A DNA stretch of 64,000 bases from Synechococcus sp. PROS-7-1 (GTDB taxonomy: Bacteria; Cyanobacteriota; Cyanobacteriia; PCC-6307; Cyanobiaceae). A program made the translations under genes and the position numbers. The stretch covers positions 516,572 through 580,571 of the forward strand of contig NZ_CP047945.1 of assembly GCF_014279795.1 (NCBI RefSeq). The letters are read 5' to 3'. The notes below the pieces were generated by a model. The model searched no databases and was not told where the DNA came from. It worked only from the letters and a program-made list of their open reading frames with translations. Shown piece after piece: positions 1-64,000 of this stretch (within the stretch, counting starts at the first letter, position 1; every line of letters begins with the position of its first letter).

Positions 1-52
1 TCTGCTGTCGGGGCGGCAGGCCCTGGCTGGCGCGACGGCGGGCTTCTCCCAT
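1..52 (-). CDS. DUF2839-like small protein, 5' fragment
   Basis: Only the first 17 codons are inside the window, from an ATG read leftward from base 52 and running off the edge. The visible peptide MGEARRRASQGLPPRQQ has the Met-Gly-Glu-Ala-(Arg/Lys)-Arg-Arg opening I associate with the small cyanobacterial DUF2839 family, whose function is unknown. Family assignment is from this short motif only. Confidence 0.5.
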   Translation of the reverse strand, partial: MGEARRRASQGLPPRQQ

Positions 53-89
53 GGTTGTTCTATCCCTAAGACCAGCCTAGGGGTGTCCA

Positions 90-1538
90 TCAATCAGGTA
101 GCAGCCGCTGCAGTGAACTCCAAGGCTCCAGAGCTTGGAACACCTGCTCTCCCCAGCTTCGGCTTCGCACTCGACCATCCAGGATGGCGAGACGGCCGCC
201 ACTGCGTCTGAGGGGGGCAATGGCCGGAATCAGGATGGCCAAAGCCTCCGGCAGAAGCAGGTCTCTGAACCAGTCGCGACCTTGTTTTTTCAAGACTTTC
301 ACGCGCGCGGCCGTGAGTGGATCTTCCAAGCTTGCGATCGGCAGCAGGGCTGTGATGAGTTGATCCGGTTCCGGAAGGGTTGGCTGATGGGTCATCCACC
401 AGCCCCAACTGGTGCAGATCACGCCATTGGGTTTGTCGCAAGCGCGATCGATGGTCACTCTGCTGCCGAATTCCGCTGCTAGTTCGCTGGCCAGTCTCTG
501 CAGCAGGGCTGCGTCATTCGCAAGAACCACCGTCAGACCTGAGCGGCCAAGGATGAGACGCCGGCACTGATCGAGCAGATGGCTGGCGTAGATCTCCGTA
601 TTGGGCAGGGGTTGCCTGCGGGGGGCGTAGATCGGGATCGGTTCACTGCGTGGCGGCTCGCGCAGATCGATTCGGATCACGGGATCGTCACGGTCGGGAG
701 GTGTTGGATTGGAGGCTCTGCGGCATCCCCCATCGCCATGAATCAGGGTCCAGGGTCGCGTGCTGAACAGGTCTTGGATTTCCTCAAGGGGCTCAAGGGG
801 CTGAAGCGTCCATTGCCACTGCAGGTGTTCATGGTCGAGTCGGGCCCAGCTCGCCCAGGTGTCCATCCCCATGGCAGCGAGGTGACTCCAGGGTTCCGGC
901 GCCGGGCCGGTCAGTTGCAGTAAGTCGCGGACGCTCGTCAGGGCGCTGTCCGGCATGGAGAGCTGACGGCACTTGCCGGAACCACGGGCGAACAGTTGTC
1001 GGCTCAAGCGTTCATGCAGGTCCAGAAGTCCTTGGCCTGTGGCGGGAAAGGCGGTTCTGAGTTCTTCCCAATGGCGCGCCTCGAGCTGCACGGCCATGGC
1101 GTCCCGGAGTCGTGTAGCCAGATGCTCTGCTTCTGGAATCACCAGGTGGTCGTCATGCCGGAGGTGCCCGAGGCGGTACGCCGTGATCAGCTGGCTGGGA
1201 GTGAGTAGCCACAGTTGATCGCTCGTGGGTGGATGAACACTGCTCCAGCATCCGAGTCGTAGGTCGCTCTGGAGCAGACGGGGACGCTCCAGGCTGAGAA
1301 AGCGTTGCCGTTGCTGCGGATCCAGTACCAGAACGGTGTTGCGGCTCTGGAGGCAGAGGGGGACGAGCAGGGCAAGCCACCAGCGTTCATCACTACCGGC
1401 AGAAAGTTGGATGCTGGTTTGATCGCGGCGGCGCAGGCTACGGCCCACCAGCCGACTCAAGGTCAGTTGATGCTCCCACTGTCCGGCATCTGCACGGAGC
1501 AGATGCTTCAACTGCTGATGGGCCTGAACTTCCAGCAT
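90..1538 (-). CDS. Degenerate DinG/Rad3-like helicase protein
   Basis: This 482-residue protein looks like a decayed member of the DinG/XPD superfamily-2 helicases. The C-terminal part resembles the last helicase domain of DinG: KKQGRDWFRDLLLPEALA (about residues 414-431), then GGRLAILDGRVRSRSWGEQV (about 448-467), the place where active enzymes have the QxxGRxIR motif and 'LDPR'. Catalytic motifs are poor: the Walker A position reads QLSAGSDERWW with no GKT/GKS, and the DEAH position reads VIPEAEHL. ATP hydrolysis is therefore doubtful. It is divergent from tyrA. Family membership is my inference; a role in DNA repair or replication would be speculative. Confidence 0.6.
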   Translation of the reverse strand: MLEVQAHQQLKHLLRADAGQWEHQLTLSRLVGRSLRRRDQTSIQLSAGSDERWWLALLVPLCLQSRNTVLVLDPQQRQRFLSLERPRLLQSDLRLGCWSSVHPPTSDQLWLLTPSQLITAYRLGHLRHDDHLVIPEAEHLATRLRDAMAVQLEARHWEELRTAFPATGQGLLDLHERLSRQLFARGSGKCRQLSMPDSALTSVRDLLQLTGPAPEPWSHLAAMGMDTWASWARLDHEHLQWQWTLQPLEPLEEIQDLFSTRPWTLIHGDGGCRRASNPTPPDRDDPVIRIDLREPPRSEPIPIYAPRRQPLPNTEIYASHLLDQCRRLILGRSGLTVVLANDAALLQRLASELAAEFGSRVTIDRACDKPNGVICTSWGWWMTHQPTLPEPDQLITALLPIASLEDPLTAARVKVLKKQGRDWFRDLLLPEALAILIPAIAPLRRSGGRLAILDGRVRSRSWGEQVFQALEPWSSLQRLLPD

Positions 1539-1560
1539 CGGCTAACCCTACGGAGCTCTC

Positions 1561-1586
1561 TGATCAGGAATGGTTCAACCTGATCA
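1561..1586. repeat. 8-bp inverted repeat between divergent genes
   Basis: TGATCAGG (1561-1568) and CCTGATCA (1579-1586) form a perfect inverted repeat with a 10-nt spacer, in the short gap between the divergent helicase-like gene and tyrA. It could be an operator, but an 8-bp repeat can also arise by chance. Confidence 0.25.
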
Positions 1587-1637
1587 TGCTTGCTTTCTTG
1601 AGTGGTGAAGCAACATGGTGGCCTTGGCTGGGCAGGC

Positions 1638-2543
1638 ATGGGAGAGGAGCGGAGCACTGGGCTGCAGGCTCTCGGGAAGGTTGGTGTGGTGGGCCTCGGT
1701 TTAATCGGTGGCTCGATCGCTCTCGACCTTCGTGAGCAGGGTGTGCCGGTGACCGGGCTTGTGCATCGCGACAGCACAGCGGCTCGTGCCATGCAGCGGG
1801 GGCTGGTGGACGAGGTCAGTTGCCATCCCTTCTGCCTCAGCGACTGCAACACCGTGATCCTGGCCCTTCCGATCGAAGCGCTGCTGACGCCTGAACCGCA
1901 GTTGGTCGAGGCACTACCGGCCCATGCCGTTGTGACGGATGTGGGGTCCGTGAAAGGGGCGGTGCTTGAGGTCTGGCGCGACCGCCACCCTCGTTTCGTG
2001 GCAGCCCATCCCATGGCAGGAACGGATCAGTCCGGTGTCGATGCAGGTTTACCTGGATTGTTTCGAGGCCGTCCTTGGGTGGCGACGCCTGAGCCGTCGA
2101 CCGATCCCCAGGCCTTGGCCAGCGTGAAGGTCTTGGCCGAAGGGCTTGGAGGCGAGTGGATCACTGCGGATGCTGCCTGCCACGATCAGGCCGTGGCTCT
2201 GGTGTCCCACCTGCCGGTGATGGTGAGCGCTGCCTTGCTGAGGGCGGTGGGAGATGAACGGGATCCAAGGATTCTGGATCTCGCCCGGCGCTTGGCTTCC
2301 AGCGGTTTTGCCGATACCACCCGAGTGGGTGGTGGCAACCCAGCCCTCGGCACGGCGATGGCGTGCCGCAATACGGACGCTCTGCTGAAGGCCCTGGCCG
2401 CTTACCGCTGGAGCCTTGAACAGCTGGAGGAGGCGATTCTCAGCGGCCACTGGGCTCAACTGGAGAATGAACTGCAGAAGACCAGCACCCTGCGTCCGGG
2501 GTTTGTCGAGAAGGGGCTCAGTCCCCTCAGTTCGCCAGAGTGA
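1638..2543 (+). CDS. tyrA: Prephenate/arogenate dehydrogenase
   Basis: TyrA catalyses the NAD(P)-dependent oxidation of prephenate or arogenate in tyrosine biosynthesis, in the cytoplasm. The N-terminus carries the Rossmann dinucleotide fold GVVGLGLIGGSIALDL (about residues 13-28). The family signature AAHPMAGTDQSG follows near residue 125, with the His used in catalysis. At about 301 residues it is a normal single-domain TyrA with no chorismate mutase or ACT domain. I chose the ATG at 1638, preceded by a purine-rich GGGCAGG; in-frame GTGs lie upstream near 1602. Its 3' end overlaps the convergent crtD by 17 bases. Cyanobacterial members often prefer arogenate and NADP, which cannot be decided here. 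Confidence 0.93.
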   Translation: MGEERSTGLQALGKVGVVGLGLIGGSIALDLREQGVPVTGLVHRDSTAARAMQRGLVDEVSCHPFCLSDCNTVILALPIEALLTPEPQLVEALPAHAVVTDVGSVKGAVLEVWRDRHPRFVAAHPMAGTDQSGVDAGLPGLFRGRPWVATPEPSTDPQALASVKVLAEGLGGEWITADAACHDQAVALVSHLPVMVSAALLRAVGDERDPRILDLARRLASSGFADTTRVGGGNPALGTAMACRNTDALLKALAAYRWSLEQLEEAILSGHWAQLENELQKTSTLRPGFVEKGLSPLSSPE

Positions 2544-4041
2544 GCGTTCGGCCTCGTTCTTCCATTAGCTGGCTGCAAGCCATCAGGGCCGACAGCGTGA
2601 CTCCCGCGGTTCCCTCGCCAGGGTGAATCGAATCCCCGCAGAGCCATAGTTTTCGAATCGGACTGCGACTGGCCAGACCGAATGGACCGAATCGGTCCGG
2701 ACTCTGTCCCAGGCCGCCCACAACACCCTTTGGGCGGCCTGTCCAGTAGGCGAAGCCGCGGGGGGTGGATAGTTCGGTGTGGAGCCAGACCTCGGTCGGA
2801 AGCGTCAGGGCGTTTTCAACGCCGCGGCGCATCTGCTCCAGCACAATCTGTTTGCGTTCCTGGTACTCCTCTTCCGGAAGGTCATGCCAACCCTCAGGGG
2901 TGGTGAACACGCTGGCGATCACCGTGGCTTCTCCGGCCGGAGCACGGCCATCTCCCTCTCTGCTGATCGAGAGGAAGAGGGACCCTGGCGTGTCCCAATC
3001 GCACTGCAGATGGCCTGGACAGGATTCAGGAAGATCGCGTCGGTTGACCGCTCCGTAGAACACCAACGCCCCACTGGGAGCGTGAAGGGTTTGCAGGCGG
3101 CGGCGATAGGACTGGCGGAGAACGTTCTTGTCTGGAATCAACGAGGGCAAACACTGAGGCGGAAGACTGAACACCACATCGGCTGCTTGCAGAGACCGTC
3201 GCTCACCTCCCGGCAGTTCCATCTGCACGCTCCAGCGGCCACTGCTCCGGTTTTGCTCCAGCAAAACGGCGCGATGGCGCAGGAGCACCTCGGCCTTATC
3301 CCGCTGAAGGGAAGTCATGAGATGGTCGCTGAGGCTCTGCATGGATCCCTGCAAATGCCAGAGGCCAAGGGGGGCCTGGCACATTTGCAGAACGGTGGCT
3401 CCGTAGAGCGCCGCCGTTTGATTGGCCGGTTGCTGGGAATAGAGCCTGAGCTGAAGGTCGAGAAAACGGCGCAGCCGATGGTTGCCTCCACAGCCGCAGA
3501 GCCTCTGTAGATCGGCAACGGTGAGAAGACTGAGCGGCGCCGTGGCGAGATTGCCGGGTGTGAGTGCGTTAAGCGTTCGGCTCAGATCCCAGCCTGAACG
3601 CACCGGCAGTACGGGGTCGGCTGCGGCGAATTGCCAGTTCTGGCGATGAATCCAGCTGCACAGCTCCCAGAACCGCTCCGTTCCAGGGAATTGGCGCGTC
3701 CGTTCCTCCCGCCAGCGTTGGGGGTCATGCCAGAGGTGGATCGGGGGTGATCCATCATTCAGATTCACCACACAGCCAGGATCGAGGCGTTCCGCTGCCG
3801 GTGGCTCCAGGCCGAGATGGCGGAACAGTCGGGCATGGCTTCCGCCCGGTTCAAGACCTGCCACCTGTGTGGCGCCGACATCGAAGGTGTAGCGCCCCCG
3901 CTTGAATGTTCCTGCGCAGCCTCCGAGCTGGTGGTGGGCCTCCACGAGGGTCACTGACAATCCTTCGCGAGCCAGTAAGGCCGCTGCAGTGAGGCCGGCA
4001 ATGCCGCCTCCGATCACAATGGCGTCGCGGGAGCTGTCCAT
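2527..4041 (-). CDS. crtD: Carotenoid C-3',4' desaturase / CrtI-family flavoprotein
   Basis: A 504-residue phytoene-desaturase-like FAD oxidoreductase. The N-terminus has the FAD-binding dinucleotide motif VIGGGIAGLTAAALLAREG (residues 7-25) and the GGCAGTF segment typical of CrtI/CrtO/CrtISO relatives. The C-terminus has the second FAD motif LWLCGDSIHPGEGTAGVTLS. Among cyanobacterial paralogs the length and the opening DVGATQVAGLEPGG best fit CrtD, which desaturates the 3',4' position of myxol-type carotenoids. Alternatives are carotenoid isomerase CrtH or CrtO. The reading frame stays open far upstream to 4422, but the flavin fold begins at the ATG at 4041. It diverges from the kinase-like gene at 4078 with only 36 bases between. 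Confidence 0.8.
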   Translation of the reverse strand: MDSSRDAIVIGGGIAGLTAAALLAREGLSVTLVEAHHQLGGCAGTFKRGRYTFDVGATQVAGLEPGGSHARLFRHLGLEPPAAERLDPGCVVNLNDGSPPIHLWHDPQRWREERTRQFPGTERFWELCSWIHRQNWQFAAADPVLPVRSGWDLSRTLNALTPGNLATAPLSLLTVADLQRLCGCGGNHRLRRFLDLQLRLYSQQPANQTAALYGATVLQMCQAPLGLWHLQGSMQSLSDHLMTSLQRDKAEVLLRHRAVLLEQNRSSGRWSVQMELPGGERRSLQAADVVFSLPPQCLPSLIPDKNVLRQSYRRRLQTLHAPSGALVFYGAVNRRDLPESCPGHLQCDWDTPGSLFLSISREGDGRAPAGEATVIASVFTTPEGWHDLPEEEYQERKQIVLEQMRRGVENALTLPTEVWLHTELSTPRGFAYWTGRPKGVVGGLGQSPDRFGPFGLASRSPIRKLWLCGDSIHPGEGTAGVTLSALMACSQLMEERGRTLTLAN

Positions 4042-4077
4042 CCGGGCATGCTGGCAGCTGCGTTCCGGTGCTTGTGG

Positions 4078-4959
4078 ATGCGGGATCAGCTCGAGCAGAT
4101 CCTTTCCAAGGAAAGAGACCTGCTGCGGGGACGTTGCCTGACGTCGATCGGACCTGTCGGCGGTGGTGAGCGAGGAGCCTGTTGGAGAGCAGACCTGAGT
4201 GACGGCAGCGCTTGGTTCCTCAAGGTCTCTGATCCTGCCTCTCTTGAGGCTGAGCAGCGGGGGCTGCGGTCCTTGCGCCAATGGTCTGATGCTGACCTTG
4301 TGGAAGTCGTGGATGTGTTGGCGTGGATCCCCCTTGAGCATCGGGGGGTTCTGGTGCTCCCTTGGTGGGAGATGGGGAATGGCGATCAGTTCAACCTCGG
4401 CCGAGGGCTGGCCCGTTTGCACCGGAGGTCGTCACTGAACGGTCCTTCACGGTTTGGTTGGGACCATGACGGCTTTATCGGTCTCGGTCCCCAGCCGGCC
4501 GGATGGAGTGATGACTGGGGTGAGGCCTTTGTTGAGCTGCGTTTGAAGCCCCAGCTGCGCTTGGCTGAGGCCTGGGCATTGCATGAAAACGACTGGTCAT
4601 CTCTTCTTGCTCCGCTGGCCCAGTGGCTTGGCGACCATGCTCCAGAGCCCTGTCTGGTTCATGGGGATCTATGGGCGGGCAATGCCGGTGTTCTGGCCGA
4701 TGGACGGGGGCTGCTGATCGATCCCGCCAGCTGGTGGGCTGATCGCGAGGTCGATCTCGCCATGACACAACTCTTCGGCGGTTTTTCTAGCCGTTTTCTC
4801 GAGGGTTACAACCTTGAGTGGCCCCTGCCGGATGGCGTTGAGCAAAGAGTGGACGCACTCAATCTTTATCACCTGCTCAATCACGCCAATTTATTCGGCG
4901 GTGGCTTCCGAGAGCGTTGCCGCCAAGTGATTAGTCGGCTTCGAAAGACGCTTCAGTAA
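4078..4959 (+). CDS. Fructosamine kinase family protein
   Basis: This 293-residue cytoplasmic protein belongs to the fructosamine-3-kinase family, which phosphorylates sugar or ketosamine adducts on proteins so that they decay (deglycation). Visible features are the N-terminal GGGERGACWRADL nucleotide-binding-like segment, FGWDHDGFIGLGPQ, the APH-type catalytic loop VHGDLWAGNAGV (Asp as catalytic base) and the metal-binding IDPASWWADREVDLAM. I use the ATG at 4078 (MRDQLEQIL), which matches the usual family N-terminus; an earlier in-frame start at 4048 would overlap the divergent crtD promoter area. The true substrate in cyanobacteria is not known to me. Confidence 0.88.
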   Translation: MRDQLEQILSKERDLLRGRCLTSIGPVGGGERGACWRADLSDGSAWFLKVSDPASLEAEQRGLRSLRQWSDADLVEVVDVLAWIPLEHRGVLVLPWWEMGNGDQFNLGRGLARLHRRSSLNGPSRFGWDHDGFIGLGPQPAGWSDDWGEAFVELRLKPQLRLAEAWALHENDWSSLLAPLAQWLGDHAPEPCLVHGDLWAGNAGVLADGRGLLIDPASWWADREVDLAMTQLFGGFSSRFLEGYNLEWPLPDGVEQRVDALNLYHLLNHANLFGGGFRERCRQVISRLRKTLQ

Positions 4960-4965
4960 GGAATC

Positions 4966-4990
4966 GGAGGGGGACTTTTGATCCCCCTCC
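4966..4990. terminator. Hairpin between convergent genes
   Basis: GGAGGGGGA (4966-4974) pairs perfectly with TCCCCCTCC (4982-4990) around a 7-nt loop. It lies between the stop of the fructosamine-kinase gene and the stop of the CAAD gene, so it could end transcription from both sides. There is no clear T-tract, so strength is uncertain. Confidence 0.5.
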
Positions 4991-4997
4991 GTCAGCA

Positions 4998-5372
4998 TCA
5001 ACCGAGATATTCCTTGCGGAGTGTCTGGATGCGAGTGACGAGGGCTGAGCGCTTCTCACTGGTGGTGAGATTTTTCCAACTCCACTGGCCGACCACAACC
5101 ACACCAAGCAGCTCCAGCAGGCCTGGAACAACGGGAAGCAGATTGATGGTGTCGAGAATGCCCTTGATCAGGATCTGGGCAACGATCACCGCGGCGAAAA
5201 TTCCTACAACCTTGCCGATGCGACCGGCCTGGCCCCAATCGACTTTGTCGAGGGTTTCATTCACTTTTCCGAGAATGTCTTTGTACCGCTCAGCAAAATC
5301 GACGCTCTCACCAGCTGGGGCAGCATTCGTGACGTCGGTGTCATTCACCTGGGTGGTGCTTTCGTCGCTCAT
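4998..5372 (-). CDS. CAAD domain (CURT1-like) thylakoid membrane protein
   Basis: A 124-residue protein with a polar N-terminal half (residues 1-48, with an amphipathic stretch FAERYKDILGKVNETLDKV) and two hydrophobic segments, about residues 52-72 (VVGIFAAVIVAQILIKGI) and 78-95 (LPVVPGLLELLGVVVVGQ). It ends in WSWKNLTTSEKRSAL and a short amphipathic helix. This layout and the YxW/WxWKNL-type motif match the cyanobacterial CAAD domain, related to plant CURT1, which curves thylakoid membranes and is also found fused to some aminoacyl-tRNA synthetases. Here it is free-standing. It diverges from the JAMM protease gene, with start codons only 11 bases apart. Confidence 0.85.
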   Translation of the reverse strand: MSDESTTQVNDTDVTNAAPAGESVDFAERYKDILGKVNETLDKVDWGQAGRIGKVVGIFAAVIVAQILIKGILDTINLLPVVPGLLELLGVVVVGQWSWKNLTTSEKRSALVTRIQTLRKEYLG

Positions 5373-5383
5373 GACGCCTTGGC

Positions 5384-6004
5384 ATGGATCTAATGCCCGC
5401 TGACCTTATCGACAAGCTTCCGCAAATGCCATGGCGACTGCGCTTCGATCGGGATTGCCTGATCGTTTTGCGGAAATCGCTTCATGCCGTGACGCCGGAG
5501 GAGGGATGTGCCCTGCTGCTGGGGAACTCCGGTCCTGAGGTGAGAGTGCGCGTGGTTTGGCCCTGCTGCAATGTCTGGCGTCCGGGCCTTCAGGGTCTCG
5601 AGGAGCACCCGGGCCGCGGCGGTGGCGGTCCTCCTTCACGCCAGACGCGGTTCGCTCTGGATCCACGCGAGCAGATCGCGGCGCAACGCTGGGGGCGCCA
5701 GCGAGGGCTCCATGTTGTCGGGAGTGCCCATTCCCATCCCGGTGGTGCGCCACGCCCCAGCGAGAACGACAGGCGTTGGGTGGCTGCCGATGGGGTGGTG
5801 GTGATCGATGCTGGTTCTGGTGGGCTGGCGGGATGGTGGATGGAGCGATCCACCCCAAGACATGGTTTCGATCTCGCAAGTCCTGCCAAGGTCTATTCCC
5901 TACCCCTCGTGGATCTTGATGGTGCATCGTTGAATAGCACTGGCCTGAGTGCAACCAATAGTCATTGCCGCACCACCGATGACGGATCAGCACCAGGTGT
6001 CTGA
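5384..6004 (+). CDS. JAMM/MPN+ metalloprotease (Mov34/PAD-1 family)
   Basis: A 206-residue Zn-dependent isopeptidase-like protein. The JAMM motif is complete: a Glu in TPEEGCALLLG (about residue 39), then HSHPGGAPRPSEND (about 117-130), giving H-x-H-x7-S-x2-D, the zinc ligands and catalytic serine. Bacterial relatives include Mec, which releases cysteine from the sulfur carrier CysO, and deubiquitinase-like enzymes acting on ThiS/MoaD-type carriers. The 3' end overlaps the start of the moeB-rhodanese gene by 26 bases, suggesting translational coupling and a shared pathway. Several ATGs (5384, 5393, 5426) are possible starts. No ThiS/MoaD-like carrier lies in the window. Confidence 0.87.
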   Translation: MDLMPADLIDKLPQMPWRLRFDRDCLIVLRKSLHAVTPEEGCALLLGNSGPEVRVRVVWPCCNVWRPGLQGLEEHPGRGGGGPPSRQTRFALDPREQIAAQRWGRQRGLHVVGSAHSHPGGAPRPSENDRRWVAADGVVVIDAGSGGLAGWWMERSTPRHGFDLASPAKVYSLPLVDLDGASLNSTGLSATNSHCRTTDDGSAPGV

Positions 6005-7142
6005 ACTCAGCTCACAAGAACGGGGGCGCTACGCCCGCCACCTCACGCTGCCGGAACTTGGGCTCGCCGGTCAGAGGCGTCTGAAAGCTGCCTCTGTGCT
6101 CTGTATTGGCGCTGGAGGCCTCGGTTCCCCGCTTCTCCTCTATTTGGCTGCTGCCGGGATCGGGCGACTCGGCATTGTTGACGATGACCGCGTCGATCTC
6201 AGCAATCTTCAGCGGCAGGTGATCCATGGCCAGGCTTCTGTCGGGGAGGCCAAAACCTCTTCAGCCCGGAAAAGGATTTTGGATCTCAATGAGCACTGTG
6301 TGGTGGAAGAGCATCTCTGCAGGCTGACGGCGGATAACGCTCTTCAGTTGATTGAGGGCTACGACCTTGTGGTGGATGGTTCGGATAATTTCCCGACTCG
6401 ATATCTGATCAGCGATGCCTGCGTCCTGCTCGGTAGACCGTTCATCTATGGATCCGTCCAGCGTTTTGAAGGCCAGGTCACGGTGTTCAACCAGGGGCCA
6501 CACTCTCCGGACTACCGGGACCTCGTGCCTCAGCCGCCACCACGGGACCTTGTGCCGTCTTGCGCCGATGGGGGTGTGATGGGTGTGATGCCCGGATTGA
6601 TCGGTCTCCTTCAGGCGACCGAAGTGATCAAGGTGATCACCGGTCTCGGTGACACCCTCGACGGGCGTTTGCTTCTGGTTGACAGCCTCAGCATGCGTTT
6701 CAGAGAGCTGCGCCTCGAGCGCCGGCCCAATCGGCCCCCGATTGAAAAACTGGTGAACTACGAGCAGTTCTGCAATTCTGGAGTTCCTGTCGAGGACGAG
6801 GAGTCCCAGGGAATGAACAGCATCTCAGTGCGTGAGCTCAAGGCGTTGCTCGATGAGAGAACCGATCTTGTGCTCCTGGATGTTCGGCAGCAGGCTGAGG
6901 CTGATGTGGCGGTGATTCAAGGCTCCCAGCTGATTCCTCTGGCCTCCATCGAATCGGGTGACGCGATCGAGCGGATCCGTTCGCTCGCGAATGATCGAAC
7001 TGTTTATGTGCATTGCAAGCTGGGTGGTCGATCAGCCAAGGCCGTCGATCTGTTGACGCGCTTCGGTATTCAGGCGGTGAATGTGACAGGAGGAATCGAC
7101 GCTTGGAGCCAGGAGGTGGATGCCTCGGTGCCCCGTTATTGA
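5979..7142 (+). CDS. moeB: MoeB/ThiF E1-like adenylyltransferase fused to rhodanese
   Basis: A 387-residue protein with two domains. Residues 1-250 form an E1-like adenylyltransferase: ATP loop CIGAGGLGSPLLLYLAAAGIG, VDLSNLQRQ and the conserved VVDGSDNFPTRYLISD. This half would adenylate the C-terminal glycine of a MoaD/ThiS-type sulfur carrier. The PSCADGGVMGVMPG segment lacks the CxxC pairs that bind zinc in E. coli MoeB. Residues 280-387 form a rhodanese domain with the persulfide loop VHCKLGGRSA (active Cys), which would pass sulfur to the carrier. The ATG at 5979 was chosen because homology starts at RYARHLTLPELG. It overlaps the JAMM protease gene upstream. Confidence 0.92.
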   Translation: MTDQHQVSELSSQERGRYARHLTLPELGLAGQRRLKAASVLCIGAGGLGSPLLLYLAAAGIGRLGIVDDDRVDLSNLQRQVIHGQASVGEAKTSSARKRILDLNEHCVVEEHLCRLTADNALQLIEGYDLVVDGSDNFPTRYLISDACVLLGRPFIYGSVQRFEGQVTVFNQGPHSPDYRDLVPQPPPRDLVPSCADGGVMGVMPGLIGLLQATEVIKVITGLGDTLDGRLLLVDSLSMRFRELRLERRPNRPPIEKLVNYEQFCNSGVPVEDEESQGMNSISVRELKALLDERTDLVLLDVRQQAEADVAVIQGSQLIPLASIESGDAIERIRSLANDRTVYVHCKLGGRSAKAVDLLTRFGIQAVNVTGGIDAWSQEVDASVPRY

Positions 7143-7145
7143 GCT

Positions 7146-8342
7146 TTAGTAGTCGACTCCGCGTTTGAGATCCACGCCTTGCTCTGCGTAATGCTTGTGG
7201 CAGACCATCTCGGAGTGAACACTGGCGAGGTCGAAATACGCCGGTGGATGTTTGCAACGGCCGGTGATGATCACCTCTGTTTCTGCAGGCTTGCGAAGCA
7301 AGGCCTGAACGATCGGCTCGACCGGTAGAAGCTCGAGATCAACGGTGGGATTGAGTTCATCGAGAATCACCGTTTTGTAAAGCCCGCTGGCGATCGCTGC
7401 ACGGGCGATTTCCCAGGCCCTCTCCGCTTCCACGTAATCGATCGGTTGCTGCTGACCGCGCCAGACGATGGCGTCGCGGCCTGAACGCAGGTGATCCACC
7501 AGATGGGGATAGCTCTCGCGCAATGCTGCGATGGCTGCGTCTTCGGTGTAGCCGCTGCCCCCCTTGAGCCATTGAAGAATGAGCACCCGGTGGCTCTTGT
7601 CCTGGCTGATGCCGCGACCGATGGCCTGCAGGGCTTTACCGAGGGCACTGGTGGATTTGCCCTTCCCTTCACCGGTGTAGATCTCAATCGCTCCCGGTGT
7701 GGTGAAGGGCACCACCGGCTGGTTGTCGTCTGAGGGCCGACGATGGGCACGCATCTCAGAATGCAGGTCGGCGATCTGGATCAGTGGTCTGGGAGCACCA
7801 CGGCCGGTCACGATGATTTCCATCCCCTCCGGGCGGGATGAGAGGGCTTGCACCACATCGTCGATCTCGAGCAGGCCGAGATCGAGAACGGGATTGAGTT
7901 CGTCGAGCACCACGACGGAATACAGGGCGCTGGCAATGGCGCCACGGGCAATGTCCCAGCCCCGTTGCGCCTCCTGCTGATCAAAACGGGTGGCTTCTTC
8001 GGCATTGAAGTAGTCGGCGCGACCCGTGCGCACCTGGTCGATCAGATGGGGAAAACCCTGTTGCAGCGCTTCGATGGCTGCGTCTTCGTCGTATGCCCGT
8101 CCTGGTCCTTTGAGAAATCGCAGGAGCAGAACGCGGGTGCGGCGCTGCTCGCAGATGCCCAGGCCGATCGTGCGCAGCACGACGCCAAGTGCCGCCTGGC
8201 TCTTGCCCTTGCCGTCGCCGTCATAAACGTGCAACTGACCAAGGCTGCGCTCCCTGCTGTCCGCTGCTGTGACGATGCCAATGCCCCGGTTGCTGCGCCG
8301 GCGCGCACCGTCAGAGGTCTCGGATGAGCGTGTTGCGTCCAT
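7146..8342 (-). CDS. Tandem cob(I)yrinic acid a,c-diamide adenosyltransferase (CobO/BtuR duplicated)
   Basis: A 398-residue protein made of two CobO/BtuR-type P-loop domains. Domain 1 (about 30-210) has YDGDGKGKSQAALGVVLR and VVVLDELNPVLDLGLL; domain 2 (about 215-398) has YTGEGKGKSTSALGKALQ and VILDELNPTVDLELL. Only domain 2 ends with the usual GVDY-type tail. A single domain of about 190 residues is the classical enzyme, which transfers adenosine to cobalt in the corrin ring during B12 coenzyme synthesis. Both Walker A motifs look intact, so both halves may bind ATP. It is divergent from larE and convergent with moeB, 3 bases apart. Confidence 0.85.
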   Translation of the reverse strand: MDATRSSETSDGARRRSNRGIGIVTAADSRERSLGQLHVYDGDGKGKSQAALGVVLRTIGLGICEQRRTRVLLLRFLKGPGRAYDEDAAIEALQQGFPHLIDQVRTGRADYFNAEEATRFDQQEAQRGWDIARGAIASALYSVVVLDELNPVLDLGLLEIDDVVQALSSRPEGMEIIVTGRGAPRPLIQIADLHSEMRAHRRPSDDNQPVVPFTTPGAIEIYTGEGKGKSTSALGKALQAIGRGISQDKSHRVLILQWLKGGSGYTEDAAIAALRESYPHLVDHLRSGRDAIVWRGQQQPIDYVEAERAWEIARAAIASGLYKTVILDELNPTVDLELLPVEPIVQALLRKPAETEVIITGRCKHPPAYFDLASVHSEMVCHKHYAEQGVDLKRGVDY

Positions 8343-8402
8343 CGACGTTCAGGAGATGGCGCTGCGTACGATCGGAGCATACTGAGATTCCTGTGTTCTT
8401 CA

Positions 8403-9254
8403 GTGGCCGAAACGCGCTTCCGTCCACTGGAGTCACTGCCTCGGGGCGACGAGGATCGCCTTGAAGCTCTGCGCGGCCTGTTGCGATCAGCAGGAAGCGT
8501 TTGTGTGGCCTACTCAGGCGGAGTGGACAGCACCCTTGTGGCGGCTATTGCTTGTGAACAGTTGGGTGAGCATGCCTTCGCTGTGACCGGTGTGTCTCCA
8601 TCGCTTGCGCCCCATCTATTGGACGAGGCGCGGCTCCAAGCCCGGTGGCTTGCGATCCGTCACCTTGAGGTGGAAACCAGCGAATTGGATGATCCGAACT
8701 ACAGCTCGAATCCAATCGATCGCTGCTTCGCCTGCAAGCGGGAACTGCATCACCACCTCAAAGACATCGCCAGTGCCGCTGAAGGGGCGCTGGTTGTTGA
8801 CGGGGTGAATCTCGATGACCTCGGAGACCATCGGCCCGGCATTGAGGCGGCCCGTCAGGCCGGTGTGCGATCGCCACTGGCCGAGCTGCAGATCGACAAA
8901 GCCACCATCAGGAGACTCTCCAAAGCCCTCGGTTTTCCCTGGTGGGATAAACCGGCTCAACCCTGTCTCGCGTCGCGATTCCCTTACGGGGAGGTGATTA
9001 CGCACCAAAGACTGAAGCTGGTTGGAGCGGCGGAAGCCTTGTTGATAGCCAGGGGATTTCCGCGCGTCCGCGTCCGCTGTCAGGGGCTTGCGGCTCGCAT
9101 TGAAGTGCCTTCCACCAGCCTCGGAGACTTTCTCAATGAGCCGATGCGCAGTGAACTTGTTCAGGAGTTCTTCGCCCTGGGGTTCACCTCGGTCAGCGTT
9201 GATCTTGAGGGGCTGGTGAGTGGAAAACTCAATCGCATGTCGACCATGCGCTGA
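8403..9254 (+). CDS. larE: ATP-dependent sacrificial sulfur transferase LarE
   Basis: A 283-residue PP-loop enzyme. The pyrophosphatase loop VAYSGGVDSTLVAAIA lies near residues 37-52. The family motif DRCFACKREL follows, and PCLASRFPYGE (about 191) holds the cysteine that in Lactobacillus LarE gives up its sulfur to make the nickel-pincer nucleotide cofactor. LarE normally acts with LarB and LarC to mature lactate racemase-type enzymes; neither partner nor LarA is visible here. The start is a GTG at 8403. Many cyanobacteria carry LarE-like proteins with an unproven substrate, so sulfur transfer is well supported but the final product is not. Confidence 0.88.
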   Translation: MAETRFRPLESLPRGDEDRLEALRGLLRSAGSVCVAYSGGVDSTLVAAIACEQLGEHAFAVTGVSPSLAPHLLDEARLQARWLAIRHLEVETSELDDPNYSSNPIDRCFACKRELHHHLKDIASAAEGALVVDGVNLDDLGDHRPGIEAARQAGVRSPLAELQIDKATIRRLSKALGFPWWDKPAQPCLASRFPYGEVITHQRLKLVGAAEALLIARGFPRVRVRCQGLAARIEVPSTSLGDFLNEPMRSELVQEFFALGFTSVSVDLEGLVSGKLNRMSTMR

Positions 9255-9290
9255 GGATCCAGGCACCAGCATTCGGTCATTGGGCAGGCC

Positions 9291-9773
9291 TCAACGGGGT
9301 GACCAACCTGGTGTGCGCTCTGTCTCCGCCACAGCTGCCGGGGTTTCTCGTAGGAAGCTGCGCAGCGCATGGTTCATGGCCTTGAGCTCATCGCAGAGGT
9401 GTTGGCAAGCCTTCTCAGGCATGGTGTGATCGCCGCACGTGAACACATCCACAGCGGCATACCCGGTTTCTGGCCAGGTGTGGATGGAGATGTGAGATTC
9501 CGCCAGAAGAGCCAGTCCAGTGACGCCCTGTGGTTCGAATCGATGGGTGATGAGATTGAGAAGAGTGGCACCAGCACGCTTCGCAGCGGTCGTGATGGTG
9601 GTTCTCAGAAAAGCTTCGTCGTCGAGCTTGGTTTTGTCGCAATCGTAAAGCTCGAGAATGCAGTGCTTGCCTACCATGTCGGTGGCACATGCAGTCGGGG
9701 CACTGGAAGGTGTTCGAGTTTGAGCGTCGTCCCATCCCGGGTTGGGATGTAGGCATGACAGGGTCTGCTCCAT
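9291..9773 (-). CDS. speD: S-adenosylmethionine decarboxylase proenzyme
   Basis: SpeD decarboxylates S-adenosylmethionine to supply aminopropyl groups for spermidine; it is a pyruvoyl enzyme made by self-cleavage. The cleavage motif [11 protein letters not shown], with the serine that becomes pyruvoyl, and [12 protein letters not shown], with the conserved Cys and His, are present. The conserved body starts at [14 protein letters not shown] (ATG at 9677, about 128 residues). I annotate the ATG at 9773 because the reading frame continues through a plausible N-terminal tail, but 9677 is a fair alternative. It is convergent with larE. Confidence 0.9.
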
Positions 9774-9802
9774 CAGGATGCAAAAGAAAACAGTCATCCA
9801 CT

Positions 9803-10921
9803 TTAGCTGTTTCTCAAGCCGTTTCTCAAATGATCAGCATTGAGAATCTGTGAGCGTTGTCGCCATTCGCCCTCAAAGGCGTCGAGATGGGTGGCACTCA
9901 CAAGACACTGATGGCTGTCACCCACCGCTTCCAGCAAGGCCAGTTGGCGCTGCGGATCCAATTCCGCCAGCACATCGTCCAGCAGCAGGAGCGGCGGATG
10001 GCCGCAGAGCTCTCCCACCAGTTCCAGTTCCGCCAGTTTCAGCGCAAGAACAAGGGTGCGCTGTTGACCTGAGGACCCGAAGCGCCGGGCGACGGTGCCA
10101 TTCAGCAGCATGTCGATCTCGTCCCGATGGGGGCCGACCCGGCAGCTGCCGAGCCGTTCTTCCTCACCGCGTTGGCGGTGCAGCTGCTGTTCGATGGCCA
10201 GTCGCCACGGCTCTTCGGCCTCCTCCCCTTCCAACACGCTCCCTGGGCTGTAGCGGAGCTCCAATTGTTCATGGCCCTGGCTTAAGCGTGACTGCCAGGC
10301 CGCTGCCAGGGGTTCGAGCCGCGACAGAGCCCGGAGTCGGCGCCGGTGAATTCGCGTGCAGACCAGAGCCATCTGAATGTCGAAGCTGTCCAGGAGCGCT
10401 TGGTGTTCGACGCTCGTTCCTCCACCCCCTCGTCTCCAGAACTGGCTGCGCTGGCGCAGGAGGCGGTTGTACCGTCCGATCAGCTCGGCATAGATCGGCT
10501 CCAGTTGCAACACGACCCGATCGAGCCAGTGGCGTCGTAAAGCCGGTTCTCCCCGCACAAGATGAAGATCCAGGGCGCTGAAGCCCACACAGCGCAGGGG
10601 ACCAATCAGATCCATCTGACGCTGGAGCACTTTTCCGTTTCGCCTTGCCTGGCGTCCACCGCGGCGGCGGAGCTCCAGCTCAACTTCGGTGTCGTCCACG
10701 CAGGAGGCCTTCAACAGAGCCCTTGGAGCGTCCCAGTGGATCAGATCCGCATCCTGACTGCTGCGGTGAGAGCGCAAACTCCCCAGCAGTTCTACTGACT
10801 CCAGCAGGTTGGATTTGCCGATGCCGTTGCTGCCGATCACTAGCAAACGTGGCGCTTCGATCTCCAGCTGCAGGTGGCAGTGGTTGCGGAACGCCTGCAG
10901 TTCAAGCCGGAGAAGCCGAAT
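9803..10921 (-). CDS. recF: DNA replication and repair protein RecF
   Basis: RecF is an SMC-like ATPase that loads RecA at single-strand gaps. Visible are the Walker A loop [19 protein letters not shown], the signature region [18 protein letters not shown] and Walker [14 protein letters not shown]. The conserved N-terminal strands [20 protein letters not shown] lie upstream of the first TTG (10846), so translation must begin earlier. An in-frame TAG sits eight codons upstream, and between it and the conserved strands there is no ATG, GTG or TTG. The only near-cognate choices are ATT (10921) or CTG (10924). I end the feature at the ATT. About 372 residues, normal for RecF. Divergent from tRNA-Arg. 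Confidence 0.88.
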
Positions 10922-10983
10922 CAGTCCGGGTGCGACGTGTCGCTAAGGTAACCAAATCGTGGTTGTTCTCCCAACTGCCGCGT

Positions 10984-11057
10984 GGGCATGTAGCTCAGTT
11001 GGATAGAGCATCAGATTCCGGTTCTGAGGGTCGGGGGTTCGAGTCCCTCCATGCTCG
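10984..11057 (+). tRNA. tRNA-Arg(CCG)
   Basis: A full cloverleaf can be drawn. The acceptor GGGCATG pairs with CATGCTC (one G-U), followed by discriminator G; CCA is not encoded. The D-arm has TAGCTCAGTTGGATAGAGCA. The anticodon stem TCAGA/TCTGA closes the loop TTCCGGT, giving anticodon CCG, which reads CGG (Arg). The T-arm loop is TTCGAGT. The 3' end of the opposite-strand GNAT gene runs into it. Confidence 0.95.
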
Positions 11058-11531
11058 TGTTTCGTCAGGCTCCACCAGGGCTCGGAGCCTCAATCCCATG
11101 GTTCGTATTCCTCCTGGATCGAGGATGTATCCATGGGTTTTCAGAGCAGCTAGCGCCTGAGGAGGTGCCGAAATCGAGATGCTGCAGCCTGGAAGATCTC
11201 TGCGCAGAACCGCGAGGGAGCGGTGAACAAGTACGTCAAGCAGATGGACTTGATCCGGCCCCGGCCGCGCTGCGAGGTTCCAGAGGTTGGCATTCAAAGC
11301 CTGATCGGTCGTGGCGCGCACAAACCCAGCAAGCGTGTGATCGTTGTCCAGGATGGTCATGACCCAGAGACTGCGACTTAGGGCGAGTGACCAGCGCTCC
11401 TCTGGATGGATCTGGTCACCACAGGCCTCAAGCAGAGCGTTGATACTGGCTCCATCCGGGATCGAATCAATTGTCAAGGAATATCCCTGCTTGAGGGATG
11501 GCGCAGCGGGCTGTTTTCGGAAGGGAAGCAA
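10995..11531 (-). CDS. GNAT-like N-acetyltransferase, 3' end antisense to tRNA-Arg
   Basis: The 178-residue frame resembles a small GCN5-related acetyltransferase: a central strand WVMTILDNDHTLAGFVRATTD, then LWNLAARPGPDQVHLLDVLVHRSLAVLRR (where acetyl-CoA binding would lie), and a C-terminal ALAALKTHGYI. The acetyl-CoA loop (R/QxxGxG/A) is not clear. The substrate is unknown. The last ~20 residues (WRDSNPRPSEPESDALSN) are translated from the complement of tRNA-Arg, a familiar annotation artefact sequence. Either the protein truly ends inside the tRNA gene, or an ancestral stop was lost. It lies just downstream of ppc, 6 bases apart. Confidence 0.65.
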   Translation of the reverse strand: MLPFRKQPAAPSLKQGYSLTIDSIPDGASINALLEACGDQIHPEERWSLALSRSLWVMTILDNDHTLAGFVRATTDQALNANLWNLAARPGPDQVHLLDVLVHRSLAVLRRDLPGCSISISAPPQALAALKTHGYILDPGGIRTMGLRLRALVEPDETRAWRDSNPRPSEPESDALSN

Positions 11532-11537
11532 GGCGAT

Positions 11538-14500
11538 TCACCCGGTGTTGCGCATGCCTGCTGCGATGCCATTGATCGTGAGAAGAGCACCACGAAGCAG
11601 TTCGCTGCGGCTGTAAGTGCGACCGTCGCCGTCGCTGGGAGATTCGCTCATTGGTGGTTGGCGATTCTGGTCCCGTAATCGGCGCAGCAGGGCGACTTGA
11701 AGAAACCCCAACGGCACGATGGTGCGGTTGCGCAAATCCACGGAGAGCTGAAGGGCTGGATCTGCATCCAGCAGCCGCTCTTGCCCTGTGATCTCTAGAA
11801 CAAGGCGGCGGGTGAGGCTGTATTCCTCGGCAATGGTCGTGTAAATGCCGTCGAACGCGTCGCGGTGATCGGCACTCCCCAGGCTGGTCACGTAGTGACG
11901 GGCCAGATCCAGATCCACCTTGGAAAGGGTCATCTCCACCTTGGAGATGAGCATCCTGAAGAAAGGCCAGCGTTGGTGGAGAGTCCGCAGCAATGACATC
12001 TGGTCGGGGTCGTTCTCAAGCTCTTCGTGCAGGGCTGTGCCCACACCAAACCAGCTGGGAAGCAGAAAGCGGCTTTGGGTCCAGCCAAAAACCCAAGGAA
12101 TTGCCCGCAGGCTGGAGAGATCGCGCGTTCCGGTTTTGCGCCGGGCGGGCCGGCTGGAGATCTGAAGCTTGCTGATCTCCTCGATCGGAGTCACCTGCTC
12201 GAAGAAGGCAACCAGATCTGGGTTGTCGTGCACCAGAGCGCGGTAATGGCGCCGGGAGCAGCGGGCCAGGCGAGCCATCAAATCGTTCCAGCTGGGGGTG
12301 GCATCCAGTTGGTTCGTGACCAGGCTGTTCTGCACGACCGCGGTGGTCACGGTTTCGAGGTTGTAAAGAGCCAACTCAGGGAGGCTGTACTTCGAGGCAA
12401 GGACTTCCCCTTGCTCCGTGATCTTGATACGTCCCTGGAGCGTGCCACTGGGCTGAGCGAGAATCGCCTGGTAAGCAGGTCCTCCCCCTCTGCCGACTGA
12501 ACCACCGCGGCCGTGGAACAGCCTCAGGGCTAGGCCGTTCCTTGCCGCTAGGTCTTGGAGGGCAATCTGTGCTTTATGGATCTCCCAATTGCTGGAGAGG
12601 AAGCCCGAATCCTTGTTGCTGTCGGAATACCCGAGCATCAGCTCTTGGAGAGGTTGGCCTTGGCTGCCAACCCTGGGAAGCAGGTTGCGATAGAGAGGGG
12701 TCTGGAACAGCTGGTCCATCACCTCTGGAGCTCTCTGCAAATCCTCCACGGTTTCGAAGAGAGGAACGACCAGAAGGTCGGCATGGCCTGCAGAAGGTTC
12801 CACAAGCCCCGCCTCCTTCGCCAGGAGAAGCACTTCGAGCAGATCCGAAACGCTATGACTCATTGAGATCACATAGGTCCGGCAGATTCGACTGCCAAAT
12901 TCATCCTGGAGCCGATGCAGCGTCCGGAAGACATCAACCGTTTCTTCCGTCGTGGGTGACCAGCTCACGGAGGGTGGGATCAGGGGGCGGCGGGTTTGCA
13001 GTTCCTGAAGCAGCCAGTTCACGCGTTCTTGTTCATTCAGATCCCCGTAGGCCTGGTCGGGGTTGAGATAGCGGCTTACTTCATCCAAGGCATCGCTGTG
13101 GCGGGTGCTCTCTTGGCGGATGTCCAAGCCGGCAAGGCAAAAACCGAAAATATGCACCTGGGTGAGCAGGGTGTCGAGGGGCTCGCAGGTGAGGTCCGTA
13201 CTGACCAAGCTCGTGCGAATCAGCTCAAGGTCACTGCGGAACTCAGCCACGGAGCCGTAGTGAAGCGATTCACTTTGAGGTGCCTGGGGGTTGGAGCTCA
13301 CCAGTCCATCCGCTGGGGCACGCCAGCCGGCATCCGCCAGCTGCTGATTGCGGATCTGCGTGAGGCGCAGCCGCTCAAGCACAAAACTCAGCTTCAGTCG
13401 GTAAGGCTCCAAGCGATAGCGGGTGGCACGCTCTTCGTAGACCTCAGGAAACCGCAACCGATCCATTTCCAGAGATTCAAGAAGTGGGGCACTGACCTGG
13501 CTCCACTGCATCGAGATGCTCAGCTGGTCTCGAAGCCCCTGAACCGCGCTCACGTAGCGCTCCAGCATCAGCTGGCGCTGGTAGCAGGCCGTTCGCCAGG
13601 TGATGTCAGTTGTGACTGAAGGATTGCCATCGCGATCGGATCCAACCCAGGAACCGAAGGTGCAGAAGGATGACGGCGGCAGTTGAACATCCGGATAGCT
13701 ACAGGCCAGTGCCGAGGAGAGTCGCCGGCGCAGCTGGGGCATGGCATCGAATAGCACCTGCTGGAAGTAGTGCAGGGCGTAATCAACCTCATCGAGAACC
13801 GAGGGTTTGAACTGATGCAGCTCATCAGTGCGCCACCACAGCCTGATTTCCTCTTCCAGTTGAAGGCGGATCGTTCCAGCTTCAAAGGCGTTGGATTCAG
13901 TTTTGGTTTCAAGCTGCTGCAGCAGGCTCGCGACCCGCCGCTGTTTGTGGCGGACCGTGTGACGGACGATCTCGGTGGGGTGGGCGGTAAAGACCAGGCG
14001 AATATCGAGCTCCTGCAGCAGGGTCTCCAGCTGGGCAGGGGGAACATTCAATCGGCGCAGTCGTTCAAACAGTTCGCGAAAGGTTGCCGGTTCCGTCTGT
14101 GTCGCCAGGGGCGGTGCGAACGGGTTGATCTGTTCCGCCATGTCCTGGGAGCGGACGATGCTCTCCAGATACCCGTCCTCCTCGATGCGTTGCTCGAGGA
14201 TGTTCACCAATTGGAAATAGAGCGAAAAAGCCCGAGCAGCAGCGATGGCTTCCGACAGGTCCATGTCCCTGATCAGCGACACCAAAGCGTCACTGCTGAT
14301 GGCGTTTCCGTCAGGAAGGACCGGGTCACTGAGTTGTTTCATGCGGAGCAAGCGCTCCGCTTGCTCGGCTGGACACTCGCTGCGCAGAACGGTCTGCCAG
14401 AGGTCCTCGACCAGGGCCAGTCGTTGCTGCAAGAGCTGTCCACCGACAGGCGCCTCGCTGACCGCAGCCCTGGGCTGTTCGCTCTCAGGAGTGACTGCGG

Positions 14501-14543
14501 AGGAGGACGACATTGAAGACCCGCCGGGATCGGAAACCGTCAT
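11538..14543 (-). CDS. ppc: Phosphoenolpyruvate carboxylase
   Basis: PEPC fixes bicarbonate onto phosphoenolpyruvate to form oxaloacetate, replenishing the TCA branch and nitrogen assimilation. The protein is about 1001 residues, the usual cyanobacterial length. Catalytic motifs are intact: [20 protein letters not shown] (catalytic His), [17 protein letters not shown] and [17 protein letters not shown]. The C-terminus ends in RNTG, the anchor of the allosteric site in bacterial PEPC. The N-terminus before residue 30 is Ser/Pro-rich and poorly conserved. It lies directly after gshA; an alternative start at 14549 would overlap the gshA stop by 4 bases, and I prefer the ATG at 14543. Co-transcription with trpE and gshA is likely. 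Confidence 0.97.
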
Positions 14544-14545
14544 GA

Positions 14546-15694
14546 TCATCCCAAAGCGTGATGGCCTGGTGCGGAAACACGTGGGGATTCCTCCGCTTCC
14601 ATCGCCTTAATGCTGTTGCTGAGCACGGTTTGGACCGTGCCACCATCCCGAATGCCGGCCAGCCAGCGCATCGCCTGATTTCCCTGATCGAGGATGGTGG
14701 CTAGGGGTTGAAGCTGTTCGCTCAGGTCGAGTTCCGCTGCCAGAGGCTCCACGGATTCCATCACCATCAGCAACCAGTCTCTGCACTGCAGAGGACGGCC
14801 GTCTTCCCAGTGATGGAGGGTGGCCTCCAGGCTTGTCTGCGCTGCTGCTCGGTCATTGTTCAGGCTGAGCTGCTCGAGCTCGTCCAGGCTCAACGCGCTC
14901 CGGGTCATGGGGTCGTGAGCGGAGGGGTCACGCAGGATCTGCTGAACTCTGAGTTCGAGCAGGCTGGTGATCGCCAGCAGATGGGCTGGATCGGTGATCA
15001 GATCACAGATGCGCAGCTCCAGCCGATTGAGTTGATGAGGACGCTCAGGACCGTTGGGGCGCACGGATGTCCAGAGATGGCGAACGTTATGCATGGTCCC
15101 CGCTGCGATTTGCTCCTCTGTCCAGCGAATGAAGTGCTGATGATCCACGAACAATGGGACGCGAGCGGGCGTGAGGGGGAACTGCAGCCAGCGCTGGGAA
15201 TGGGCTCCGGTGACCTCGCCATTGAGAAATGGGGAACTGGCACTGAGGGCGAGCATCAAGGCCGCCTCACAACGAACCAGGCGTAAGGCCTGGAACAGTT
15301 CCTCTGGATTCTCGATGCCGAGGTTGATATGGATGCTGGCTGTGACGACATCCGTGCCGTAGGTGGCTTCAATCAGATCGTGGTAAGGATTTGATGGATC
15401 GGACCGTTCAAACCGTGTTGCATCGCCCAGGCTGAGAGTGCTGCCGGGCAGCAAGGTCAAGTCCCGCGACTGAAGCCACGTCCGCAGGCTGCGTCGTGGC
15501 GCGAGCAGAGCCTCCGTCAGCGGTCCGTAGTTCGATTCCGGAGCTGTGACGTATTCGAGGTTGCGGTGATCCGGCTCCGTGACAAAGCCTTCGAGCTCTT
15601 GTTTGGCGATCGCTGCAATTCCGACGTTGCGACCATCGCGACGACCGGTAAACAGTTCGACCTCAAAGCCTTTGAGTAAGCGATTGTTGGTCAT
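14546..15694 (-). CDS. gshA: Glutamate-cysteine ligase (cyanobacterial type)
   Basis: GshA joins glutamate and cysteine, the first and rate-limiting step of glutathione synthesis. This 382-residue protein matches the cyanobacterial class: it opens [16 protein letters not shown], then [40 protein letters not shown] and [13 protein letters not shown], with the Glu and Asp residues that bind ATP-Mg in this fold. It overlaps trpE upstream by 4 bases (ATGA type), so translation is probably coupled, and abuts ppc downstream. Confidence 0.93.
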
Positions 15695-17223
15695 GACCCA
15701 GCGCCCTCAAGGCAGGCCAGTGCGGTCAGCATGCCTCGGGCTTTGTTCAGGGTTTCCTGGTATTCAGCCTCAGGTTTGGAGTCAGCGACGATGCCGGCCC
15801 CGGCCTGAACCTGCAAGGTCCAACCGCCGTCATGGTTAGGCCTGACGACCATCGTGCGGATGGTGATGGCGGTGTTCAAAGCGCCCGCCAGATCCACAGA
15901 CCCATACACACCGGAGTAAGGGCCGCGAGGGTCGGGTTCAAGCTCGTTGATCAGTTGCATCGCCCTGATCTTGGGAGCTCCGCTCACTGTGCCAGCAGGG
16001 AAGGACGCCATCAGCAGATCCCAGATGTCCTGCCCCGGAGCCAGTCGACCCTCCACCTCACTGACGATGTGCATGACATGGGAGTAGCGCTCGATCACCA
16101 TCAGCTCGCGGACTGTCACGGACCCGGGAACGCAGACGCGGCCGAGGTCGTTGCGGCCGAGATCGACAAGCATCACGTGTTCAGCACGTTCTTTGGGATC
16201 GGCGAGCAGTTCCGCTTCCAGGCTCCGATCCTCAAGCTCATTGCGTCCCCGAGGCCTCGTTCCTGCAATCGGCCGCAGCACAGCGCGGATACCCCCTTGA
16301 TCAGGTTCGGCTTTGACCATCACCTCAGGACTGGATCCGATCAGCTGCCAGTCCCCGAAATCGAAGAACGCCATATATGGCGATGGATTCACCATGCGAA
16401 GGCTCCGGTAGAGATCGAGGGGGGGGTGGCGGATCTCCGTTCTGAGTCTCTGGCTGATCACCAGCTGAAAGGCATCTCCGGCGGCGATGTGCTCCCTAGC
16501 CCTGAGCACCGCCTGCTGGAAGTCATCCTGGGTTCGATTACTGGATGTCGAGGGCGTGTCCCCTTGGCTGGGGGTCCAGTTGAGCGGGCGTACAGGGGGA
16601 AGCGGCTCTGCCATCGTTTGCTTCAGGGCCTGAATGCGCTGGATTGCATCGGTCCACGCCGCCTCTGGGTCTTTGAAAGCGTTGTGCTCTCCGGAGAGGT
16701 CGGCATAAGCCACGGCCGTGATCAGGCGTTTCACCTGATCGAAAATGAGGATGCTGTCCATCAGCATCCACAGTCCTTCCGGTGGCCCCTCCCCATCATG
16801 CGAATGGACCGGCACCGAGGGCTCGATCCAGCGGATCAGTTCATAGCCCCACATGCCGTAGAGCTGGCCGAGCGGAGGCAGTCCGGACAGGGTCGCCGGC
16901 TTGTAAGGCGCAAGGCAGTCGCGCAGGTTGTCGAAGGGATTGCCTGAAAACGTCTCTCGGCGCCCATCCCTCCAGATCCGTTGCTGCTGGTTGTTTCTGG
17001 CAGAGAGTGTCCAGAGGGGATTGCAAGCCACCACACTCCAGCGCCCCAGTGTTTCGCCGCCCTCGACGGATTCGAGCAACACTCCAGGGGGATGCCCCTC
17101 GCCCACTTTTAACCAGGTGGTGAGGGGTGTTTCCAGATCTGCCGGCCAGCTGCTGGCCACAGGAATCAACGTGGAGCCTGATGCAACGGCTTCCAGAAAT
17201 GCGGTGCGGTCGGGTGTGAGCAT
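15691..17223 (-). CDS. trpE: Anthranilate synthase component I
   Basis: TrpE converts chorismate to anthranilate, using ammonia supplied by TrpG, at the head of tryptophan synthesis. The 510-residue protein has the N-terminal regulatory half (LLESVEGGETLGRWS, with the LLES tryptophan-feedback motif) and the C-terminal chorismate-binding half: FQLVISQRLRTEI, SPSPYMAFF-like PSPYMAFFDFGD, PIAGTRPRGRN, HVMLVDLGRNDLGRV and FPAGTVSGAPKIRAM. TrpG is not in the window. It is the first gene of a tight trpE-gshA-ppc group and lies 79 bases downstream of psaD. Confidence 0.96.
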   Translation of the reverse strand: MLTPDRTAFLEAVASGSTLIPVASSWPADLETPLTTWLKVGEGHPPGVLLESVEGGETLGRWSVVACNPLWTLSARNNQQQRIWRDGRRETFSGNPFDNLRDCLAPYKPATLSGLPPLGQLYGMWGYELIRWIEPSVPVHSHDGEGPPEGLWMLMDSILIFDQVKRLITAVAYADLSGEHNAFKDPEAAWTDAIQRIQALKQTMAEPLPPVRPLNWTPSQGDTPSTSSNRTQDDFQQAVLRAREHIAAGDAFQLVISQRLRTEIRHPPLDLYRSLRMVNPSPYMAFFDFGDWQLIGSSPEVMVKAEPDQGGIRAVLRPIAGTRPRGRNELEDRSLEAELLADPKERAEHVMLVDLGRNDLGRVCVPGSVTVRELMVIERYSHVMHIVSEVEGRLAPGQDIWDLLMASFPAGTVSGAPKIRAMQLINELEPDPRGPYSGVYGSVDLAGALNTAITIRTMVVRPNHDGGWTLQVQAGAGIVADSKPEAEYQETLNKARGMLTALACLEGAGS

Positions 17224-17257
17224 GAACAGAGATGTCGAACCGACCGCGAGCCATCAT

Positions 17258-17276
17258 GCCGGTCGGAACGACCGGC
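17258..17276 (-). terminator. Possible terminator hairpin after psaD
   Basis: GCCGGTCG (17258-17265) and CGACCGGC (17269-17276) form a perfect 8-bp stem with a 3-nt loop in the gap between the psaD stop and the trpE start. There is no T-run, so it may be only a partial terminator or an RNA-stability element for psaD. Confidence 0.4.
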
Positions 17277-17302
17277 TGGGATGGGACAAGCTTTTCAGCT
17301 GA

Positions 17303-17734
17303 TCAAGCGTCGAAGGTGTTGCGGCCGCTGAACTTAATGTTCGCTGGATTGGTGTTCTGGCCAATGCGCCGCGGGTTGTGTCCCACCATGGCCCGACCTT
17401 CGTTGACCTTTTCAGGGAACACACCATCGCTGGGATGGAGATACTCAGTGTCACCACCGGGGAATATCCGGTAGATCTTGTAGTCCTCGATCCGGGGCTT
17501 GAACTTGGTACGCAGCTGGGTGCCGAGCGCCAGGCACTGCTCCTTGCGGGCGAAATACATGATGTTTTCACCAGCGTTCATCATGGCGGCGCCTCCGGTG
17601 GGAAGTTCGAAGGCCTGAGCGCTGTTGCTCGTCCAGGTGATCGCGTACTTCTCTTCTGTCTCAGCGGAGTTAAGAAGACCTCCGGTGCTGCCGATGAACT
17701 GGGGAAGCTGTCCGTTCAACGCCGTTGCTGTCAT
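17303..17734 (-). CDS. psaD: Photosystem I subunit II
   Basis: PsaD is the stromal/cytoplasmic-side extrinsic subunit of photosystem I that docks ferredoxin. The 143-residue sequence is canonical: [21 protein letters not shown] near the N-terminus, the basic ferredoxin-docking middle [20 protein letters not shown], then [20 protein letters not shown] and the [12 protein letters not shown]-terminal clamp. No transmembrane segment. It is the only gene in its immediate transcription unit: an atypical histidine kinase lies upstream on the same strand, with about 94 bases between that could hold the psaD promoter. Confidence 0.98.
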
Positions 17735-17828
17735 GGCTGTCCTCGCGAAATCGGCATGCCTTTACGGCTGGAAAGTAGCACCGTGATTCCGCTCTGATCG
17801 CCCTACAGGCCTGGAAACTTCACACCCG

Positions 17829-19268
17829 TCAACATTGTTCAGCAATTGGGAAGAACACCGTGAGTCCCCGGTCCCGGCGTTGGGTCACTCGCCCCCCGAG
17901 GCTTTCCAGCAACCGTCGGGTCGCAGTTTGGCTGAGCTGCAGACTGCCGGTGTCGGTGTTCCAGCTGAGAACGGGGCCCAAGCGTTCCTGCGGCATCGGA
18001 TCGATCGTCTGGGCCGCGATCTGTTCTGGAGTGCGGGAAATCAGTTGGAGTTTGAGGCGTGCTCCTGCGGGTTCCAGGGTCAGAAGCAGCTTGCTTCCTG
18101 GAGGAAGACTGCGGCTGCAGCGATCCACCAGGCCCCCAAGCATTGGCTCCAGTCGGCTGGGATCGCTCAACACTGGGGGCATGCCGTCGGCGACGGTCAT
18201 CGCAAAGCCCACCCCTCTGCGTTTGAGTTGCTGCGTCCAGATCGGAGACAGCAGTCGCAACATCGCTCCCAGATCGGTTCGGGCCAGCGGCGACGGACCT
18301 TCGGGTTGCCTTTGCAGTTCCGCCGCCTGAAAGATCAGCCCGAAGCGATCGATTTGCTCGCTGCATTCGGTGTCAATCTGCTGAAGACGCTCCATCGCTT
18401 TTTCAGGTAGGTCGCGGCGGCGCAAGAGCGAGCGGATCAGCGTGCGGATTGTCGCCAGGGGTGTTCTCACCTCATGGGCGATCGCTTCCAACAGAGAGAG
18501 TTCGGCATCGATTTCGCCTGAGGCGTGCGATGGAGGAGCGTCCTGGGGTGACTCGTTGGCGGTTCGAAGCGTCACGGTGGGAGCCATCGACGCAAGCCGC
18601 TGGGCGAGCTCTGGCCAAAAATGAAGCGCCAGATCTCCGCTGCTCTGAAGCGGGCCGAGGTCGCTCAGAGCCTGATGAAGACCCTCGGCCTGTGCCGGAT
18701 CATCCTCTTTAAGCCTTTGCTCCACCAGCCTGAGGACCCCAGTCAGAAGGCTGGGCTCGCTGCGCATCAAAAGCCTGCGTTGTCCTTCATGGCCCTGCAG
18801 GGCCAGCGCGACTTGCAGGTTGTTGGTGATCACAAGCAGGAAAGGATCTTGGCTGTCCTCGGCACGCAGGGTCATGCGCTGGAATCGGTGGCTGAGGAGG
18901 GGCTCCTCTGCAGCACCCGTCGGTGCGCTGATCAGATCAGAGGGAAGCAGTGTGCTGCCCTGAAGGTCGTTGAGAAGCGTCAGGGCTTCAGGTGCCCACA
19001 CCCAGCCCCGGTATCGCTGCAGTAACTCGGGTGCGTAAAGGGCCGGCAGGGGGGCTGCGATCCACACCCCTTCCAAGCTGGAATTATCGCCAAGCAACCG
19101 CTGCTGCAGAACCTCGAGCGCTCCCCACCAGAGACGCCGAGCATGGGCATCATCCGCCTTGCCTTCAGGCACTCCCTCGGCCATCAAGCGGTGGATTGAA
19201 TGCAGTGGCGTGCTGGTGTCAGTCAACGGACCAAGGCGCGCCGTGAGCGGCGAGCCACCGAAAGACAC
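17829..19268 (-). CDS. Atypical sensor histidine kinase
   Basis: A 479-residue protein. Residues 1-250 form an unassigned sensor region without clear membrane segments. Around 255-310 is a HisKA dimerisation domain with the H-box EAIAHEVRTPLATIRTLIRS (phospho-accepting His). The C-terminal part should be an HATPase_c domain, but the N-box position reads MLGGLVDRCSRSL with no Asn and no clear DxGxG or GxGxG loops follow; it ends ESLGGRVTQRRDRGLTVFFP, which is the usual last strand. ATP binding is therefore questionable. Located between rodA and psaD. The ATG at 19268 overlaps the rodA 3' end by 46 bases; a later ATG at 19184 avoids this. Confidence 0.78.
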   Translation of the reverse strand: MSFGGSPLTARLGPLTDTSTPLHSIHRLMAEGVPEGKADDAHARRLWWGALEVLQQRLLGDNSSLEGVWIAAPLPALYAPELLQRYRGWVWAPEALTLLNDLQGSTLLPSDLISAPTGAAEEPLLSHRFQRMTLRAEDSQDPFLLVITNNLQVALALQGHEGQRRLLMRSEPSLLTGVLRLVEQRLKEDDPAQAEGLHQALSDLGPLQSSGDLALHFWPELAQRLASMAPTVTLRTANESPQDAPPSHASGEIDAELSLLEAIAHEVRTPLATIRTLIRSLLRRRDLPEKAMERLQQIDTECSEQIDRFGLIFQAAELQRQPEGPSPLARTDLGAMLRLLSPIWTQQLKRRGVGFAMTVADGMPPVLSDPSRLEPMLGGLVDRCSRSLPPGSKLLLTLEPAGARLKLQLISRTPEQIAAQTIDPMPQERLGPVLSWNTDTGSLQLSQTATRRLLESLGGRVTQRRDRGLTVFFPIAEQC

Positions 19269-20497
19269 AGTCCCAGCGCGATGAAATTCACGACCATGGC
19301 ACTACGTCCGTAACTCAGGAACGGCAAGGGGATCCCGGTGACGGGGCCAAGGCCGATGGTCATGAAGATGTTCACCACCACCTGGAACATGAGCATGGTG
19401 GCGACTCCGATGACCACCAGAGATTCGAAATCCGAGCGTGCCCTCCCAGCCACCTGCAGGAGCCGCCACATCAACAGCATGAAGCCCACCACGACGAGAG
19501 CTGTTCCGAGAAATCCGGTTTCCTCTCCCAGTGCGCTGAAGATGAAATCGGTGTGTTGTTCCGGGATGAATCGCAATTTGGTGAGTTGTCCCTGGAGGAG
19601 TCCGGTGCCGAACAGTCCTCCTGAGCCGATGCCCACCGTGCTTTGGAGAAGGTGATAGCCGCCACCCAAGGGATCCTTTGTGGGATCGAGAAAGAGCACT
19701 AAACGATCGCGCTGGTAGTCCTGCAATCCGTTCTGCCAGAGCCAGGGAGTGATTAACGCGGAGGCCCCTTGGACGAGGGAGACAAGAACGAGGGCCACCC
19801 GTTTCCAAGGCAGGGACCGATAGGCGATCGCGAGGGTCAGGGGAATCCATGCTGCCAATCCCCAGGGGAAGAGGCCTGCTAGCAGTGCTGTCATCAGCGG
19901 TGAGAGCAGCAGGAGCAACCACTCAAATGGCATCCCAGACCAATAGAGCATCGTGAGCAGCAGGGCGCCGAAGACCAGAGAGGTGCCGAGATCTGGCTGG
20001 ATGAAGACCAACAGCCAAGGAAGTGAAATCACGGCGAGTGGTCGGAGAAGATCCACCGGCCGTTCCACCGGGTGGCGATCCAGCACTGCGGCCAGCAGGA
20101 GGATGGCGGCCAGCTTGGCGAACTCCGATGGCTGCACATGCACGCCGCCGACGCTGATCCAGCGCTGGGCTCCAAGAGCCGTTGTGCCGATCATCCGCAC
20201 CGCCACAAGGCTGATCACCGTTGCTCCATAGATCGGAATGAGCAAGGGTTTGAGCCTCAGCATCGACAGTCTCGCGAGCAGGAGTGCAATCACGACGCCC
20301 ACACCTGCGGTGATCCAGTGCTGATACCAGTTGGCGTAGTTGGCCTGGCGCTGCGTGCTGGCGATGAGGAGACCGGCCACGGCAATCATGGCGAGAGGGA
20401 TGCCCCAGAGAATCCAGTCGCGATCGCGGGCCCGGCGGCGGCGGCTCCCGGACTGTGAGAAAAGCTTTTGTCCGCTGCGGCCGAGTCCGTTCAGCAT
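19223..20497 (-). CDS. rodA: Rod-shape-determining SEDS glycosyltransferase
   Basis: RodA polymerises lipid II into peptidoglycan glycan strands during cell elongation, in the inner membrane. The 424-residue protein has about ten hydrophobic segments, the SEDS signature GGVHVQPSEFAKLAAILLLA, FIQPDLGTSLVF, GGYHLLQSTVGIGSGG, IPEQHTDFIFSALGEETGF and IGLGPVTGIPLPFLSYGRS, all diagnostic for the FtsW/RodA/SpoVE family. RodA rather than FtsW is inferred from the N-terminus and length. It lies 2 bases after mrp. Confidence 0.92.
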   Translation of the reverse strand: MLNGLGRSGQKLFSQSGSRRRRARDRDWILWGIPLAMIAVAGLLIASTQRQANYANWYQHWITAGVGVVIALLLARLSMLRLKPLLIPIYGATVISLVAVRMIGTTALGAQRWISVGGVHVQPSEFAKLAAILLLAAVLDRHPVERPVDLLRPLAVISLPWLLVFIQPDLGTSLVFGALLLTMLYWSGMPFEWLLLLLSPLMTALLAGLFPWGLAAWIPLTLAIAYRSLPWKRVALVLVSLVQGASALITPWLWQNGLQDYQRDRLVLFLDPTKDPLGGGYHLLQSTVGIGSGGLFGTGLLQGQLTKLRFIPEQHTDFIFSALGEETGFLGTALVVVGFMLLMWRLLQVAGRARSDFESLVVIGVATMLMFQVVVNIFMTIGLGPVTGIPLPFLSYGRSAMVVNFIALGLCLSVARRSRRALVR

Positions 20498-20499
20498 GA

Positions 20500-21576
20500 T
20501 CAGCGGCCGGACTGCACCACTGGCGAGAGTCGACCGGCCAGCTCGATAAACACCCTGGCACTGATGGAGTCAGGCTGGGCCAAGGTGATCGGCTGGCCCT
20601 GATCGCCTCCGGCCTGCAGCTGCATCTCCATGGGGATTTCCGCCAGCAAGGGAACGTCGAAGGCCTCCGCCAGGGTTTTACCTCCACCAGACCCGAAAAG
20701 CGCGTAACGCTTTTCCGGTTGATCCGGAGGGATGAACGCGCTCATGTTCTCGACAACACCGAGCACTGGGATTCCCATCTGGCGGAACATGGCCAGTCCC
20801 CGACGGGCGTCCTGCAAAGCCACTTGCTGAGGGGTTGTCACGATCACAACGCCTGCCATGGGAACGGCCTGCGCGAGGGACAGCTGGGCATCACCGGTCC
20901 CTGGTGGAAGGTCCACGACCAGCACGTCCCGTTCTCCCCAATTCACCTGATAAAGGAACTGGCGGATGATCCCGTTGAGCATCGGGCCACGCCAGATCAC
21001 CGGTTGGTTCTCCTCAATCAGCAGACCCATCGACACCATGGCCACACCACAGGTCTCGATCGGCTGCATGCACTGGTTGTCCCCGCTGCCGCTGACTTCG
21101 GGAGTGCGATCGGCCACACCCAACATGGTGGGTGCATTGGGGCCGTAAATGTCTGCGTCCAGCAGACCTACCCGCAACCCCTGGCTGGCGAAGGCGCAGG
21201 CCAGATTGACGGCCACGGTGCTCTTGCCGACACCACCCTTGCCGCTGCTCACGGCGATCACATGCTTCACGCCAGGAATGGCCTGGCGTTCCGCGGCTTG
21301 TCCATGCCCTGCCTGGCCGATGCCGCCTTGAGAGGGAGGCTGCCCCACCTCGATCTGCACGTCATCAATCCCCTCGAGTCCCAGCAGACGGGCGCGTGCG
21401 TCGTTGACGATTCGGTCGCGCTGGCCCTGGGCAAAGCCAGGCAAATTCAGACGGATCACAGCGCGCGGTGGAGAGATGCGCACCTGATCAAGCCAGCCGA
21501 GGTCCAGGAGTGAGCGGTCGCTACCTGCATCACGGAGGTCGCTGAGCGCCTGAGTGGCCTGTTCCGCTGAGGTCAT
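20500..21576 (-). CDS. mrp: Mrp/ApbC-type Fe-S cluster carrier ATPase
   Basis: A 358-residue P-loop ATPase of the Mrp/NBP35 family, which carries and delivers iron-sulfur clusters. Residues 1-90 are a MIP18/DUF59-like domain (VRISPPRAVIRLNLPGFAQG). The deviant Walker A loop is VSSGKGGVGKSTVAVNLA, then DADIYGPNAPTMLG and the switch VVDLPPGTGDAQL. The usual C-terminal CxxC that bridges a cluster in many Mrp proteins is not visible; the segment reads NMSAFIPPDQPEKRYALFGSGGG where many have CPHC. The gene precedes rodA by 2 bases and diverges from hemF. Confidence 0.92.
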   Translation of the reverse strand: MTSAEQATQALSDLRDAGSDRSLLDLGWLDQVRISPPRAVIRLNLPGFAQGQRDRIVNDARARLLGLEGIDDVQIEVGQPPSQGGIGQAGHGQAAERQAIPGVKHVIAVSSGKGGVGKSTVAVNLACAFASQGLRVGLLDADIYGPNAPTMLGVADRTPEVSGSGDNQCMQPIETCGVAMVSMGLLIEENQPVIWRGPMLNGIIRQFLYQVNWGERDVLVVDLPPGTGDAQLSLAQAVPMAGVVIVTTPQQVALQDARRGLAMFRQMGIPVLGVVENMSAFIPPDQPEKRYALFGSGGGKTLAEAFDVPLLAEIPMEMQLQAGGDQGQPITLAQPDSISARVFIELAGRLSPVVQSGR

Positions 21577-21691
21577 CCGTCCCGTTCGTTGGGATGGATC
21601 CTAGGGGCGCTTCCCATAACAGTCCTTCACACCTTCTTGTCGGGGGAGGCACTGGGCTGAAATGGTCAAAAGCTCTCCATCTCTGCCAACC

Positions 21692-22795
21692 ATGATCCGT
21701 TCCCTGTTCAAGCGTTGGAAGGGGCAGTCACCGCAAGACAGTCTGGTGTCAAGCACCTCCGAGATGCCCGGGGAACGCCCTCCAGCCGACTCGCGTGCAC
21801 GTGCGCGGGCGCTTGTGATGGCGCTTCAGGATGAGATCTGTGCTGGCTTGGAGCAGATCGATGGGTCTGGCCGCTTCCAGGAGGAGAGCTGGGAGCGGCC
21901 TGAAGGTGGTGGCGGTCGTTCCAGGGTGATGCGTGAAGGCCGGATCTTTGAGCAGGGCGGAGTGAATTTCTCCGAGGTTCAGGGTGAGGAGCTTCCTCCT
22001 TCCATCCTCAAACAGCGGCCTGAGGCCAAGGGGCATCCGTGGTTCGCCACTGGGACATCCATGGTTCTGCATCCCCGGAACCCCTTTGTGCCAACGGTTC
22101 ATCTCAACTACCGCTACTTCGAGGCCGGTCCGGTGTGGTGGTTCGGAGGCGGTGCCGATCTCACTCCCTTTTATCCCTTCCTGGAGGATGCCCGTCACTT
22201 CCACCGCACCCATCAAGAGGCGTGCGATTCCGTGGATGAGCGTCTCTATCAGGTGTTCAAGCCCTGGTGTGATGAGTACTTCTTCCTCAAGCACCGTCAG
22301 GAAACAAGGGGAGTCGGAGGAATTTTCTACGACTACCAGGATGGTTCCGGACGTCTTTACCGGGGGCAGGACCCTGAAGGTCCTGCAGCGCGCAAGGCTT
22401 CGGAGATCGGCGCAGTGCCCTTGAGCTGGGAACAGCTTTTTGCACTGGCTGGTGCCAACGGACGGGCGTTTCTGCCTGCTTATTCGCCCATCATCGAGAG
22501 ACGGAATGGGTTGTCCTACGGAGACCGTGAGCGCCAGTTCCAGCTGTATCGCCGGGGGCGTTACGTGGAGTTCAATCTGGTTTGGGACCGCGGCACGATC
22601 TTTGGATTGCAGACGAACGGACGCACCGAATCCATCCTGATGTCGCTTCCGCCACTGGCCCGGTGGGAGTACGCCTACCAGCCTGCTCCGGGATCCAGAG
22701 AAGCTTTGCTCACTGATCTCTTCACCCGTCCTCAGGACTGGTTCGGTGATCCTTCCCTCGAGGATCGCTGCCGCCCCCACCAAGCTGTGAATTGA
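21692..22795 (+). CDS. hemF: Oxygen-dependent coproporphyrinogen III oxidase
   Basis: HemF oxidatively decarboxylates coproporphyrinogen III to protoporphyrinogen IX, on the heme and chlorophyll path. The 367-residue protein has [50 protein letters not shown] and [20 protein letters not shown] [16 protein letters not shown], all signatures of the aerobic enzyme. I chose the ATG at 21692 ([10 protein letters not shown]); an in-frame ATG lies at 21662. The 3' end overlaps a convergent amidase gene by 74 bases. Confidence 0.97.
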
Positions 22796-23558
22796 GCGTG
22801 GGGGGTGGAGCGTTGAGCCCCTGCTCGATGGCCTCAATGATGCGGTGGGCCAGCGCTTCAATCACAGCGTCCTGGCTGGCTGGATCTCGCAGTCGGGCTT
22901 CGAGGTTTGCTTCCAGCTTGCCGATCTCCAGGATGCTGATGCCCCGCCTTGGTGCACCAAGACCTCCCCGAAACTGCAGGGGGTAGCGACCGAAGTTCAG
23001 GGCCAGGCTTTCATCAATGCGGCTGGGGGAGCGTCTCAGGCTGGGAATCAGCCCGGAACCGTAGCCGTCAGGGCCGTAGGCATCGAAGTGGATTTCAAGG
23101 GCATATCCACCCGCGGCGTGGTGGTGGCGACCGACTGACCAGTTGGTGCGTGGGTCGTTTTCATCAAGGATCGTCAGGGCATTCGGTTCGTAACCACTGA
23201 TGTTGAGGGCGCGTGCCCGCCCTTGGCGAACCACCGCGTCGCGAATCTTTCGGTTCCAGAACAGCTCGTCGCGCATTCTTGGATCCATGGGTTTGGCACC
23301 GCGGCGGTCAACGGCGGCACCCGAGGTGCCGGCTCCCTCGATGCCCTGAGAGTCGGCATGGCCTGCAAGAAGCAGAATCCGCACACCCTGGTGTTCACGG
23401 CGACGCCCAACCCAGGTTGCTTCCAGTTGGACTTGAGGCCCAGTGAGAAGGTCGTCGCCAGGCTGGCGCGGTGCATCCGCCGCTGTCGCCAGGCCGAGCA
23501 GAAGCAGCAGCCCTGTGATGTTTAGGCCTGCTGGCAGCAGCAATGGCCGGAGCTTCAC
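22722..23558 (-). CDS. Exported N-acetylmuramoyl-L-alanine amidase-like protein
   Basis: A 278-residue protein with an N-terminal signal sequence (residues 1-27, [18 protein letters not shown]). The core resembles zinc Amidase_3 enzymes, which cleave the amide between muramic acid and the stem peptide: [11 protein letters not shown] (first His), [10 protein letters not shown] (where the second His is followed by Asp) and [10 protein letters not shown] (catalytic Glu). The sequence drifts from the classic motifs, so activity is likely but not certain. The C-terminus is Pro/Gly-rich and overlaps the convergent hemF 3' end. It follows a heme-c assembly gene by 2 bases. Confidence 0.72.
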
Positions 23559-23560
23559 GA

Positions 23561-24115
23561 TCAGATCGGAGACGAGAGCAGAGCGCCATCACTGGCCAGC
23601 TGCAGTGGACCGCCCAGGGCGAGTTCAAGAGCGATCAGCTCATCGCGATGGGCTTGCAGCCGCAGGGTGCTGCCTTCGCTGTCTTCGGTTTCGACAAGGC
23701 GAATTTGTAGGCCCTCTTCCCGCTGAGCTCTCCGGGTGTAAACCAATCCTGCCAAGGGGCCGAGGCTGGCGATGAACAAGGGCCACCAGCCAAGCCCAGG
23801 GTTCACTTGGCGGATCACGAGGCCCAAGCTGCCAGCTCCCACCGTGCCGAGAACCGATAACAGAATCGCAAGCGCAGAACTGCTCTCGACGCGGCCGCGG
23901 TATTCCAACAGGCAGCGGTCGGCATCACCTCCATGGCGATTCCACCCCCGCTGCTTGAGCCACTGATCAAGACCCTCAAGCACTTCCAGTGGTGGGCGGG
24001 GTGAATGCACCTCCACAATCGTGGTTCGGTCTTTGCTGGCGGCACGGAGAAAGAAGATCAGGCCGATCCCCAGCAGGAGGGTGAGGAGCAGGGTGGAGGT
24101 CTGAGGCGAGGGCAT
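23561..24115 (-). CDS. Cofactor assembly of complex C, subunit B (CCB2/CCB4-type)
   Basis: A 184-residue membrane protein: one N-terminal segment (LLLTLLLGIGLIFFLRAAS), a cytoplasmic stretch with EVLEGLDQWLKQRGW and a later hydrophobic pair (ALAILLSVLGTVGAGSLGLVI, LGWWPLFIASLGPLAGLVY). This pattern and the phrases SPRPPLEVL and YTRRAQREEGLQIRL fit the cyanobacterial CCB2/CCB4 family, which helps attach the unusual heme ci to cytochrome b6 of the b6f complex. Assignment is from remembered family features. It is upstream of the amidase gene by 2 bases. Confidence 0.72.
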   Translation of the reverse strand: MPSPQTSTLLLTLLLGIGLIFFLRAASKDRTTIVEVHSPRPPLEVLEGLDQWLKQRGWNRHGGDADRCLLEYRGRVESSSALAILLSVLGTVGAGSLGLVIRQVNPGLGWWPLFIASLGPLAGLVYTRRAQREEGLQIRLVETEDSEGSTLRLQAHRDELIALELALGGPLQLASDGALLSSPI

Positions 24116-24145
24116 CGGTAGCCGCCAAGGGCACTGAAGACCGTT

Positions 24146-24547
24146 CTAAGTGGTGATTGGGGCATGCTCGTGGAGCCAGCGCGTCCAGGGCTTCATCAGG
24201 CGCTCGGCCTGATCGCGTGCGTCCTGATGGAGGTGGAGCATGCGACGGGGGCGGCCCCTGCTGGGACAGCGTTTTGTGTAGCAATCGAGCATCTCCTGGC
24301 GTTCCAGGAAGTCGACGGCCTGATGCAGAACCGTTTCTGAGAGACGCAGCTGGGGATGGTCGTGCTGGAGTCGCTGGAGCAGGCCTGATGGATAGCTGTC
24401 GCTTTGCAGAAGACAGGCCAGAACCCAGCACACGGCGAGCTCAAGATCCAGAAATTGCGGTGGTGGCTGCTGGAAGTAATCCTCGATGTCGGCCAGGCAG
24501 GCGCGCGTGGGTTTGCGGTGGGAAAGCATGAGACGCTGCTGTCTCAT
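24146..24547 (-). CDS. PadR/Pex-like winged-helix regulator
   Basis: A 133-residue protein with a predicted winged helix: LELAVCWVLACLLQSDSYPSGLLQRL (helix 1 and turn), LRLSETVLHQAVDFLERQEML (recognition helix) and a basic wing YTKRCPSRGRPRRMLHL. The C-terminal helix DQAERLMKPWTRWLHEH could dimerise. This is the PadR layout, shared with the clock-related Pex of freshwater Synechococcus. Which genes it controls is unknown. The start may be the ATG at 24547 or a second one at 24529; three phased GTCT repeats overlap this start region and could be its own operator. Confidence 0.65.
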   Translation of the reverse strand: MRQQRLMLSHRKPTRACLADIEDYFQQPPPQFLDLELAVCWVLACLLQSDSYPSGLLQRLQHDHPQLRLSETVLHQAVDFLERQEMLDCYTKRCPSRGRPRRMLHLHQDARDQAERLMKPWTRWLHEHAPITT

Positions 24548-24572
24548 TTTTGTCTAGCTCAGTCTCATTCTG
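24541..24572. promoter_or_regulatory. Three phased GTCT repeats at PadR-like start
   Basis: GTCTCATT occurs at 24541-24548 and again at 24562-24569, with GTCTAGCT between at 24552-24559. The spacing is 11 and 10 bases, one helical turn each, so all three face the same side of DNA. They lie at the start of the PadR-like gene, in the divergent region shared with the RNase D gene. Confidence 0.35.
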
Positions 24573-24650
24573 ATTTTCAAGCGGTGGGAGGAAGTTCGTC
24601 CCTTCAGCGGTCAGAGTGGTCAATGTTCTGCCTGTTTCGAGTGGTCAGTC

Positions 24651-25295
24651 ATGGCTGAGATTCCCAGCGAGCCCCATGCCTTTGTTGTTCTCGACGGCGA
24701 CTTAAACGAGGAGTGGGCGGAGCGCTACGCAGGGTCAACAGCTCTGGCCGTGGATACCGAAGCCATGGGTCTGATTCATGGTCGCGATCGGCTCTGCCTC
24801 GTTCAGATCTGTGATGACAACGATCAGGTGGCTTGCATCCGGATTGCCCTCGGGCAGTCGGAAGCTCCCCGTCTCAAAGCGCTGATGGAAGCCGCGACGA
24901 TCGAGAAGGTGTTCCATTTCGCCCGGTTCGATGTCGCTGCACTAGCCACTGGGCTGGGGATCAGGGTGAATCCTCTCTTCTGCACGAAGGTCGGCAGCCG
25001 TTTGGCTCGCACCTACACCCCGCGCCACGGTTTGAAGGATCTGGTGATGGAGCTTGTGGGAGTCGAACTCGATAAACAAGCTCAAAGCAGCGATTGGGGT
25101 CGGGTTGATGAACTCACCGATGTTCAACTGGCTTATGCAGCCAACGATGCCCGATACCTGCTCGCCGCTCGGCGGCAGTTAGAGGTCATGCTGCGCCGCG
25201 AAGGGCGCTGGGAACTGGCCCAGAGTTGCTTTCAGTGCATTCCTGTGATGTCGGATCTTGATCGCTTCCGTTTCGTCAATACCTTCGAGCACTGA
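24651..25295 (+). CDS. Ribonuclease D-like 3'-5' exonuclease
   Basis: A 214-residue DEDD exonuclease domain without the C-terminal HRDC domain of E. coli RNase D. The DEDDy residues can be placed: ALAVDTEAMGL (Exo I, D-x-E), KVFHFARFDVAAL (Exo II) and LAYAANDARYLLAAR (Exo III, Y-x3-D). It would trim RNA 3' ends, for example tRNA precursors. Short stand-alone forms are common in cyanobacteria. It is divergent from the PadR-like gene. Confidence 0.88.
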   Translation: MAEIPSEPHAFVVLDGDLNEEWAERYAGSTALAVDTEAMGLIHGRDRLCLVQICDDNDQVACIRIALGQSEAPRLKALMEAATIEKVFHFARFDVAALATGLGIRVNPLFCTKVGSRLARTYTPRHGLKDLVMELVGVELDKQAQSSDWGRVDELTDVQLAYAANDARYLLAARRQLEVMLRREGRWELAQSCFQCIPVMSDLDRFRFVNTFEH

Positions 25296-25309
25296 TCCTG
25301 GCGATTGGC

Positions 25310-25564
25310 TCAGTCTTCGAGCATGAAGTGCTGATCGATGGGTTGGGCCTCCAGCAACTGATCGAGTGCTTCCCCCGAGGTGGCTTCGTTCTTGGCCTGA
25401 TCAAGCAGGTTGGATGCCACCTGAAGACGGGCTGGGAGGTCTTTGGCGCCTGATCGCGCGGCTTCGTGTTCCACCCTCCGACGCGCTGCGGACTGGCTGA
25501 TGCTGAGGCAGCTCGCCAGTTCCGCGCACAGTCTCAGATAGTTGTGATCCTGAATCGCGGCCAT
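25310..25564 (-). CDS. Conserved hypothetical small protein
   Basis: An 84-residue acidic helical protein starting at the ATG at 25564 (MAAIQDHNYLRLCAEL). The N-terminal 45 residues look like a helix-turn-helix: ELASCLSISQSAARRRVEHEAAR could be a DNA-binding pair of helices. The rest is a helical tail ending HFMLED. I do not recognise a named family. The frame stays open upstream, but that part overlaps the next gene. Convergent with the RNase D gene. Confidence 0.6.
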   Translation of the reverse strand: MAAIQDHNYLRLCAELASCLSISQSAARRRVEHEAARSGAKDLPARLQVASNLLDQAKNEATSGEALDQLLEAQPIDQHFMLED

Positions 25565-25608
25565 GGCGGAGAGGGAGGGGCAGAATTGCCTCTGTGATGC
25601 AATCAGTA

Positions 25609-26826
25609 TCAACCTCCGGGGGCGAGCGCACGGATCGCGGCGCGGGCGATGGCTTCGCTTCCCCCAGGAGATCCCATGCGCTGCCGCCCCCGCTGCCCGA
25701 GCTCTTGGCGTCTCTCGTGGTTCTCGAGCAGGGCTGTGAGTTGTTGAGTTAACTCGATTTCGTTTGCGCAAACCTGCACCGCACCACCGAGGAGGCGGCT
25801 CTGCCGTGAGGCGAAGCCACGGGTGAATTGCGGCCCAGGACCTGGAAGAGACAGAGCCGGTTTTCCGAGGCCGACCAGCTGTTCTGTGGCTGTGCCGGCG
25901 GTGGCGACACCCACCTCCGCCCAAGCAGCCCAGCGTTCAAACCGACCGCTGCCCAGGAGCAGCAGCAGGGGGCCTCGGACCCAGCACTGGTCTGCATGCA
26001 AGCTGCTGCTGGGGGGAGGGCAGCGTCGGAAGCCCATTTGCTGCAGGGTGTCGACCAGGTCTGGTTCTGTGGGCCTTGATCCAAGGGCTGCCATGACAGC
26101 AAGAGGCACCGGGCTCGGAAGGCGGATGAGGCAGGTCAACAAACGTCTGAAGTTTCGAAGGGCCTCTGGCATCCGGCTGCCGCAAAGCAGGAGAATCCGC
26201 CGGCATCGCTCGAGTGCGAGGGGAGGGGTGGTCTCCATGAGCCCATCCATCATTGGATTGCCAGGTGCCATGGCCCTGACGCCATGACGGCGTAGCCCCC
26301 GAGCTGTCAGTCGGTCACGCATCACGACGAGCCGGCATTGGCGCGTTCGCATCAAGCTCCATTCCCATGGATCCCACTCGCTGCCCTTCAGGGCGTGATA
26401 GCGGTCGCTGAAGCTCGACCCTGGGCCGCTGCTCCAGGTGTAATCGCTTTTTGGAGTGCCGACGAATCCGAAGGGTCGGCCGCTTGTCCAGGCCATCAAA
26501 AGAGGAAGCAGATCGCCAACGGCAAGGATTCCAGCCACTGCCGTTCGTTCCTTTCTCAAGTAGATCCACTGCTTGATGCTGATCATCGGCAGCCCTCCAA
26601 GGAGATCAGCGAGCAGACCACGCAAGCTCTGGTTGCTGAATCCCCCGCTCGGCAAGCGAGCCAAGGGGCCGACGCGCTCCAGCCATCCCTGATCAACAGC
26701 GCCCTCAAAGCAGCGTCCCTCACCCACCAGAGGCATGGCCTTCAGGCGCCACTGCGGTTCAAGTCGGTGAAGAGCCTCGAGAATGCGCAGGGCGATCAGA
26801 TCCTCACCATGTCCGTTGCTGATCAC
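25609..26826 (-). CDS. LpxB-related glycosyltransferase
   Basis: This protein resembles lipid-A-disaccharide synthase (LpxB) but belongs to a separate cyanobacterial/plastid-type branch of about 400 residues. The N-terminus LLVISNGHGEDLIALRILEAL is the glycosyltransferase-B donor-side loop; later come MPLVGEGRCFEGA, VGTPKSDYTWSSGPG, GNPMMDGL and the acceptor-side EVGVATAGTATEQLVGLGKPALSLPG. Product unknown. No ATG fits the start: the conserved strand begins next to a GTG at 26826, and the open frame continues upstream only as antisense through tRNA-Cys. I use the GTG, which may clip two residues of the first strand. Confidence 0.8.
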   Translation of the reverse strand: MISNGHGEDLIALRILEALHRLEPQWRLKAMPLVGEGRCFEGAVDQGWLERVGPLARLPSGGFSNQSLRGLLADLLGGLPMISIKQWIYLRKERTAVAGILAVGDLLPLLMAWTSGRPFGFVGTPKSDYTWSSGPGSSFSDRYHALKGSEWDPWEWSLMRTRQCRLVVMRDRLTARGLRRHGVRAMAPGNPMMDGLMETTPPLALERCRRILLLCGSRMPEALRNFRRLLTCLIRLPSPVPLAVMAALGSRPTEPDLVDTLQQMGFRRCPPPSSSLHADQCWVRGPLLLLLGSGRFERWAAWAEVGVATAGTATEQLVGLGKPALSLPGPGPQFTRGFASRQSRLLGGAVQVCANEIELTQQLTALLENHERRQELGQRGRQRMGSPGGSEAIARAAIRALAPGG

Positions 26827-26886
26827 CAGCAGTGCCTGGGATGCCTCGCTGATACGATCCGTTGATGGGGAGGAAAGGCCCCGGAC

Positions 26887-26957
26887 GGCGGCATGGCCAA
26901 GTGGTAAGGCAGAGGATTGCAAATCCTTTATCCCCAGTTCGAATCTGGGTGCCGCCT
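26887..26957 (+). tRNA. tRNA-Cys(GCA)
   Basis: The acceptor GGCGGCA pairs with TGCCGCC, followed by discriminator T. The anticodon stem AGGAT/ATCCT closes a loop TGCAA(A) with anticodon GCA, reading TGC/TGT. The T-arm CCCAG TTCGAAT CTGGG is perfect. CCA is not encoded. The gene is 71 nt long, which fits the short variable loop and small D-loop of tRNA-Cys. Confidence 0.94.
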
Positions 26958-26983
26958 TTGAATGCATCGCGGCGATCGATGGC

Positions 26984-27496
26984 TCACAGCTTGGCCTGCG
27001 CATCGAGCTGTTCTCCTGAAACCACATCGACTGTGCAGCGAATCTGCCGTGCTTCCAGCTTGCAGTGCCCCTCTTTCGCAGGCCATGCCTTCGGAACTCC
27101 CTCGGCGATGCCGTCAGCGTCGAAGGCAGCTTCAGACACACTGCTCACAGTGCCGCTCCAGGTTGTGCCAGACAGGCGGCAACGTCCTAAGTGACAGCTG
27201 AGTGGTGAGTCCGGTCCGTTTGTGGTGGTGACAAACGTGAGGCTTCGGCTTGACCCTCTCACCGGCCCGCGGCCGATGAAACGAACGCCCAGAACCGTGG
27301 CCGACCGCCCATCAATCTGAACAACGCGGCAACCATCCGAGTCGCCATCAGACAGCGTGTATCGGCAGCCATTGCTCGTGGTTTCGAAACGACCAACGAA
27401 CGGCTCTGCATGCCCAGGATGAGGATGAACAAGGCTGGCCATCAGGCCCAGGGCGATCCAGTGGCTCCGTTGTCCTCGATTTGTTATTCCCCGCAT
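26984..27496 (-). CDS. Exported hypothetical protein
   Basis: A 170-residue protein beginning at ATG 27496. Residues 1-30 look like a signal peptide with a twin basic start and hydrophobic core (HWIALGLMASLVHPHPGHA). The mature part holds six cysteines (SNGCRYT, SDGCRVV, LSCHLGRCRL, GHCKLE, IRCTVD), enough for disulfides outside the membrane, plus Gly/Ser-rich strands. I recognise no family. A GTG at 27511 is an alternative start. It lies between tRNA-Cys and a small CxxC protein on the same strand. Confidence 0.6.
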   Translation of the reverse strand: MRGITNRGQRSHWIALGLMASLVHPHPGHAEPFVGRFETTSNGCRYTLSDGDSDGCRVVQIDGRSATVLGVRFIGRGPVRGSSRSLTFVTTTNGPDSPLSCHLGRCRLSGTTWSGTVSSVSEAAFDADGIAEGVPKAWPAKEGHCKLEARQIRCTVDVVSGEQLDAQAKL

Positions 27497-27514
27497 CGGG
27501 ACAGATCTCACAGG

Positions 27515-27682
27515 TCAGTAATCACTGTCAGCAACACACATTCCCAGGCAACGGATGCCGTTGCTGGCTGTGCGACCGCAGTGATTGCACAGTACGGGGT
27601 CCTCATCTGCGCCGCCCGCTGCAGAAGATGGTGGTTGCTTCTCACTGGATTGCGGCTTCCTTTCTGCTGGGTGGGACGTCAT
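27515..27682 (-). CDS. Small CxxC protein
   Basis: A 55-residue frame from ATG 27682 whose C-terminal third reads DPVLCNHCGRTASNGIRCLG and ends MCVADSDY. The four cysteines (CxxC, then C and C spaced by three) look like a small zinc knuckle or ribbon. The N-terminal 30 residues are Pro/Ser/Glu-rich and disordered. I believe similar short proteins occur in other picocyanobacteria, but I cannot confirm this. It is divergent from the aldo/keto reductase gene at 27717. Confidence 0.55.
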   Translation of the reverse strand: MTSHPAERKPQSSEKQPPSSAAGGADEDPVLCNHCGRTASNGIRCLGMCVADSDY

Positions 27683-27716
27683 CGCCAGGACCGGTCTGAG
27701 GCGATCATGGCGTGCA

Positions 27717-28691
27717 GTGATCCGAGGCTGTGTGACGGGAATCGGTTTCGGAACCTGGGCCTGGGGCAATCAGCTGCTCTGGGGATACAACCCTGACCTT
27801 GACGACTCGATGCTGGAGTCGACGTTCCAGCAAGCGGTCGCAGGGGGGCTTTGTCTGGTCGATACCGCTGATTCCTATGGAACCGGAGTCCTCAACGGCC
27901 GCAGTGAGGAACTGCTGGGGCACTTCCTCACTGCGATGAAGCCGGAGGACCGTGCCCAGCTCACCGTGGCCAGCAAGCTGGCCCCTTTCCCCTGGCGACT
28001 CGGACGGCGCGGGATGGTGAAGGCATTTCTCGCCAGCCAGCGGCGACTGCAAGGTTGTATGGATCGGGTCCAGTTGCACTGGAGCACGGCCCGTTATGCC
28101 CCCTGGCAAGAGCGTCCCCTTCTCGATGGGTTGGCAGATCTCGTGGAGCAGGGAGCTGTCAGGGAGATCGGCGTGTCCAATGTCGGTCCTCGACGCCTGA
28201 CCCTCTTGCATCGTCAGCTCAAAGACCGTGGAATCCCGCTCACCAGCATCCAGGTTCAGTTCTCCCTGCTGGCTCCCAATCCGCGTCTCCCTGGAGGTCT
28301 CCTGGAGATCAGCAGGGATCTCGGGGTTGAAGTGCTTGCCTACAGCCCCCTCGCTCTGGGGATTCTCGCCAGGGAGCCAGGTTGGACTCCCCAGGGGCTG
28401 ACGTGGTTGCGACGTGGATTGTTCCGTCGCCTGCTGCCGGCCTCGGAGTCGTTACGACAGACCATGGTCTCGATCGCCGAAGCCCGAGGGGTGACCCAGG
28501 TGCAAGTAGCTCTGAACTGGTGCCGATCCCATGGCGCTTGTCCAATCCCCGGATTGAGACGACCCAGCCAGGTGATCGATGCCCAGCAGGCCCTGATGTG
28601 GTCTCTCTCAGCCGATGAGCGAATGCGCTTAGACGAGAGCAGCGCCGAGGTGACAGTGAGGATGCCTGAAAATCCTTTTCAGAGTGCCTGA
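27717..28691 (+). CDS. Aldo/keto reductase
   Basis: A 324-residue NADPH-dependent oxidoreductase with a TIM-barrel. The catalytic residues are in FQQAVAGGLCLVDTADSYGTG (Asp and Tyr), with VASKLAPFPWRLGR (Lys) and VQLHWSTARYAPW (His). NADPH contacts follow: EIGVSNVGPRR, LAYSPLALGILA and CPIPGLRRPSQVIDA. The substrate is not predictable. I chose the GTG at 27717; a second GTG at 27732 is also possible, both just before the first strand TGIGFGTWAWGN. The 3' end overlaps the next convergent gene by 13 bases. Confidence 0.88.
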   Translation: MIRGCVTGIGFGTWAWGNQLLWGYNPDLDDSMLESTFQQAVAGGLCLVDTADSYGTGVLNGRSEELLGHFLTAMKPEDRAQLTVASKLAPFPWRLGRRGMVKAFLASQRRLQGCMDRVQLHWSTARYAPWQERPLLDGLADLVEQGAVREIGVSNVGPRRLTLLHRQLKDRGIPLTSIQVQFSLLAPNPRLPGGLLEISRDLGVEVLAYSPLALGILAREPGWTPQGLTWLRRGLFRRLLPASESLRQTMVSIAEARGVTQVQVALNWCRSHGACPIPGLRRPSQVIDAQQALMWSLSADERMRLDESSAEVTVRMPENPFQSA

Positions 28692-29125
28692 TCGGTCGGT
28701 TCGGGATCTGGACTCACCACCACTGGCAGGGATGCGTTCGAGGAAGGCAAGGAGATCACTTTGAGGTCAGGTTTCGGAGGGGCCACCTGGGATTCAGCCG
28801 ATTGTTCACAGGCGGAGAGGGCTTCCTGTAGGAGCGAATCAAACGTGGCGCCTGGCAGGCGGTGCCTGGCGATCTCCAAGAATGTGCGCGGGAGCGATTC
28901 AGCAGCTGCGCTGCGGATGGCTGGGTTGTCTTTCCGTTGCTGCTGCTCCTCCTCGATGGCTCTGAGGAAGCGATGGGTGACATCCCGCTTCGTGCAGGCT
29001 TTGATCAGGGTGTCCCTGTCTCCTTGAAGGGTCTCGAGCTCCGCGATTCGTCGCTCCAGGCTGACCAGTACTTCTGAGGCCTCTTTGCAGATGTTGGCGA
29101 GCTGACCATCCGACAGGAAGGGCAT
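28679..29125 (-). CDS. Hypothetical helical protein
   Basis: A 148-residue protein starting at ATG 29125 (MPFLSDGQLANICKEA). Residues 10-55 form a likely coiled coil (ASEVLVSLERRIAELETLQG), followed by more helix with FLRAIEEEQQQRKDNPAIRSA and LPRTFLEIARHRLPGATFDSLL. The last 40 residues are Pro/Ser/Asp-rich and disordered. No known family. Upstream in-frame ATGs at 29197 and 29296 could extend it. Confidence 0.55.
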   Translation of the reverse strand: MPFLSDGQLANICKEASEVLVSLERRIAELETLQGDRDTLIKACTKRDVTHRFLRAIEEEQQQRKDNPAIRSAAAESLPRTFLEIARHRLPGATFDSLLQEALSACEQSAESQVAPPKPDLKVISLPSSNASLPVVVSPDPEPTDQAL

Positions 29126-29426
29126 GTCAGCAACGAAAACCTTCCCGTGATCTTTCAGTGCCAGGAAGGTCGGGCGTGGTCCACCTTGGCGGTGCATTGT
29201 CTGCCTGTCATGACCATTGAGAACTGGTCGACGAGGTGGAGTGGGTCCTGCCGAAGAACGTCGCCGGGTTGTGCGCTGAGGTCTTTCAAAGGGCATTGGT
29301 ACTAAGACGTATTTGACGTCGCGTCGATCGGTGCAAGCCCGATCTGTCTGTGCTGACAATAACGAGTTAAGCCGGGGTTGGTGCTTCATATCACATTGGA
29401 TGTGACAGCGGATCTTGCTGGGGTCT
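29126..29426. other. Intergenic stretch, nothing clear
   Basis: About 300 bases between the hypothetical helical protein start and the purM stop. Upstream extensions of the hypothetical protein are possible here (ATGs at 29197 and 29296). I see no terminator-like hairpin with a T-run, tRNA or repeat. Confidence 0.4.
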
Positions 29427-30464
29427 TCAGGCGGGCAGTCCGAGCACTGGCGCCTCCTTTGGCCCAGTGGCTGGGATCACTTGGCCGATCACCCAGCTCT
29501 CAAAACCGCTCTCTTTGCAAAGGGTTCGGGTGCCAGCCACCTCCGACTCCGGAAGGATCAGGCAGTAACCAATCCCCAGGTTGAAGGTGTGCCAGAGATC
29601 GCGTTCCTGAAGGTCGCCTTGGGTCTGCAGCCAGCTGAACAGCTCTGGGCGCGGCCAACTGTCTGGATCAACGCTGGCCATAAGGCCCTTCGGTAAGCAG
29701 CGGGGGAGGTTCTCAGGAATCCCGCCTCCTGTGATGTGAGCCATGGCATGAATGGGAGTGCCCGCCGCCAGAAGAGTCTTGATGAGGGCTCCATAGAGAT
29801 GGGTGGGTTTCAGCAGTGCGTCAATCACGCGCGTTGCTTCCGGCCCGAAACGGGAGTCGGGGCCTGCGTCGCAGTGCTCCAGGATCTTGCGAACCAGGCT
29901 GAAGCCGTTGCTGTGAACGCCGCTGCTGGCAATTCCCAGGATGGAATCACCGGCTTGCACGCGGCGGCCATCGATCAGGTTGTCCTCCTCCACCACGGCA
30001 ACGCAAAAGCCTGCGAGGTCATAACGGCCTGGTGGGTAGAAGCCAGGCATCTCCGCTGTTTCTCCCCCAAGCAGGGCACATCCGCTCTGGCGGCAACCAT
30101 CGGCAATGCCCTCAACCACTTCAGCCATGGCGTCCGGACTTAGAGCCCCAGTGGCCATGTAGTCGAGAAAGAACAGTGGTTCGGCGCCGCTGGTGATCAC
30201 GTCGTTGACACACATGGCGACGAGATCAAGTCCCACGTTGTGGTGGCTGTTGTGTTCCTGAGCGAGTTCCAACTTGGTGCCGACTCCGTCCGTTCCGGAC
30301 ACGAGGAGTGGCTTGCGCAGCCCCTCAGGCAACCGAATCAGGCCACCAAAGCCGCCTAGGCCACCCACGACCTCTGGGCGATGGGTGGCCTCCACGCTGG
30401 TTCGGATCCGGTCCACAAAGGCTCTGCCGGCTTCCACGTCGACACCGGCGGATCGGTAGTCCAT
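29427..30464 (-). CDS. purM: Phosphoribosylformylglycinamidine cyclo-ligase (AIR synthetase)
   Basis: PurM closes the imidazole ring of 5-aminoimidazole ribonucleotide in purine synthesis, using ATP. The 345-residue sequence is typical: [20 protein letters not shown] at the start, [14 protein letters not shown] (nucleotide-binding), [48 protein letters not shown] and [13 protein letters not shown]. Cytoplasmic homodimer. About 300 bases separate its stop from the next gene downstream. Confidence 0.97.
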
Positions 30465-30806
30465 CAGTTGGTTAGGAACTGATTCGATCCTCCCTCCTCA
30501 TGGGGCGCGCCGGAGCGTCATCGGCTGTGCCGATTAAGTCGTCGGCCTGGGCTCGATCAGTTTTGCTTGTGTCGGCTATAGCCCTAGCTGATCGCTGTGG
30601 CCTGTTGATTGCGCTTCTGAAGCCTGTGACGGCGCGGGATGAGCAGCGGTGCTGCGGAGGTCCCCTTCTCAGATTCCAAGGCCGCGATGGAGATCAGAAA
30701 TGGGTGGGTATTTATACGGTTACTTGAAGTAATTCCGGTGGCTTGTTTCAAGGAGTTCAGCTTTTTCCCGAAAAACACTGTTTCTTCCAAGCCAACGTTT
30801 CCCGAT
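30465..30806. other. Divergent promoter region between purM and rlpA
   Basis: About 340 bases between divergent starts. The half next to rlpA is AT-richer (around 30700-30800), consistent with a promoter or leader. No convincing gene, RNA family or repeat was found. Confidence 0.4.
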
Positions 30807-31355
30807 ATGCAACGTCATTGGTTTCTTACAGCTCTCATTACGGGCATCGCCGCGTCAGGGGCTGCGCTGTATCCAGTGATTGCCAGAGACCTCGATGGGT
30901 TCGACTTTGTCGATCCTCTCGACCTTGTTCTTCCTGCTGAGGAAGCCACTGCTGTTGAACCATCCCCAGCCAGCCTTGAGTTGGAGACCTCCCTTGCCGA
31001 GCCTGTTGTCCCTGAACCGGTCGCTCCTCCAGAGCCGCCTAAGCCGGTGGGACCTGTGGTTGTCTCCACGCATTCAGGTGAGGCCAGCTGGTATGGGCCT
31101 GGGTTCTTCGGAAATCGCACAGCCAGTGGAGAAGTCTTCCGCCCTGGAACCATGACGGCTGCCCATCGCTCACTTCCATTCGGAACCAAGGTGCGGGTGA
31201 CCAATCTCTGGAACGGCCGCAAGGCTGTGGTGCGCATTAATGATCGCGGACCCTTCGTTGGGCATCGCGTGATTGATTTGGGCCATGGAGCGGCCAAGCA
31301 TCTTGGGCTGACGTCGAGCGGTGTGGCACAGGTGAAGCTCGAGGTCTTGCGCTGA
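30807..31355 (+). CDS. rlpA: RlpA-like septal ring lytic transglycosylase / DPBB protein
   Basis: A 182-residue exported protein. Residues 1-25 are a signal peptide (WFLTALITGIAASGAALYPV). A proline- and glutamate-rich linker (about 30-80, with PEPVAPPEPPKPVGPVVV) would cross the periplasm. The C-terminal double-psi beta-barrel has EASWYGPGFFGNRTASGE, MTAAHRSLPFGTKVRVTN and RINDRGPFVGHRVIDLG, where the His and Asp of lytic RlpA are kept. It would cut denuded glycan strands at the septum. There is no SPOR domain and no lipobox. The start ATG 30807 was chosen for the signal peptide. Its stop overlaps the presumed panC start. Confidence 0.88.
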   Translation: MQRHWFLTALITGIAASGAALYPVIARDLDGFDFVDPLDLVLPAEEATAVEPSPASLELETSLAEPVVPEPVAPPEPPKPVGPVVVSTHSGEASWYGPGFFGNRTASGEVFRPGTMTAAHRSLPFGTKVRVTNLWNGRKAVVRINDRGPFVGHRVIDLGHGAAKHLGLTSSGVAQVKLEVLR

Positions 31356-32908
31356 GCCTTCAGATCCTCAGGACGGCTTCGGAGTTTCGCTCTTGGCGTG
31401 AAGCCTGCCAGGGCCCCATCGCGTTTGTTCCAACCATGGGCGGGCTTCACCAAGGCCATGCCCGTTTGATCGGCGCGGCGGTGAAGTCCTGTTGTGTGAA
31501 GGGTTCCGTTCTGGTCAGCTCCTTTGTGAATCCATTGCAGTTCGGAGTGGATGAAGACTTCGATCGCTACCCCCGTACTTTCGAGGATGACTGCGCGCTC
31601 GCCGAACAAGCGGGGGCTTCAGCTTTGTGGTGCCCGGATGAGCGGCAGGTCTACCCCTATGGCACCAATGAGGGATGGCGCCTGCAGGCGCCTGCACGCC
31701 TGACAGCCCATCTCTGTGGTCCCTGGCGCTCCGGCCACTTCGATGGTGTGGTCACAGTCGTGATGCGGTTGTTGGGATTGGTCCGTCCCCATCAACTTTG
31801 GTTGGGCGAAAAGGACTGGCAGCAACTCACGATCCTTCGGCATCTCATCAAAGACTTCGGCTTGCCTGTGAGGGTGAGGGGATACCCCACCGTCAGGGAG
31901 GTCGATGGGTTGGCGGCGAGTTCCCGCAACCGTTATCTCGGTGATGCGCAGCGAACCGTGGCTTCCGCATTCAGCTCGGCACTGTGCGCGATTGCTCGTG
32001 ATGTGTGCGCAGGGGGCGTGGATGAGGCCTCGGCACAGGCCGCTCTGCACCAGCAACTCAGGGAAGCGGGCCTTGAGGTGGAGTATGTAGAGACCGTGGA
32101 TCCCGTCACGCTTCAACCCGCTCGGCCCGGTCGTTCGATTCGAATGCTGGCTGCGGCGGTCCGCTGTGGCGAAACTCGCCTGATTGATCACGTTTTCATC
32201 ATGACCCGTTCGCCCATCGTCGCCATCGACGGCCCTGCTGGCGCTGGCAAAAGCACGGTGACCCGTGCATTTGCAGAACGGATGGGACTTCTCTATCTCG
32301 ACACCGGAGCCATGTATCGAGCCGTCACCTGGTGGGTGCAGAAGAACGGCGGCGATCCCAGCAGTGCCCCAGCGGTGGAGGCTTTGCTCGAGGGATTGGA
32401 GGTGGATCTGTCACCGTTGAAGGATGGTGTGCAGACCGTTCGGGTGAATGGCCGTGACATCACCGATGCGATCCGCGATCCCGAAGTCACCGGCTCAGTG
32501 TCGCTGGTGGCCGCGCATCCCTGCGTCCGTGCCTTGCTCACACGGCAGCAGCAGCGTCTCGGGGAGCGTGGTGGCCTTGTGGCTGAAGGACGGGACATCG
32601 GCACTGCCGTCTTCCCCGATGCAGATGTCAAGGTGTTTCTGACCGCGACTCCTGAAGAACGGGCTCGGCGACGGGCCAAGGATCTCGAGGCGCGAGGTCA
32701 TGCCGTGCCCGACCTCGCTGAGCTGGAAGCGCAGATCGTGGAGCGCGACCGTTTGGATAGCACCCGTGAAGTGGCTCCCTTGGTTCAGGCGGATGATGCC
32801 ACCGAATTGATCACCGATGGGATGTCGATCGAAGCCGTGATTGATGCGCTCGAGGATTTGTTTCGCTTCCGGGTTGCTGAGGAGATCTGGCCTACGCCGC
32901 AGGGCTGA
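31352..32908 (+). CDS. panC/cmk: Fused pantothenate synthetase / cytidylate kinase
   Basis: A bifunctional protein of about 518 residues. Residues 1-283 are PanC, joining pantoate and beta-alanine to pantothenate with ATP: FVPTMGGLHQGHARLI (HxGH), NPLQFGVDEDFDRYPRT, LGEKDWQQL and the KMSK-like AASSRNRYLG. Residues 284-518 are CMP kinase: IDGPAGAGKSTVTRAFAERM (P-loop), DTGAMYRAVTWW, VAEGRDIGTAVFPDADVKVF. This fusion is known in cyanobacteria. Conserved residues SLQILRTASEFRSWREAC precede the first ATG (31436). The only start near them is CTG at 31352, overlapping the rlpA stop as CTGA. Confidence 0.9.
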   Translation: MSLQILRTASEFRSWREACQGPIAFVPTMGGLHQGHARLIGAAVKSCCVKGSVLVSSFVNPLQFGVDEDFDRYPRTFEDDCALAEQAGASALWCPDERQVYPYGTNEGWRLQAPARLTAHLCGPWRSGHFDGVVTVVMRLLGLVRPHQLWLGEKDWQQLTILRHLIKDFGLPVRVRGYPTVREVDGLAASSRNRYLGDAQRTVASAFSSALCAIARDVCAGGVDEASAQAALHQQLREAGLEVEYVETVDPVTLQPARPGRSIRMLAAAVRCGETRLIDHVFIMTRSPIVAIDGPAGAGKSTVTRAFAERMGLLYLDTGAMYRAVTWWVQKNGGDPSSAPAVEALLEGLEVDLSPLKDGVQTVRVNGRDITDAIRDPEVTGSVSLVAAHPCVRALLTRQQQRLGERGGLVAEGRDIGTAVFPDADVKVFLTATPEERARRRAKDLEARGHAVPDLAELEAQIVERDRLDSTREVAPLVQADDATELITDGMSIEAVIDALEDLFRFRVAEEIWPTPQG

Positions 32909-33371
32909 GCTCCTCGAGCAAAGCCTCACAGGCATCCTCAAGAAGATCGAGCACATGCTCAAAGCCTGCGTCGCCTCCGTAATACGGATCTGGAACCTCG
33001 GCTTCGCTGTAGCGGCGGCCGTAGCTGAGCATCGGTTGAATGCGTGCCGTGGCCCTCGCGCCGGCTTCCCGGGCCAGACCGTTCACGGCATGGAGGTTGT
33101 CCTGATCCATCGTCAGCACCAGATCGAACGTTTCAAGATCGTTCAGATCGATCTGCCGTGCGCGGCTGGGCAGCTGTATGCCACGGCGATTGGCCGCGGC
33201 CTGCATGCGTCGGTCGGCAGGATTTCCCACATGCCAGCTGCCTGTTCCGGCGGAATCCACCACGAACTGATCGCTGAGACCACGTTCCTCAAGTAAATGC
33301 AAGAAGACGCCTTCGGCCGCTGGTGAGCGGCAGATGTTGCCAAGGCAGACGAACAACAGTTTCTGGGTCAT
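32892..33371 (-). CDS. Low-molecular-weight protein-tyrosine phosphatase
   Basis: A 159-residue cytoplasmic phosphatase with the P-loop VCLGNICRSPAAEG (C-x5-R-S) near the N-terminus and the general-acid loop VPDPYYGGD near residue 127, both intact. In bacteria these enzymes often oppose tyrosine kinases of polysaccharide export, but no such kinase is here. It overlaps the 3' end of panC-cmk by 17 bases on the opposite strand, and its own stop region lies just downstream of cpcF (4-base overlap), so it may be co-transcribed with the lyases. Confidence 0.92.
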   Translation of the reverse strand: MTQKLLFVCLGNICRSPAAEGVFLHLLEERGLSDQFVVDSAGTGSWHVGNPADRRMQAAANRRGIQLPSRARQIDLNDLETFDLVLTMDQDNLHAVNGLAREAGARATARIQPMLSYGRRYSEAEVPDPYYGGDAGFEHVLDLLEDACEALLEELSPAA

Positions 33372-34009
33372 CCGGCGTTGAGGCGTTGGAGGGCCAGTGC
33401 AGCCCGAAGGCGCACTACCTTGACATTTTCCTTGGCTTGCGAACTCAGCTGTTCAAGAGCTTGAAGGCCAGCGTTGCGAAGCGCATCCGGGCAATGAGGG
33501 TCGTTGAGCCTGCGTTCCAGGCCAACCGTCACGGCGTAACGAACAATCCATTCGCCATCGCCTGTGGCTTGGATCAGCCCCGACAGGCAGCGCTGCCGTT
33601 CTTCATCAGCTTGCTCAGTATCACTGAGTTGCAGGTTCCCGAGGCCGCAGGCGGCCGCTCGACGCACGCTGGGCCCAATGTCTGCAGCAAGAGCCCGTTC
33701 GAGCACAGGCAGGCCACGGCGATCACCGATGCCCGCGAGGGCGCGCACCGACCAGGCCCGAGCTCCGTAGTTGTAGCCATCGAGATTGTCGAGGATGGTG
33801 TCGACAATCGGTTCGCCGATCGCAATCAGCCCATCAACGGCAGCAACTGCCGCACCGGGATTGTTGAAGCCGAGGATTTCCAACAGGCAGGTTGCACTGG
33901 CTGGATCTCCTGTGGCTGCCAGGGCTTCGGTGGCTTCGAGAAGCCCATCTGCGGTATCTGCGTTTCTGACGGCGGTGATCAGGGCTTGGATATCGTGATG
34001 CGTCGTCAT
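33368..34009 (-). CDS. cpcF: Phycocyanobilin:C-phycocyanin alpha-84 lyase subunit F
   Basis: CpcF works as a heterodimer with CpcE to attach phycocyanobilin to Cys-84 of the phycocyanin alpha subunit. The 213-residue protein consists of HEAT-like helical repeats; the stretch GYNYGARAWSVRALAGIGD (about 78-96) is characteristic of CpcF. It follows cpcE by 3 bases and overlaps the phosphatase gene by 4. A PecF/RpcG-type isomerising lyase seems unlikely because cpcE and cpcF are separate genes. Confidence 0.9.
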   Translation of the reverse strand: MTTHHDIQALITAVRNADTADGLLEATEALAATGDPASATCLLEILGFNNPGAAVAAVDGLIAIGEPIVDTILDNLDGYNYGARAWSVRALAGIGDRRGLPVLERALAADIGPSVRRAAACGLGNLQLSDTEQADEERQRCLSGLIQATGDGEWIVRYAVTVGLERRLNDPHCPDALRNAGLQALEQLSSQAKENVKVVRLRAALALQRLNAG

Positions 34010-34012
34010 GGT

Positions 34013-34849
34013 TCAGAGCAGAGCATCCATCGCATCGAGTACGGCCTCATCCGGGTCGGAGCTGCCTGTGGATTCCGCCAGCCCTCGCAGGGCGATTAGT
34101 TTCAGGCTGTTTTCAGCCAATGTTGAGCTGATGGCTCCCAGGGCTGGATACCAGCCGGTGGCACCAAGATCCATCAGGGCTGCCCGCCGTACCTGCAGCT
34201 GGTCATGTCGCAGCAATGCGACCATCTTGTCCCCCCATTGGGATTCACCGGTGAGCTGAAGCAGAGCCCTGCAGGCGGAACTGCGCACCACCGGACGCTC
34301 GTGGTCGAGGAACAGATGCAGCACCTGAAGCACCTGAGCCTCAGCGACACCGATATCGCCCAAGGCTTCAAGCAGGGCGTCACAGGGTTCCTTCAGTTTT
34401 GGCGTGCCGTCCTCTTGGGCGCCAGCGACGGCTGGCCCGCTGGCCAGCCGTTCCACGAGAAGTGGAACGGCTGCTTTGGCGTTCAGCTGTCCGAGCGATC
34501 GAGCTGCTGCTTCCCTTAATCCATGGTCGTCGTCGTTGAGGGTCTCCAGCAGATCGGGAATCGCCGGGGCGGCAATCGGGCCAAGCTTCCCGAGGGCTCG
34601 AGCAGCATTGCGAGCCACCGCGTTCTCCTCCACATCGTCTCCCAGTCGCCGCGGTCGCCGCTGTTGAAGCGCTTTCCTCAACAGGATCACCGTTTGGGGA
34701 TGCTGGCTGCGTTGACGACCCAGCCACCATGCGGCGTAGTACTGCGCTGAGGGATCGTCATCCAGTTGCAGACGTCTGAGGGCCTCAGCTTCATCGATCG
34801 GATCGCCCGTGCCGCTCTGGGTGGCATCGGCTCCCGGTTGCATCGCCAT
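34013..34849 (-). CDS. cpcE: Phycocyanobilin:C-phycocyanin alpha-84 lyase subunit E
   Basis: CpcE is the partner of CpcF in attaching phycocyanobilin to the phycocyanin alpha chain. The roughly 278-residue protein has several HEAT repeats: PSAQYYAAWWLGRQRSQHP, NAARALGKLGPIAAPAIPDL, LREAAARSLGQLNAKAAVP and VRRAALMDLGATGWYPALG. The conserved YYAAWWLG segment is typical of CpcE. ATGs at 34849 and 34843 are equivalent starts; homology does not require the longer upstream frame. It sits 100 bases downstream of cpcA, beyond a strong terminator, so only read-through transcripts or a private promoter would express it. Confidence 0.92.
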   Translation of the reverse strand: MAMQPGADATQSGTGDPIDEAEALRRLQLDDDPSAQYYAAWWLGRQRSQHPQTVILLRKALQQRRPRRLGDDVEENAVARNAARALGKLGPIAAPAIPDLLETLNDDDHGLREAAARSLGQLNAKAAVPLLVERLASGPAVAGAQEDGTPKLKEPCDALLEALGDIGVAEAQVLQVLHLFLDHERPVVRSSACRALLQLTGESQWGDKMVALLRHDQLQVRRAALMDLGATGWYPALGAISSTLAENSLKLIALRGLAESTGSSDPDEAVLDAMDALL

Positions 34850-34890
34850 GACGGAGCTGGTCTTTAGTGTTGATCTTGCCATTGGCATGG

Positions 34891-34920
34891 CAAAAGAAAG
34901 GCCTCCCTTGCGGGAGGCCT
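34891..34920 (-). terminator. Strong terminator after cpcA
   Basis: AGGCCTCCC and GGGAGGCCT (34899-34907, 34912-34920) form a 9-bp GC-rich stem with a 4-nt loop. On the minus strand it is followed by TTCTTTTG. It ends the cpcBA unit and should reduce flow into cpcE and cpcF. Confidence 0.88.
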
Positions 34921-34960
34921 GAACTTTGCTGGCATTCAAAGCTGCTGGCTGATTGTTCGA

Positions 34961-35449
34961 TCAGACCAGGGCGTTGATGGCGTAGTCGAAGTAGTTGTTG
35001 GCTTCGGTGGCAGCCTCACCACTGAGGCCGTGGTTGGCCTTGATGTACTTCAGAGCTTCCACGTACCAGGAGGGGGAGAGCTCGAAGGTGCGGTTGATCT
35101 CATCGAGACCAGCGATCAGGTAGTCGTCCATAGGACCGGTGCCACCAGCGACCAGGCAGTAGGTCACCATTCGCAGGTAGTAGCCGATGTCACGGGAGCA
35201 CTTGGCCTTACCTTCCGGGGTGGAGGCGTAGGTCGGTCCCTGCATCTGGGTGGTGTAGGGAAACTTGGTATACACGGCCTGTGCAGCACCGTTCACCAGG
35301 GTGTCAGCCTTGGCGGTCAGGGCTTTGGCAGCCTCCAGGGAGGCTTTCGCACGGTTGAAGCGTCCGAAAGCACCCTGGATTTCCGTATTGCTGAGGAAAC
35401 GTCCTTGGGAGTCTGCTGCGGATACAGCTTCGGTGAGGGGGGTTTTCAT
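34961..35449 (-). CDS. cpcA: C-phycocyanin alpha subunit
   Basis: A 162-residue globin-like biliprotein of the phycobilisome rod. It has the alpha-chain N-terminus [18 protein letters not shown] and the bilin site [14 protein letters not shown], where Cys-84 binds phycocyanobilin through a thioether bond made by CpcE/CpcF. There is no second bilin site, so it is a single-chromophore alpha chain. It follows cpcB by 42 bases and is co-transcribed. Downstream is a strong terminator. Confidence 0.98.
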
Positions 35450-35491
35450 GGATCCGAGGAAGATGATTGTGACGGTCTGAACCGAGCCTGA

Positions 35492-36010
35492 TCAGGCAAC
35501 AGCGGCGGCAGCGCGGTCGAAGTAGGTGCCGATTTCGCTCATCAAAGCTGTGCAGTCGCCTTGCGTAATGCCGTTTCTGTCGTTGGCGATCGAGATGGCG
35601 GAGTCCTTCATCAGATTCACGCCGGCAGCCACGGAAGCACCGGGGGTGCCCAGAGCCAGGTAGGTCTCACGCAGACCGTTCAGGCAGCGGTCTTCCATCA
35701 CGGAAGCGTCGCCGGTGAAGATCGCGTAGGTCACATAGCGAAGGATGATCTCCATGTCGCGCAGGCAAGCAGCCATGCGACGGGAGGTGTAGGCATTGCC
35801 GCCTGGGGCGATCAGTGCAGGCTGCTGGGCGAACAGCTGGCGAGCTGCGTCGGCAACGATGCTGGAAGCGTTGCTGGTGATGCGGTTGACGGCATCCAGG
35901 CGCTTATTGCTTTCGGAAACCATCGCGGCCAGGGCGTCGATTTCGCTGGCGTTGAGGAATTGGCCCCGGGCATCGGCCTGGGCGACAACCTTGGTGAAGG
36001 CGTCGAACAT
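35492..36010 (-). CDS. cpcB: C-phycocyanin beta subunit
   Basis: A 172-residue biliprotein. Bilin cysteines are Cys-82 in [19 protein letters not shown] and Cys-153 in [15 protein letters not shown]; position 50 is Ser, so there is no doubly linked bilin. Asn-72 in [10 protein letters not shown] is the usual methylated asparagine. It forms (alpha-beta)6 rod discs with CpcA at the base of the rod. The ATG at 36010 has a good ribosome-binding site (AAGGAG). It is the first gene of the cpcBA unit. Confidence 0.98.
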
Positions 36011-36033
36011 TGGTTAACTCCTTGGATCTTGAT

Positions 36034-36052
36034 TGAAGATTAGGAATCTTCA
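36034..36052 (-). promoter_or_regulatory. Leader hairpin before cpcB
   Basis: TGAAGATT and AATCTTCA pair perfectly (8 bp) around a 3-nt loop, in the 5' leader just upstream of the cpcB ribosome-binding site. It may stabilise the abundant mRNA or tune translation. Confidence 0.35.
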
Positions 36053-36136
36053 GAGCTGAATGGGGACGGCCGGGAAGCTGTGCCCATCCCGTCGTTGGAG
36101 ATTCTCGCCAATGGGTTTGGACAGTCCCGAAGGCTG

Positions 36137-36165
36137 TTCATAATGTTTAATCCCCTGTCGATCAA
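36137..36165 (-). promoter_or_regulatory. Candidate sigma-70-type promoter of cpcBA
   Basis: Reading the minus strand, TTGATC (36165-36160) and TATGAA (36142-36137) are separated by exactly 17 bases. A transcript starting near 36130 would have a leader of about 120 bases, in keeping with long phycocyanin leaders. Pattern only; no mapped start. Confidence 0.5.
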
Positions 36166-36191
36166 TTAATCGAAGGGCGCGCTCGCTGCAG

Positions 36192-38232
<2,041 letters not shown>

Positions 38233-38259
38233 TGAGCAGGGCTTGGTACGCATCGTTTC

Positions 38260-38475
38260 TTAGGCGTTGCTCTCGCTGCGGATCTGTTCGTCCAGCTGGG
38301 CTAACACGGCCTCGAGGCGCTGCAGCTCGGGATGTTCGCTGAGTGTGAGTTCAATGCGCTTCTGGGGCAGCTTCAGTTTCTGCCCCATGGCGACCACATC
38401 GTCTTTCAAGCGATCCCTGTAGGCGGAGAGTTCCTCGACGGTGGCTTTCAGGTCATCGAGAGAGGGATCAGCCAT
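38260..38475 (-). CDS. Small coiled-coil protein of phycobilisome locus
   Basis: A 71-residue, almost wholly helical protein: LDDLKATVEELSAYRDRLKDDVVAMGQKL then LQRLEAVLAQLDEQI, a likely antiparallel coiled coil. No bilin-binding or linker motif. It lies 27 bases upstream of the CpeS/U-type gene and would be first in a unit leading to pebA and pebB. Function unknown; its position suggests a role in phycobilisome or bilin metabolism. Confidence 0.65.
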   Translation of the reverse strand: MADPSLDDLKATVEELSAYRDRLKDDVVAMGQKLKLPQKRIELTLSEHPELQRLEAVLAQLDEQIRSESNA

Positions 38476-39398
<923 letters not shown>

Positions 39399-39413
39399 AT
39401 CAGCGAGAGATAA

Positions 39414-39947
<534 letters not shown>

Positions 39948-39973
39948 TCAGGTTCTGATTCAGTCGAACGTTG

Positions 39974-40002
39974 AAAGGGGGCCTTCGGGCCTCCTTTTTT
40001 TT
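39974..40002 (+). terminator. Strong terminator after cpeA
   Basis: AAAGGGGGCC (39974-39983) pairs with GGCCTCCTTT (39988-39997) around a TTCG tetraloop (one G-T pair), followed by TTTTT. A classical intrinsic terminator ending the cpeBA unit. Confidence 0.92.
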
Positions 40003-40084
40003 GTCTTGTTGAGATCATGGGTTTGGGAAGTCCGAGCCCTGATCTGCGTTTTAGGGTCGCGTCTTCATCGCTTGAATCGCGGAC

Positions 40085-40714
40085 ATGGGTGCTGAACACG
40101 ACGCCGTGCCCGACCTCGATCGGTTGTTCGCCGATCTGGCTCACCCCAATCCCTACATCCAGACCGAGGCCTTCACGGCGATGGCGGAGCATTGGCAAGC
40201 CGAAGCCATGCCGCGTTTGATTGCTCTGTTGGACCAGCCCGATGTGTCGCTGCGGCGGGCTTCCGTACGGGGGCTGGGTGCATTCGGGGAACGTGCCATG
40301 CAACCCATCGCCGATTGCTTTCGCTCCAGTGCTGATGGCACCGTGCGGGCCAGTTGTGTGAAGGCCTATGCCCAGTTGGCCTCCAACTACCCCGGGCTTC
40401 CCTTCAGCGAGGAGGCGATGCAGGTGCTTCGCGATGGCCTTCAGGACAGCTCACCGGTGGTTGCTGTTGCCTCCGTGATGGCTCTCGGTCAGGTGGGGCA
40501 GCAGGCTGTTTCGTTGCTGCTGGAGATCAGTCGCGGTGACAATCCGGCCCAGGGTGTTGCTGCGGTGAATGCCTTGGCTGAGATCAACGACCCTGCTGTG
40601 GAGCAAGGGTTTGAAGAGCTGCTCGCCGACCCAAGCATCGATGGCTATGTGCGTGAAACGCTTACTTCAGCTTTGCTGCGTGTGCGCGATCTCAAGGCGC
40701 GTCAGCCGTCCTGA
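40085..40714 (+). CDS. cpeZ: HEAT-repeat phycoerythrin lyase/chaperone CpeZ
   Basis: A 209-residue helical-repeat protein: HPNPYIQTEAFTAMAEHW, VSLRRASVRGLGAFGERAM, VRASCVKAYAQLASNY, VVAVASVMALGQVGQQA and AAVNALAEINDPAVEQGF are five HEAT-like units. Length and the opening fit CpeZ, which works with CpeY in attaching phycoerythrobilin to CpeA and acts as a chaperone in other steps. Placed right after cpeBA and beyond their terminator. Its 3' end overlaps the convergent CpeF-like gene by 13 bases. Confidence 0.78.
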   Translation: MGAEHDAVPDLDRLFADLAHPNPYIQTEAFTAMAEHWQAEAMPRLIALLDQPDVSLRRASVRGLGAFGERAMQPIADCFRSSADGTVRASCVKAYAQLASNYPGLPFSEEAMQVLRDGLQDSSPVVAVASVMALGQVGQQAVSLLLEISRGDNPAQGVAAVNALAEINDPAVEQGFEELLADPSIDGYVRETLTSALLRVRDLKARQPS

Positions 40715-41598
40715 TCCAGCTGGTTGATGGCGAGTTGAAGCACCGCTTTGACGTCGGCTTGTTGTTCCCGTTCCAGTTGCTGGGACAGGCTTGCAATGCT
40801 GCCCGCTGCTTGCAATTTCATCAGGGAGAGTGCCGCATTTTTGCGGACCTGCCCTTGTGGATCGCTGAGTAGGGGTTCCAGTCGGGGGACGGCCCAATCG
40901 GGGCTGTGCAATTTGCCCAGCAGGGTTGCTGCTTCCGCGCGAACGTCGGTTTCGGCATCGGTGAGCGCATTTTCCACCAGCTCTCGGGCGGCATCGTCCC
41001 CCAGGGCTTGGATCTGATCGCCGAGGGCTGCAATTGCTGCACAACGAATTTCCGCATGCTCCGATGTGGCGGCCTTGCGCAGCGCCTCCGGTGCACGGGC
41101 CCCCACGAAAGCCAGGCCCCAACTGGCCAGTCCCAGCTGCATGGCGGTGCTGCTGGGATTGATCAGAATCTCGAGCATTCCATCAATGGCTTCTTCTCCC
41201 ACGGCGGCCATGGCACCCACGGCGGACCCCTGCACCACCGGATCCGGATCCTGTAGCAGGGCCTTCTGCAGCACGGGGAGTGCCCGGGGGTCTTCGATCA
41301 AGGTGAGCGTTTTGGCTGCTGCGCGCCGCACCGTGACGCTTTCATGCTCAGCCAGGGCGCGACACAACGACGGCACGGCAGCCTTGCCCACCACGCCAAG
41401 GCTCTCGGCAAAGGTGAGACGCATCAGGCCGCGGGGATCACCCAGACCGGCCACCATCCGCTCGATGCTTTCACCGTCGGCAGCAGGCACCTCGCCATTG
41501 CGCAACTGCTGCTTCAGTTCTTTCGCCAGTTCACTGGCTTCGTCTTCGTTCAGCTGTTGGCTTTGCCCGTTAACGGACAGAGACGGAAGGTCACTCAT
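40702..41598 (-). CDS. HEAT-repeat bilin lyase, CpeF/MpeV-like
   Basis: A 298-residue HEAT-repeat protein: MRLTFAESLGVVGKAAVPSL, VTVRRAAAKTLTLIEDPRAL, VVQGSAVGAMAAVGEEAI, IRCAAIAALGDQIQALGD, VRAEAATLLGKLHSPDWAVP and VRKNAALSLMKLQAAGS. Among phycobilisome lyases this length and position fit CpeF (also called MpeV in related strains), which attaches the doubly linked bilin to beta Cys-50/Cys-61 of phycoerythrin, a site present in the CpeB encoded here. MpeU is an alternative, less likely without phycoerythrin II. Divergent from the next gene, with 77 bases between. Confidence 0.65.
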   Translation of the reverse strand: MSDLPSLSVNGQSQQLNEDEASELAKELKQQLRNGEVPAADGESIERMVAGLGDPRGLMRLTFAESLGVVGKAAVPSLCRALAEHESVTVRRAAAKTLTLIEDPRALPVLQKALLQDPDPVVQGSAVGAMAAVGEEAIDGMLEILINPSSTAMQLGLASWGLAFVGARAPEALRKAATSEHAEIRCAAIAALGDQIQALGDDAARELVENALTDAETDVRAEAATLLGKLHSPDWAVPRLEPLLSDPQGQVRKNAALSLMKLQAAGSIASLSQQLEREQQADVKAVLQLAINQLDQDG

Positions 41599-41675
41599 AA
41601 CCGTTGCGCACCGGAGGCCATGAATTATCGAACTTCGTCCTCTCGCTCTAGGGTCTTCGTCACAGAGCTAGAGCC

Positions 41676-42101
41676 ATGACCTGCTTCGTCCTTTCTCACA
41701 ACTTGCAGGTGCAGTCTGAGGATTTACCGGCCTTGTCTGCTGCCGAATTGGCTGCCGGTTTGCAGGCCCATGGGGACTGGATCAGCACCGTTGAACCGCT
41801 GGCTCACCCCCATTGGTTGGTGAAGCTGGAGGCAGAGGGCAGTGCCGATGAGCTGGCCGATGCCCTGGTTCGGACCTGGCGGTCCTTCCGCAAGGCATGC
41901 GGACACGCTGAGGATCACAACCTGCTGGCCCTTGGGGGTCGGAAGGACACTGCTGGCGCCCCTGGTTCACCGCTTCAAGAGGGCAGTTGGGGCGTGGATG
42001 TGGTGGAAACCATTGATGGCCCTGCTTTCCTGCAGGCCATCAACTGGGAGGGTTTGAAAGAGGGACGCCCAGCTGATGGCGTGTTTGAACGCAGCGCCTA
42101 G
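41676..42101 (+). CDS. Unknown protein of phycobilisome locus
   Basis: A 141-residue soluble protein, acidic, with no membrane segment. Recognisable pieces are a tidy N-terminal helix-strand unit (SAAELAAGLQAHGDWISTVE, HPHWLVKLEAEGSADELADAL) which might be a small alpha/beta fold, and a C-terminal WGVDVVETIDGPAFLQAINW. No bilin cysteine motif, HEAT or linker domain. It lies between the CpeF-like gene and a CpcD-like small protein, convergent with the latter at 4 bases. Function unknown. Confidence 0.6.
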   Translation: MTCFVLSHNLQVQSEDLPALSAAELAAGLQAHGDWISTVEPLAHPHWLVKLEAEGSADELADALVRTWRSFRKACGHAEDHNLLALGGRKDTAGAPGSPLQEGSWGVDVVETIDGPAFLQAINWEGLKEGRPADGVFERSA

Positions 42102-42105
42102 GGCG

Positions 42106-42369
42106 TCACTTTTTGGTGCGGCGTCTCCGCTTGGACGTTTCTTTGACCGGGCTTGTGGCCTCTGCCGAAGGGGTTGGCTGCGCCTCTGCCGTTGCCGTGT
42201 CTGCACCCTGTGCCCGCACCGACAAAATCTGGATGCCGCGTTGATGCATCAGCTGAAAGTTACGGCTGAGCAGGTTGAAGGGCACACGTTGGTGCCGCGC
42301 GCTGCGCAGGGGCATATCAACGCCGATGCCCGTGGCCACGTGCAAGGAGTTCGCCAAGGAAGGCCCCAT
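42106..42369 (-). CDS. Small protein with CpcD-like linker motif
   Basis: An 87-residue protein from ATG 42369. Residues 1-53 resemble the CpcD-type capping/linker domain found at the C-termini of rod linkers: a strand region LRSARHQRVPFNLLSRN and the ending FQLMHQRGIQILSVR, compare the QKRGGRILSI and HRRGGRIVSI endings of the nearby linkers. The tail (about 55-87) is Ala/Pro/Thr-rich and ends in the very basic TSKRRRRTKK. No long linker domain. It could cap a rod end. The frame stays open upstream toward the cpeY start, but I prefer this ATG. Confidence 0.55.
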   Translation of the reverse strand: MGPSLANSLHVATGIGVDMPLRSARHQRVPFNLLSRNFQLMHQRGIQILSVRAQGADTATAEAQPTPSAEATSPVKETSKRRRRTKK

Positions 42370-42523
42370 TTTGTGCTCGAAATGACTTGTGTCAGGTTGC
42401 CCTGACTTAGTGATTGTTTCCAGCGCATGGACACTTCTTAATGCAAGCGCCACTGCGGCCATCGGCGCTGCAGAGTCGTGGTCTGTTTCTGCTTGGGCGG
42501 GCGCTGCCGCCGGGATTGTTTTC

Positions 42524-43807
42524 GTGAGCCGCTTCGACAACATCCATCAGGGCTTGTCCCACGAGGAAGCTCTGCGCATTCTCACGTTGCCGTTGGACCA
42601 ATTGGATTCCGCCAGTGACTACTACATGGCGGTGTCGCACCTGATCAACTTCCCGGGTGAGCCCACCCAACGCGCCCTGATTGAGCTGCTGAACGACTCG
42701 GATGAGCAGCAAGCCAAAAAGCTGGCGCGCCGCAAAGCCGTTGAAGTGTTGGGCCGGCTGAAGGTGGACGAGGCAGCTCCTGCCATTGGCAGCTGCTTGG
42801 ACAGTGATGACCCCTACCTGGTGGAGAACAGCGCCTGGGCGTTGGAACAGCTCGGGAGTGCATCAACAGCCCTGCATCAACGCATGACTGCTTTGCTGCA
42901 GGACCCTGCACAGAACAGGCGTGTGCTGATTCAGAGCTTGGCCGGGTTGAAGGTCACGGCGGCGTTGCCCGCGATTGAAGCGCTGATCGATGACGACGTT
43001 CCTGGGGTGCGCGGTGCCGCACGCTCGGCGTTGGCGCGGTTGACGGGGCGGGTGGATCAGGTGGCAGCCCTGGAAGACCACCTCACGCTGCCCAACCAAA
43101 TGGACCGGCATTCCGCCATTCAGGATCTGATCGATTGTCAGGCCGTTCAGTGGCTGCCCAGCATCCTCCAGGCCCCGGTTTCGCCGGTGTTTCGCATGCG
43201 CGCGCTTACCGCGCTCTGGCCCGAGGGGGCCCTCACCTGCGAGGGGCTCGACCTCGTCGAAGCTGTTGATCGCCTGTTGCTGGATCGTCCGGATGATCTG
43301 GTGTTGGTGCATCGCTACGACGCCACGCCGGCCGACGATTTCCTGATTCAGGAATTTTTCGGCACGGATTTCAGCCGCGCTTATCTCGGGCTGACGACAG
43401 TTCGTTCCCGGCCAGCGCTGTTGCTCTGGCCGTTGCTGAAGCAGCGCTGGATCGACGAGGCTCACAATGATTACGGGGCCCACTATTTCTTCATCCGCTT
43501 GTTCACCGCCGTGCGCGACTGGCCGGACGATGCCCTGGAGACCATCACAACGTGGTTGCTGGAGGCGGTGGACACACGCCGGCCCCAGTTCATGAAGTCC
43601 AAGCCCGCGGCACTGCTCGGCTTGGCAGCCCTGGCTCCAGATGTGTGCCGACAGCACCTCAGCCGCTGGCTCGATCCGCAAGCCACCTCCTTCTGGGAGT
43701 GCCGCTATGCCGCCGTGATGGCCATGGATCAGCTGGGCGTTGCGCCTGAGTCGGATGCCGATCCGCATCCGTATGTGTCGGCCCGCTTGGCCCGTGTCAA
43801 GAACTGA
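42524..43807 (+). CDS. cpeY: HEAT-repeat phycoerythrobilin lyase CpeY
   Basis: A 427-residue protein starting at GTG 42524 (SRFDNIHQGLSHEEALRIL, the CpeY/MpeY/MpeZ family opening). HEAT repeats include RRKAVEVLGRLKVDEAAPAI, VENSAWALEQLGSASTAL, VRGAARSALARLTGRVD and a conserved end ECRYAAVMAMDQLGV. CpeY with CpeZ attaches phycoerythrobilin to Cys-82 of CpeA. MpeY and MpeZ modify phycoerythrin II, absent here, so CpeY is the best call. Its 3' end overlaps cpeR by 11 bases on the opposite strand. Confidence 0.85.
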   Translation: MSRFDNIHQGLSHEEALRILTLPLDQLDSASDYYMAVSHLINFPGEPTQRALIELLNDSDEQQAKKLARRKAVEVLGRLKVDEAAPAIGSCLDSDDPYLVENSAWALEQLGSASTALHQRMTALLQDPAQNRRVLIQSLAGLKVTAALPAIEALIDDDVPGVRGAARSALARLTGRVDQVAALEDHLTLPNQMDRHSAIQDLIDCQAVQWLPSILQAPVSPVFRMRALTALWPEGALTCEGLDLVEAVDRLLLDRPDDLVLVHRYDATPADDFLIQEFFGTDFSRAYLGLTTVRSRPALLLWPLLKQRWIDEAHNDYGAHYFFIRLFTAVRDWPDDALETITTWLLEAVDTRRPQFMKSKPAALLGLAALAPDVCRQHLSRWLDPQATSFWECRYAAVMAMDQLGVAPESDADPHPYVSARLARVKN

Positions 43808-44108
43808 TCTCTGAATAGCGGGTTTTGTTGGCCCCGCGGCTTGCCCAGTACTGAACAAGTTGTTCCCCGCCGGGGCGGGGAACACTGGCGATGGCGCGCA
43901 GAATCTTGAAGGAACGGTTCGGACCCATGGGCCAGTTGCCCACAGCCTTCACTTCACGAACACGGCCTCCCATCGATCCAAGGCAGCTCTCGAAGCGTTC
44001 GAGTTGGGCCTGATCAACAGTTTCGAAGATGAAGTCGGTGCCCTGACAGATCAGATGCTGGGATCGGATCCAGGTTCTCAGCTGTTTTTCGGCAGGGCTT
44101 GCAGGCAT
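43797..44108 (-). CDS. cpeR: Phycoerythrin operon activator CpeR
   Basis: A 103-residue small protein resembling CpeR, needed for expression of phycoerythrin genes in response to light colour in Fremyella and conserved in marine Synechococcus. Conserved blocks: EKQLRTWIRSQHLICQGTDF, QLERFESCLGSMGGRV and GPNRSFKILRAIASVPRP, ending WASRGANKTRYSEI. No obvious DNA-binding motif. It follows cpeT by 21 bases on the same strand, a typical pairing. Confidence 0.85.
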   Translation of the reverse strand: MPASPAEKQLRTWIRSQHLICQGTDFIFETVDQAQLERFESCLGSMGGRVREVKAVGNWPMGPNRSFKILRAIASVPRPGGEQLVQYWASRGANKTRYSEISS

Positions 44109-44129
44109 GGTTTTAAAAAGTTGCCTGGC

Positions 44130-44741
44130 TCAGTCGTTGAGCCCCTTGAGCCAATCTTCATTCAGATCGTCGGCCAAGGACGCGACCCGTTGAAACTGCA
44201 GCATGCCGTGTTCTGACCCCCAGACCAGGTCATCGCTGTCTGGATCGAAGCCTCGGTCACGGCTGCTCCAGGAGTGCGCATCCACTTGCACTTCACTCAC
44301 CAGATAGGTCAGCCGTCCATCCCGAGGAACCAGGCATCCTTTGCCGGGCTCAACGCGGCCTTCATAAGCATTGGCGCCACAACTTTGGAAGTGCATTGCG
44401 CAGCCGCAGCGCGCTTGAAGCGTGTCGGGTTGGATGGCCGCCAGCAGGGCGGGGTGCTGGGGCGCACCGGCGACCCGTTCCGGTTGGGCCATGCCGAAGT
44501 TCTCCACCACGTGAACGCCGTTGTCGCCTTCGCGCAGCCGGTGCACGCCCTGGCGGTAGGGACGCCAGGGATCGTGGTCATAACTTTGCTCTGAATAGAA
44601 GCCAGGCCCCTTCAGCACATCCCAGGGCAGCGGCATGAAGAAGATGTTGATGTGCGCGAATTTGCTCGGGTCGTTCTGGGCTTGTTCCTGGTTGCTGTAG
44701 TGGCCGCAGAGCGTGCGGGCGAAGAGCAGGGAAGGATGCAT
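44130..44741 (-). CDS. cpeT: Phycoerythrin beta-165-type lyase CpeT
   Basis: A 203-residue beta-barrel lyase of the CpcT/CpeT family. It opens FARTLCGHYSNQEQAQNDPSK, then FAHINIFFMPLPWDVLKGPG, FYSEQSYDHDPWRPYRQG, GANAYEGRVEPGKGC and STIDRGFD-type WSSRDRGFDPDSDDLVWGSE, where the family binds bilin. It should attach phycoerythrobilin to the third beta site (Cys-167 here). It lies between cpeS and cpeR in the same direction. Confidence 0.9.
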   Translation of the reverse strand: MHPSLLFARTLCGHYSNQEQAQNDPSKFAHINIFFMPLPWDVLKGPGFYSEQSYDHDPWRPYRQGVHRLREGDNGVHVVENFGMAQPERVAGAPQHPALLAAIQPDTLQARCGCAMHFQSCGANAYEGRVEPGKGCLVPRDGRLTYLVSEVQVDAHSWSSRDRGFDPDSDDLVWGSEHGMLQFQRVASLADDLNEDWLKGLND

Positions 44742-44756
44742 CGGTACCAGGCAGGC

Positions 44757-45293
44757 TCAGACAGACAACCGCCTCACCTCGGAGGCGAAGGAGGTTTGCA
44801 GCACCCCGGATCCTTCGGAGGTGCGCAGCACGGAGGAGCGGCAGCGCACGTGTTCGGAGACAAACCAGATCCGCTCTTCAGCGATCGACTGCCCGTAGCG
44901 GGTGTTGAGCACGAAGGTGCCATCCGAGAGGAAGCGATAGCGGGAGATCGCCTGTTCTGCTTCGGCGTAGCCCACACTGCGAAGCAGTTGCCCTTCCGTG
45001 TCGTTGTCAGGCACCGGAACGAGGATGCAGGACCCCGCCGAGACCTCGGACGGATCATCGGGCTCCCAGTCGCTTTCGGCATTCCACTCCATCAGGAACG
45101 GCGCTTCGGGTTCTCCTGAAAGAGCAGCCGTCTGCTCTTGAATCAACTCCTGAACGCGTTTGTCGTCGAGCTTGAGCCGCTGGATGCTGATCTGGCTCAG
45201 CACCTCTTCAAATTGCTGAAAAGCGAGGGAATGGCCGCTTCGCATGGAGCGCCATTGACCCTCGCTGCGTTCGACGAACGTCGCAAGATTCAT
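44757..45293 (-). CDS. cpeS: Chromophore lyase CpeS
   Basis: A 178-residue lipocalin-like lyase that attaches phycoerythrobilin to Cys-82 of CpeB. The family start MNLATFVERSEGQWRSMRSG, with WRSxR, sits at ATG 45293. Later blocks are FLMEWNAESDWEP, ISRYRFLSDGTFVLNTRYG and RIWFVSEHVRCRSSVLRTS. The frame is open upstream, but the family start fixes the ATG. It follows a 54-residue small gene by 8 bases and precedes cpeT by 15. Confidence 0.9.
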   Translation of the reverse strand: MNLATFVERSEGQWRSMRSGHSLAFQQFEEVLSQISIQRLKLDDKRVQELIQEQTAALSGEPEAPFLMEWNAESDWEPDDPSEVSAGSCILVPVPDNDTEGQLLRSVGYAEAEQAISRYRFLSDGTFVLNTRYGQSIAEERIWFVSEHVRCRSSVLRTSEGSGVLQTSFASEVRRLSV

Positions 45294-45301
45294 TGAGGAA
45301 A

Positions 45302-45466
45302 TCAGCCCTTGATTTCCGTGTTCGCACTGGAATCGGTGCGCGCTGTTTGCACCATGTGCACCATGGATTCCACCATCATCGCCATCGCCATCGGCACGCT
45401 GGCGGTGGATGGCCCGTTGGTTTGGCCCGGCCGTTCGTTGGGGTTGCTTTGACGAAGTAGGGGCAT
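45302..45466 (-). CDS. Small Met-rich protein upstream of cpeS
   Basis: A 54-residue frame from ATG 45466 to TGA 45302. It has a Pro/Asn/Gly-rich N-terminus (NPNERPGQTNGPSTAS), a methionine-rich middle (VPMAMAMMVESMVHMVQ) that could be an amphipathic helix, and a polar tail. It lies 8 bases before cpeS and just after a terminator, which would make it the first gene of the cpeS-cpeT-cpeR unit. Function unknown; could be a conserved small phycobilisome-locus protein or a leader peptide. Confidence 0.5.
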   Translation of the reverse strand: MPLLRQSNPNERPGQTNGPSTASVPMAMAMMVESMVHMVQTARTDSSANTEIKG

Positions 45467-45507
45467 AGGACCAATCGAGGGTGGGTCGTCGTGACCCGGA
45501 CAGAACT

Positions 45508-45538
45508 AAAAAAGCCCGGAAGCTTGGCTTCCGGGCTT
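45508..45538 (-). terminator. Strong terminator after CpeD-like linker
   Basis: AAGCCCGGAAGC (45512-45523) and GCTTCCGGGCTT (45527-45538) form a perfect 12-bp stem with a 3-nt loop. On the minus strand TTTTAGTTC follows. It closes the linker unit before the cpeS unit. Confidence 0.9.
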
Positions 45539-45585
45539 GATCATGCAATGAATTGCGGGCCTGTTGGGGCTGAAGGCCTCAAGGA

Positions 45586-46326
45586 TTAAGTGTTCGCAAT
45601 AGAAAGAATGCGACCACCACGCTTCTGAATGGCCTGGATGCTCGTGGTGAGGGAGCTGTAGGGAGCCGAGGTGCGTTGCACCGAGCGGCGACGCACACCC
45701 ACAGGGGATGCCGTGGTCCAGGTGATGGTGTAACGCTTGCTGTCCCGGTTGCCGGGGCCGGGGGTCTTGGGACCGGCAGCAGGGGCAGCATTGGTGCCGA
45801 TGCTCGAGAGCAGGATGGAGGAATTACTGCCGTCAAAGCCTGCGAAGCCGGAGTCCATTGCCACGGAGCGGGTGTAGCTCACATTGCTCTGACCCAATTG
45901 GCTGCTGTTGCCGCGCATCGCCGGAACATCGTCGACACCGAAGGCGTTGAGGTATTCGTTGCTGTAGGTGTAGCTGTTGATTTCAGCTTCATAACCCTCG
46001 TTGGCGAGGCGCTGAACGTGCTCACTGAGCTCGGCTTGGTTGTGGGGGGCACGACCAAGCAGATGCTTGAAGTTGAGCTCAACGAAGCGGTAGGGACCGT
46101 TCTTGTCCAGGAACAGACGGCGGTAGGTGTCCGACTGGGCAAAGGCGGTCACTAGGCCCTGAACGTTGAGGTCGCCATTCATGTAGAGGCTTTCGGCAGA
46201 GCTGCAGCGCTCTTCGTCCATCAGGTGGGCGTTGCCGAACACCTGGCGGTAAGCCGCACGGATCACGGCCTGGGCCTGGGCTTGGCGCAGGTCGGAATTC
46301 GCGGTGTTCACGGTGGCTTCAGTCAT
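45586..46326 (-). CDS. Phycoerythrin-associated rod linker, CpeD-like
   Basis: A 246-residue linker. Residues 15-150 are a PBS linker domain: VIRAAYRQVFGNAHLMDEER, FVELNFKHLLGRAPHNQAEL and NEGYEAEINSYTYSNEYLNA. The last 55 residues are a CpcD domain (RYTITWTTASPVGV ... QAIQKRGGRILSI). It sits inside the phycoerythrin disc and stacks hexamers. Among marine linkers a single-domain form of this length is best read as CpeD; the alternative name CpeE is possible. Same-strand neighbours are larger linkers upstream. The ATG at 46326 is used. Confidence 0.85.
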   Translation of the reverse strand: MTEATVNTANSDLRQAQAQAVIRAAYRQVFGNAHLMDEERCSSAESLYMNGDLNVQGLVTAFAQSDTYRRLFLDKNGPYRFVELNFKHLLGRAPHNQAELSEHVQRLANEGYEAEINSYTYSNEYLNAFGVDDVPAMRGNSSQLGQSNVSYTRSVAMDSGFAGFDGSNSSILLSSIGTNAAPAAGPKTPGPGNRDSKRYTITWTTASPVGVRRRSVQRTSAPYSSLTTSIQAIQKRGGRILSIANT

Positions 46327-46372
46327 CAATCGAAGGGGGGGACGGGGGCAGGAAAGGGTTGATGAACAGTGA

Positions 46373-47989
46373 TCAGATCACTTCGGTGATCGACACGATC
46401 CGGCCACCGCGGCGGTGGATGTAGCCCAGCTGGGATGTCATGTCTTTGCCCGAAACGAGATAGCTGGCATTCGGCGTGCGCTGACGGCCACCCGCCGGCT
46501 GGGCTTGAACCACGATCCGGTAGCGCTTGCCGGTGGGCTCGGTTGTGCCGGATGCAGCGCCGACGCGGTTGATGCGCTGGGTGGTGCTGTTCCAGTTGTT
46601 GGGCGAGCTGTTCGTTGCAACCGAGGTCACAAGGGTGGAGCTCGACTGAACGGTGTCGCTGGAGGCGTAACCCTGAGACAGGGCAAGGTTGCGGTTGAAG
46701 GCCACCTGGGAGCGACCGTTCTCGGTGCTCACGCGCTGATAGGGAATCGTGTACTCCCCAAAGGCTTCCTGATACTCGCTGCCATCGAGGTAGCTGTTGA
46801 TTTCAGCTTCGTAGCCTTCGTTGGCCAGGCGCTGGATGTGCTCGCTCACCTCAGCTTGAGACACGGGTGCGCGTCCCAGGAGGTGTTTGAAGTTGAGCTC
46901 AACGAAACGGTAGGGGGCGTTGCTCTCGAAGAAGCGACGGCTGTATTCAGACGAAAGGGCGATGGCACGCACAAATTCACGGGTGCTCAGGGTGCCCTCA
47001 GCGAATTTGCTTTCAGCGGTGAGGCTGCGCTCGCTTTCCATCAGGTGTGGGTTGCCCATCACCTGGCGGTACGTGGAGCGGATCAGGGCGTTGATCTGAT
47101 CGGCGGAGTCGCCCTCGCAGCGTTCGAAGATTTCTTGAACCCGCTGGCCAAGGCCAAAACCGACGTAGAGGTCTCCACGCATCGGTGCGCTGTCACCACC
47201 ATCAGCGGTGCTGCGCTTCACCGGTGCAAAGACACCGCGTGCGCTGCCGGTGCCGCTGAAACCACCAGCAACCGAACCGCTGCGATACACCTGAGCAGGG
47301 GGATTGATGCGGATGCTGTAGCCCTGGGCCAGGTTGCTCAGCAGCTGACTGCGGCTTCCGATGGCCGTGTCGCTGCCGGCAAAATTCTGCTCGAGTGCGG
47401 CAATGCGGTTGAAGCTGGCCTGGGGCTGACCGGCCTGGCTGTTGAAGCTGCTCGGGTAGGGAACGGTGTCTTCCCCGAAGGTTTGGATGTACTCGTCGGA
47501 ATCCAGGATCCCGTCGATGGCGGCCTCGAAACCACCGTTGGCCATCAGGGTCACCTGGGCGGTGATTTCCGCTTCGTTGACAGGACCGCGGCCCAGCAGA
47601 TGCTTGAAGCTCAGTTCAACAGCACGGTGGGGGCCAACCGCCTCGAAGTAGCGGGACCGGTAAAACTCTGATTTGGCGATGGTGCGGATGAACTCACGCA
47701 CACTGATGTCACCGTTGCGGAGCATGGATTCGGCGCTGGTGGCACGCTCGCTTTCCATGGGTTGCACGTTGCCAAACACTTGGCGGTAGGCAGCCCGCAC
47801 GGTGGCGGCAAATGCAGTTTCGTCGTCTGCTGCGAAGAAATCGACGGAAGCCTTGGTGCCCTGATTGCGGAAGTCGCCGTTGCTTACGGCTGCACTGCCG
47901 GAGGGAGTGCGGGTGCGGGAGTAGGAGACGGGGCCGGGGATCAGTTGGGTGGCGCCGAAGCCAAGGGCGTTAGAGCTGTTGGAAGACAT
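46373..47989 (-). CDS. Two-domain phycobilisome rod linker, CpeE-like
   Basis: A 538-residue linker with two PBS linker domains: domain 1 about 55-190 (VRAAYRQVFGNVQPMESERA, VELSFKHLLGRGPVNEAE) and domain 2 about 285-420 (IRSTYRQVMGNPHLMESERS, FVELNFKHLLGRAPVSQAEV), plus a C-terminal CpcD domain ending YIHRRGGRIVSITEV. A Gly/Ser-rich stretch links the two. It should hold two adjacent phycoerythrin hexamers. Chimeric two-domain linkers are known in marine Synechococcus. The start is ATG 47989. Confidence 0.85.
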   Translation of the reverse strand: MSSNSSNALGFGATQLIPGPVSYSRTRTPSGSAAVSNGDFRNQGTKASVDFFAADDETAFAATVRAAYRQVFGNVQPMESERATSAESMLRNGDISVREFIRTIAKSEFYRSRYFEAVGPHRAVELSFKHLLGRGPVNEAEITAQVTLMANGGFEAAIDGILDSDEYIQTFGEDTVPYPSSFNSQAGQPQASFNRIAALEQNFAGSDTAIGSRSQLLSNLAQGYSIRINPPAQVYRSGSVAGGFSGTGSARGVFAPVKRSTADGGDSAPMRGDLYVGFGLGQRVQEIFERCEGDSADQINALIRSTYRQVMGNPHLMESERSLTAESKFAEGTLSTREFVRAIALSSEYSRRFFESNAPYRFVELNFKHLLGRAPVSQAEVSEHIQRLANEGYEAEINSYLDGSEYQEAFGEYTIPYQRVSTENGRSQVAFNRNLALSQGYASSDTVQSSSTLVTSVATNSSPNNWNSTTQRINRVGAASGTTEPTGKRYRIVVQAQPAGGRQRTPNASYLVSGKDMTSQLGYIHRRGGRIVSITEVI

Positions 47990-48104
47990 GGGAGAATTGG
48001 TGTTGGAGAGCCTTGTTTGGGAAAGCAGGCGTGACTCCCAGAAGCTTCTGGCTGGTCTCACCAGTCGGAAGCTTCTGCTGTGGGAGCAGGACTGAGGGTG
48101 TGCC

Positions 48105-48989
48105 TCAGTTCGCGGGGGTGATGCTGGCGATCGTGCCGCCCTCGGCATGGATGCGCTTGAACTGCTCGGAGAGCTTGTCGAAGGGCACGTAGTACACCCG
48201 GTTGGAGCGGGTGTAGCGGGAGATGCGTCGCACGTTGTTGGCGCTGTAGCCAGTGACTTCCACGCGGAAGGTCTTGCCCTGATCGCCAGCGCCGCTACCC
48301 AGGCGGGTGGCGGCGTCCTGCAGGTTCTTGGAGGGGCGGAAGCTCCAGCCCTGGGTTTCGCTGGAGGAGGGGGGGACCACCGCCATGGGGCGGTTTTGGT
48401 AAGCGTTGCCGCCCAGCTTGCTGGTGATGCCGGAGAGATCGCCTTTCAGGCTGCTGCTGCTGTTGCCCCGCAGCAGCTGGAAGCTCCAGGTGAACTCCTG
48501 CATGGTGGTGCAGCTTTCGGTCTTCCAGCCGCGCTGGTAAGGCACCGTCCACTCACCAAAGGTGTTCTGGTAGTCGTCCGAATCGAGGAAGCTGTCGATG
48601 TCGGCGTCGTAGCCCTTGCTGTCCAGACGCTCGGCGTGGGCACGCATTTCATCGAAGTCGACGGGCGCGCGTCCCAGCAGGTGGCGGAAGGCCAGCTCGA
48701 TGTAGCGGTAGCGGGCGCAGGTGTCGAAGAAACGACCGCGGTACAGCTCGCTCTTGGCAACCATGCGCACGAACTCACGCACGCTGATTTCGCCGAGCTT
48801 GAACTGGGATTCAGCCACGAGCTGACGCTCGCTCTCCATCACGTAGGCGTTGCCAAGCACCTGCTTGTACACCGCATTGATGATCTGTTCTTTCTTGGCG
48901 TCGTCATCTCCGGGGATCAGCTCGAGGGGAGCTTCGCTTTCCTGAGAGAAACGCTCAACCCCGAGGAGTGAGGCAGGACCGAAGGGCAT
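48105..48989 (-). CDS. cpeC: Phycoerythrin-associated rod linker CpeC
   Basis: A 294-residue linker: the opening MPFGPASLLGVERFSQESEA is characteristic of CpeC, followed by a PBS linker domain (IINAVYKQVLGNAYVMESER, IELAFRHLLGRAPVDFDEM, FLDSDDYQNTFGEWTVPYQR) and a C-terminal CpcD domain (FRVEVTGYSANNVRRISRYT ... EQFKRIHAEGGTIASI). It probably joins phycoerythrin to the underlying phycocyanin disc. Start is ATG 48989. It is first in a unit with the other linkers; its promoter should lie in 49017-49140. Confidence 0.92.
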   Translation of the reverse strand: MPFGPASLLGVERFSQESEAPLELIPGDDDAKKEQIINAVYKQVLGNAYVMESERQLVAESQFKLGEISVREFVRMVAKSELYRGRFFDTCARYRYIELAFRHLLGRAPVDFDEMRAHAERLDSKGYDADIDSFLDSDDYQNTFGEWTVPYQRGWKTESCTTMQEFTWSFQLLRGNSSSSLKGDLSGITSKLGGNAYQNRPMAVVPPSSSETQGWSFRPSKNLQDAATRLGSGAGDQGKTFRVEVTGYSANNVRRISRYTRSNRVYYVPFDKLSEQFKRIHAEGGTIASITPAN

Positions 48990-49140
48990 AAACAGCGGAT
49001 GACAACTCGCTGCCATGCTCAGATGTGATCAGGGATGCGGGCGTGTTTCGCAATAAAGCTCAATCAATTGTGTTTGAGTGTTGCGTGACACTGCGTTTTT
49101 TTGACAGCGACCTGCTCTGCTGGTAAGTGCTGAATCACTC

Positions 49141-49845
49141 TTAAGGGTTGACGGCCGCTGCGTCGAGGGACGCCCTCGTGCTTTGCCGTGTCAACGGATT
49201 CCAGCAGTCAACCTCCTGAATGGGCCTGCTGAGCAGTTGGCTCCTCAGGGGGTCGAGGCCTGTTGTTAAGGAGAAATCGGCGCCTCGGATGGACTCCACC
49301 CCTTCAAGCCCCGCATCCGTGAGGTCGGCTCCGCGGAAGTCGGCAAAGTCAAGCTGACAGCTTCCGAATCGGGTGCCACGGCATCGGGCACCTCGAAGCA
49401 CGGCGTGGCGCAGATCCGCTCCCACCAGTCGCACCTGGTCCAGGAGGCAACCGCTTAGGTCGGCTCCACTGAGATAAGCGCCCATCAGATTGGTGCCTCT
49501 GAGGTCCATGTCTCTGAGGTTGGCTCCATTCAGGAAGGCACCGTTGAGGCGAGCACCAGGTCCAACTGCACCGGTGCTGCGGATCTCAAAGCCCTCGGGG
49601 AACACCGTCTTGCTGTCGTACCGCGCCAAGCGCAGATCGGCTCCCTCCAGAACACAGGAGCTCAGATCACTGCCCCTGAGATCGACGCGACAGAGAAGCG
49701 CGCCACTCAGATCGATGGAGCCGAGGACGAGGCCGCTCCAATCCGCCCCCCGGGCATCTTTAAGAGGGCCCGAGAGGGTTTCAGGTCGTGTTCGTTCAGG
49801 CGGAAGCCAGTGGGCCAGCTGCAGCTTGGAATCCAAGGGGGTCAA
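49141..49845 (-). CDS. Pentapeptide-repeat protein
   Basis: A 234-residue protein built mainly of A(D/N)LxG-type pentapeptide repeats: LSGALLCRVDLRGSDLSSCV, LNGAFLNGANLRDMDLRGTN, LMGAYLSGADLSGCLLD and LRHAVLRGARCRGTRFGSC. These fold as a right-handed quadrilateral beta-helix. The start appears to be TTG 49845, overlapping the stop of the rod-core linker gene as TTGA, so translation would be coupled. Function unknown; a structural or scaffold role in phycobilisome assembly is a guess from the context. Confidence 0.72.
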   Translation of the reverse strand: MTPLDSKLQLAHWLPPERTRPETLSGPLKDARGADWSGLVLGSIDLSGALLCRVDLRGSDLSSCVLEGADLRLARYDSKTVFPEGFEIRSTGAVGPGARLNGAFLNGANLRDMDLRGTNLMGAYLSGADLSGCLLDQVRLVGADLRHAVLRGARCRGTRFGSCQLDFADFRGADLTDAGLEGVESIRGADFSLTTGLDPLRSQLLSRPIQEVDCWNPLTRQSTRASLDAAAVNP

Positions 49846-50564
49846 CGGGTGCTGAGCATCGAGCCTGCCACGATCAGGAGGATTCGCAGGATTTCCACAC
49901 TGCCGACCAAGGCCAGGCCCAACCAGAAAGTCTTGGCCCACGCCGGTGGCGTCTGCATCCAGGCGGGACGCTGGTTGGGTGCAGCCTTCGTTTGCAGCTT
50001 CTGCTCCCAGATCATGTCCCTGTGCTCGCTGCCGTAGCGAGGGAAGCGCTGGTAGATCGGCATCTCTCCGCGAGGAGCGCCAGGAATCACCCGTGATCGA
50101 TGGCTTGGTACGTCGTCATACCCAAAGGCATTGAGATATTCAGTGCTGTCCAAGACAGCATCTACAAAACCGCTAAAACCTTTTTCAGCGATCACAATTG
50201 ACCAACTGATCCGCTCGTTTTGGCCGTGAACCGGACGCCCAAGCACGCGTCCCACGACCTGATCGACGAGTCGGTAGTTGTTGTTGCAGGAGACATAACC
50301 TTCCTGGAACCTCCTCGAAAGCAGCAGGCCGCGGATGAAGTCACGGGTGGTGATGCCGCCGTCCAGGAACTGTGACTCCAGGTTCACGTCCCGGTCGCAC
50401 TTCATGGCATGGAAGAAGATTTGCTGGTAAGCCTTTTCGATCTGAGCGCTGCGATCGCCGCGGCTGGGAAAGGTTGCCCGGTTGAGTTCGGACGTCAGTC
50501 CACCCTGATCGCTGACGCGTTGGTTTTGGCTCGTCAACGGGTACTTCAGGAGTGGAAGTGCCAT
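49842..50564 (-). CDS. Rod-core linker, CpcG/CpcL-like with hydrophobic tail
   Basis: A 240-residue linker. The opening MALPLLKYPLTSQNQRVSDQ is the CpcG signature, and a PBS linker domain follows (IEKAYQQIFFHAMKCDRDVN, YRLVDQVVGRVLGRPVHGQN, FVDAVLDSTEYLNAFGYDDV). The C-terminus has about 20 hydrophobic residues (FWLGLALVGSVEILRILLIV, about 212-231). CpcG1-type linkers lack this; CpcL (CpcG2) has such a tail, anchoring a core-less rod to the membrane near photosystem I. I therefore call it CpcL-like, while noting that it may simply be a marine CpcG with a hydrophobic end. Confidence 0.82.
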   Translation of the reverse strand: MALPLLKYPLTSQNQRVSDQGGLTSELNRATFPSRGDRSAQIEKAYQQIFFHAMKCDRDVNLESQFLDGGITTRDFIRGLLLSRRFQEGYVSCNNNYRLVDQVVGRVLGRPVHGQNERISWSIVIAEKGFSGFVDAVLDSTEYLNAFGYDDVPSHRSRVIPGAPRGEMPIYQRFPRYGSEHRDMIWEQKLQTKAAPNQRPAWMQTPPAWAKTFWLGLALVGSVEILRILLIVAGSMLSTR

Positions 50565-50915
50565 CAGTAGAAATGCTTAACTACGCATGAGGATTTTCAG
50601 CCTTCGGATCGGTTCTGTGGCGGCGCCTTCGCTTCTCTTCATCACATTGAGAATCGTGTGGCTGCTGTGCCCAAGAGTTGCCCTTAATGCTTCTCCTTGG
50701 CTGCTTGAGCTGAGGTCTTTCATCACGCGGCCCAGGCAGTGACTCCTGTCGGATCGATGTGCAGAGCCTTCTCCGTCAAGGCTGACCGGCAAGACATGGA
50801 CGCAATCTCCTTAGTAGGCATCAGCCCCTGCCATGACTTGGCGGAGTGTTTTGGGGCTGGAGGGGGTTGATCGAGTCCGCACGCCTTGGCTCGCTGGACT
50901 CAGGCTTTGATTGGG
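50565..50915. other. Region between rod-core linker and upstream unknown gene
   Basis: About 350 bases. Apart from the possible 48-codon frame at 50577-50723 I find no gene. The part nearer 50800-50915 should carry the promoter or leader of the rod-core linker; no clear terminator was seen. Confidence 0.35.
50577..50723 (-). CDS. Possible small gene upstream of rod-core linker
   Basis: A 48-residue frame from ATG 50723 (MKDLSSSSQGEALRATLGHS ... IRRLKILMRS), basic and without cysteine, ending 12 bases before the linker start. No family recognised; coding status is uncertain. Confidence 0.3.
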   Translation of the reverse strand: MKDLSSSSQGEALRATLGHSSHTILNVMKRSEGAATEPIRRLKILMRS

Positions 50916-51374
50916 TCAGAGCTTGCGGCTGTCATGGCCCTGACAATCCAGAGGTCGTTGAGGCAATACGGGGCACGCCGTCAGCCAGCCATGGCGTTCG
51001 AGATAGAACGCCCAGGTCATCTCCTCCGCAAGGCCTGGGCAGTGCTTCGGTACCGCTTCAGCCAGGTGTGATGCCACCCCGAGTGTCTGGAGCAGGTTCA
51101 CGATGGCTCCAGCTTGGTTGATCGAGGTGTCGCGAATTGCAGCCCCGACAACCCAGGTCAGCTTTGTGTCCTCCAGGGCGCAGGAGCTGCTCTCACATGC
51201 CAGAAGAATGTTGCCGGGATCAGTGATCGTCAGAAGTGTGTCTTGCCAGAGCGTTCGATCGTCCGGCTTCACATTGATGCGCAGAACGCCGTCACCGATG
51301 GATAGGCGAAGCTCCATGTCTGGAGCCAGCTTCGACGTGAGCGAACGGATGATGGCTTCAGACGATTGCGTCAC
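50916..51374 (-). CDS. Unknown protein of phycobilisome locus
   Basis: A 152-residue soluble protein. The N-terminal 60 residues look like an alpha/beta unit (IIRSLTSKLAPDMELRLSIG, GVLRINVKPDDRTLWQDTLL). The C-terminus has several cysteines (LLACESSSCALEDTKL, PKHCPGLAEEMTW, TACPVLPQRPLDCQG). No known domain. It overlaps cpcT by 4 bases at its start, which ties it to the lyase unit. It could be a lyase partner, but this is only context. Confidence 0.58.
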   Translation of the reverse strand: MTQSSEAIIRSLTSKLAPDMELRLSIGDGVLRINVKPDDRTLWQDTLLTITDPGNILLACESSSCALEDTKLTWVVGAAIRDTSINQAGAIVNLLQTLGVASHLAEAVPKHCPGLAEEMTWAFYLERHGWLTACPVLPQRPLDCQGHDSRKL

Positions 51375-52012
51375 CTGTCCTCCCCATTGCCCATCACAGT
51401 ACCGCCGCTGTTCTTGAGATCAGTGACCCATTGATCAGGAATCTCAGCGCTGTGATCGTCCGTGCGTTTGAACTGGAACGCACCTGCGATCGATCCCCAT
51501 AGATGCTCGTGTGTCGCCGGGTCGTACCCCCGGTCGATGGTGCTCATCCCGTCATCCGTGAGCTCAAAGCTGCTCACGAGATACGAGGTTTTCCCCCGAC
51601 GGGTGACCAGGCAACGGCATCCAGGTTCAACCTCGCCACGGAACCCCTCATCCGTTTCTTGCACTTGGTATGAGCACCCCTCTAGCAATGTGAGATCGGC
51701 TGCCGTGAGCAGGCTGCGTCGCTGTGGGTCTTCAACGCTGCCCCAGAAGCGCTGGTCGTCGCGGATCGCGTAGTTCAGGATCAATAGGCCACGCGTCGGG
51801 CAGATGGTCGGTTGCAGCACCCGAACTCGGTAGGGCTCGTTGGAGGCGATGGCGTAGGCCTGCTCGAGCAAGAGAGAGCCCGGATCCAGCTGGGGCAGAG
51901 GACGTAGCCGCACCAAAATGTTGCCGTAAAGAGGCGGGTTTTCAAACGCTTGCTCTTGGTTGCTGAAGCTGGCGCTGAGGCTTCGGATCAACCGGATGAG
52001 GGCCTCATTCAT
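51371..52012 (-). CDS. cpcT: Phycocyanobilin:phycocyanin beta-153/155 lyase CpcT
   Basis: A 213-residue CpcT/CpeT-family lyase: LIRLIRSLSASFSNQEQAFE opening, FENPPLYGNILVRLRPLPQL, FRGEVEPGCRCLVTRRGKTS and STIDRGYDPATHEHLWGSI. It attaches phycocyanobilin to the third site of CpcB (Cys-153 here). I start it at the ATG at 52012, where the family begins; an earlier in-frame ATG at 52042 and an open frame to 52108 could add up to 32 residues (including a run PRIVSIVKMLSSKEIS) that I cannot explain. The unknown gene at 50916-51374 overlaps its stop. Confidence 0.88.
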   Translation of the reverse strand: MNEALIRLIRSLSASFSNQEQAFENPPLYGNILVRLRPLPQLDPGSLLLEQAYAIASNEPYRVRVLQPTICPTRGLLILNYAIRDDQRFWGSVEDPQRRSLLTAADLTLLEGCSYQVQETDEGFRGEVEPGCRCLVTRRGKTSYLVSSFELTDDGMSTIDRGYDPATHEHLWGSIAGAFQFKRTDDHSAEIPDQWVTDLKNSGGTVMGNGEDR

Positions 52013-52122
52013 CGTGGTGTCGATCACAGCTTCTTTCCCCATCCTGCTGGTTGAGATCTCCTTGCTGGACAACATCTTCACGATCGATACGATCCGCGGA
52101 GAATGCATTGTCCTTACTCCTT

Positions 52123-52536
52123 ATGACCTCTGGTGATGCCTCCTTGGCCACGGTGCAGCAGCTCAGTCGACAGCTCCATGCCGTGAGTGAGATTGCAGAG
52201 TCACTCACGCTTCGGTTGCTGTCGCTGGAACAGAGAATCCAGCAGCTCGAGGAGGAGGTTGACCATCCATCTGTCAATGACGAGGAGAGTCAACAGCTGC
52301 TCACCAAGAGCAGTGACCGACTGCGTCATCTGCATGGGCTGCTGACAGAGGAGCCTTCCGCACCTGATCTTCGGCTTGTTGAGGCTTCCGAAGAGCCGGT
52401 CGACGAAACGGTGTATGTGGATGATCCCCAGATGGACCATGCAGAGATGGATCATGCAGAGATAGACCCTGCAGTCGAAGAAAACGTTGAAGATTCAGCT
52501 GTTGATCAAGAACAGATTGATCTGCTCAGTGCTTAG
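52123..52536 (+). CDS. Acidic coiled-coil protein with MDHAE repeats
   Basis: A 137-residue acidic protein starting at ATG 52123. Residues 8-50 form a coiled coil (QLSRQLHAVSEIAESLTLRL, LEQRIQQLEEEV). The C-terminal half is acidic and disordered, with a short tandem repeat MDHAEMDHAEIDPA (about 106-119) encoded by 15-base repeats near 52432-52476. No known domain. It diverges from cpcT, with 110 bases between. Confidence 0.62.
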   Translation: MTSGDASLATVQQLSRQLHAVSEIAESLTLRLLSLEQRIQQLEEEVDHPSVNDEESQQLLTKSSDRLRHLHGLLTEEPSAPDLRLVEASEEPVDETVYVDDPQMDHAEMDHAEIDPAVEENVEDSAVDQEQIDLLSA

Positions 52537-52553
52537 GCGATCAAGCCCCTGAT

Positions 52554-52736
52554 TCAGCCTTCAAGATCAAGCAACCTCACGCGAAATCTGGCGACCTGCC
52601 GTGCCTGTTGGGGGCTGGACTGGATGAATGGATGATCATCGAAGGTTTTGATCACCGTTTCAATTTGCTCATCAAGATCGAGCCCAGAAAGCAACCCTTT
52701 GCTATGGCATTCTTTCCATGCAGGATCGAATGCCAT
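52554..52736 (-). CDS. Possible 60-residue protein starting within a hairpin
   Basis: From ATG 52736 the frame encodes MAFDPAWKECHSKGLLSGLD then LDEQIETVIKTFDDHPFIQS and ends VARFRVRLLDLEG. It has a plausible protein-like composition, but I recognise no family. The start codon lies inside a perfect inverted repeat, which in RNA would hide it. An earlier TTG at 52793 is in frame. Could be a real small gene, or a stretch open by chance. Confidence 0.35.
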   Translation of the reverse strand: MAFDPAWKECHSKGLLSGLDLDEQIETVIKTFDDHPFIQSSPQQARQVARFRVRLLDLEG

Positions 52737-52743
52737 AGCAAAG
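52697..52743. repeat. Perfect 16-bp inverted repeat
   Basis: CTTTGCTATGGCATTC (52697-52712) and GAATGCCATAGCAAAG (52728-52743) are exact reverse complements, separated by 15 bases (TTTCCATGCAGGATC). A 16-bp perfect match is far more than chance expects in 64 kb. No T-run follows in either direction, so it is not a classical terminator. Confidence 0.9.
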
Positions 52744-52809
52744 CCGTCGGCATTGTTGAACTGACGATCGTCATTGACAGGAAAACGTATCAACGAACGA
52801 TTGGCGGAA

Positions 52810-52882
52810 TGCCAGGACCCAGATTTGAACTGGGGACACGGCGATTTTCAGTCGCCTGCTCTACCAACTGAGCTATCCCGGC
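52810..52882 (-). tRNA. tRNA-Phe(GAA)
   Basis: On the minus strand the acceptor GCCGGGA pairs with TCCTGGC (one G-T), discriminator A. The D-arm reads AGCTCAGTTGGTAGAGC. The anticodon loop CTGAAAA gives GAA, reading TTC/TTT. The T-arm CCCAG TTCAAAT CTGGG is perfect. CCA is not encoded. 73 nt. Confidence 0.95.
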
Positions 52883-52912
52883 GCGTTGTCTACGCGACAT
52901 GGAGATCTTAAA

Positions 52913-53575
52913 TCACCGTGTGCGTCCCAGGGGCGTTCTGCCGAGGCAGATCACACCGCTCACGATCATTTTGCACTCGTTCAGGGTGTTCATGGCAGCC
53001 TGGGCCGTGGCTCCGCTGGTGAGGATGTCATCCACAAGCCAGAGTTCTGGCGCTCTTTCCCTGGTGCCAGGACAAGCTTGGGAGACCGGCATCCCTGGTT
53101 CTACAGCAAAGCTTCCCTGTTGATTCGCCATCCTCTGCTGGCGGTTGAGATGGTGCTGGCCGACGGTCGGCCGTGACCGTTTCAGTAGCGCTCGGGTGGT
53201 CCGCTGCAGGGACCGACAGATCATCAAGGGCAGTGGATTGCTTCTTGATTCGGTTTTCCAGCCGGGAATGGGAACCAGAACGGCATCGTTTGGCAGCGTT
53301 GCACCGAGGCCTTCGGTGAGTGCTCGCAGAAGACGGGGGTCCGGATGGCGCCTCAGCTTCAGAATGAGTTTCCGTAGCTCTCCGTCGTACCAACCCGCCG
53401 CCCTCCAGCGGTAGGGATGGATGCCCTGCAAACCTCGCGCAGGAAGAGCGACGTGTTGCCAGCACGCTCGGCAGAACGGTCCCTGTTGAGGACAACGTTC
53501 AATCTCCCTTTTGCAGTTGGGGCAGCAGGCCGTGGTGAGCAGATCCTTCAGGCAATCCTTGAGGAGAATCAGCAA
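52913..53575 (-). CDS. comF: ComF-family phosphoribosyltransferase
   Basis: A 220-residue protein of the ComFC family, linked in other bacteria to handling imported single-stranded DNA in transformation. N-terminal zinc finger: CCPNCKREIERCPQQGPFCRACW (two CxxC pairs). The C-terminal PRTase loop LWLVDDILTSGATAQAA is the PRPP-binding motif. HLNRQQRMANQQGSF is the region matching the family's R-x2-N..F. The start is a TTG at 53575; no ATG fits. dprA, another transformation gene, lies at the end of the window. Confidence 0.85.
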   Translation of the reverse strand: MLILLKDCLKDLLTTACCPNCKREIERCPQQGPFCRACWQHVALPARGLQGIHPYRWRAAGWYDGELRKLILKLRRHPDPRLLRALTEGLGATLPNDAVLVPIPGWKTESRSNPLPLMICRSLQRTTRALLKRSRPTVGQHHLNRQQRMANQQGSFAVEPGMPVSQACPGTRERAPELWLVDDILTSGATAQAAMNTLNECKMIVSGVICLGRTPLGRTR

Positions 53576-53597
53576 TGCATGCTCTTCAGCGCTGTTC

Positions 53598-53885
53598 TCA
53601 GGATTCCCCTCCGGTCATAGGCGCTGGCATGGCCCGAAGCATGGCCACCATGGTTCTGTGCGCATCTTCGCTGTCAGTGAGCACATGGTCGAAGGGGATG
53701 CGCACGGCCTGGTTGTTCACGTCCAAGGTCATCGCCTCAGCTGTGACCTCTTTCATCGTTGCCGCTGTTGCGGATGAAACCCCGCCGTAATGGTGGGCAT
53801 AGCGCAGTACTGCATCGCTGTGGTCGTCATTCATATGACGGCAGATGCGGTCGCTGACTTCAGGGGTGAGAGGGTCGGCAGCCAT
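53598..53885 (-). CDS. DUF2470 small protein
   Basis: A 95-residue protein that consists only of the DUF2470 fold: SDRICRHMNDDHSDAVLRYA near the N-terminus and MTLDVNNQAVRIPFDHVLTD in the middle. This domain occurs at the C-terminus of heme-degrading HugZ-type and pyridoxamine-oxidase-like proteins; stand-alone forms occur in cyanobacteria. The flavin-binding half is missing. Heme or tetrapyrrole binding is a guess. It precedes comF by 22 bases; start at ATG 53885. Confidence 0.8.
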   Translation of the reverse strand: MAADPLTPEVSDRICRHMNDDHSDAVLRYAHHYGGVSSATAATMKEVTAEAMTLDVNNQAVRIPFDHVLTDSEDAHRTMVAMLRAMPAPMTGGES

Positions 53886-53910
53886 GGGGATCAAGAGCGG
53901 TCAAGGTGTT

Positions 53911-54042
53911 TCAACCGAAGCGCTGCCAAAGCAACAGCGCCAGGCGGAAGCCGCTGAACCCCACATAGCCCGCCAGAACCAGGAACAGACCCACAGCCAG
54001 GACGTCACGTAGTCGGTTGGGCAAGGGTTCAGAGAAGCTCAA
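53911..54042 (-). CDS. Tiny single-span membrane protein
   Basis: A 43-residue frame with TTG start at 54042 and TGA at 53911. It has a short N-terminal SFSEPLPNRLRD, one hydrophobic span (VLAVGLFLVLAGYVGFSGF, about 14-32) and a basic-aromatic end LLLWQRFG. It lies 7 bases after the FGGY kinase stop, in the same direction. The composition is convincingly membrane-protein-like. It is too short for standard gene calling. No family recognised. Confidence 0.5.
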   Translation of the reverse strand: MSFSEPLPNRLRDVLAVGLFLVLAGYVGFSGFRLALLLWQRFG

Positions 54043-54049
54043 CCGATTC

Positions 54050-55318
54050 TCACTCGGAATGGTTCGCCGCAGGGGACTTTTGTTGCAGAGCGGTTAGCGC
54101 CAGACGGGCGACTCCTGCAGCCGGGGGAGTGGTGCAGCTCCGAATCGGCAGTCCCAGCATTCGCTCGCGCAGTCGTCGCCATTGCGGGTTTCTGGCGCCA
54201 CCTCCCAAGGTCACGAGCTTTTTGGGTGCCGGAGCTCCGAGTTGCTGCAAGCGTTGCCAGCCATCCCGTTCGATTTTGCTGAGCCCTTCGAGCAGTCCGT
54301 GGAGATAGAGCGCATCACTGACGGGACGAGGCGTGAGCACGGGTTCCTGATGCGGATCATCCACGGGGAAGCGCTCTCCCCGGCAGGCCAGCGGTCGTAG
54401 ATCGAGCCCGCTCGACCTTTCGGGATCGATCTGACGGCTCAGTTCTGTTAAGTCGATGCCTGGGAATACCTGACGGAGCACGGCTCCTCCGCTGTTCGAC
54501 GCTCCTCCTCCAAGCCATCGGCCACCCACCCGATGGGTGGAGGTGCCGGCTCCAGGCCTGAGTGGCTCATCTATGAAGCGCTTGATGACGAGGGTGCTTC
54601 CAAGCACGGTGATGCCCTCATCGTCTGCCGCGTCTGCCGTCAGCACCGCGGCGTTGGCATCCGTGGTGCCGGCGACCACGATCAGGTCATCGGGTAGGCC
54701 GAGGTCTCTGGAGCGCTGCCTTGAAAGCGTTCCCAGAGGCGATCCGCTGGGGCGGATGTCGGGCAACGACGCCATCCACGCTTCTCCGTGAAAACTTTCC
54801 GGCCAGCACTGGCGTTGCAAAAGCCAGCCCAGTCTGATGTTGTTGCCTTCTTCTCCCCAGCGCCAGTCCTGAAGAAGCCACCCATGCACCCAATCGGCCT
54901 GGTGTCTCAGCAAAACAGGCTGCGGATGTTGTTGCAGCAACCTCAGGGCACGGGCCAAGCTGCCACTTGCGCTGCAGGCAGGACCGTCCTCGGTGATCAG
55001 ATCACGCACGCGCTCGATCTGTTCTGGACAGGCCTGGTGGTAAGGCAGTGCATCGCCAAGGGGATTCCCCTGATGGGTGCAGGCGAGCAGCGTGCCGGAG
55101 GTCCCATCCACAGCGAGAGCCCCCAGTTGCCTGCGGAGCGGCGCGGGGATGGATGGGATGAGTTCTTCGAGAGCCCGAATCCAGTCAGACGGTGCATGCA
55201 GACCCTGGCGGTAGCCGGTCGCGGCGCTGAACAGCAGCGACCGGCTGGTATCGATCACGGCGATCCGCACACCACTTGTTCCCAGGTCGATGCCGAGGGC
55301 AAGCGGCGTGTTCGCCAT
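54050..55318 (-). CDS. FGGY-family carbohydrate kinase
   Basis: A 422-residue sugar kinase. The N-terminal ATPase motif ALGIDLGTSGVRIAVID, middle LAVDGTSGTLLACTHQGNPL and GSTLVIKRFID, and the C-terminal LVTLGGGARNPQWRRLRERM fit FGGY kinases near xylulokinase or D-ribulokinase. The substrate is uncertain; in cyanobacteria and plants a close group phosphorylates D-ribulose or D-xylulose. It lies 17 bases downstream of metK. Confidence 0.85.
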   Translation of the reverse strand: MANTPLALGIDLGTSGVRIAVIDTSRSLLFSAATGYRQGLHAPSDWIRALEELIPSIPAPLRRQLGALAVDGTSGTLLACTHQGNPLGDALPYHQACPEQIERVRDLITEDGPACSASGSLARALRLLQQHPQPVLLRHQADWVHGWLLQDWRWGEEGNNIRLGWLLQRQCWPESFHGEAWMASLPDIRPSGSPLGTLSRQRSRDLGLPDDLIVVAGTTDANAAVLTADAADDEGITVLGSTLVIKRFIDEPLRPGAGTSTHRVGGRWLGGGASNSGGAVLRQVFPGIDLTELSRQIDPERSSGLDLRPLACRGERFPVDDPHQEPVLTPRPVSDALYLHGLLEGLSKIERDGWQRLQQLGAPAPKKLVTLGGGARNPQWRRLRERMLGLPIRSCTTPPAAGVARLALTALQQKSPAANHSE

Positions 55319-55335
55319 GGTGTTAACGCCTGTGA

Positions 55336-56595
55336 TCAGAGGGTGTTGCCCTGTTGAAGACGGCTGGCTTCAGCCTGAAGAAGGCTTGATGCTTTGCTCT
55401 CGACATCTTCCCAGGGCAGCTTCAGGTCGGGACGGCCGAAGTGGCCATAGGCAGCGGTGTCGCGGTAGAAACGTCCTCCGCTCAACGAGGGCATCTCACG
55501 CAATTTGAACTGCTGGATGATGGCTCCAGGACGCAGATCAAAGTGCTGTTGCACCAATTCGGTGAGTTCAGCATTCGAAACTTTGCCGGTTCCGAAGGAC
55601 TCCACCAGGATCGAGACCGGCTTGGCCACCCCGATGGCATAGCTAAGCTGCACCTCAGCGCGTTGAGCAAGTCCTGCAGCCACAAGGCATTTGGCCACGT
55701 AGCGGGCTGCATAAGCTGCCGAACGGTCCACTTTTGTGGGGTCTTTTCCAGAGAAGGCACCACCGCCGTGACGGGCATAACCCCCGTAGGTGTCCACAAT
55801 GATTTTTCGACCTGTGAGTCCAGCGTCACCCTGGGGGCCTCCCACCACGAACTTGCCTGTGGGATTCACCAAGTAGCGCGTGGAGTCTTTCGAAGGCTTC
55901 AGCGGAAGATCGGCCGTTGCAGGTTCCACCACATGGGTCCAGAGGTCGTCGCTGATGCGTTCACGAACTTGCTGTTCATCAGTCATTCCAGCCACCTCAG
56001 CGGTGTGCTGCGTTGAGATCAAAATGGTGTCGATGGCAACGGGTTTGTCGTTCTCGTAGACCACGCTCACCTGGGTTTTGCCGTCTGGAAGCAGATAATC
56101 CAGGGTGCCGTTGTGACGCACCTCGGCCAACCGACGGGACAGTCGGTGCGCCAGGCTGATGGGCAACGGCATCAGCTCTGGGGTTTCGTTGCAGGCGTAG
56201 CCGAACATGATTCCCTGATCGCCCGCGCCGACCTTGTCGAGAGGATCTCCCTCGTGGTCGTCGGCTTCATCAACACCTTGGGCAATGTCGGGAGACTGTT
56301 GATCGAGTGCGACGAGAACGGCACAGCTGTTGGCATCGAATCCACCGGCCCTGGCACCGCTGTAACCGATCTCTCGAATGACATCACGAACGAGGTGGAT
56401 GAAGTCAACCTGGGCTTTGGAGGTCACTTCACCCGTGATCATGCAAAGCCCGGTATTGACCACCGTTTCACACGCCACTCGGCTGCTGCTGTCTTGGGCC
56501 AGCAGGGCGTCGAGAACGGCGTCACTCACCTGGTCACAGATTTTGTCGGGATGCCCTTCTGTGACCGATTCGGAGGTGAAGACGTAGCGACTCAT
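55336..56595 (-). CDS. metK: S-adenosylmethionine synthetase
   Basis: MetK makes S-adenosylmethionine from methionine and ATP. The 419-residue protein has all signatures: [36 protein letters not shown], the K-rich loop [15 protein letters not shown] (preceded by [11 protein letters not shown]) and [20 protein letters not shown]. Its product is used by SpeD encoded elsewhere in this window. It is transcribed in the same direction as the HAD phosphatase and rpsA upstream. Confidence 0.98.
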
Positions 56596-56653
56596 ACCGG
56601 GCTGGTGAATTCGTCGGACTGTAAAGCGTGGAGTTCCCGGATCATGGTCGTCC

Positions 56654-57436
56654 TCATGGCTGGACCACGGTGAGGTCTTGCCAGTGATGAATCAGATGGT
56701 CATGAGCCGTGAGATCAGGGGATCGATGCCAACCTGCTACGTAGCCAATGGCGGCTCCGATCCCCGCACGCTTGGCCATCAACAGATCGGTGTCGGCATC
56801 GCCGATGAGAGCGCAGCGATCGACCGATAGGTTCAATTGTGAACACAGGGCGTGAACTGCTGCGGGATCTGGTTTGCAGGGCAAGCAGTCAGCACTCCAT
56901 ACCGCCGCAAACATGTCGGTGAGATTGTGATGTCTCAGAAAAGCTTGAATGCCATCGGTGGTGTCATTGCTGATCACTGCACAGATCACACCGGCGTCCT
57001 TCAGCGATCGAAGCATGGTGGAGGCTGCCGGCAACATGGAGACGGAATGCCCTCTGGGATGCAGTGCCTGCCACTGAACATCGACACGATCAAAGATGTC
57101 TTCTGCCATTAGCAGGGCCTTGGGCCAACCCAGAGCCATTTGTGCGAGCACCGTGGCTGTGCTCAGGATGTTGTGCTGCCTGGAAGCCACAGCCAGGGTC
57201 CCATCCGGCAGCACTCCATCTTTGCTGCGGCCATAGGTGCGAACCAGCAGCGCTCCCAGCTCCTTGATGTCTTCGCTCGAAGTGCCCAGAGCTGCGAACT
57301 GACGCTTGGCCTCTGCGATCCGTGCATCAGCCAGGATCTTGAGCTGAGGCTCGCTATGAGAAAGGGTGCCGTCCTTGTCGAACAGCACCCCATCGATAGG
57401 ACCAATGCGATGGCCCCGGAGGTTTAGATGAGCCAA
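56654..57436 (-). CDS. HAD-superfamily phosphatase
   Basis: A 260-residue HAD hydrolase. The catalytic loop is [16 protein letters not shown] (nucleophile Asp and general-acid Asp two residues on); motif II is [10 protein letters not shown]; motif III/IV is [14 protein letters not shown] and [17 protein letters not shown]. The helical cap between resembles phosphoglycolate phosphatase-like enzymes, which would fit photorespiration, but the substrate cannot be fixed. It starts 14 bases after the rpsA stop, so it is likely co-transcribed. Confidence 0.85.
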
Positions 57437-57450
57437 GGGGGCTCAGCAAC

Positions 57451-58554
57451 TCAGATCATCATCGAGCCCAGGGGCTCTTCGCCTTCCTCGGCTTGTTCAA
57501 GCAACATTTGCTTGTAACGGGCTGCCATTTCTTCGGCCTTGTCGAACACTTTCTGAGGATCGGTGAGCATGTCACCCGGCTCAGGCTCAAGGGCTTTGGT
57601 CGACAGTGAGATGCGACCACGTTCGGCATCGAGGTCGATGATCATCACCTTCATCTGATCATTCACATTGAGGACCGAGTGAGGTGTCTCAATGTGTTCG
57701 TGGCTGATCTCCGAGATGTGAAGCAGACCGCTGACGCCGCCGATGTCGATGAAAGCGCCGTAAGGCTTGATGCCCCGAACGGTTCCCACCACAACTTCGC
57801 CCACTTCCAGGCGATTCATCTTCCTCTCAACCAGCGCGCGACGGTGGCTGAGCACAAGGCGATTGCGCTCTTCGTCGACTTCGAGGAATTTGAGTGGCAG
57901 GAAATCGGCAACCAGTTCTTCTTTGGCCTTTCTGGTGCTGATGTGGGATCCGGGGATGAATCCACGCAGACCTTCCACACGCACCAAGGCACCACCGCGG
58001 TTGGTGGCAAACACCTCGGAGTAGATCGTGGCGTCTTCCTTCTGGAGTTGACGAACCCGCTCCCAAGCGCGCTGATATTCGATTCGGCGGATGGAGAGTG
58101 AGAGCTGACCATCTTCGTTCTCCTCACTCATGATGAAGAACTCGCGAATCTCGCCTGGCTGCAGCACATCGCTCAACCCTTCCACCCGGTTGATCGAGAC
58201 CTCCTGAAGGGGCATGAAGGCGGCAGTTTTCGCGCCGATGTCGATCATGGCGCCCTTCGATTCCAGGGCAAACACCGTGCCGTTCACGATGTCGCCTGGC
58301 TTGAAGTTGTAGTCGTACTTACTGAGGAGGGCCGCAAACTCATCCAGCGTGAAGCCGGCGTTGTCCATGTCCCGATTTGCTGCACGACTGCTCGGGTCGT
58401 CGGCAGTGGGGATGTCGTCGGGGATGCTGAGATCCTCATCCGTGCCGAAATCAACCTGGTCGGCAACTTCCGCTGCTGCTTCGGGCACGTTGGCGAGGGC
58501 TTCAGCCGTTTCCACAGCAGGATCCTGAACGGGATCAGTGGAGGTGACAGTCAT
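57451..58554 (-). CDS. rpsA: 30S ribosomal protein S1
   Basis: Ribosomal protein S1 helps the ribosome bind mRNA. This 367-residue form has three S1 (OB-fold) domains, typical of cyanobacterial and chloroplast S1 rather than the six-domain E. coli form: domain 1 GDIVNGTVFALESKGAMIDI, domain 2 about 180-250 (NRGGALVRVEGLRGFIPGSH) and domain 3 VVVGTVRGIKPYGAFIDIGG. The acidic N-terminus (residues 1-65) is disordered. ATG 58554 is the start. Downstream is a HAD phosphatase; nrdR lies upstream. Confidence 0.95.
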   Translation of the reverse strand: MTVTSTDPVQDPAVETAEALANVPEAAAEVADQVDFGTDEDLSIPDDIPTADDPSSRAANRDMDNAGFTLDEFAALLSKYDYNFKPGDIVNGTVFALESKGAMIDIGAKTAAFMPLQEVSINRVEGLSDVLQPGEIREFFIMSEENEDGQLSLSIRRIEYQRAWERVRQLQKEDATIYSEVFATNRGGALVRVEGLRGFIPGSHISTRKAKEELVADFLPLKFLEVDEERNRLVLSHRRALVERKMNRLEVGEVVVGTVRGIKPYGAFIDIGGVSGLLHISEISHEHIETPHSVLNVNDQMKVMIIDLDAERGRISLSTKALEPEPGDMLTDPQKVFDKAEEMAARYKQMLLEQAEEGEEPLGSMMI

Positions 58555-58658
58555 GGAGGGTTGGCGGTCTGCCCAGTGAGCAGAGCGAAGGAAACTGTTC
58601 CAGGCCCGCCGACCTGGTTCAGGCAATCCCTCACTTTACAGAGTGGAGCTGCAGCCTC

Positions 58659-59135
58659 TTAAACCAGTGCTTCCAGGCGTGTCTTGGAGGCGTTGATCCC
58701 TTCGAGCGTGGCGACAAAATCGCTGACACCGCTGAATTGCCTGTAAACAGAGGCAAAGCGCACATAAGCAACTTCGCTCAGTTCCTTGAGCTGCTCGAGC
58801 ACTAATTCGCCGATGTCATGGCTTGAGACTTCTCGACCATTCCGTTGCTGCAAGGTCAGTTCCAGTTCATCCACAATTGTTTCGAGCCGTTCTGGGGCCA
58901 GCCCTGTTTTTTCGCACGCACGACTTAGTCCGTGAAGAAGTTTGGAGCGACTGAACGTTTCGCGGTTGCCGTTCCGTTTGATCACGGTGATCGGTACGGT
59001 CTCGACGCGTTCGTAGGTGGTGAAGCGAAACTCACAGTTCAAGCATTCCCTGCGACGCCGCACACTGCGACCTCCATCCGCTGCTCGTGACTCGAGCACG
59101 CGGCTGTCTGTGTTTTGGCAGGAAGGGCACTGCAC
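58659..59135 (-). CDS. nrdR: Transcriptional repressor NrdR
   Basis: A 158-residue ATP-cone regulator of ribonucleotide reductase genes. The N-terminal zinc ribbon has [17 protein letters not shown] and [18 protein letters not shown] (two CxxC pairs); the ATP cone is about 49-139, with [20 protein letters not shown]. It binds NrdR boxes upstream of nrd genes and senses ATP/dATP. No nrd genes are in the window. It lies between psbT and rpsA on the same strand, beyond the psbBT terminator. Confidence 0.95.
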
Positions 59136-59213
59136 GCCCGGTTACTCGAATGTGCACTAATCATACGGTTTGCGTCTAGGGGTGAACAGAGCAGCGGTAA
59201 TTTCCCTCGAAAA

Positions 59214-59245
59214 ACATAAAAAAACCCCGCCATTCGGCGGGGTTT
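59214..59245 (-). terminator. Strong terminator after psbT
   Basis: AAACCCCGCC (59222-59231) pairs with GGCGGGGTTT (59236-59245) around ATTC. On the minus strand it is followed by a run of Ts (TTTTTATGTTTTT). It ends the psbB-psbT unit. Confidence 0.92.
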
Positions 59246-59251
59246 GAAGGA

Positions 59252-59347
59252 CTACTTGCCGATCTTCGGTGGATCGCGGAAGGCGATAGCGAAGAAAAGG
59301 GTGGCAATCGCAAGGGTGAGGATGAGGATGTAAGCAAAGCTTTCCAT
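59252..59347 (-). CDS. psbT: Photosystem II protein T
   Basis: A 31-residue single-span protein ([20 protein letters not shown] then [11 protein letters not shown]), the canonical PsbT sequence. It sits at the dimer interface of photosystem II and helps stabilise the Q_A/Q_B acceptor side. It lies 21 bases downstream of psbB, the usual arrangement in cyanobacteria and chloroplasts, followed directly by a strong terminator. Too short for default gene finders. Confidence 0.97.
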
Positions 59348-59368
59348 CGGATAACTCCTGGAGGGCGA

Positions 59369-60928
59369 TTAGCTGAGCGGGGTGCCTGCCGGTGGCACAT
59401 AGCCATCGGGCAGACGACGGGTGGAGCGGTCTCCCAGTTTTTGGAAGAGGCCAAATTCCACCTGTTCGCCGAGGTCTGGGTCGATACCGGCGAACACATC
59501 GCGATACAGAGTACGAGCACCGTGCCAGATATGGCCAAAGAAGAACAGCAGCGCAAAGGTGGCGTGGCCGAAGGTGAACCAGCCGCGGGGTGAACTGCGG
59601 AACGTTCCGTCGGAGTTGTAGGTCTCGCGATCAAATTCGAACGCTTCACCAAGTTGTGCCTTGCGGGCCAGACGCTTCACCTCAGCTGGATCGGTGAAGG
59701 TTTGACCATCAAGGGCACCACCAAACACCGTTGCAGTGATGCCTTGTTGTTCGAAGGAGTACTTCGCTTCGGCGCGGCGGAAGGGGATGTCGCCACGAAC
59801 GATTCCATCACTGTCTTCGAGAATCACGGGGAAGTTCTCGAAGAAGTTGGGAAGACGCCTGACCTGCAATTCTCGCCCTTCTTTGTCGGTGAAGGAGATG
59901 TGGCCGAGCCATCCGGTAGGAAGACCGTCGCCATTCACCATCGGGCCGACACGGAACAAACCGCCCTTGGCAGGACTGTTGCCGACGTAGTCGTAGAAAG
60001 CGAGCTTTTCAGGAATCGAGGCGTAGGCCTCGGACGCGGTAGCGCCTTGATCCATCGCTGTTTGGACGCGACGATTGATCTCCGTTTTGAAGTAGTTCTG
60101 ATCCCACTGGTAACGCGTAGGGCCGAACAGCTCAATCGGAGTAGCAGCTGCTCCGTACCACATGGTGCCAGCAACGATGAAGGCCGCGAAGAACACTGCT
60201 GCAATGGCACTGGCAAGCACCGTTTCGATGTTGCCCATCCGCAACGCCTTGTAGAGGCGTTCGGGGGGACGCGTCGTGATGTGGAAAATTCCAGCAATGA
60301 TGCCGACGATTCCAGCGGCAATGTGGTGAGCAACAATGCCCCCTGGATTAAAGGGGTTGAAGCCCTCAGGACCCCACGACGGTTGCACCGGTTCGAGGTG
60401 ACCTGTGATGCCGTAAGGATCTGAAATCCACATTCCAGGCCCGAACACACCAGTGAGGTGGAAGGCTCCGAAACCGAAGCAACCAAGACCGGCGAGGAGG
60501 AGGTGGATACCAAAAATCTTGGGGAGATCGAGAGCTGGCTCCCCAGTGCGGGGGTCTTGCCAGATTTCGAGGTCCCAGTAGGTCCAGTGCCAAATGGCAG
60601 CGAGCATCAGCAGGCCGCTGAACACGATGTGAGCGGCGGCAACACCTTCGAAACTCCAGAAACCTGGATCGACACCGGTGGCGCCAGTGATACTCCAACC
60701 ACCCCAGCTGTCGGTCACGCCGAGGCGTGCCATGAAGGGCATCACGAACATGCCCTGACGCCACATTGGGTTCAGGACAGGATCGGACGGATCGAAGATG
60801 GCAAGTTCATAAAGGGCCATCGAGCCGGCCCAGCCGGCAACGAGGGCAGTGTGCATGAGGTGCACGGCCAAGAGGCGGCCGGGGTCGTTGATGACGACGG
60901 TGTGCACCCGATACCAGGGCAATCCCAT
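59369..60928 (-). CDS. psbB: Photosystem II CP47 chlorophyll apoprotein
   Basis: CP47 is a core antenna protein of photosystem II. The 519-residue protein opens [20 protein letters not shown], has six membrane spans with paired His ligands ([78 protein letters not shown]) and the large lumenal loop between spans 5 and 6 (about 265-445). It diverges from the ferredoxin gene, with 260 bases of shared upstream sequence. Confidence 0.98.
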
Positions 60929-61188
60929 GGGTCAGGTTCGGGGGAACGGAGCTGCAATGGCAGCCAGACCTGGCGATCGTAAGGCGTCCATCTCAGTGTG
61001 CGCGTGCCCTTGTCGCGAGCTGCAACGTCTGGAATTGGCATGGCGAGATTGGCGCTGCCCCCTTGTGGCTGTTTTCATCGCGGTTCGAATGGCTTGGCCA
61101 GGCTTCAGCAGGGGGGTTACAAATCGCAACTTCAGGCTCCAGAGTGTCGGAGCTTTGGCGCTGTCCTGCGTCGCTTCCAGGAGATTCC

Positions 61189-61677
61189 ATGCCTGTGATC
61201 CGGTTTGTGCGTGAAGGTCGCGATGTTGAGTGCTACCCAGGCGAGAACCTCCGCGATGTAGCCCTCAGGGAGGGCATTCAGCTCTATGGCTTGAAAGGTC
61301 AGCTGGGGAACTGTGGTGGATGTGGGCAGTGCATCACCTGTTTTGTCGAGGTCAAGGGGGATCAGTCGGCCGCCAACTCCCTTTCCGGCCGTACGGCTGT
61401 GGAAGATGCCAAGCTCCGCCGCCGGCCTGAAAGCTGGAGACTCGCCTGTCAAGCTCTCGTTGAACGTTCTGTTGTGATCCTCACGAGGCCGCAGGTGTCG
61501 ATGGGCGATCAGCGCCGACGCATTGAGGCAGCTCTCGGTGCACCTCTGCCGCTCGGGCCCACGGTATGGCCAGTGGTGGAAAGCAGTGAGGATGACGACG
61601 AAGAGGCTGGAGATGATGAGGATGTTCAAAATCAGTCGTCAACGGATGCTCCTGCTACACCCGGTGACGAGCCGTGA
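61189..61677 (+). CDS. 2Fe-2S ferredoxin with acidic tail
   Basis: A 162-residue protein starting at ATG 61189. The ferredoxin fold is in residues 1-95: MPVIRFVREGRDVECYPGE, then the cluster loop GNCGGCGQCITCFVEV, and a fourth ligand in WRLACQALV. The loop holds four cysteines at 3-residue spacing, one more than C-x5-C-x2-C needs. The tail (about 125-162) is acidic (SEDDDEEAGDDEDVQ). Similar ferredoxins lie beside psbB in cyanobacteria (Fdx5-like group, from memory); the electron partner is unknown. Followed by a hairpin, then psbM. Confidence 0.82.
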   Translation: MPVIRFVREGRDVECYPGENLRDVALREGIQLYGLKGQLGNCGGCGQCITCFVEVKGDQSAANSLSGRTAVEDAKLRRRPESWRLACQALVERSVVILTRPQVSMGDQRRRIEAALGAPLPLGPTVWPVVESSEDDDEEAGDDEDVQNQSSTDAPATPGDEP

Positions 61678-61698
61678 TGGGTTCGCGTCGAACCCATC
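61676..61698. terminator. Hairpin between ferredoxin gene and psbM
   Basis: GATGGGTTCG (61676-61685) and CGAACCCATC (61689-61698) form a perfect 10-bp stem with a 3-nt loop at the ferredoxin stop codon. There is no T-run, so it may be a weak terminator or an RNA processing/stability element before psbM. Confidence 0.5.
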
Positions 61699-61735
61699 CA
61701 AGCGGTGATACGTTCCATCAGGTTCTCGATCGTTC

Positions 61736-61840
61736 ATGGAAACCAACGACCTCGGTTTCGTGGCCAGCCTGCTGTTTGTGCTCGTGCCAACCGTTTTCTT
61801 GATCATTCTTTTTATCCAAACCAACAGCAAAGAGGGTTGA
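61736..61840 (+). CDS. psbM: Photosystem II protein M
   Basis: A 34-residue single-span protein ([20 protein letters not shown] then [14 protein letters not shown]), the canonical PsbM at the photosystem II dimer interface. It lies just after the ferredoxin gene and its hairpin, in the same direction; a psbB-region location is common in picocyanobacteria. Below default gene-finder length. Confidence 0.96.
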
Positions 61841-61864
61841 TTCCTCCTTGCTAAAGGTTTGGAT

Positions 61865-62713
61865 TCAGCGCCGCTCTGGTTCGCGTACAAGCAGCACAGG
61901 CGCAGGGGCATGGACCCTGATGTAGTCACTGACGGATCCCCCTAGCAGCTTGTCGAGATCAACGAGTCCCCTCGCCACGAGAGGGCGTCGATCCTGCGAA
62001 GCCAACACCACGAGATCGGCTTGAATGTTGTTTGCGGCCTGGCACACACCCTTGCCAACGTCCGCATCCGTGACATGGAGCGGGTTGAGAGTGACGCCAA
62101 GCATCCGCGCCCTTTGAACGGCCTGATCAAGCAGGGTGTCGCTAGACCCTGAGGCCCCTCGCGATGGCGTGGGTTCTGAGCGCGAAACGTGCACACCTGT
62201 GAGTTGCCCGCCAGGGATGTCTTTCACCATTTCGCAGGCCAGCCTGAGGGCGTCGTCCCCAACGCCAGTTCCGTCGATTGTCACCAAGACGCGATTGATG
62301 TGCCGCACGTAGAGGTCGTCACGAACCAGGAGCATGGGGCGTGTTGACAGCTGAAAAACGTACTGACTGGCGCTATTGCCCAGGATCGATTGCAGGCGTC
62401 CCAGGCCACGGGAGCCCATCACGATCAGATCCGCATCCAGCTCGTCAGCCACCTTGAGAACGGTCTGTTTGGCGTCTCCTTGGCGGATGATCGAGTTGAC
62501 ATCACTCGGGTTGAGGCCCAGCTTTTCAACAGCCTTGGCCAAGAGGCTGCCGGCCGTGGTCCAGTGCTGGTCTGAGTTGTCCTTGCTCTGTTCGGAAACC
62601 ACATGCAGCAAGTTCACTCTTGCCGTCTGAAAAGCGGGCAGGTCACGCAGCATGCGGACCATCTCTTCCACGTGGCCTTTGCCGGAGTCGGCGATCAACA
62701 GGTTCTTGAACAC
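61865..62713 (-). CDS. Tandem universal stress protein
   Basis: A 282-residue protein with two Usp domains in tandem. Domain 1 (about 1-135) ends with the ATP-binding motif IVMGSRGLGRLQSILGNSAS, a full G-2x-G-9x-G(S/T) signature. Domain 2 (about 140-282) starts INRVLVTIDGTGVGDDALRL, and its later loop reads VLASQDRRPLVARGLVDLDK then LLGGSVSDYI, a degraded ATP motif. So one half may bind nucleotide and the other may be structural. Function is stress-related but unspecific. It is convergent with psbM (24 bases) and divergent from the thioesterase. Confidence 0.92.
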   Translation of the reverse strand: MFKNLLIADSGKGHVEEMVRMLRDLPAFQTARVNLLHVVSEQSKDNSDQHWTTAGSLLAKAVEKLGLNPSDVNSIIRQGDAKQTVLKVADELDADLIVMGSRGLGRLQSILGNSASQYVFQLSTRPMLLVRDDLYVRHINRVLVTIDGTGVGDDALRLACEMVKDIPGGQLTGVHVSRSEPTPSRGASGSSDTLLDQAVQRARMLGVTLNPLHVTDADVGKGVCQAANNIQADLVVLASQDRRPLVARGLVDLDKLLGGSVSDYIRVHAPAPVLLVREPERR

Positions 62714-62765
62714 TGCATTGCTTCAGACATGTAGCAGCCTATGGCTGTTTCATTGGTGCTTTTCG

Positions 62766-63212
62766 ATGGTGAATGAGAGCGTTACGGCGATTCCGTTCCG
62801 CCTCGTTAAGCGTGTGCTTCCTCAGCACACTGATCACGGTGGCGTGATGTGGCACGGGGGCTATGTGGCCTGGCTGGAGGAGGCCAGGGTTGAGGCGCTC
62901 TGTGCCATTGGCTTCCCTTATGAGCGCTTTGTCGAAGCTGGGCTGGAGATGCCTGTAGTGCGTCTCGACATCCGCTACAGAGAGGCCTTGCGACTCGGTG
63001 ATGAGGTTCTGCTTGAGTCATGGCCCCTGCCGCGTCATGGCGTGCGCTGGCCCTGGACAACACGCGTCATGCGATCCGGCCTGTGCGTGGTTGAGGCGAG
63101 GGTTGACTTAGCACTTGTTCAAGTCCAAGGCGCGCGGAAGGTGCTGCGACACCCTCCTGCGGAAGTGGCGGAAGTGTTCGAGACATTGACAGGCGGCAAG
63201 AGAACGCATTGA
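62766..63212 (+). CDS. Hotdog-fold acyl-CoA thioesterase (4HBT/YbgC-like)
   Basis: A 148-residue single-domain thioesterase. The motif TDHGGVMWHGGYVAWLEEAR (about 21-40) gives the catalytic Asp and the start of the hotdog helix; VVRLDIRYREALRLGDEVLL is the second strand. In cyanobacteria relatives hydrolyse DHNA-CoA in phylloquinone synthesis, which fits a photosystem I organism, but YbgC-like activity on other acyl-CoAs is equally possible. ATG 62766 was chosen. It precedes dprA by 26 bases. Confidence 0.85.
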   Translation: MVNESVTAIPFRLVKRVLPQHTDHGGVMWHGGYVAWLEEARVEALCAIGFPYERFVEAGLEMPVVRLDIRYREALRLGDEVLLESWPLPRHGVRWPWTTRVMRSGLCVVEARVDLALVQVQGARKVLRHPPAEVAEVFETLTGGKRTH

Positions 63213-63238
63213 AATTAGTACATGCGTACTGATTTCTA

Positions 63239-64000
63239 GTGTTGGATCGCTCTTGGTGGTGGGTTTGGTCGGGTTGTCCTGGAATCGGCTCCACGCGTAT
63301 GCAACAGCTCGCAAGCTTGTCTTCCGAGATGGCTTGTGGATTGGGCGATCTCTGGGATTGGCCTCTCTCCAGGTTTCGTGATGTTCTTGGATGGCCCGAG
63401 TCACTGCTTGGCTCGCTGGCGCGGTACCGCCAAGCGTGTCGATCGCCAGGCAGTGCCGCGGTTCCAGGCCATGTTTTGCTGCCGATGGATGCCTGCTGGC
63501 CAGAGTCCCTAAGTGGTCTCGATCGCCCGCCTCTTTCATTGCAGTGGTGTGGTCGCCGAGATCTTTGGCCCCTGCTCTCCAGTCGTCAGGCCGTGGCTGT
63601 GATTGGTACCCGTCGACCCTCGGTGCATGGGCTGAGAATGGCGGAGGCGCTCGGGCGGTCTCTCGCCTCGGCTGGGTGGCCAGTGGTGAGTGGGCTCGCT
63701 GAAGGCATTGATGCTGCCGTTCATCGGGCCTGTGTTCGATCCAGGGGTGTGCCCGTTGGAGTCCTCGGTACTCCGCTGCACAGGGTCTATCCCCAGGAGC
63801 ATCGAGGGTTGCAGCAGTCCGTCGCAGAGACCGGGCTTCTGTTCACTGAGCTCAGGGATGACGCCAGGGTGAGAAGGTCGACGTTTGCGCTTAGGAATCG
63901 GTTGCTGGTGGCTGTCGCCAGGGCTGTTGTGATCGTTGAATGTCCCAAAGCCAGTGGTGCTTTGCATTCCGCTGCCATCGCCCAGTCGATGGGGCTTCCG
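63239..64000 (+). CDS. dprA: DNA-processing protein DprA, 5' part
   Basis: The frame is open from GTG 63239 (or TTG 63242) to the window edge, 254 codons. The Rossmann-like DprA core is clear: AVIGTRRPSVHGLRMAEALG, WPVVSGLAEGIDAAVHRACV, GVLGTPLHRVYPQEHRGLQQ, RSTFALRNRLLVAVARAVVI and VECPKASGALHSAAIAQSMG. DprA protects incoming single-stranded DNA and loads RecA during transformation. The N-terminal 90 residues (WWWVWSGCPGIGSTRM) form the usual helix-hairpin-helix-like part. Truncated by the window end; the C-terminus is not visible. Confidence 0.93.
   Translation, partial: MLDRSWWWVWSGCPGIGSTRMQQLASLSSEMACGLGDLWDWPLSRFRDVLGWPESLLGSLARYRQACRSPGSAAVPGHVLLPMDACWPESLSGLDRPPLSLQWCGRRDLWPLLSSRQAVAVIGTRRPSVHGLRMAEALGRSLASAGWPVVSGLAEGIDAAVHRACVRSRGVPVGVLGTPLHRVYPQEHRGLQQSVAETGLLFTELRDDARVRRSTFALRNRLLVAVARAVVIVECPKASGALHSAAIAQSMGLP

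What the first reader, a model, noticed from the sequence alone, without database searches (positions are those of the whole stretch)
5384..7142. JAMM protease gene overlapping an E1-like/rhodanese gene: a possible sulfur-carrier or ubiquitin-like modification module
Seen: a complete JAMM motif (Glu, then H-x-H-x7-S-x2-D) in a gene overlapping by 26 bases an adenylyltransferase fused to rhodanese. Known: JAMM proteins cleave products from C-terminal Gly-Gly carriers (for example Mec on CysO-cysteine), E1-like proteins activate such carriers, rhodanese supplies sulfur. Inference: the pair activates and then processes a MoaD/ThiS-type carrier encoded elsewhere, perhaps for cysteine, thiolated tRNA or molybdopterin, or to modify proteins. 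The divergent CAAD gene starts 11 bases away.
Basis: partly seen in the sequence, partly recalled or inferred. Interest (0 to 1): 0.6.

Follow-up and report, generated by a model that had tools for sequence, protein, structure and literature searches.

The report
Protease that uncaps vitamin-B1 sulfur carrier
In ocean-dwelling picocyanobacteria this protease gene appears to trim a short tail off ThiS, the small sulfur-carrying protein needed to make vitamin B1, so that the enzyme encoded next to it can load sulfur onto it.

Summary
In detail: an intact JAMM gene (5384-6004) overlaps by 26 bases a ThiF-type E1 fused to rhodanese (5979-7142). The pair itself is known: Iyer 2006 lists it for cyanobacteria, carrier unresolved. 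In this genome I found one E1, one JAMM, no MoaE and one carrier, ThiS, beside thiE. This ThiS ends IVGGG-Ser: its Gly-Gly is capped, so it cannot be activated as encoded. I predict that the JAMM removes the cap so that the E1 can thiocarboxylate ThiS for thiamine. Of 199 cyanobacterial genomes surveyed, 190 were usable: all 103 with capped ThiS have the JAMM; all 34 without the JAMM have uncapped ThiS; 53 have JAMM and uncapped ThiS. In the window's family JAMM is missing in one small-genome genus (8 of 8 sampled) and in G133; all nine have uncapped ThiS and keep the E1. Caps run from one Ser to 24 unconserved residues, as expected of a discarded tail. Cap removal by a JAMM is known (QbsD/QbsE, PtmS1/PtmS2); for ThiS of thiamine synthesis I found no report. 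No test was fully corrected for phylogeny, and there is no biochemistry.

The parts
4998..5372 (-). CAAD-domain gene, divergent neighbour; not part of the mechanism, but marks the conserved locus
   Evidence: Pfam CAAD 69.1 bits; CAAD and E1 stay neighbours in all 9 JAMM-less family loci
5384..6004 (+). JAMM (Prok-JAB) metalloprotease gene; proposed ThiS cap protease
   Evidence: fold model closest to 2kks and PfJAMM1
5501..5503 (+). codon of catalytic Glu40
   Evidence: invariant in alignment A2
5729..5770 (+). H-x-H-x7-S-x2-D zinc motif (residues 116-129)
   Evidence: motif and Glu block intact in 87 of 87 JAMM proteins examined
5979..7142 (+). E1-like adenylyltransferase-rhodanese fusion; the only ThiF-family protein found in the genome
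6030..6731 (+). ThiF adenylyltransferase domain (residues 18-251)
   Evidence: PF00899 252 bits; PSC cysteine kept, both CxxC pairs absent
6828..7112 (+). rhodanese domain (residues 284-378) with active-site loop CKLGGR
   Evidence: PF00581 50 bits

Best explanation
The JAMM and the E1-rhodanese form a two-gene unit that prepares ThiS, the sulfur carrier of thiamine synthesis. ThiS is made with residues after its Gly-Gly (here a single Ser). Step 1 (inferred): the JAMM cuts after the last Gly and exposes the free carboxylate. Step 2 (inferred from established E1 chemistry): the E1 adenylates that Gly and the rhodanese cysteine delivers sulfur, giving ThiS thiocarboxylate. Step 3 (established pathway, not tested here): the thiocarboxylate feeds thiazole formation. 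Shown here: intact JAMM and E1 active-site motifs, ThiS as the only carrier detected in the genome, the cap, and the one-way rule that capped ThiS occurs only in genomes with the JAMM.
For: Own genome: one PF02597 hit at E<=1 (ThiS), one ThiF hit, one Prok-JAB hit, no MoaE. ThiS scores 66 bits against the TIGR01683 cut-off of 37.45, the model ends at residue 67 of 68, and the gene lies beside thiD2-thiE. Cap against JAMM: family 99 JAMM+ capped, 3 JAMM+ uncapped, 9 JAMM- uncapped, 0 JAMM- capped; all usable genomes 103 / 53 / 34 / 0. By genus: 0 of 31 capped genera and 17 of 53 uncapped genera contain a JAMM-less genome (Fisher 1.5e-4). The nine JAMM-less family genomes keep CAAD and E1 side by side with 209-322 bases, no N, between the matches (606 in the window) and no JAMM remnant, and the five of their E1s that were aligned keep the PSC/PTC and rhodanese cysteines. 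Caps are 1-24 residues and vary even within one genus (g65: 7 genomes, 7 different caps). Other carriers: MoaD 0 of 12 capped; CysO-like 7 of 42 capped, all 7 in JAMM+ genomes, including the JAMM-adjacent carriers of 4 of 4 g18 genomes. Published precedent: capped carriers need a protease, e.g. QbsD (PMC6006322, passages); DRJAMM frees a C-terminal Gly by cutting a MoaD-MoaE fusion (PMC8832034, passages).
Against: The correlation is one-way: 53 JAMM+ genomes have uncapped ThiS, so the JAMM has, or had, another job in most cyanobacteria. The 99 capped family genomes probably inherit one event, and JAMM absence inside the family amounts to about two events, so the large p-values overstate the case; at genus level inside the family the chance that both JAMM-less genera fall among the 4 uncapped of 31 is 6/465 = 0.013. 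Outside the family only 4 genomes are capped; that all four are JAMM+ is weak by itself. thiS is not in the JAMM operon. No biochemistry; another peptidase could remove a Ser. ThiG was not looked for.
Confidence: 0.74

Rival explanations
1. Deconjugase: ThiS (or another beta-grasp protein) is attached to proteins by the E1, and the JAMM removes it, like a desampylase or the Thermus JAMM acting on TtuB conjugates. The cap is incidental or removed by something else.
For: The fold model lies close to PfJAMM1, solved in complex with SAMP2 (Z 16.0). In Thermus a JAMM deletion changes TtuB conjugates (PMC3980101, passages). The desampylase model matches weakly (36.3 bits, cut-off 130).
Against: Does not explain why capped ThiS is confined to JAMM+ genomes (103 of 103) or why all 34 JAMM-less genomes are uncapped. 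Below the desampylase cut-off. No second carrier was found.
Confidence: 0.1
2. Mec-like enzyme: the JAMM releases cysteine (or another product) from a CysO-like carrier.
For: A CysO-like carrier adjoins the JAMM in g18 and lies within about 3 kb of it in g65. The g18 carrier's second-best solved match is 3dwg_C, which I recall as M. tuberculosis CysO. An E1-rhodanese of MoeZR type serves CysO in mycobacteria (PMC3227635, passages). May well be the JAMM's job in many of the 53 JAMM+ genomes with uncapped ThiS.
Against: No CysO-like carrier was found in this genome (1 hit at E<=1, ThiS), nor in 25 other picocyanobacterial genomes with full hit lists, 17 of which keep the JAMM.
Confidence: 0.06
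3. Shared inheritance only: picocyanobacteria happen to have both a ThiS tail and the JAMM; the tail is tolerated or trimmed by a housekeeping carboxypeptidase, and the JAMM does something unknown with the E1.
For: The capped family is one clade, and JAMM absence within it is only about two events.
Against: Both JAMM-less lineages inside the family are uncapped; four further capped genomes outside the family are all JAMM+; 17 uncapped genera contain JAMM-less genomes against 0 of 31 capped genera; capped CysO-like carriers also occur only with JAMM.
Confidence: 0.1

Closest known systems
QbsD/QbsE and PtmS1/PtmS2 (JAMM plus capped sulfur carrier)
   Same: A carrier with residues after Gly-Gly, a JAMM gene and an E1-rhodanese or MoeZ homologue; the cap must come off before thiocarboxylation (PMC6006322, passages).
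   Different: There the carrier serves siderophores or natural products and lies with the JAMM gene; here the carrier is the housekeeping ThiS, elsewhere in the genome.
Row 4b of Iyer et al. 2006: E1-rhodanese + JAB pair of cyanobacteria
   Same: Exactly this gene pair; the row names Prochlorococcus and Synechococcus (PMC1779556, passages).
   Different: [quoted passage not shown] the cap on ThiS is not mentioned in the passages I saw.
DRJAMM on the MoaD-MoaE fusion (Deinococcus)
   Same: JAMM exposes the C-terminal Gly of a cofactor sulfur carrier (PMC8832034, passages).
   Different: Substrate is a fused domain in molybdopterin synthesis, not a short cap in thiamine synthesis.
Mec / CysO / MoeZR (Mycobacterium)
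   Same: JAMM + beta-grasp carrier + E1-rhodanese; the E1 here has the DYRD (NYRD in relatives) form and lacks the second CxxC, the MoeZR signature given in PMC3227635 (passages).
   Different: Mec releases cysteine after sulfur transfer; no CysO-like carrier was found in this genome.
Thermus TtuC (one E1 for TtuB, MoaD and ThiS) and its JAMM
   Same: One E1 homologue serves thiamine among other pathways, and a JAMM is tied to the carriers (PMC3980101, passages).
   Different: The JAMM there is linked to protein conjugates and tRNA thiolation; no capped ThiS is mentioned in the passages seen.

Membership tests
JAMM / Prok-JAB metalloproteases | Sequence match above the curated cut-off | tested here: met
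   PF14464 69.7 bits against cut-off 25
JAMM / Prok-JAB metalloproteases | Glu + HxHx7SxxD active site | tested here: met
   87 of 87 examined proteins intact
JAMM / Prok-JAB metalloproteases | JAMM fold | tested here: met
   model with mean pLDDT 70.7, pTM 0.71; 2kks Z 17.4, rmsd 2.2 over 132; PfJAMM1 5lda Z 16.0, rmsd 2.2 over 129
JAMM / Prok-JAB metalloproteases | Zinc-dependent proteolysis | not testable with these tools
   needs protein
Capped-carrier cassette (QbsD/QbsE, PtmS1/PtmS2 type) | Carrier with residues after Gly-Gly in the same genome | tested here: met
   ThiS ends VGGGS
Capped-carrier cassette (QbsD/QbsE, PtmS1/PtmS2 type) | Carrier gene beside the JAMM gene | tested here: not met
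   thiS at G000:C1:1694537, JAMM domain at 522030; met in g18 for a capped CysO-like carrier
Capped-carrier cassette (QbsD/QbsE, PtmS1/PtmS2 type) | JAMM removes the cap | not testable with these tools
   inferred from the distribution
Haloarchaeal desampylase (NF041370) | Score above the equivalog cut-off | tested here: not met
   36.3 bits against 130
Mec/CysO cysteine pathway | CysO-like carrier in the genome | tested here: not met
   one PF02597 hit at E<=1, which is ThiS
Molybdopterin synthesis (MoeB role) | MoaD and MoaE in the genome | tested here: not met
   MoaE 0 hits, control family search rings in 11 of 14 named genomes; no carrier other than ThiS
Thiamine ThiS system | ThiS equivalog beside thiamine genes | tested here: met
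   TIGR01683 66 bits against 37.45; ThiD2-ThiE upstream
Thiamine ThiS system | Thiazole synthase ThiG | not tested
MoeZR-type E1-rhodanese | first CxxC replaced by NYRD, second CxxC lost (criterion as given in PMC3227635) | tested here: met
   DYRD in the window, no CxxC in the protein

The most novel reading that the evidence does not exclude
Capped ThiS is a pro-protein and the JAMM is a gate for vitamin-B1 synthesis in marine Synechococcus and much of the picocyanobacteria. The same JAMM-E1 pair also attaches and removes ThiS from proteins, so that one carrier runs a sulfur cycle and a ubiquitin-like cycle, with the cap keeping new ThiS out of both until it is cut.
Probability: 0.1. Interest if true: 0.8.

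Novelty: new variant of a known kind. Interest (0 to 1): 0.52.

Why it matters
It gives a concrete, easily tested substrate to a JAMM-E1 pair listed in cyanobacteria in 2006 without a known carrier, and it would put a JAMM into thiamine synthesis, from which Iyer et al. reported JAB proteins to be completely absent. Picocyanobacteria are major ocean primary producers (general knowledge). It also offers a plain account of gene loss: where ThiS has lost its cap and no CysO-like carrier is found (genus g2), the protease is gone as well.

Tried and rejected
Molybdopterin role in this genome: dropped, no MoaE or MoaD found. CysO/Mec role in this genome: dropped, no CysO-like carrier; kept as a likely role elsewhere. 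Membership in desampylases: below cut-off. Ubiquitin-like protein modification: no evidence found, not excluded. Apparent JAMM remnants in 7 of 9 JAMM-less loci were an artefact: only the query JAMM_G112 matched, over the antisense of CAAD, because that stop-to-stop ORF began there. My first regular expression for the Glu block was too strict and flagged 35 of 87 JAMMs; a corrected one found 87 of 87.

What the counts leave out: of 199 genomes (97 class + 111 family, 9 shared), two had no ThiS hit (G081, G095), one ThiS was cut by a contig end (G090, JAMM-less), and six g9 genomes had only low-scoring ThiS-like hits (all JAMM+, all ending Gly-Gly); these nine were dropped, leaving 190. In the class survey 'JAMM+' means a Prok-JAB hit with E<=2.2e-16 (68 of 97); weaker hits (E 5e-11 to 6e-4) were not counted as this JAMM, so G006 and G092, for instance, count as JAMM-less. 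That 49 of 111 family genomes lack a CysO-like carrier rests on the match length (261 nt) in a hit list that was cut; a full list exists for 27 genomes, 26 of them without one. The MoaD and CysO-like labels rest on small profiles of my own. Organism names of G handles are not given; calling g2 high-light Prochlorococcus and g18 Gloeobacter is my guess from genome size, gene order and Iyer's table. Names HcyS/HcyD were looked for in papers without a useful hit and are recalled. Searches behind 'no report found' of a JAMM acting on ThiS or of capped cyanobacterial ThiS; only open-licence PMC papers are searched, and paper reading showed passages only. The word ThiS is searched as 'this', so it selects little.

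Full report
What is there. The window lies at 516572-580571 of a single-contig 2.57-Mb genome; the nearest named relative among the loci found is Synechococcus WH7803 (JAMM 78% identical). The JAMM gene (5384-6004) and the E1-rhodanese gene (ATG 5979 to 7142) overlap by 26 bases, and a divergent CAAD gene starts 11 bases from the JAMM. JAMM: Prok-JAB 69.7 bits; Glu40, His116, His118, Ser126 and Asp129 invariant among 13 proteins; 87 of 87 JAMM proteins from held loci keep the Glu block and HxHx7SxxD. The fold model (mean pLDDT 70.7, pTM 0.71) lies closest to 2kks (Z 17.4, rmsd 2.2, 132 aligned) and PfJAMM1 with SAMP2 (5lda, Z 16.0, rmsd 2.2, 129 aligned).

Adjacency. In 111 family genomes at least 95% complete, the JAMM family is found in 102 and the E1 family in 111. 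In all 102 the JAMM lies directly upstream of an E1 on the same strand, 74-301 bases between domain matches. In one of them (G064) that E1 copy carries two in-frame stops and an intact E1 lies on another contig, with the JAMM motif intact and ThiS capped.

Which carrier. The own genome gives one PF02597 hit at E<=1, one ThiF hit, one Prok-JAB hit and no MoaE (the control search rings in 11 of 14 named genomes). The carrier is ThiS by its equivalog model (66 bits, cut-off 37.45) and lies directly downstream of a ThiD2-ThiE gene. It ends IVTIVGGGS: the model stops at residue 67, Ser68 lies beyond it. A ThiS must end in Gly to be adenylated (established chemistry), so this one needs trimming.

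The test. I predicted that genomes without the JAMM would have ThiS ending in Gly. The first JAMM-less genomes read, genus g2, did, and the prediction was then tested on 199 genomes (97 from the class, 111 from the family, 9 shared). ThiS was read in 197 and is usable in 190. Family: JAMM+ capped 99, JAMM+ uncapped 3 (G104, G109, G112), JAMM- uncapped 9 (eight of g2 and G133), JAMM- capped 0 (Fisher 4e-11). All usable genomes: 103 / 53 / 34 / 0. By genus, 0 of 31 capped and 17 of 53 uncapped genera contain a JAMM-less genome (Fisher 1.5e-4). These p-values ignore relatedness. The most cautious form inside the family: JAMM-less genomes occur in 2 of 31 genera, and both fall among the 4 uncapped genera (6/465 = 0.013 by chance).

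Order of events. G133 (JAMM-) and G112 (JAMM+) belong to one genus and both are uncapped, which fits loss of the cap first and the protease later. In a rough ThiS tree (about 70 residues, modest support) G104, G109 and G112+G133 fall apart from each other, and g2 falls next to genomes with SYS and SLY caps, so uncapped ThiS seems to have arisen several times from capped ancestors. All nine JAMM-less family loci keep CAAD and E1 as neighbours with no JAMM remnant and only 209-322 bases, no N, between the matches, against 606 bases in the window; CobO is also present in 8 of the 9 fetched stretches (not in G133's). The five JAMM-less E1s aligned keep the PSC/PTC cysteine and the rhodanese cysteine.

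Nature of the cap. In the family 75 of 99 caps are a single Ser; others are A, C, T, F, SYS, SLY, DSP, FLES, SYSELN and, in genus g65, seven different tails of 3-24 residues. Lack of conservation fits a discarded tail and a JAMM with loose taste on the far side of the cut. Outside the family only four genomes are capped (G017, G067, G073, G093), all JAMM+; relatives in two of the same genera (G044, G084) are uncapped and JAMM+.

Other carriers. MoaD: 0 of 12 capped. CysO-like: 7 of 42 capped, all seven in JAMM+ genomes; the 8 from JAMM-less genomes are uncapped. In all four genomes of g18 (perhaps Gloeobacter) a CysO-like carrier with a one-residue cap (L, F, F, D) lies beside the JAMM; in G013, whose gene order I listed, the order is JAMM, carrier, E1. 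This suggests an old cassette of JAMM + capped carrier + E1, whose carrier gene was later lost from the pair while the JAMM was kept for ThiS in picocyanobacteria. That history is inference. In g65 (G100) threonine synthase and an uncapped CysO-like gene follow the pair.

Against. Fifty-three JAMM+ genomes have uncapped ThiS, so cap removal from ThiS cannot be the JAMM's only job across cyanobacteria; where CysO-like carriers are present, a Mec-like role is a fair guess. The family is one clade. thiS is unlinked to the JAMM. No enzyme was assayed. ThiG was not searched for.

What is known. Iyer et al. [quoted passage not shown] Capped carriers needing a protease such as QbsD are described in PMC6006322 (passages). 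DRJAMM cuts a MoaD-MoaE fusion (PMC8832034, passages). One E1 serving ThiS among others is known from Thermus (PMC3980101, passages). Mec, CysO and MoeZR are described in PMC3227635 (passages). In nine searches I found no report of a JAMM acting on ThiS or of capped ThiS in cyanobacteria; the library holds open-licence papers only.

Verdict. The pair is a known kind; the substrate proposed here is a new variant: ThiS of thiamine synthesis as a capped pro-carrier matured by the JAMM. Confidence 0.74, interest 0.52.

Noticed in passing
window 5979-7142 and loci L004, L117, L106, L370, L187, L189: The picocyanobacterial E1s examined lack the two CxxC pairs and carry DYRD/NYRD (MoeZR form), whereas the g18 E1s keep both CxxC pairs.
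   Followed up: partly
window 8403-9254: LarE-type sacrificial sulfur transferase gene (TIGR00268, 281.8 bits) two genes beyond the E1; it stays near E1 and CobO in the 8 fetched JAMM-less stretches of genus g2. A second sulfur-transfer gene beside the first may or may not be coincidence.
   Followed up: no
L110 (G064:C20) and L111 (G064:C9): The E1 copy beside the JAMM has two in-frame stops while an intact E1 lies elsewhere, near CobO; JAMM motif intact and ThiS capped.
   Followed up: partly
L366 (G144): Two CAAD genes side by side next to the JAMM-E1 pair.
   Followed up: no
L106 (G100), also seen near JAMM in other g65 genomes: Threonine synthase followed by an uncapped CysO-like carrier next to the JAMM-E1 pair; a sulfur-carrier link to threonine synthase is unexplained.
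   Followed up: partly
window 7146-8342: CobO-like adenosyltransferase with two domain copies in one protein (398 aa, two stretches).
   Followed up: no
JAMM alignment A2, residues 58-65 of the window protein: A VWPCCNVW block between the catalytic Glu and the zinc motif is invariant in 13 of 13 picocyanobacterial JAMMs; not part of the JAMM motif and of unknown role, perhaps carrier recognition.
   Followed up: no
G112:C1:52196-52888, G185:C21:23695-24387, G103, G191, G187, G140, G181, G123: Eight family genomes hold an extra ThiF-family protein of another type; in G103, G191, G187, G140 and G181 a second JAB hit lies close to it, perhaps separate E1-JAB systems.
   Followed up: no
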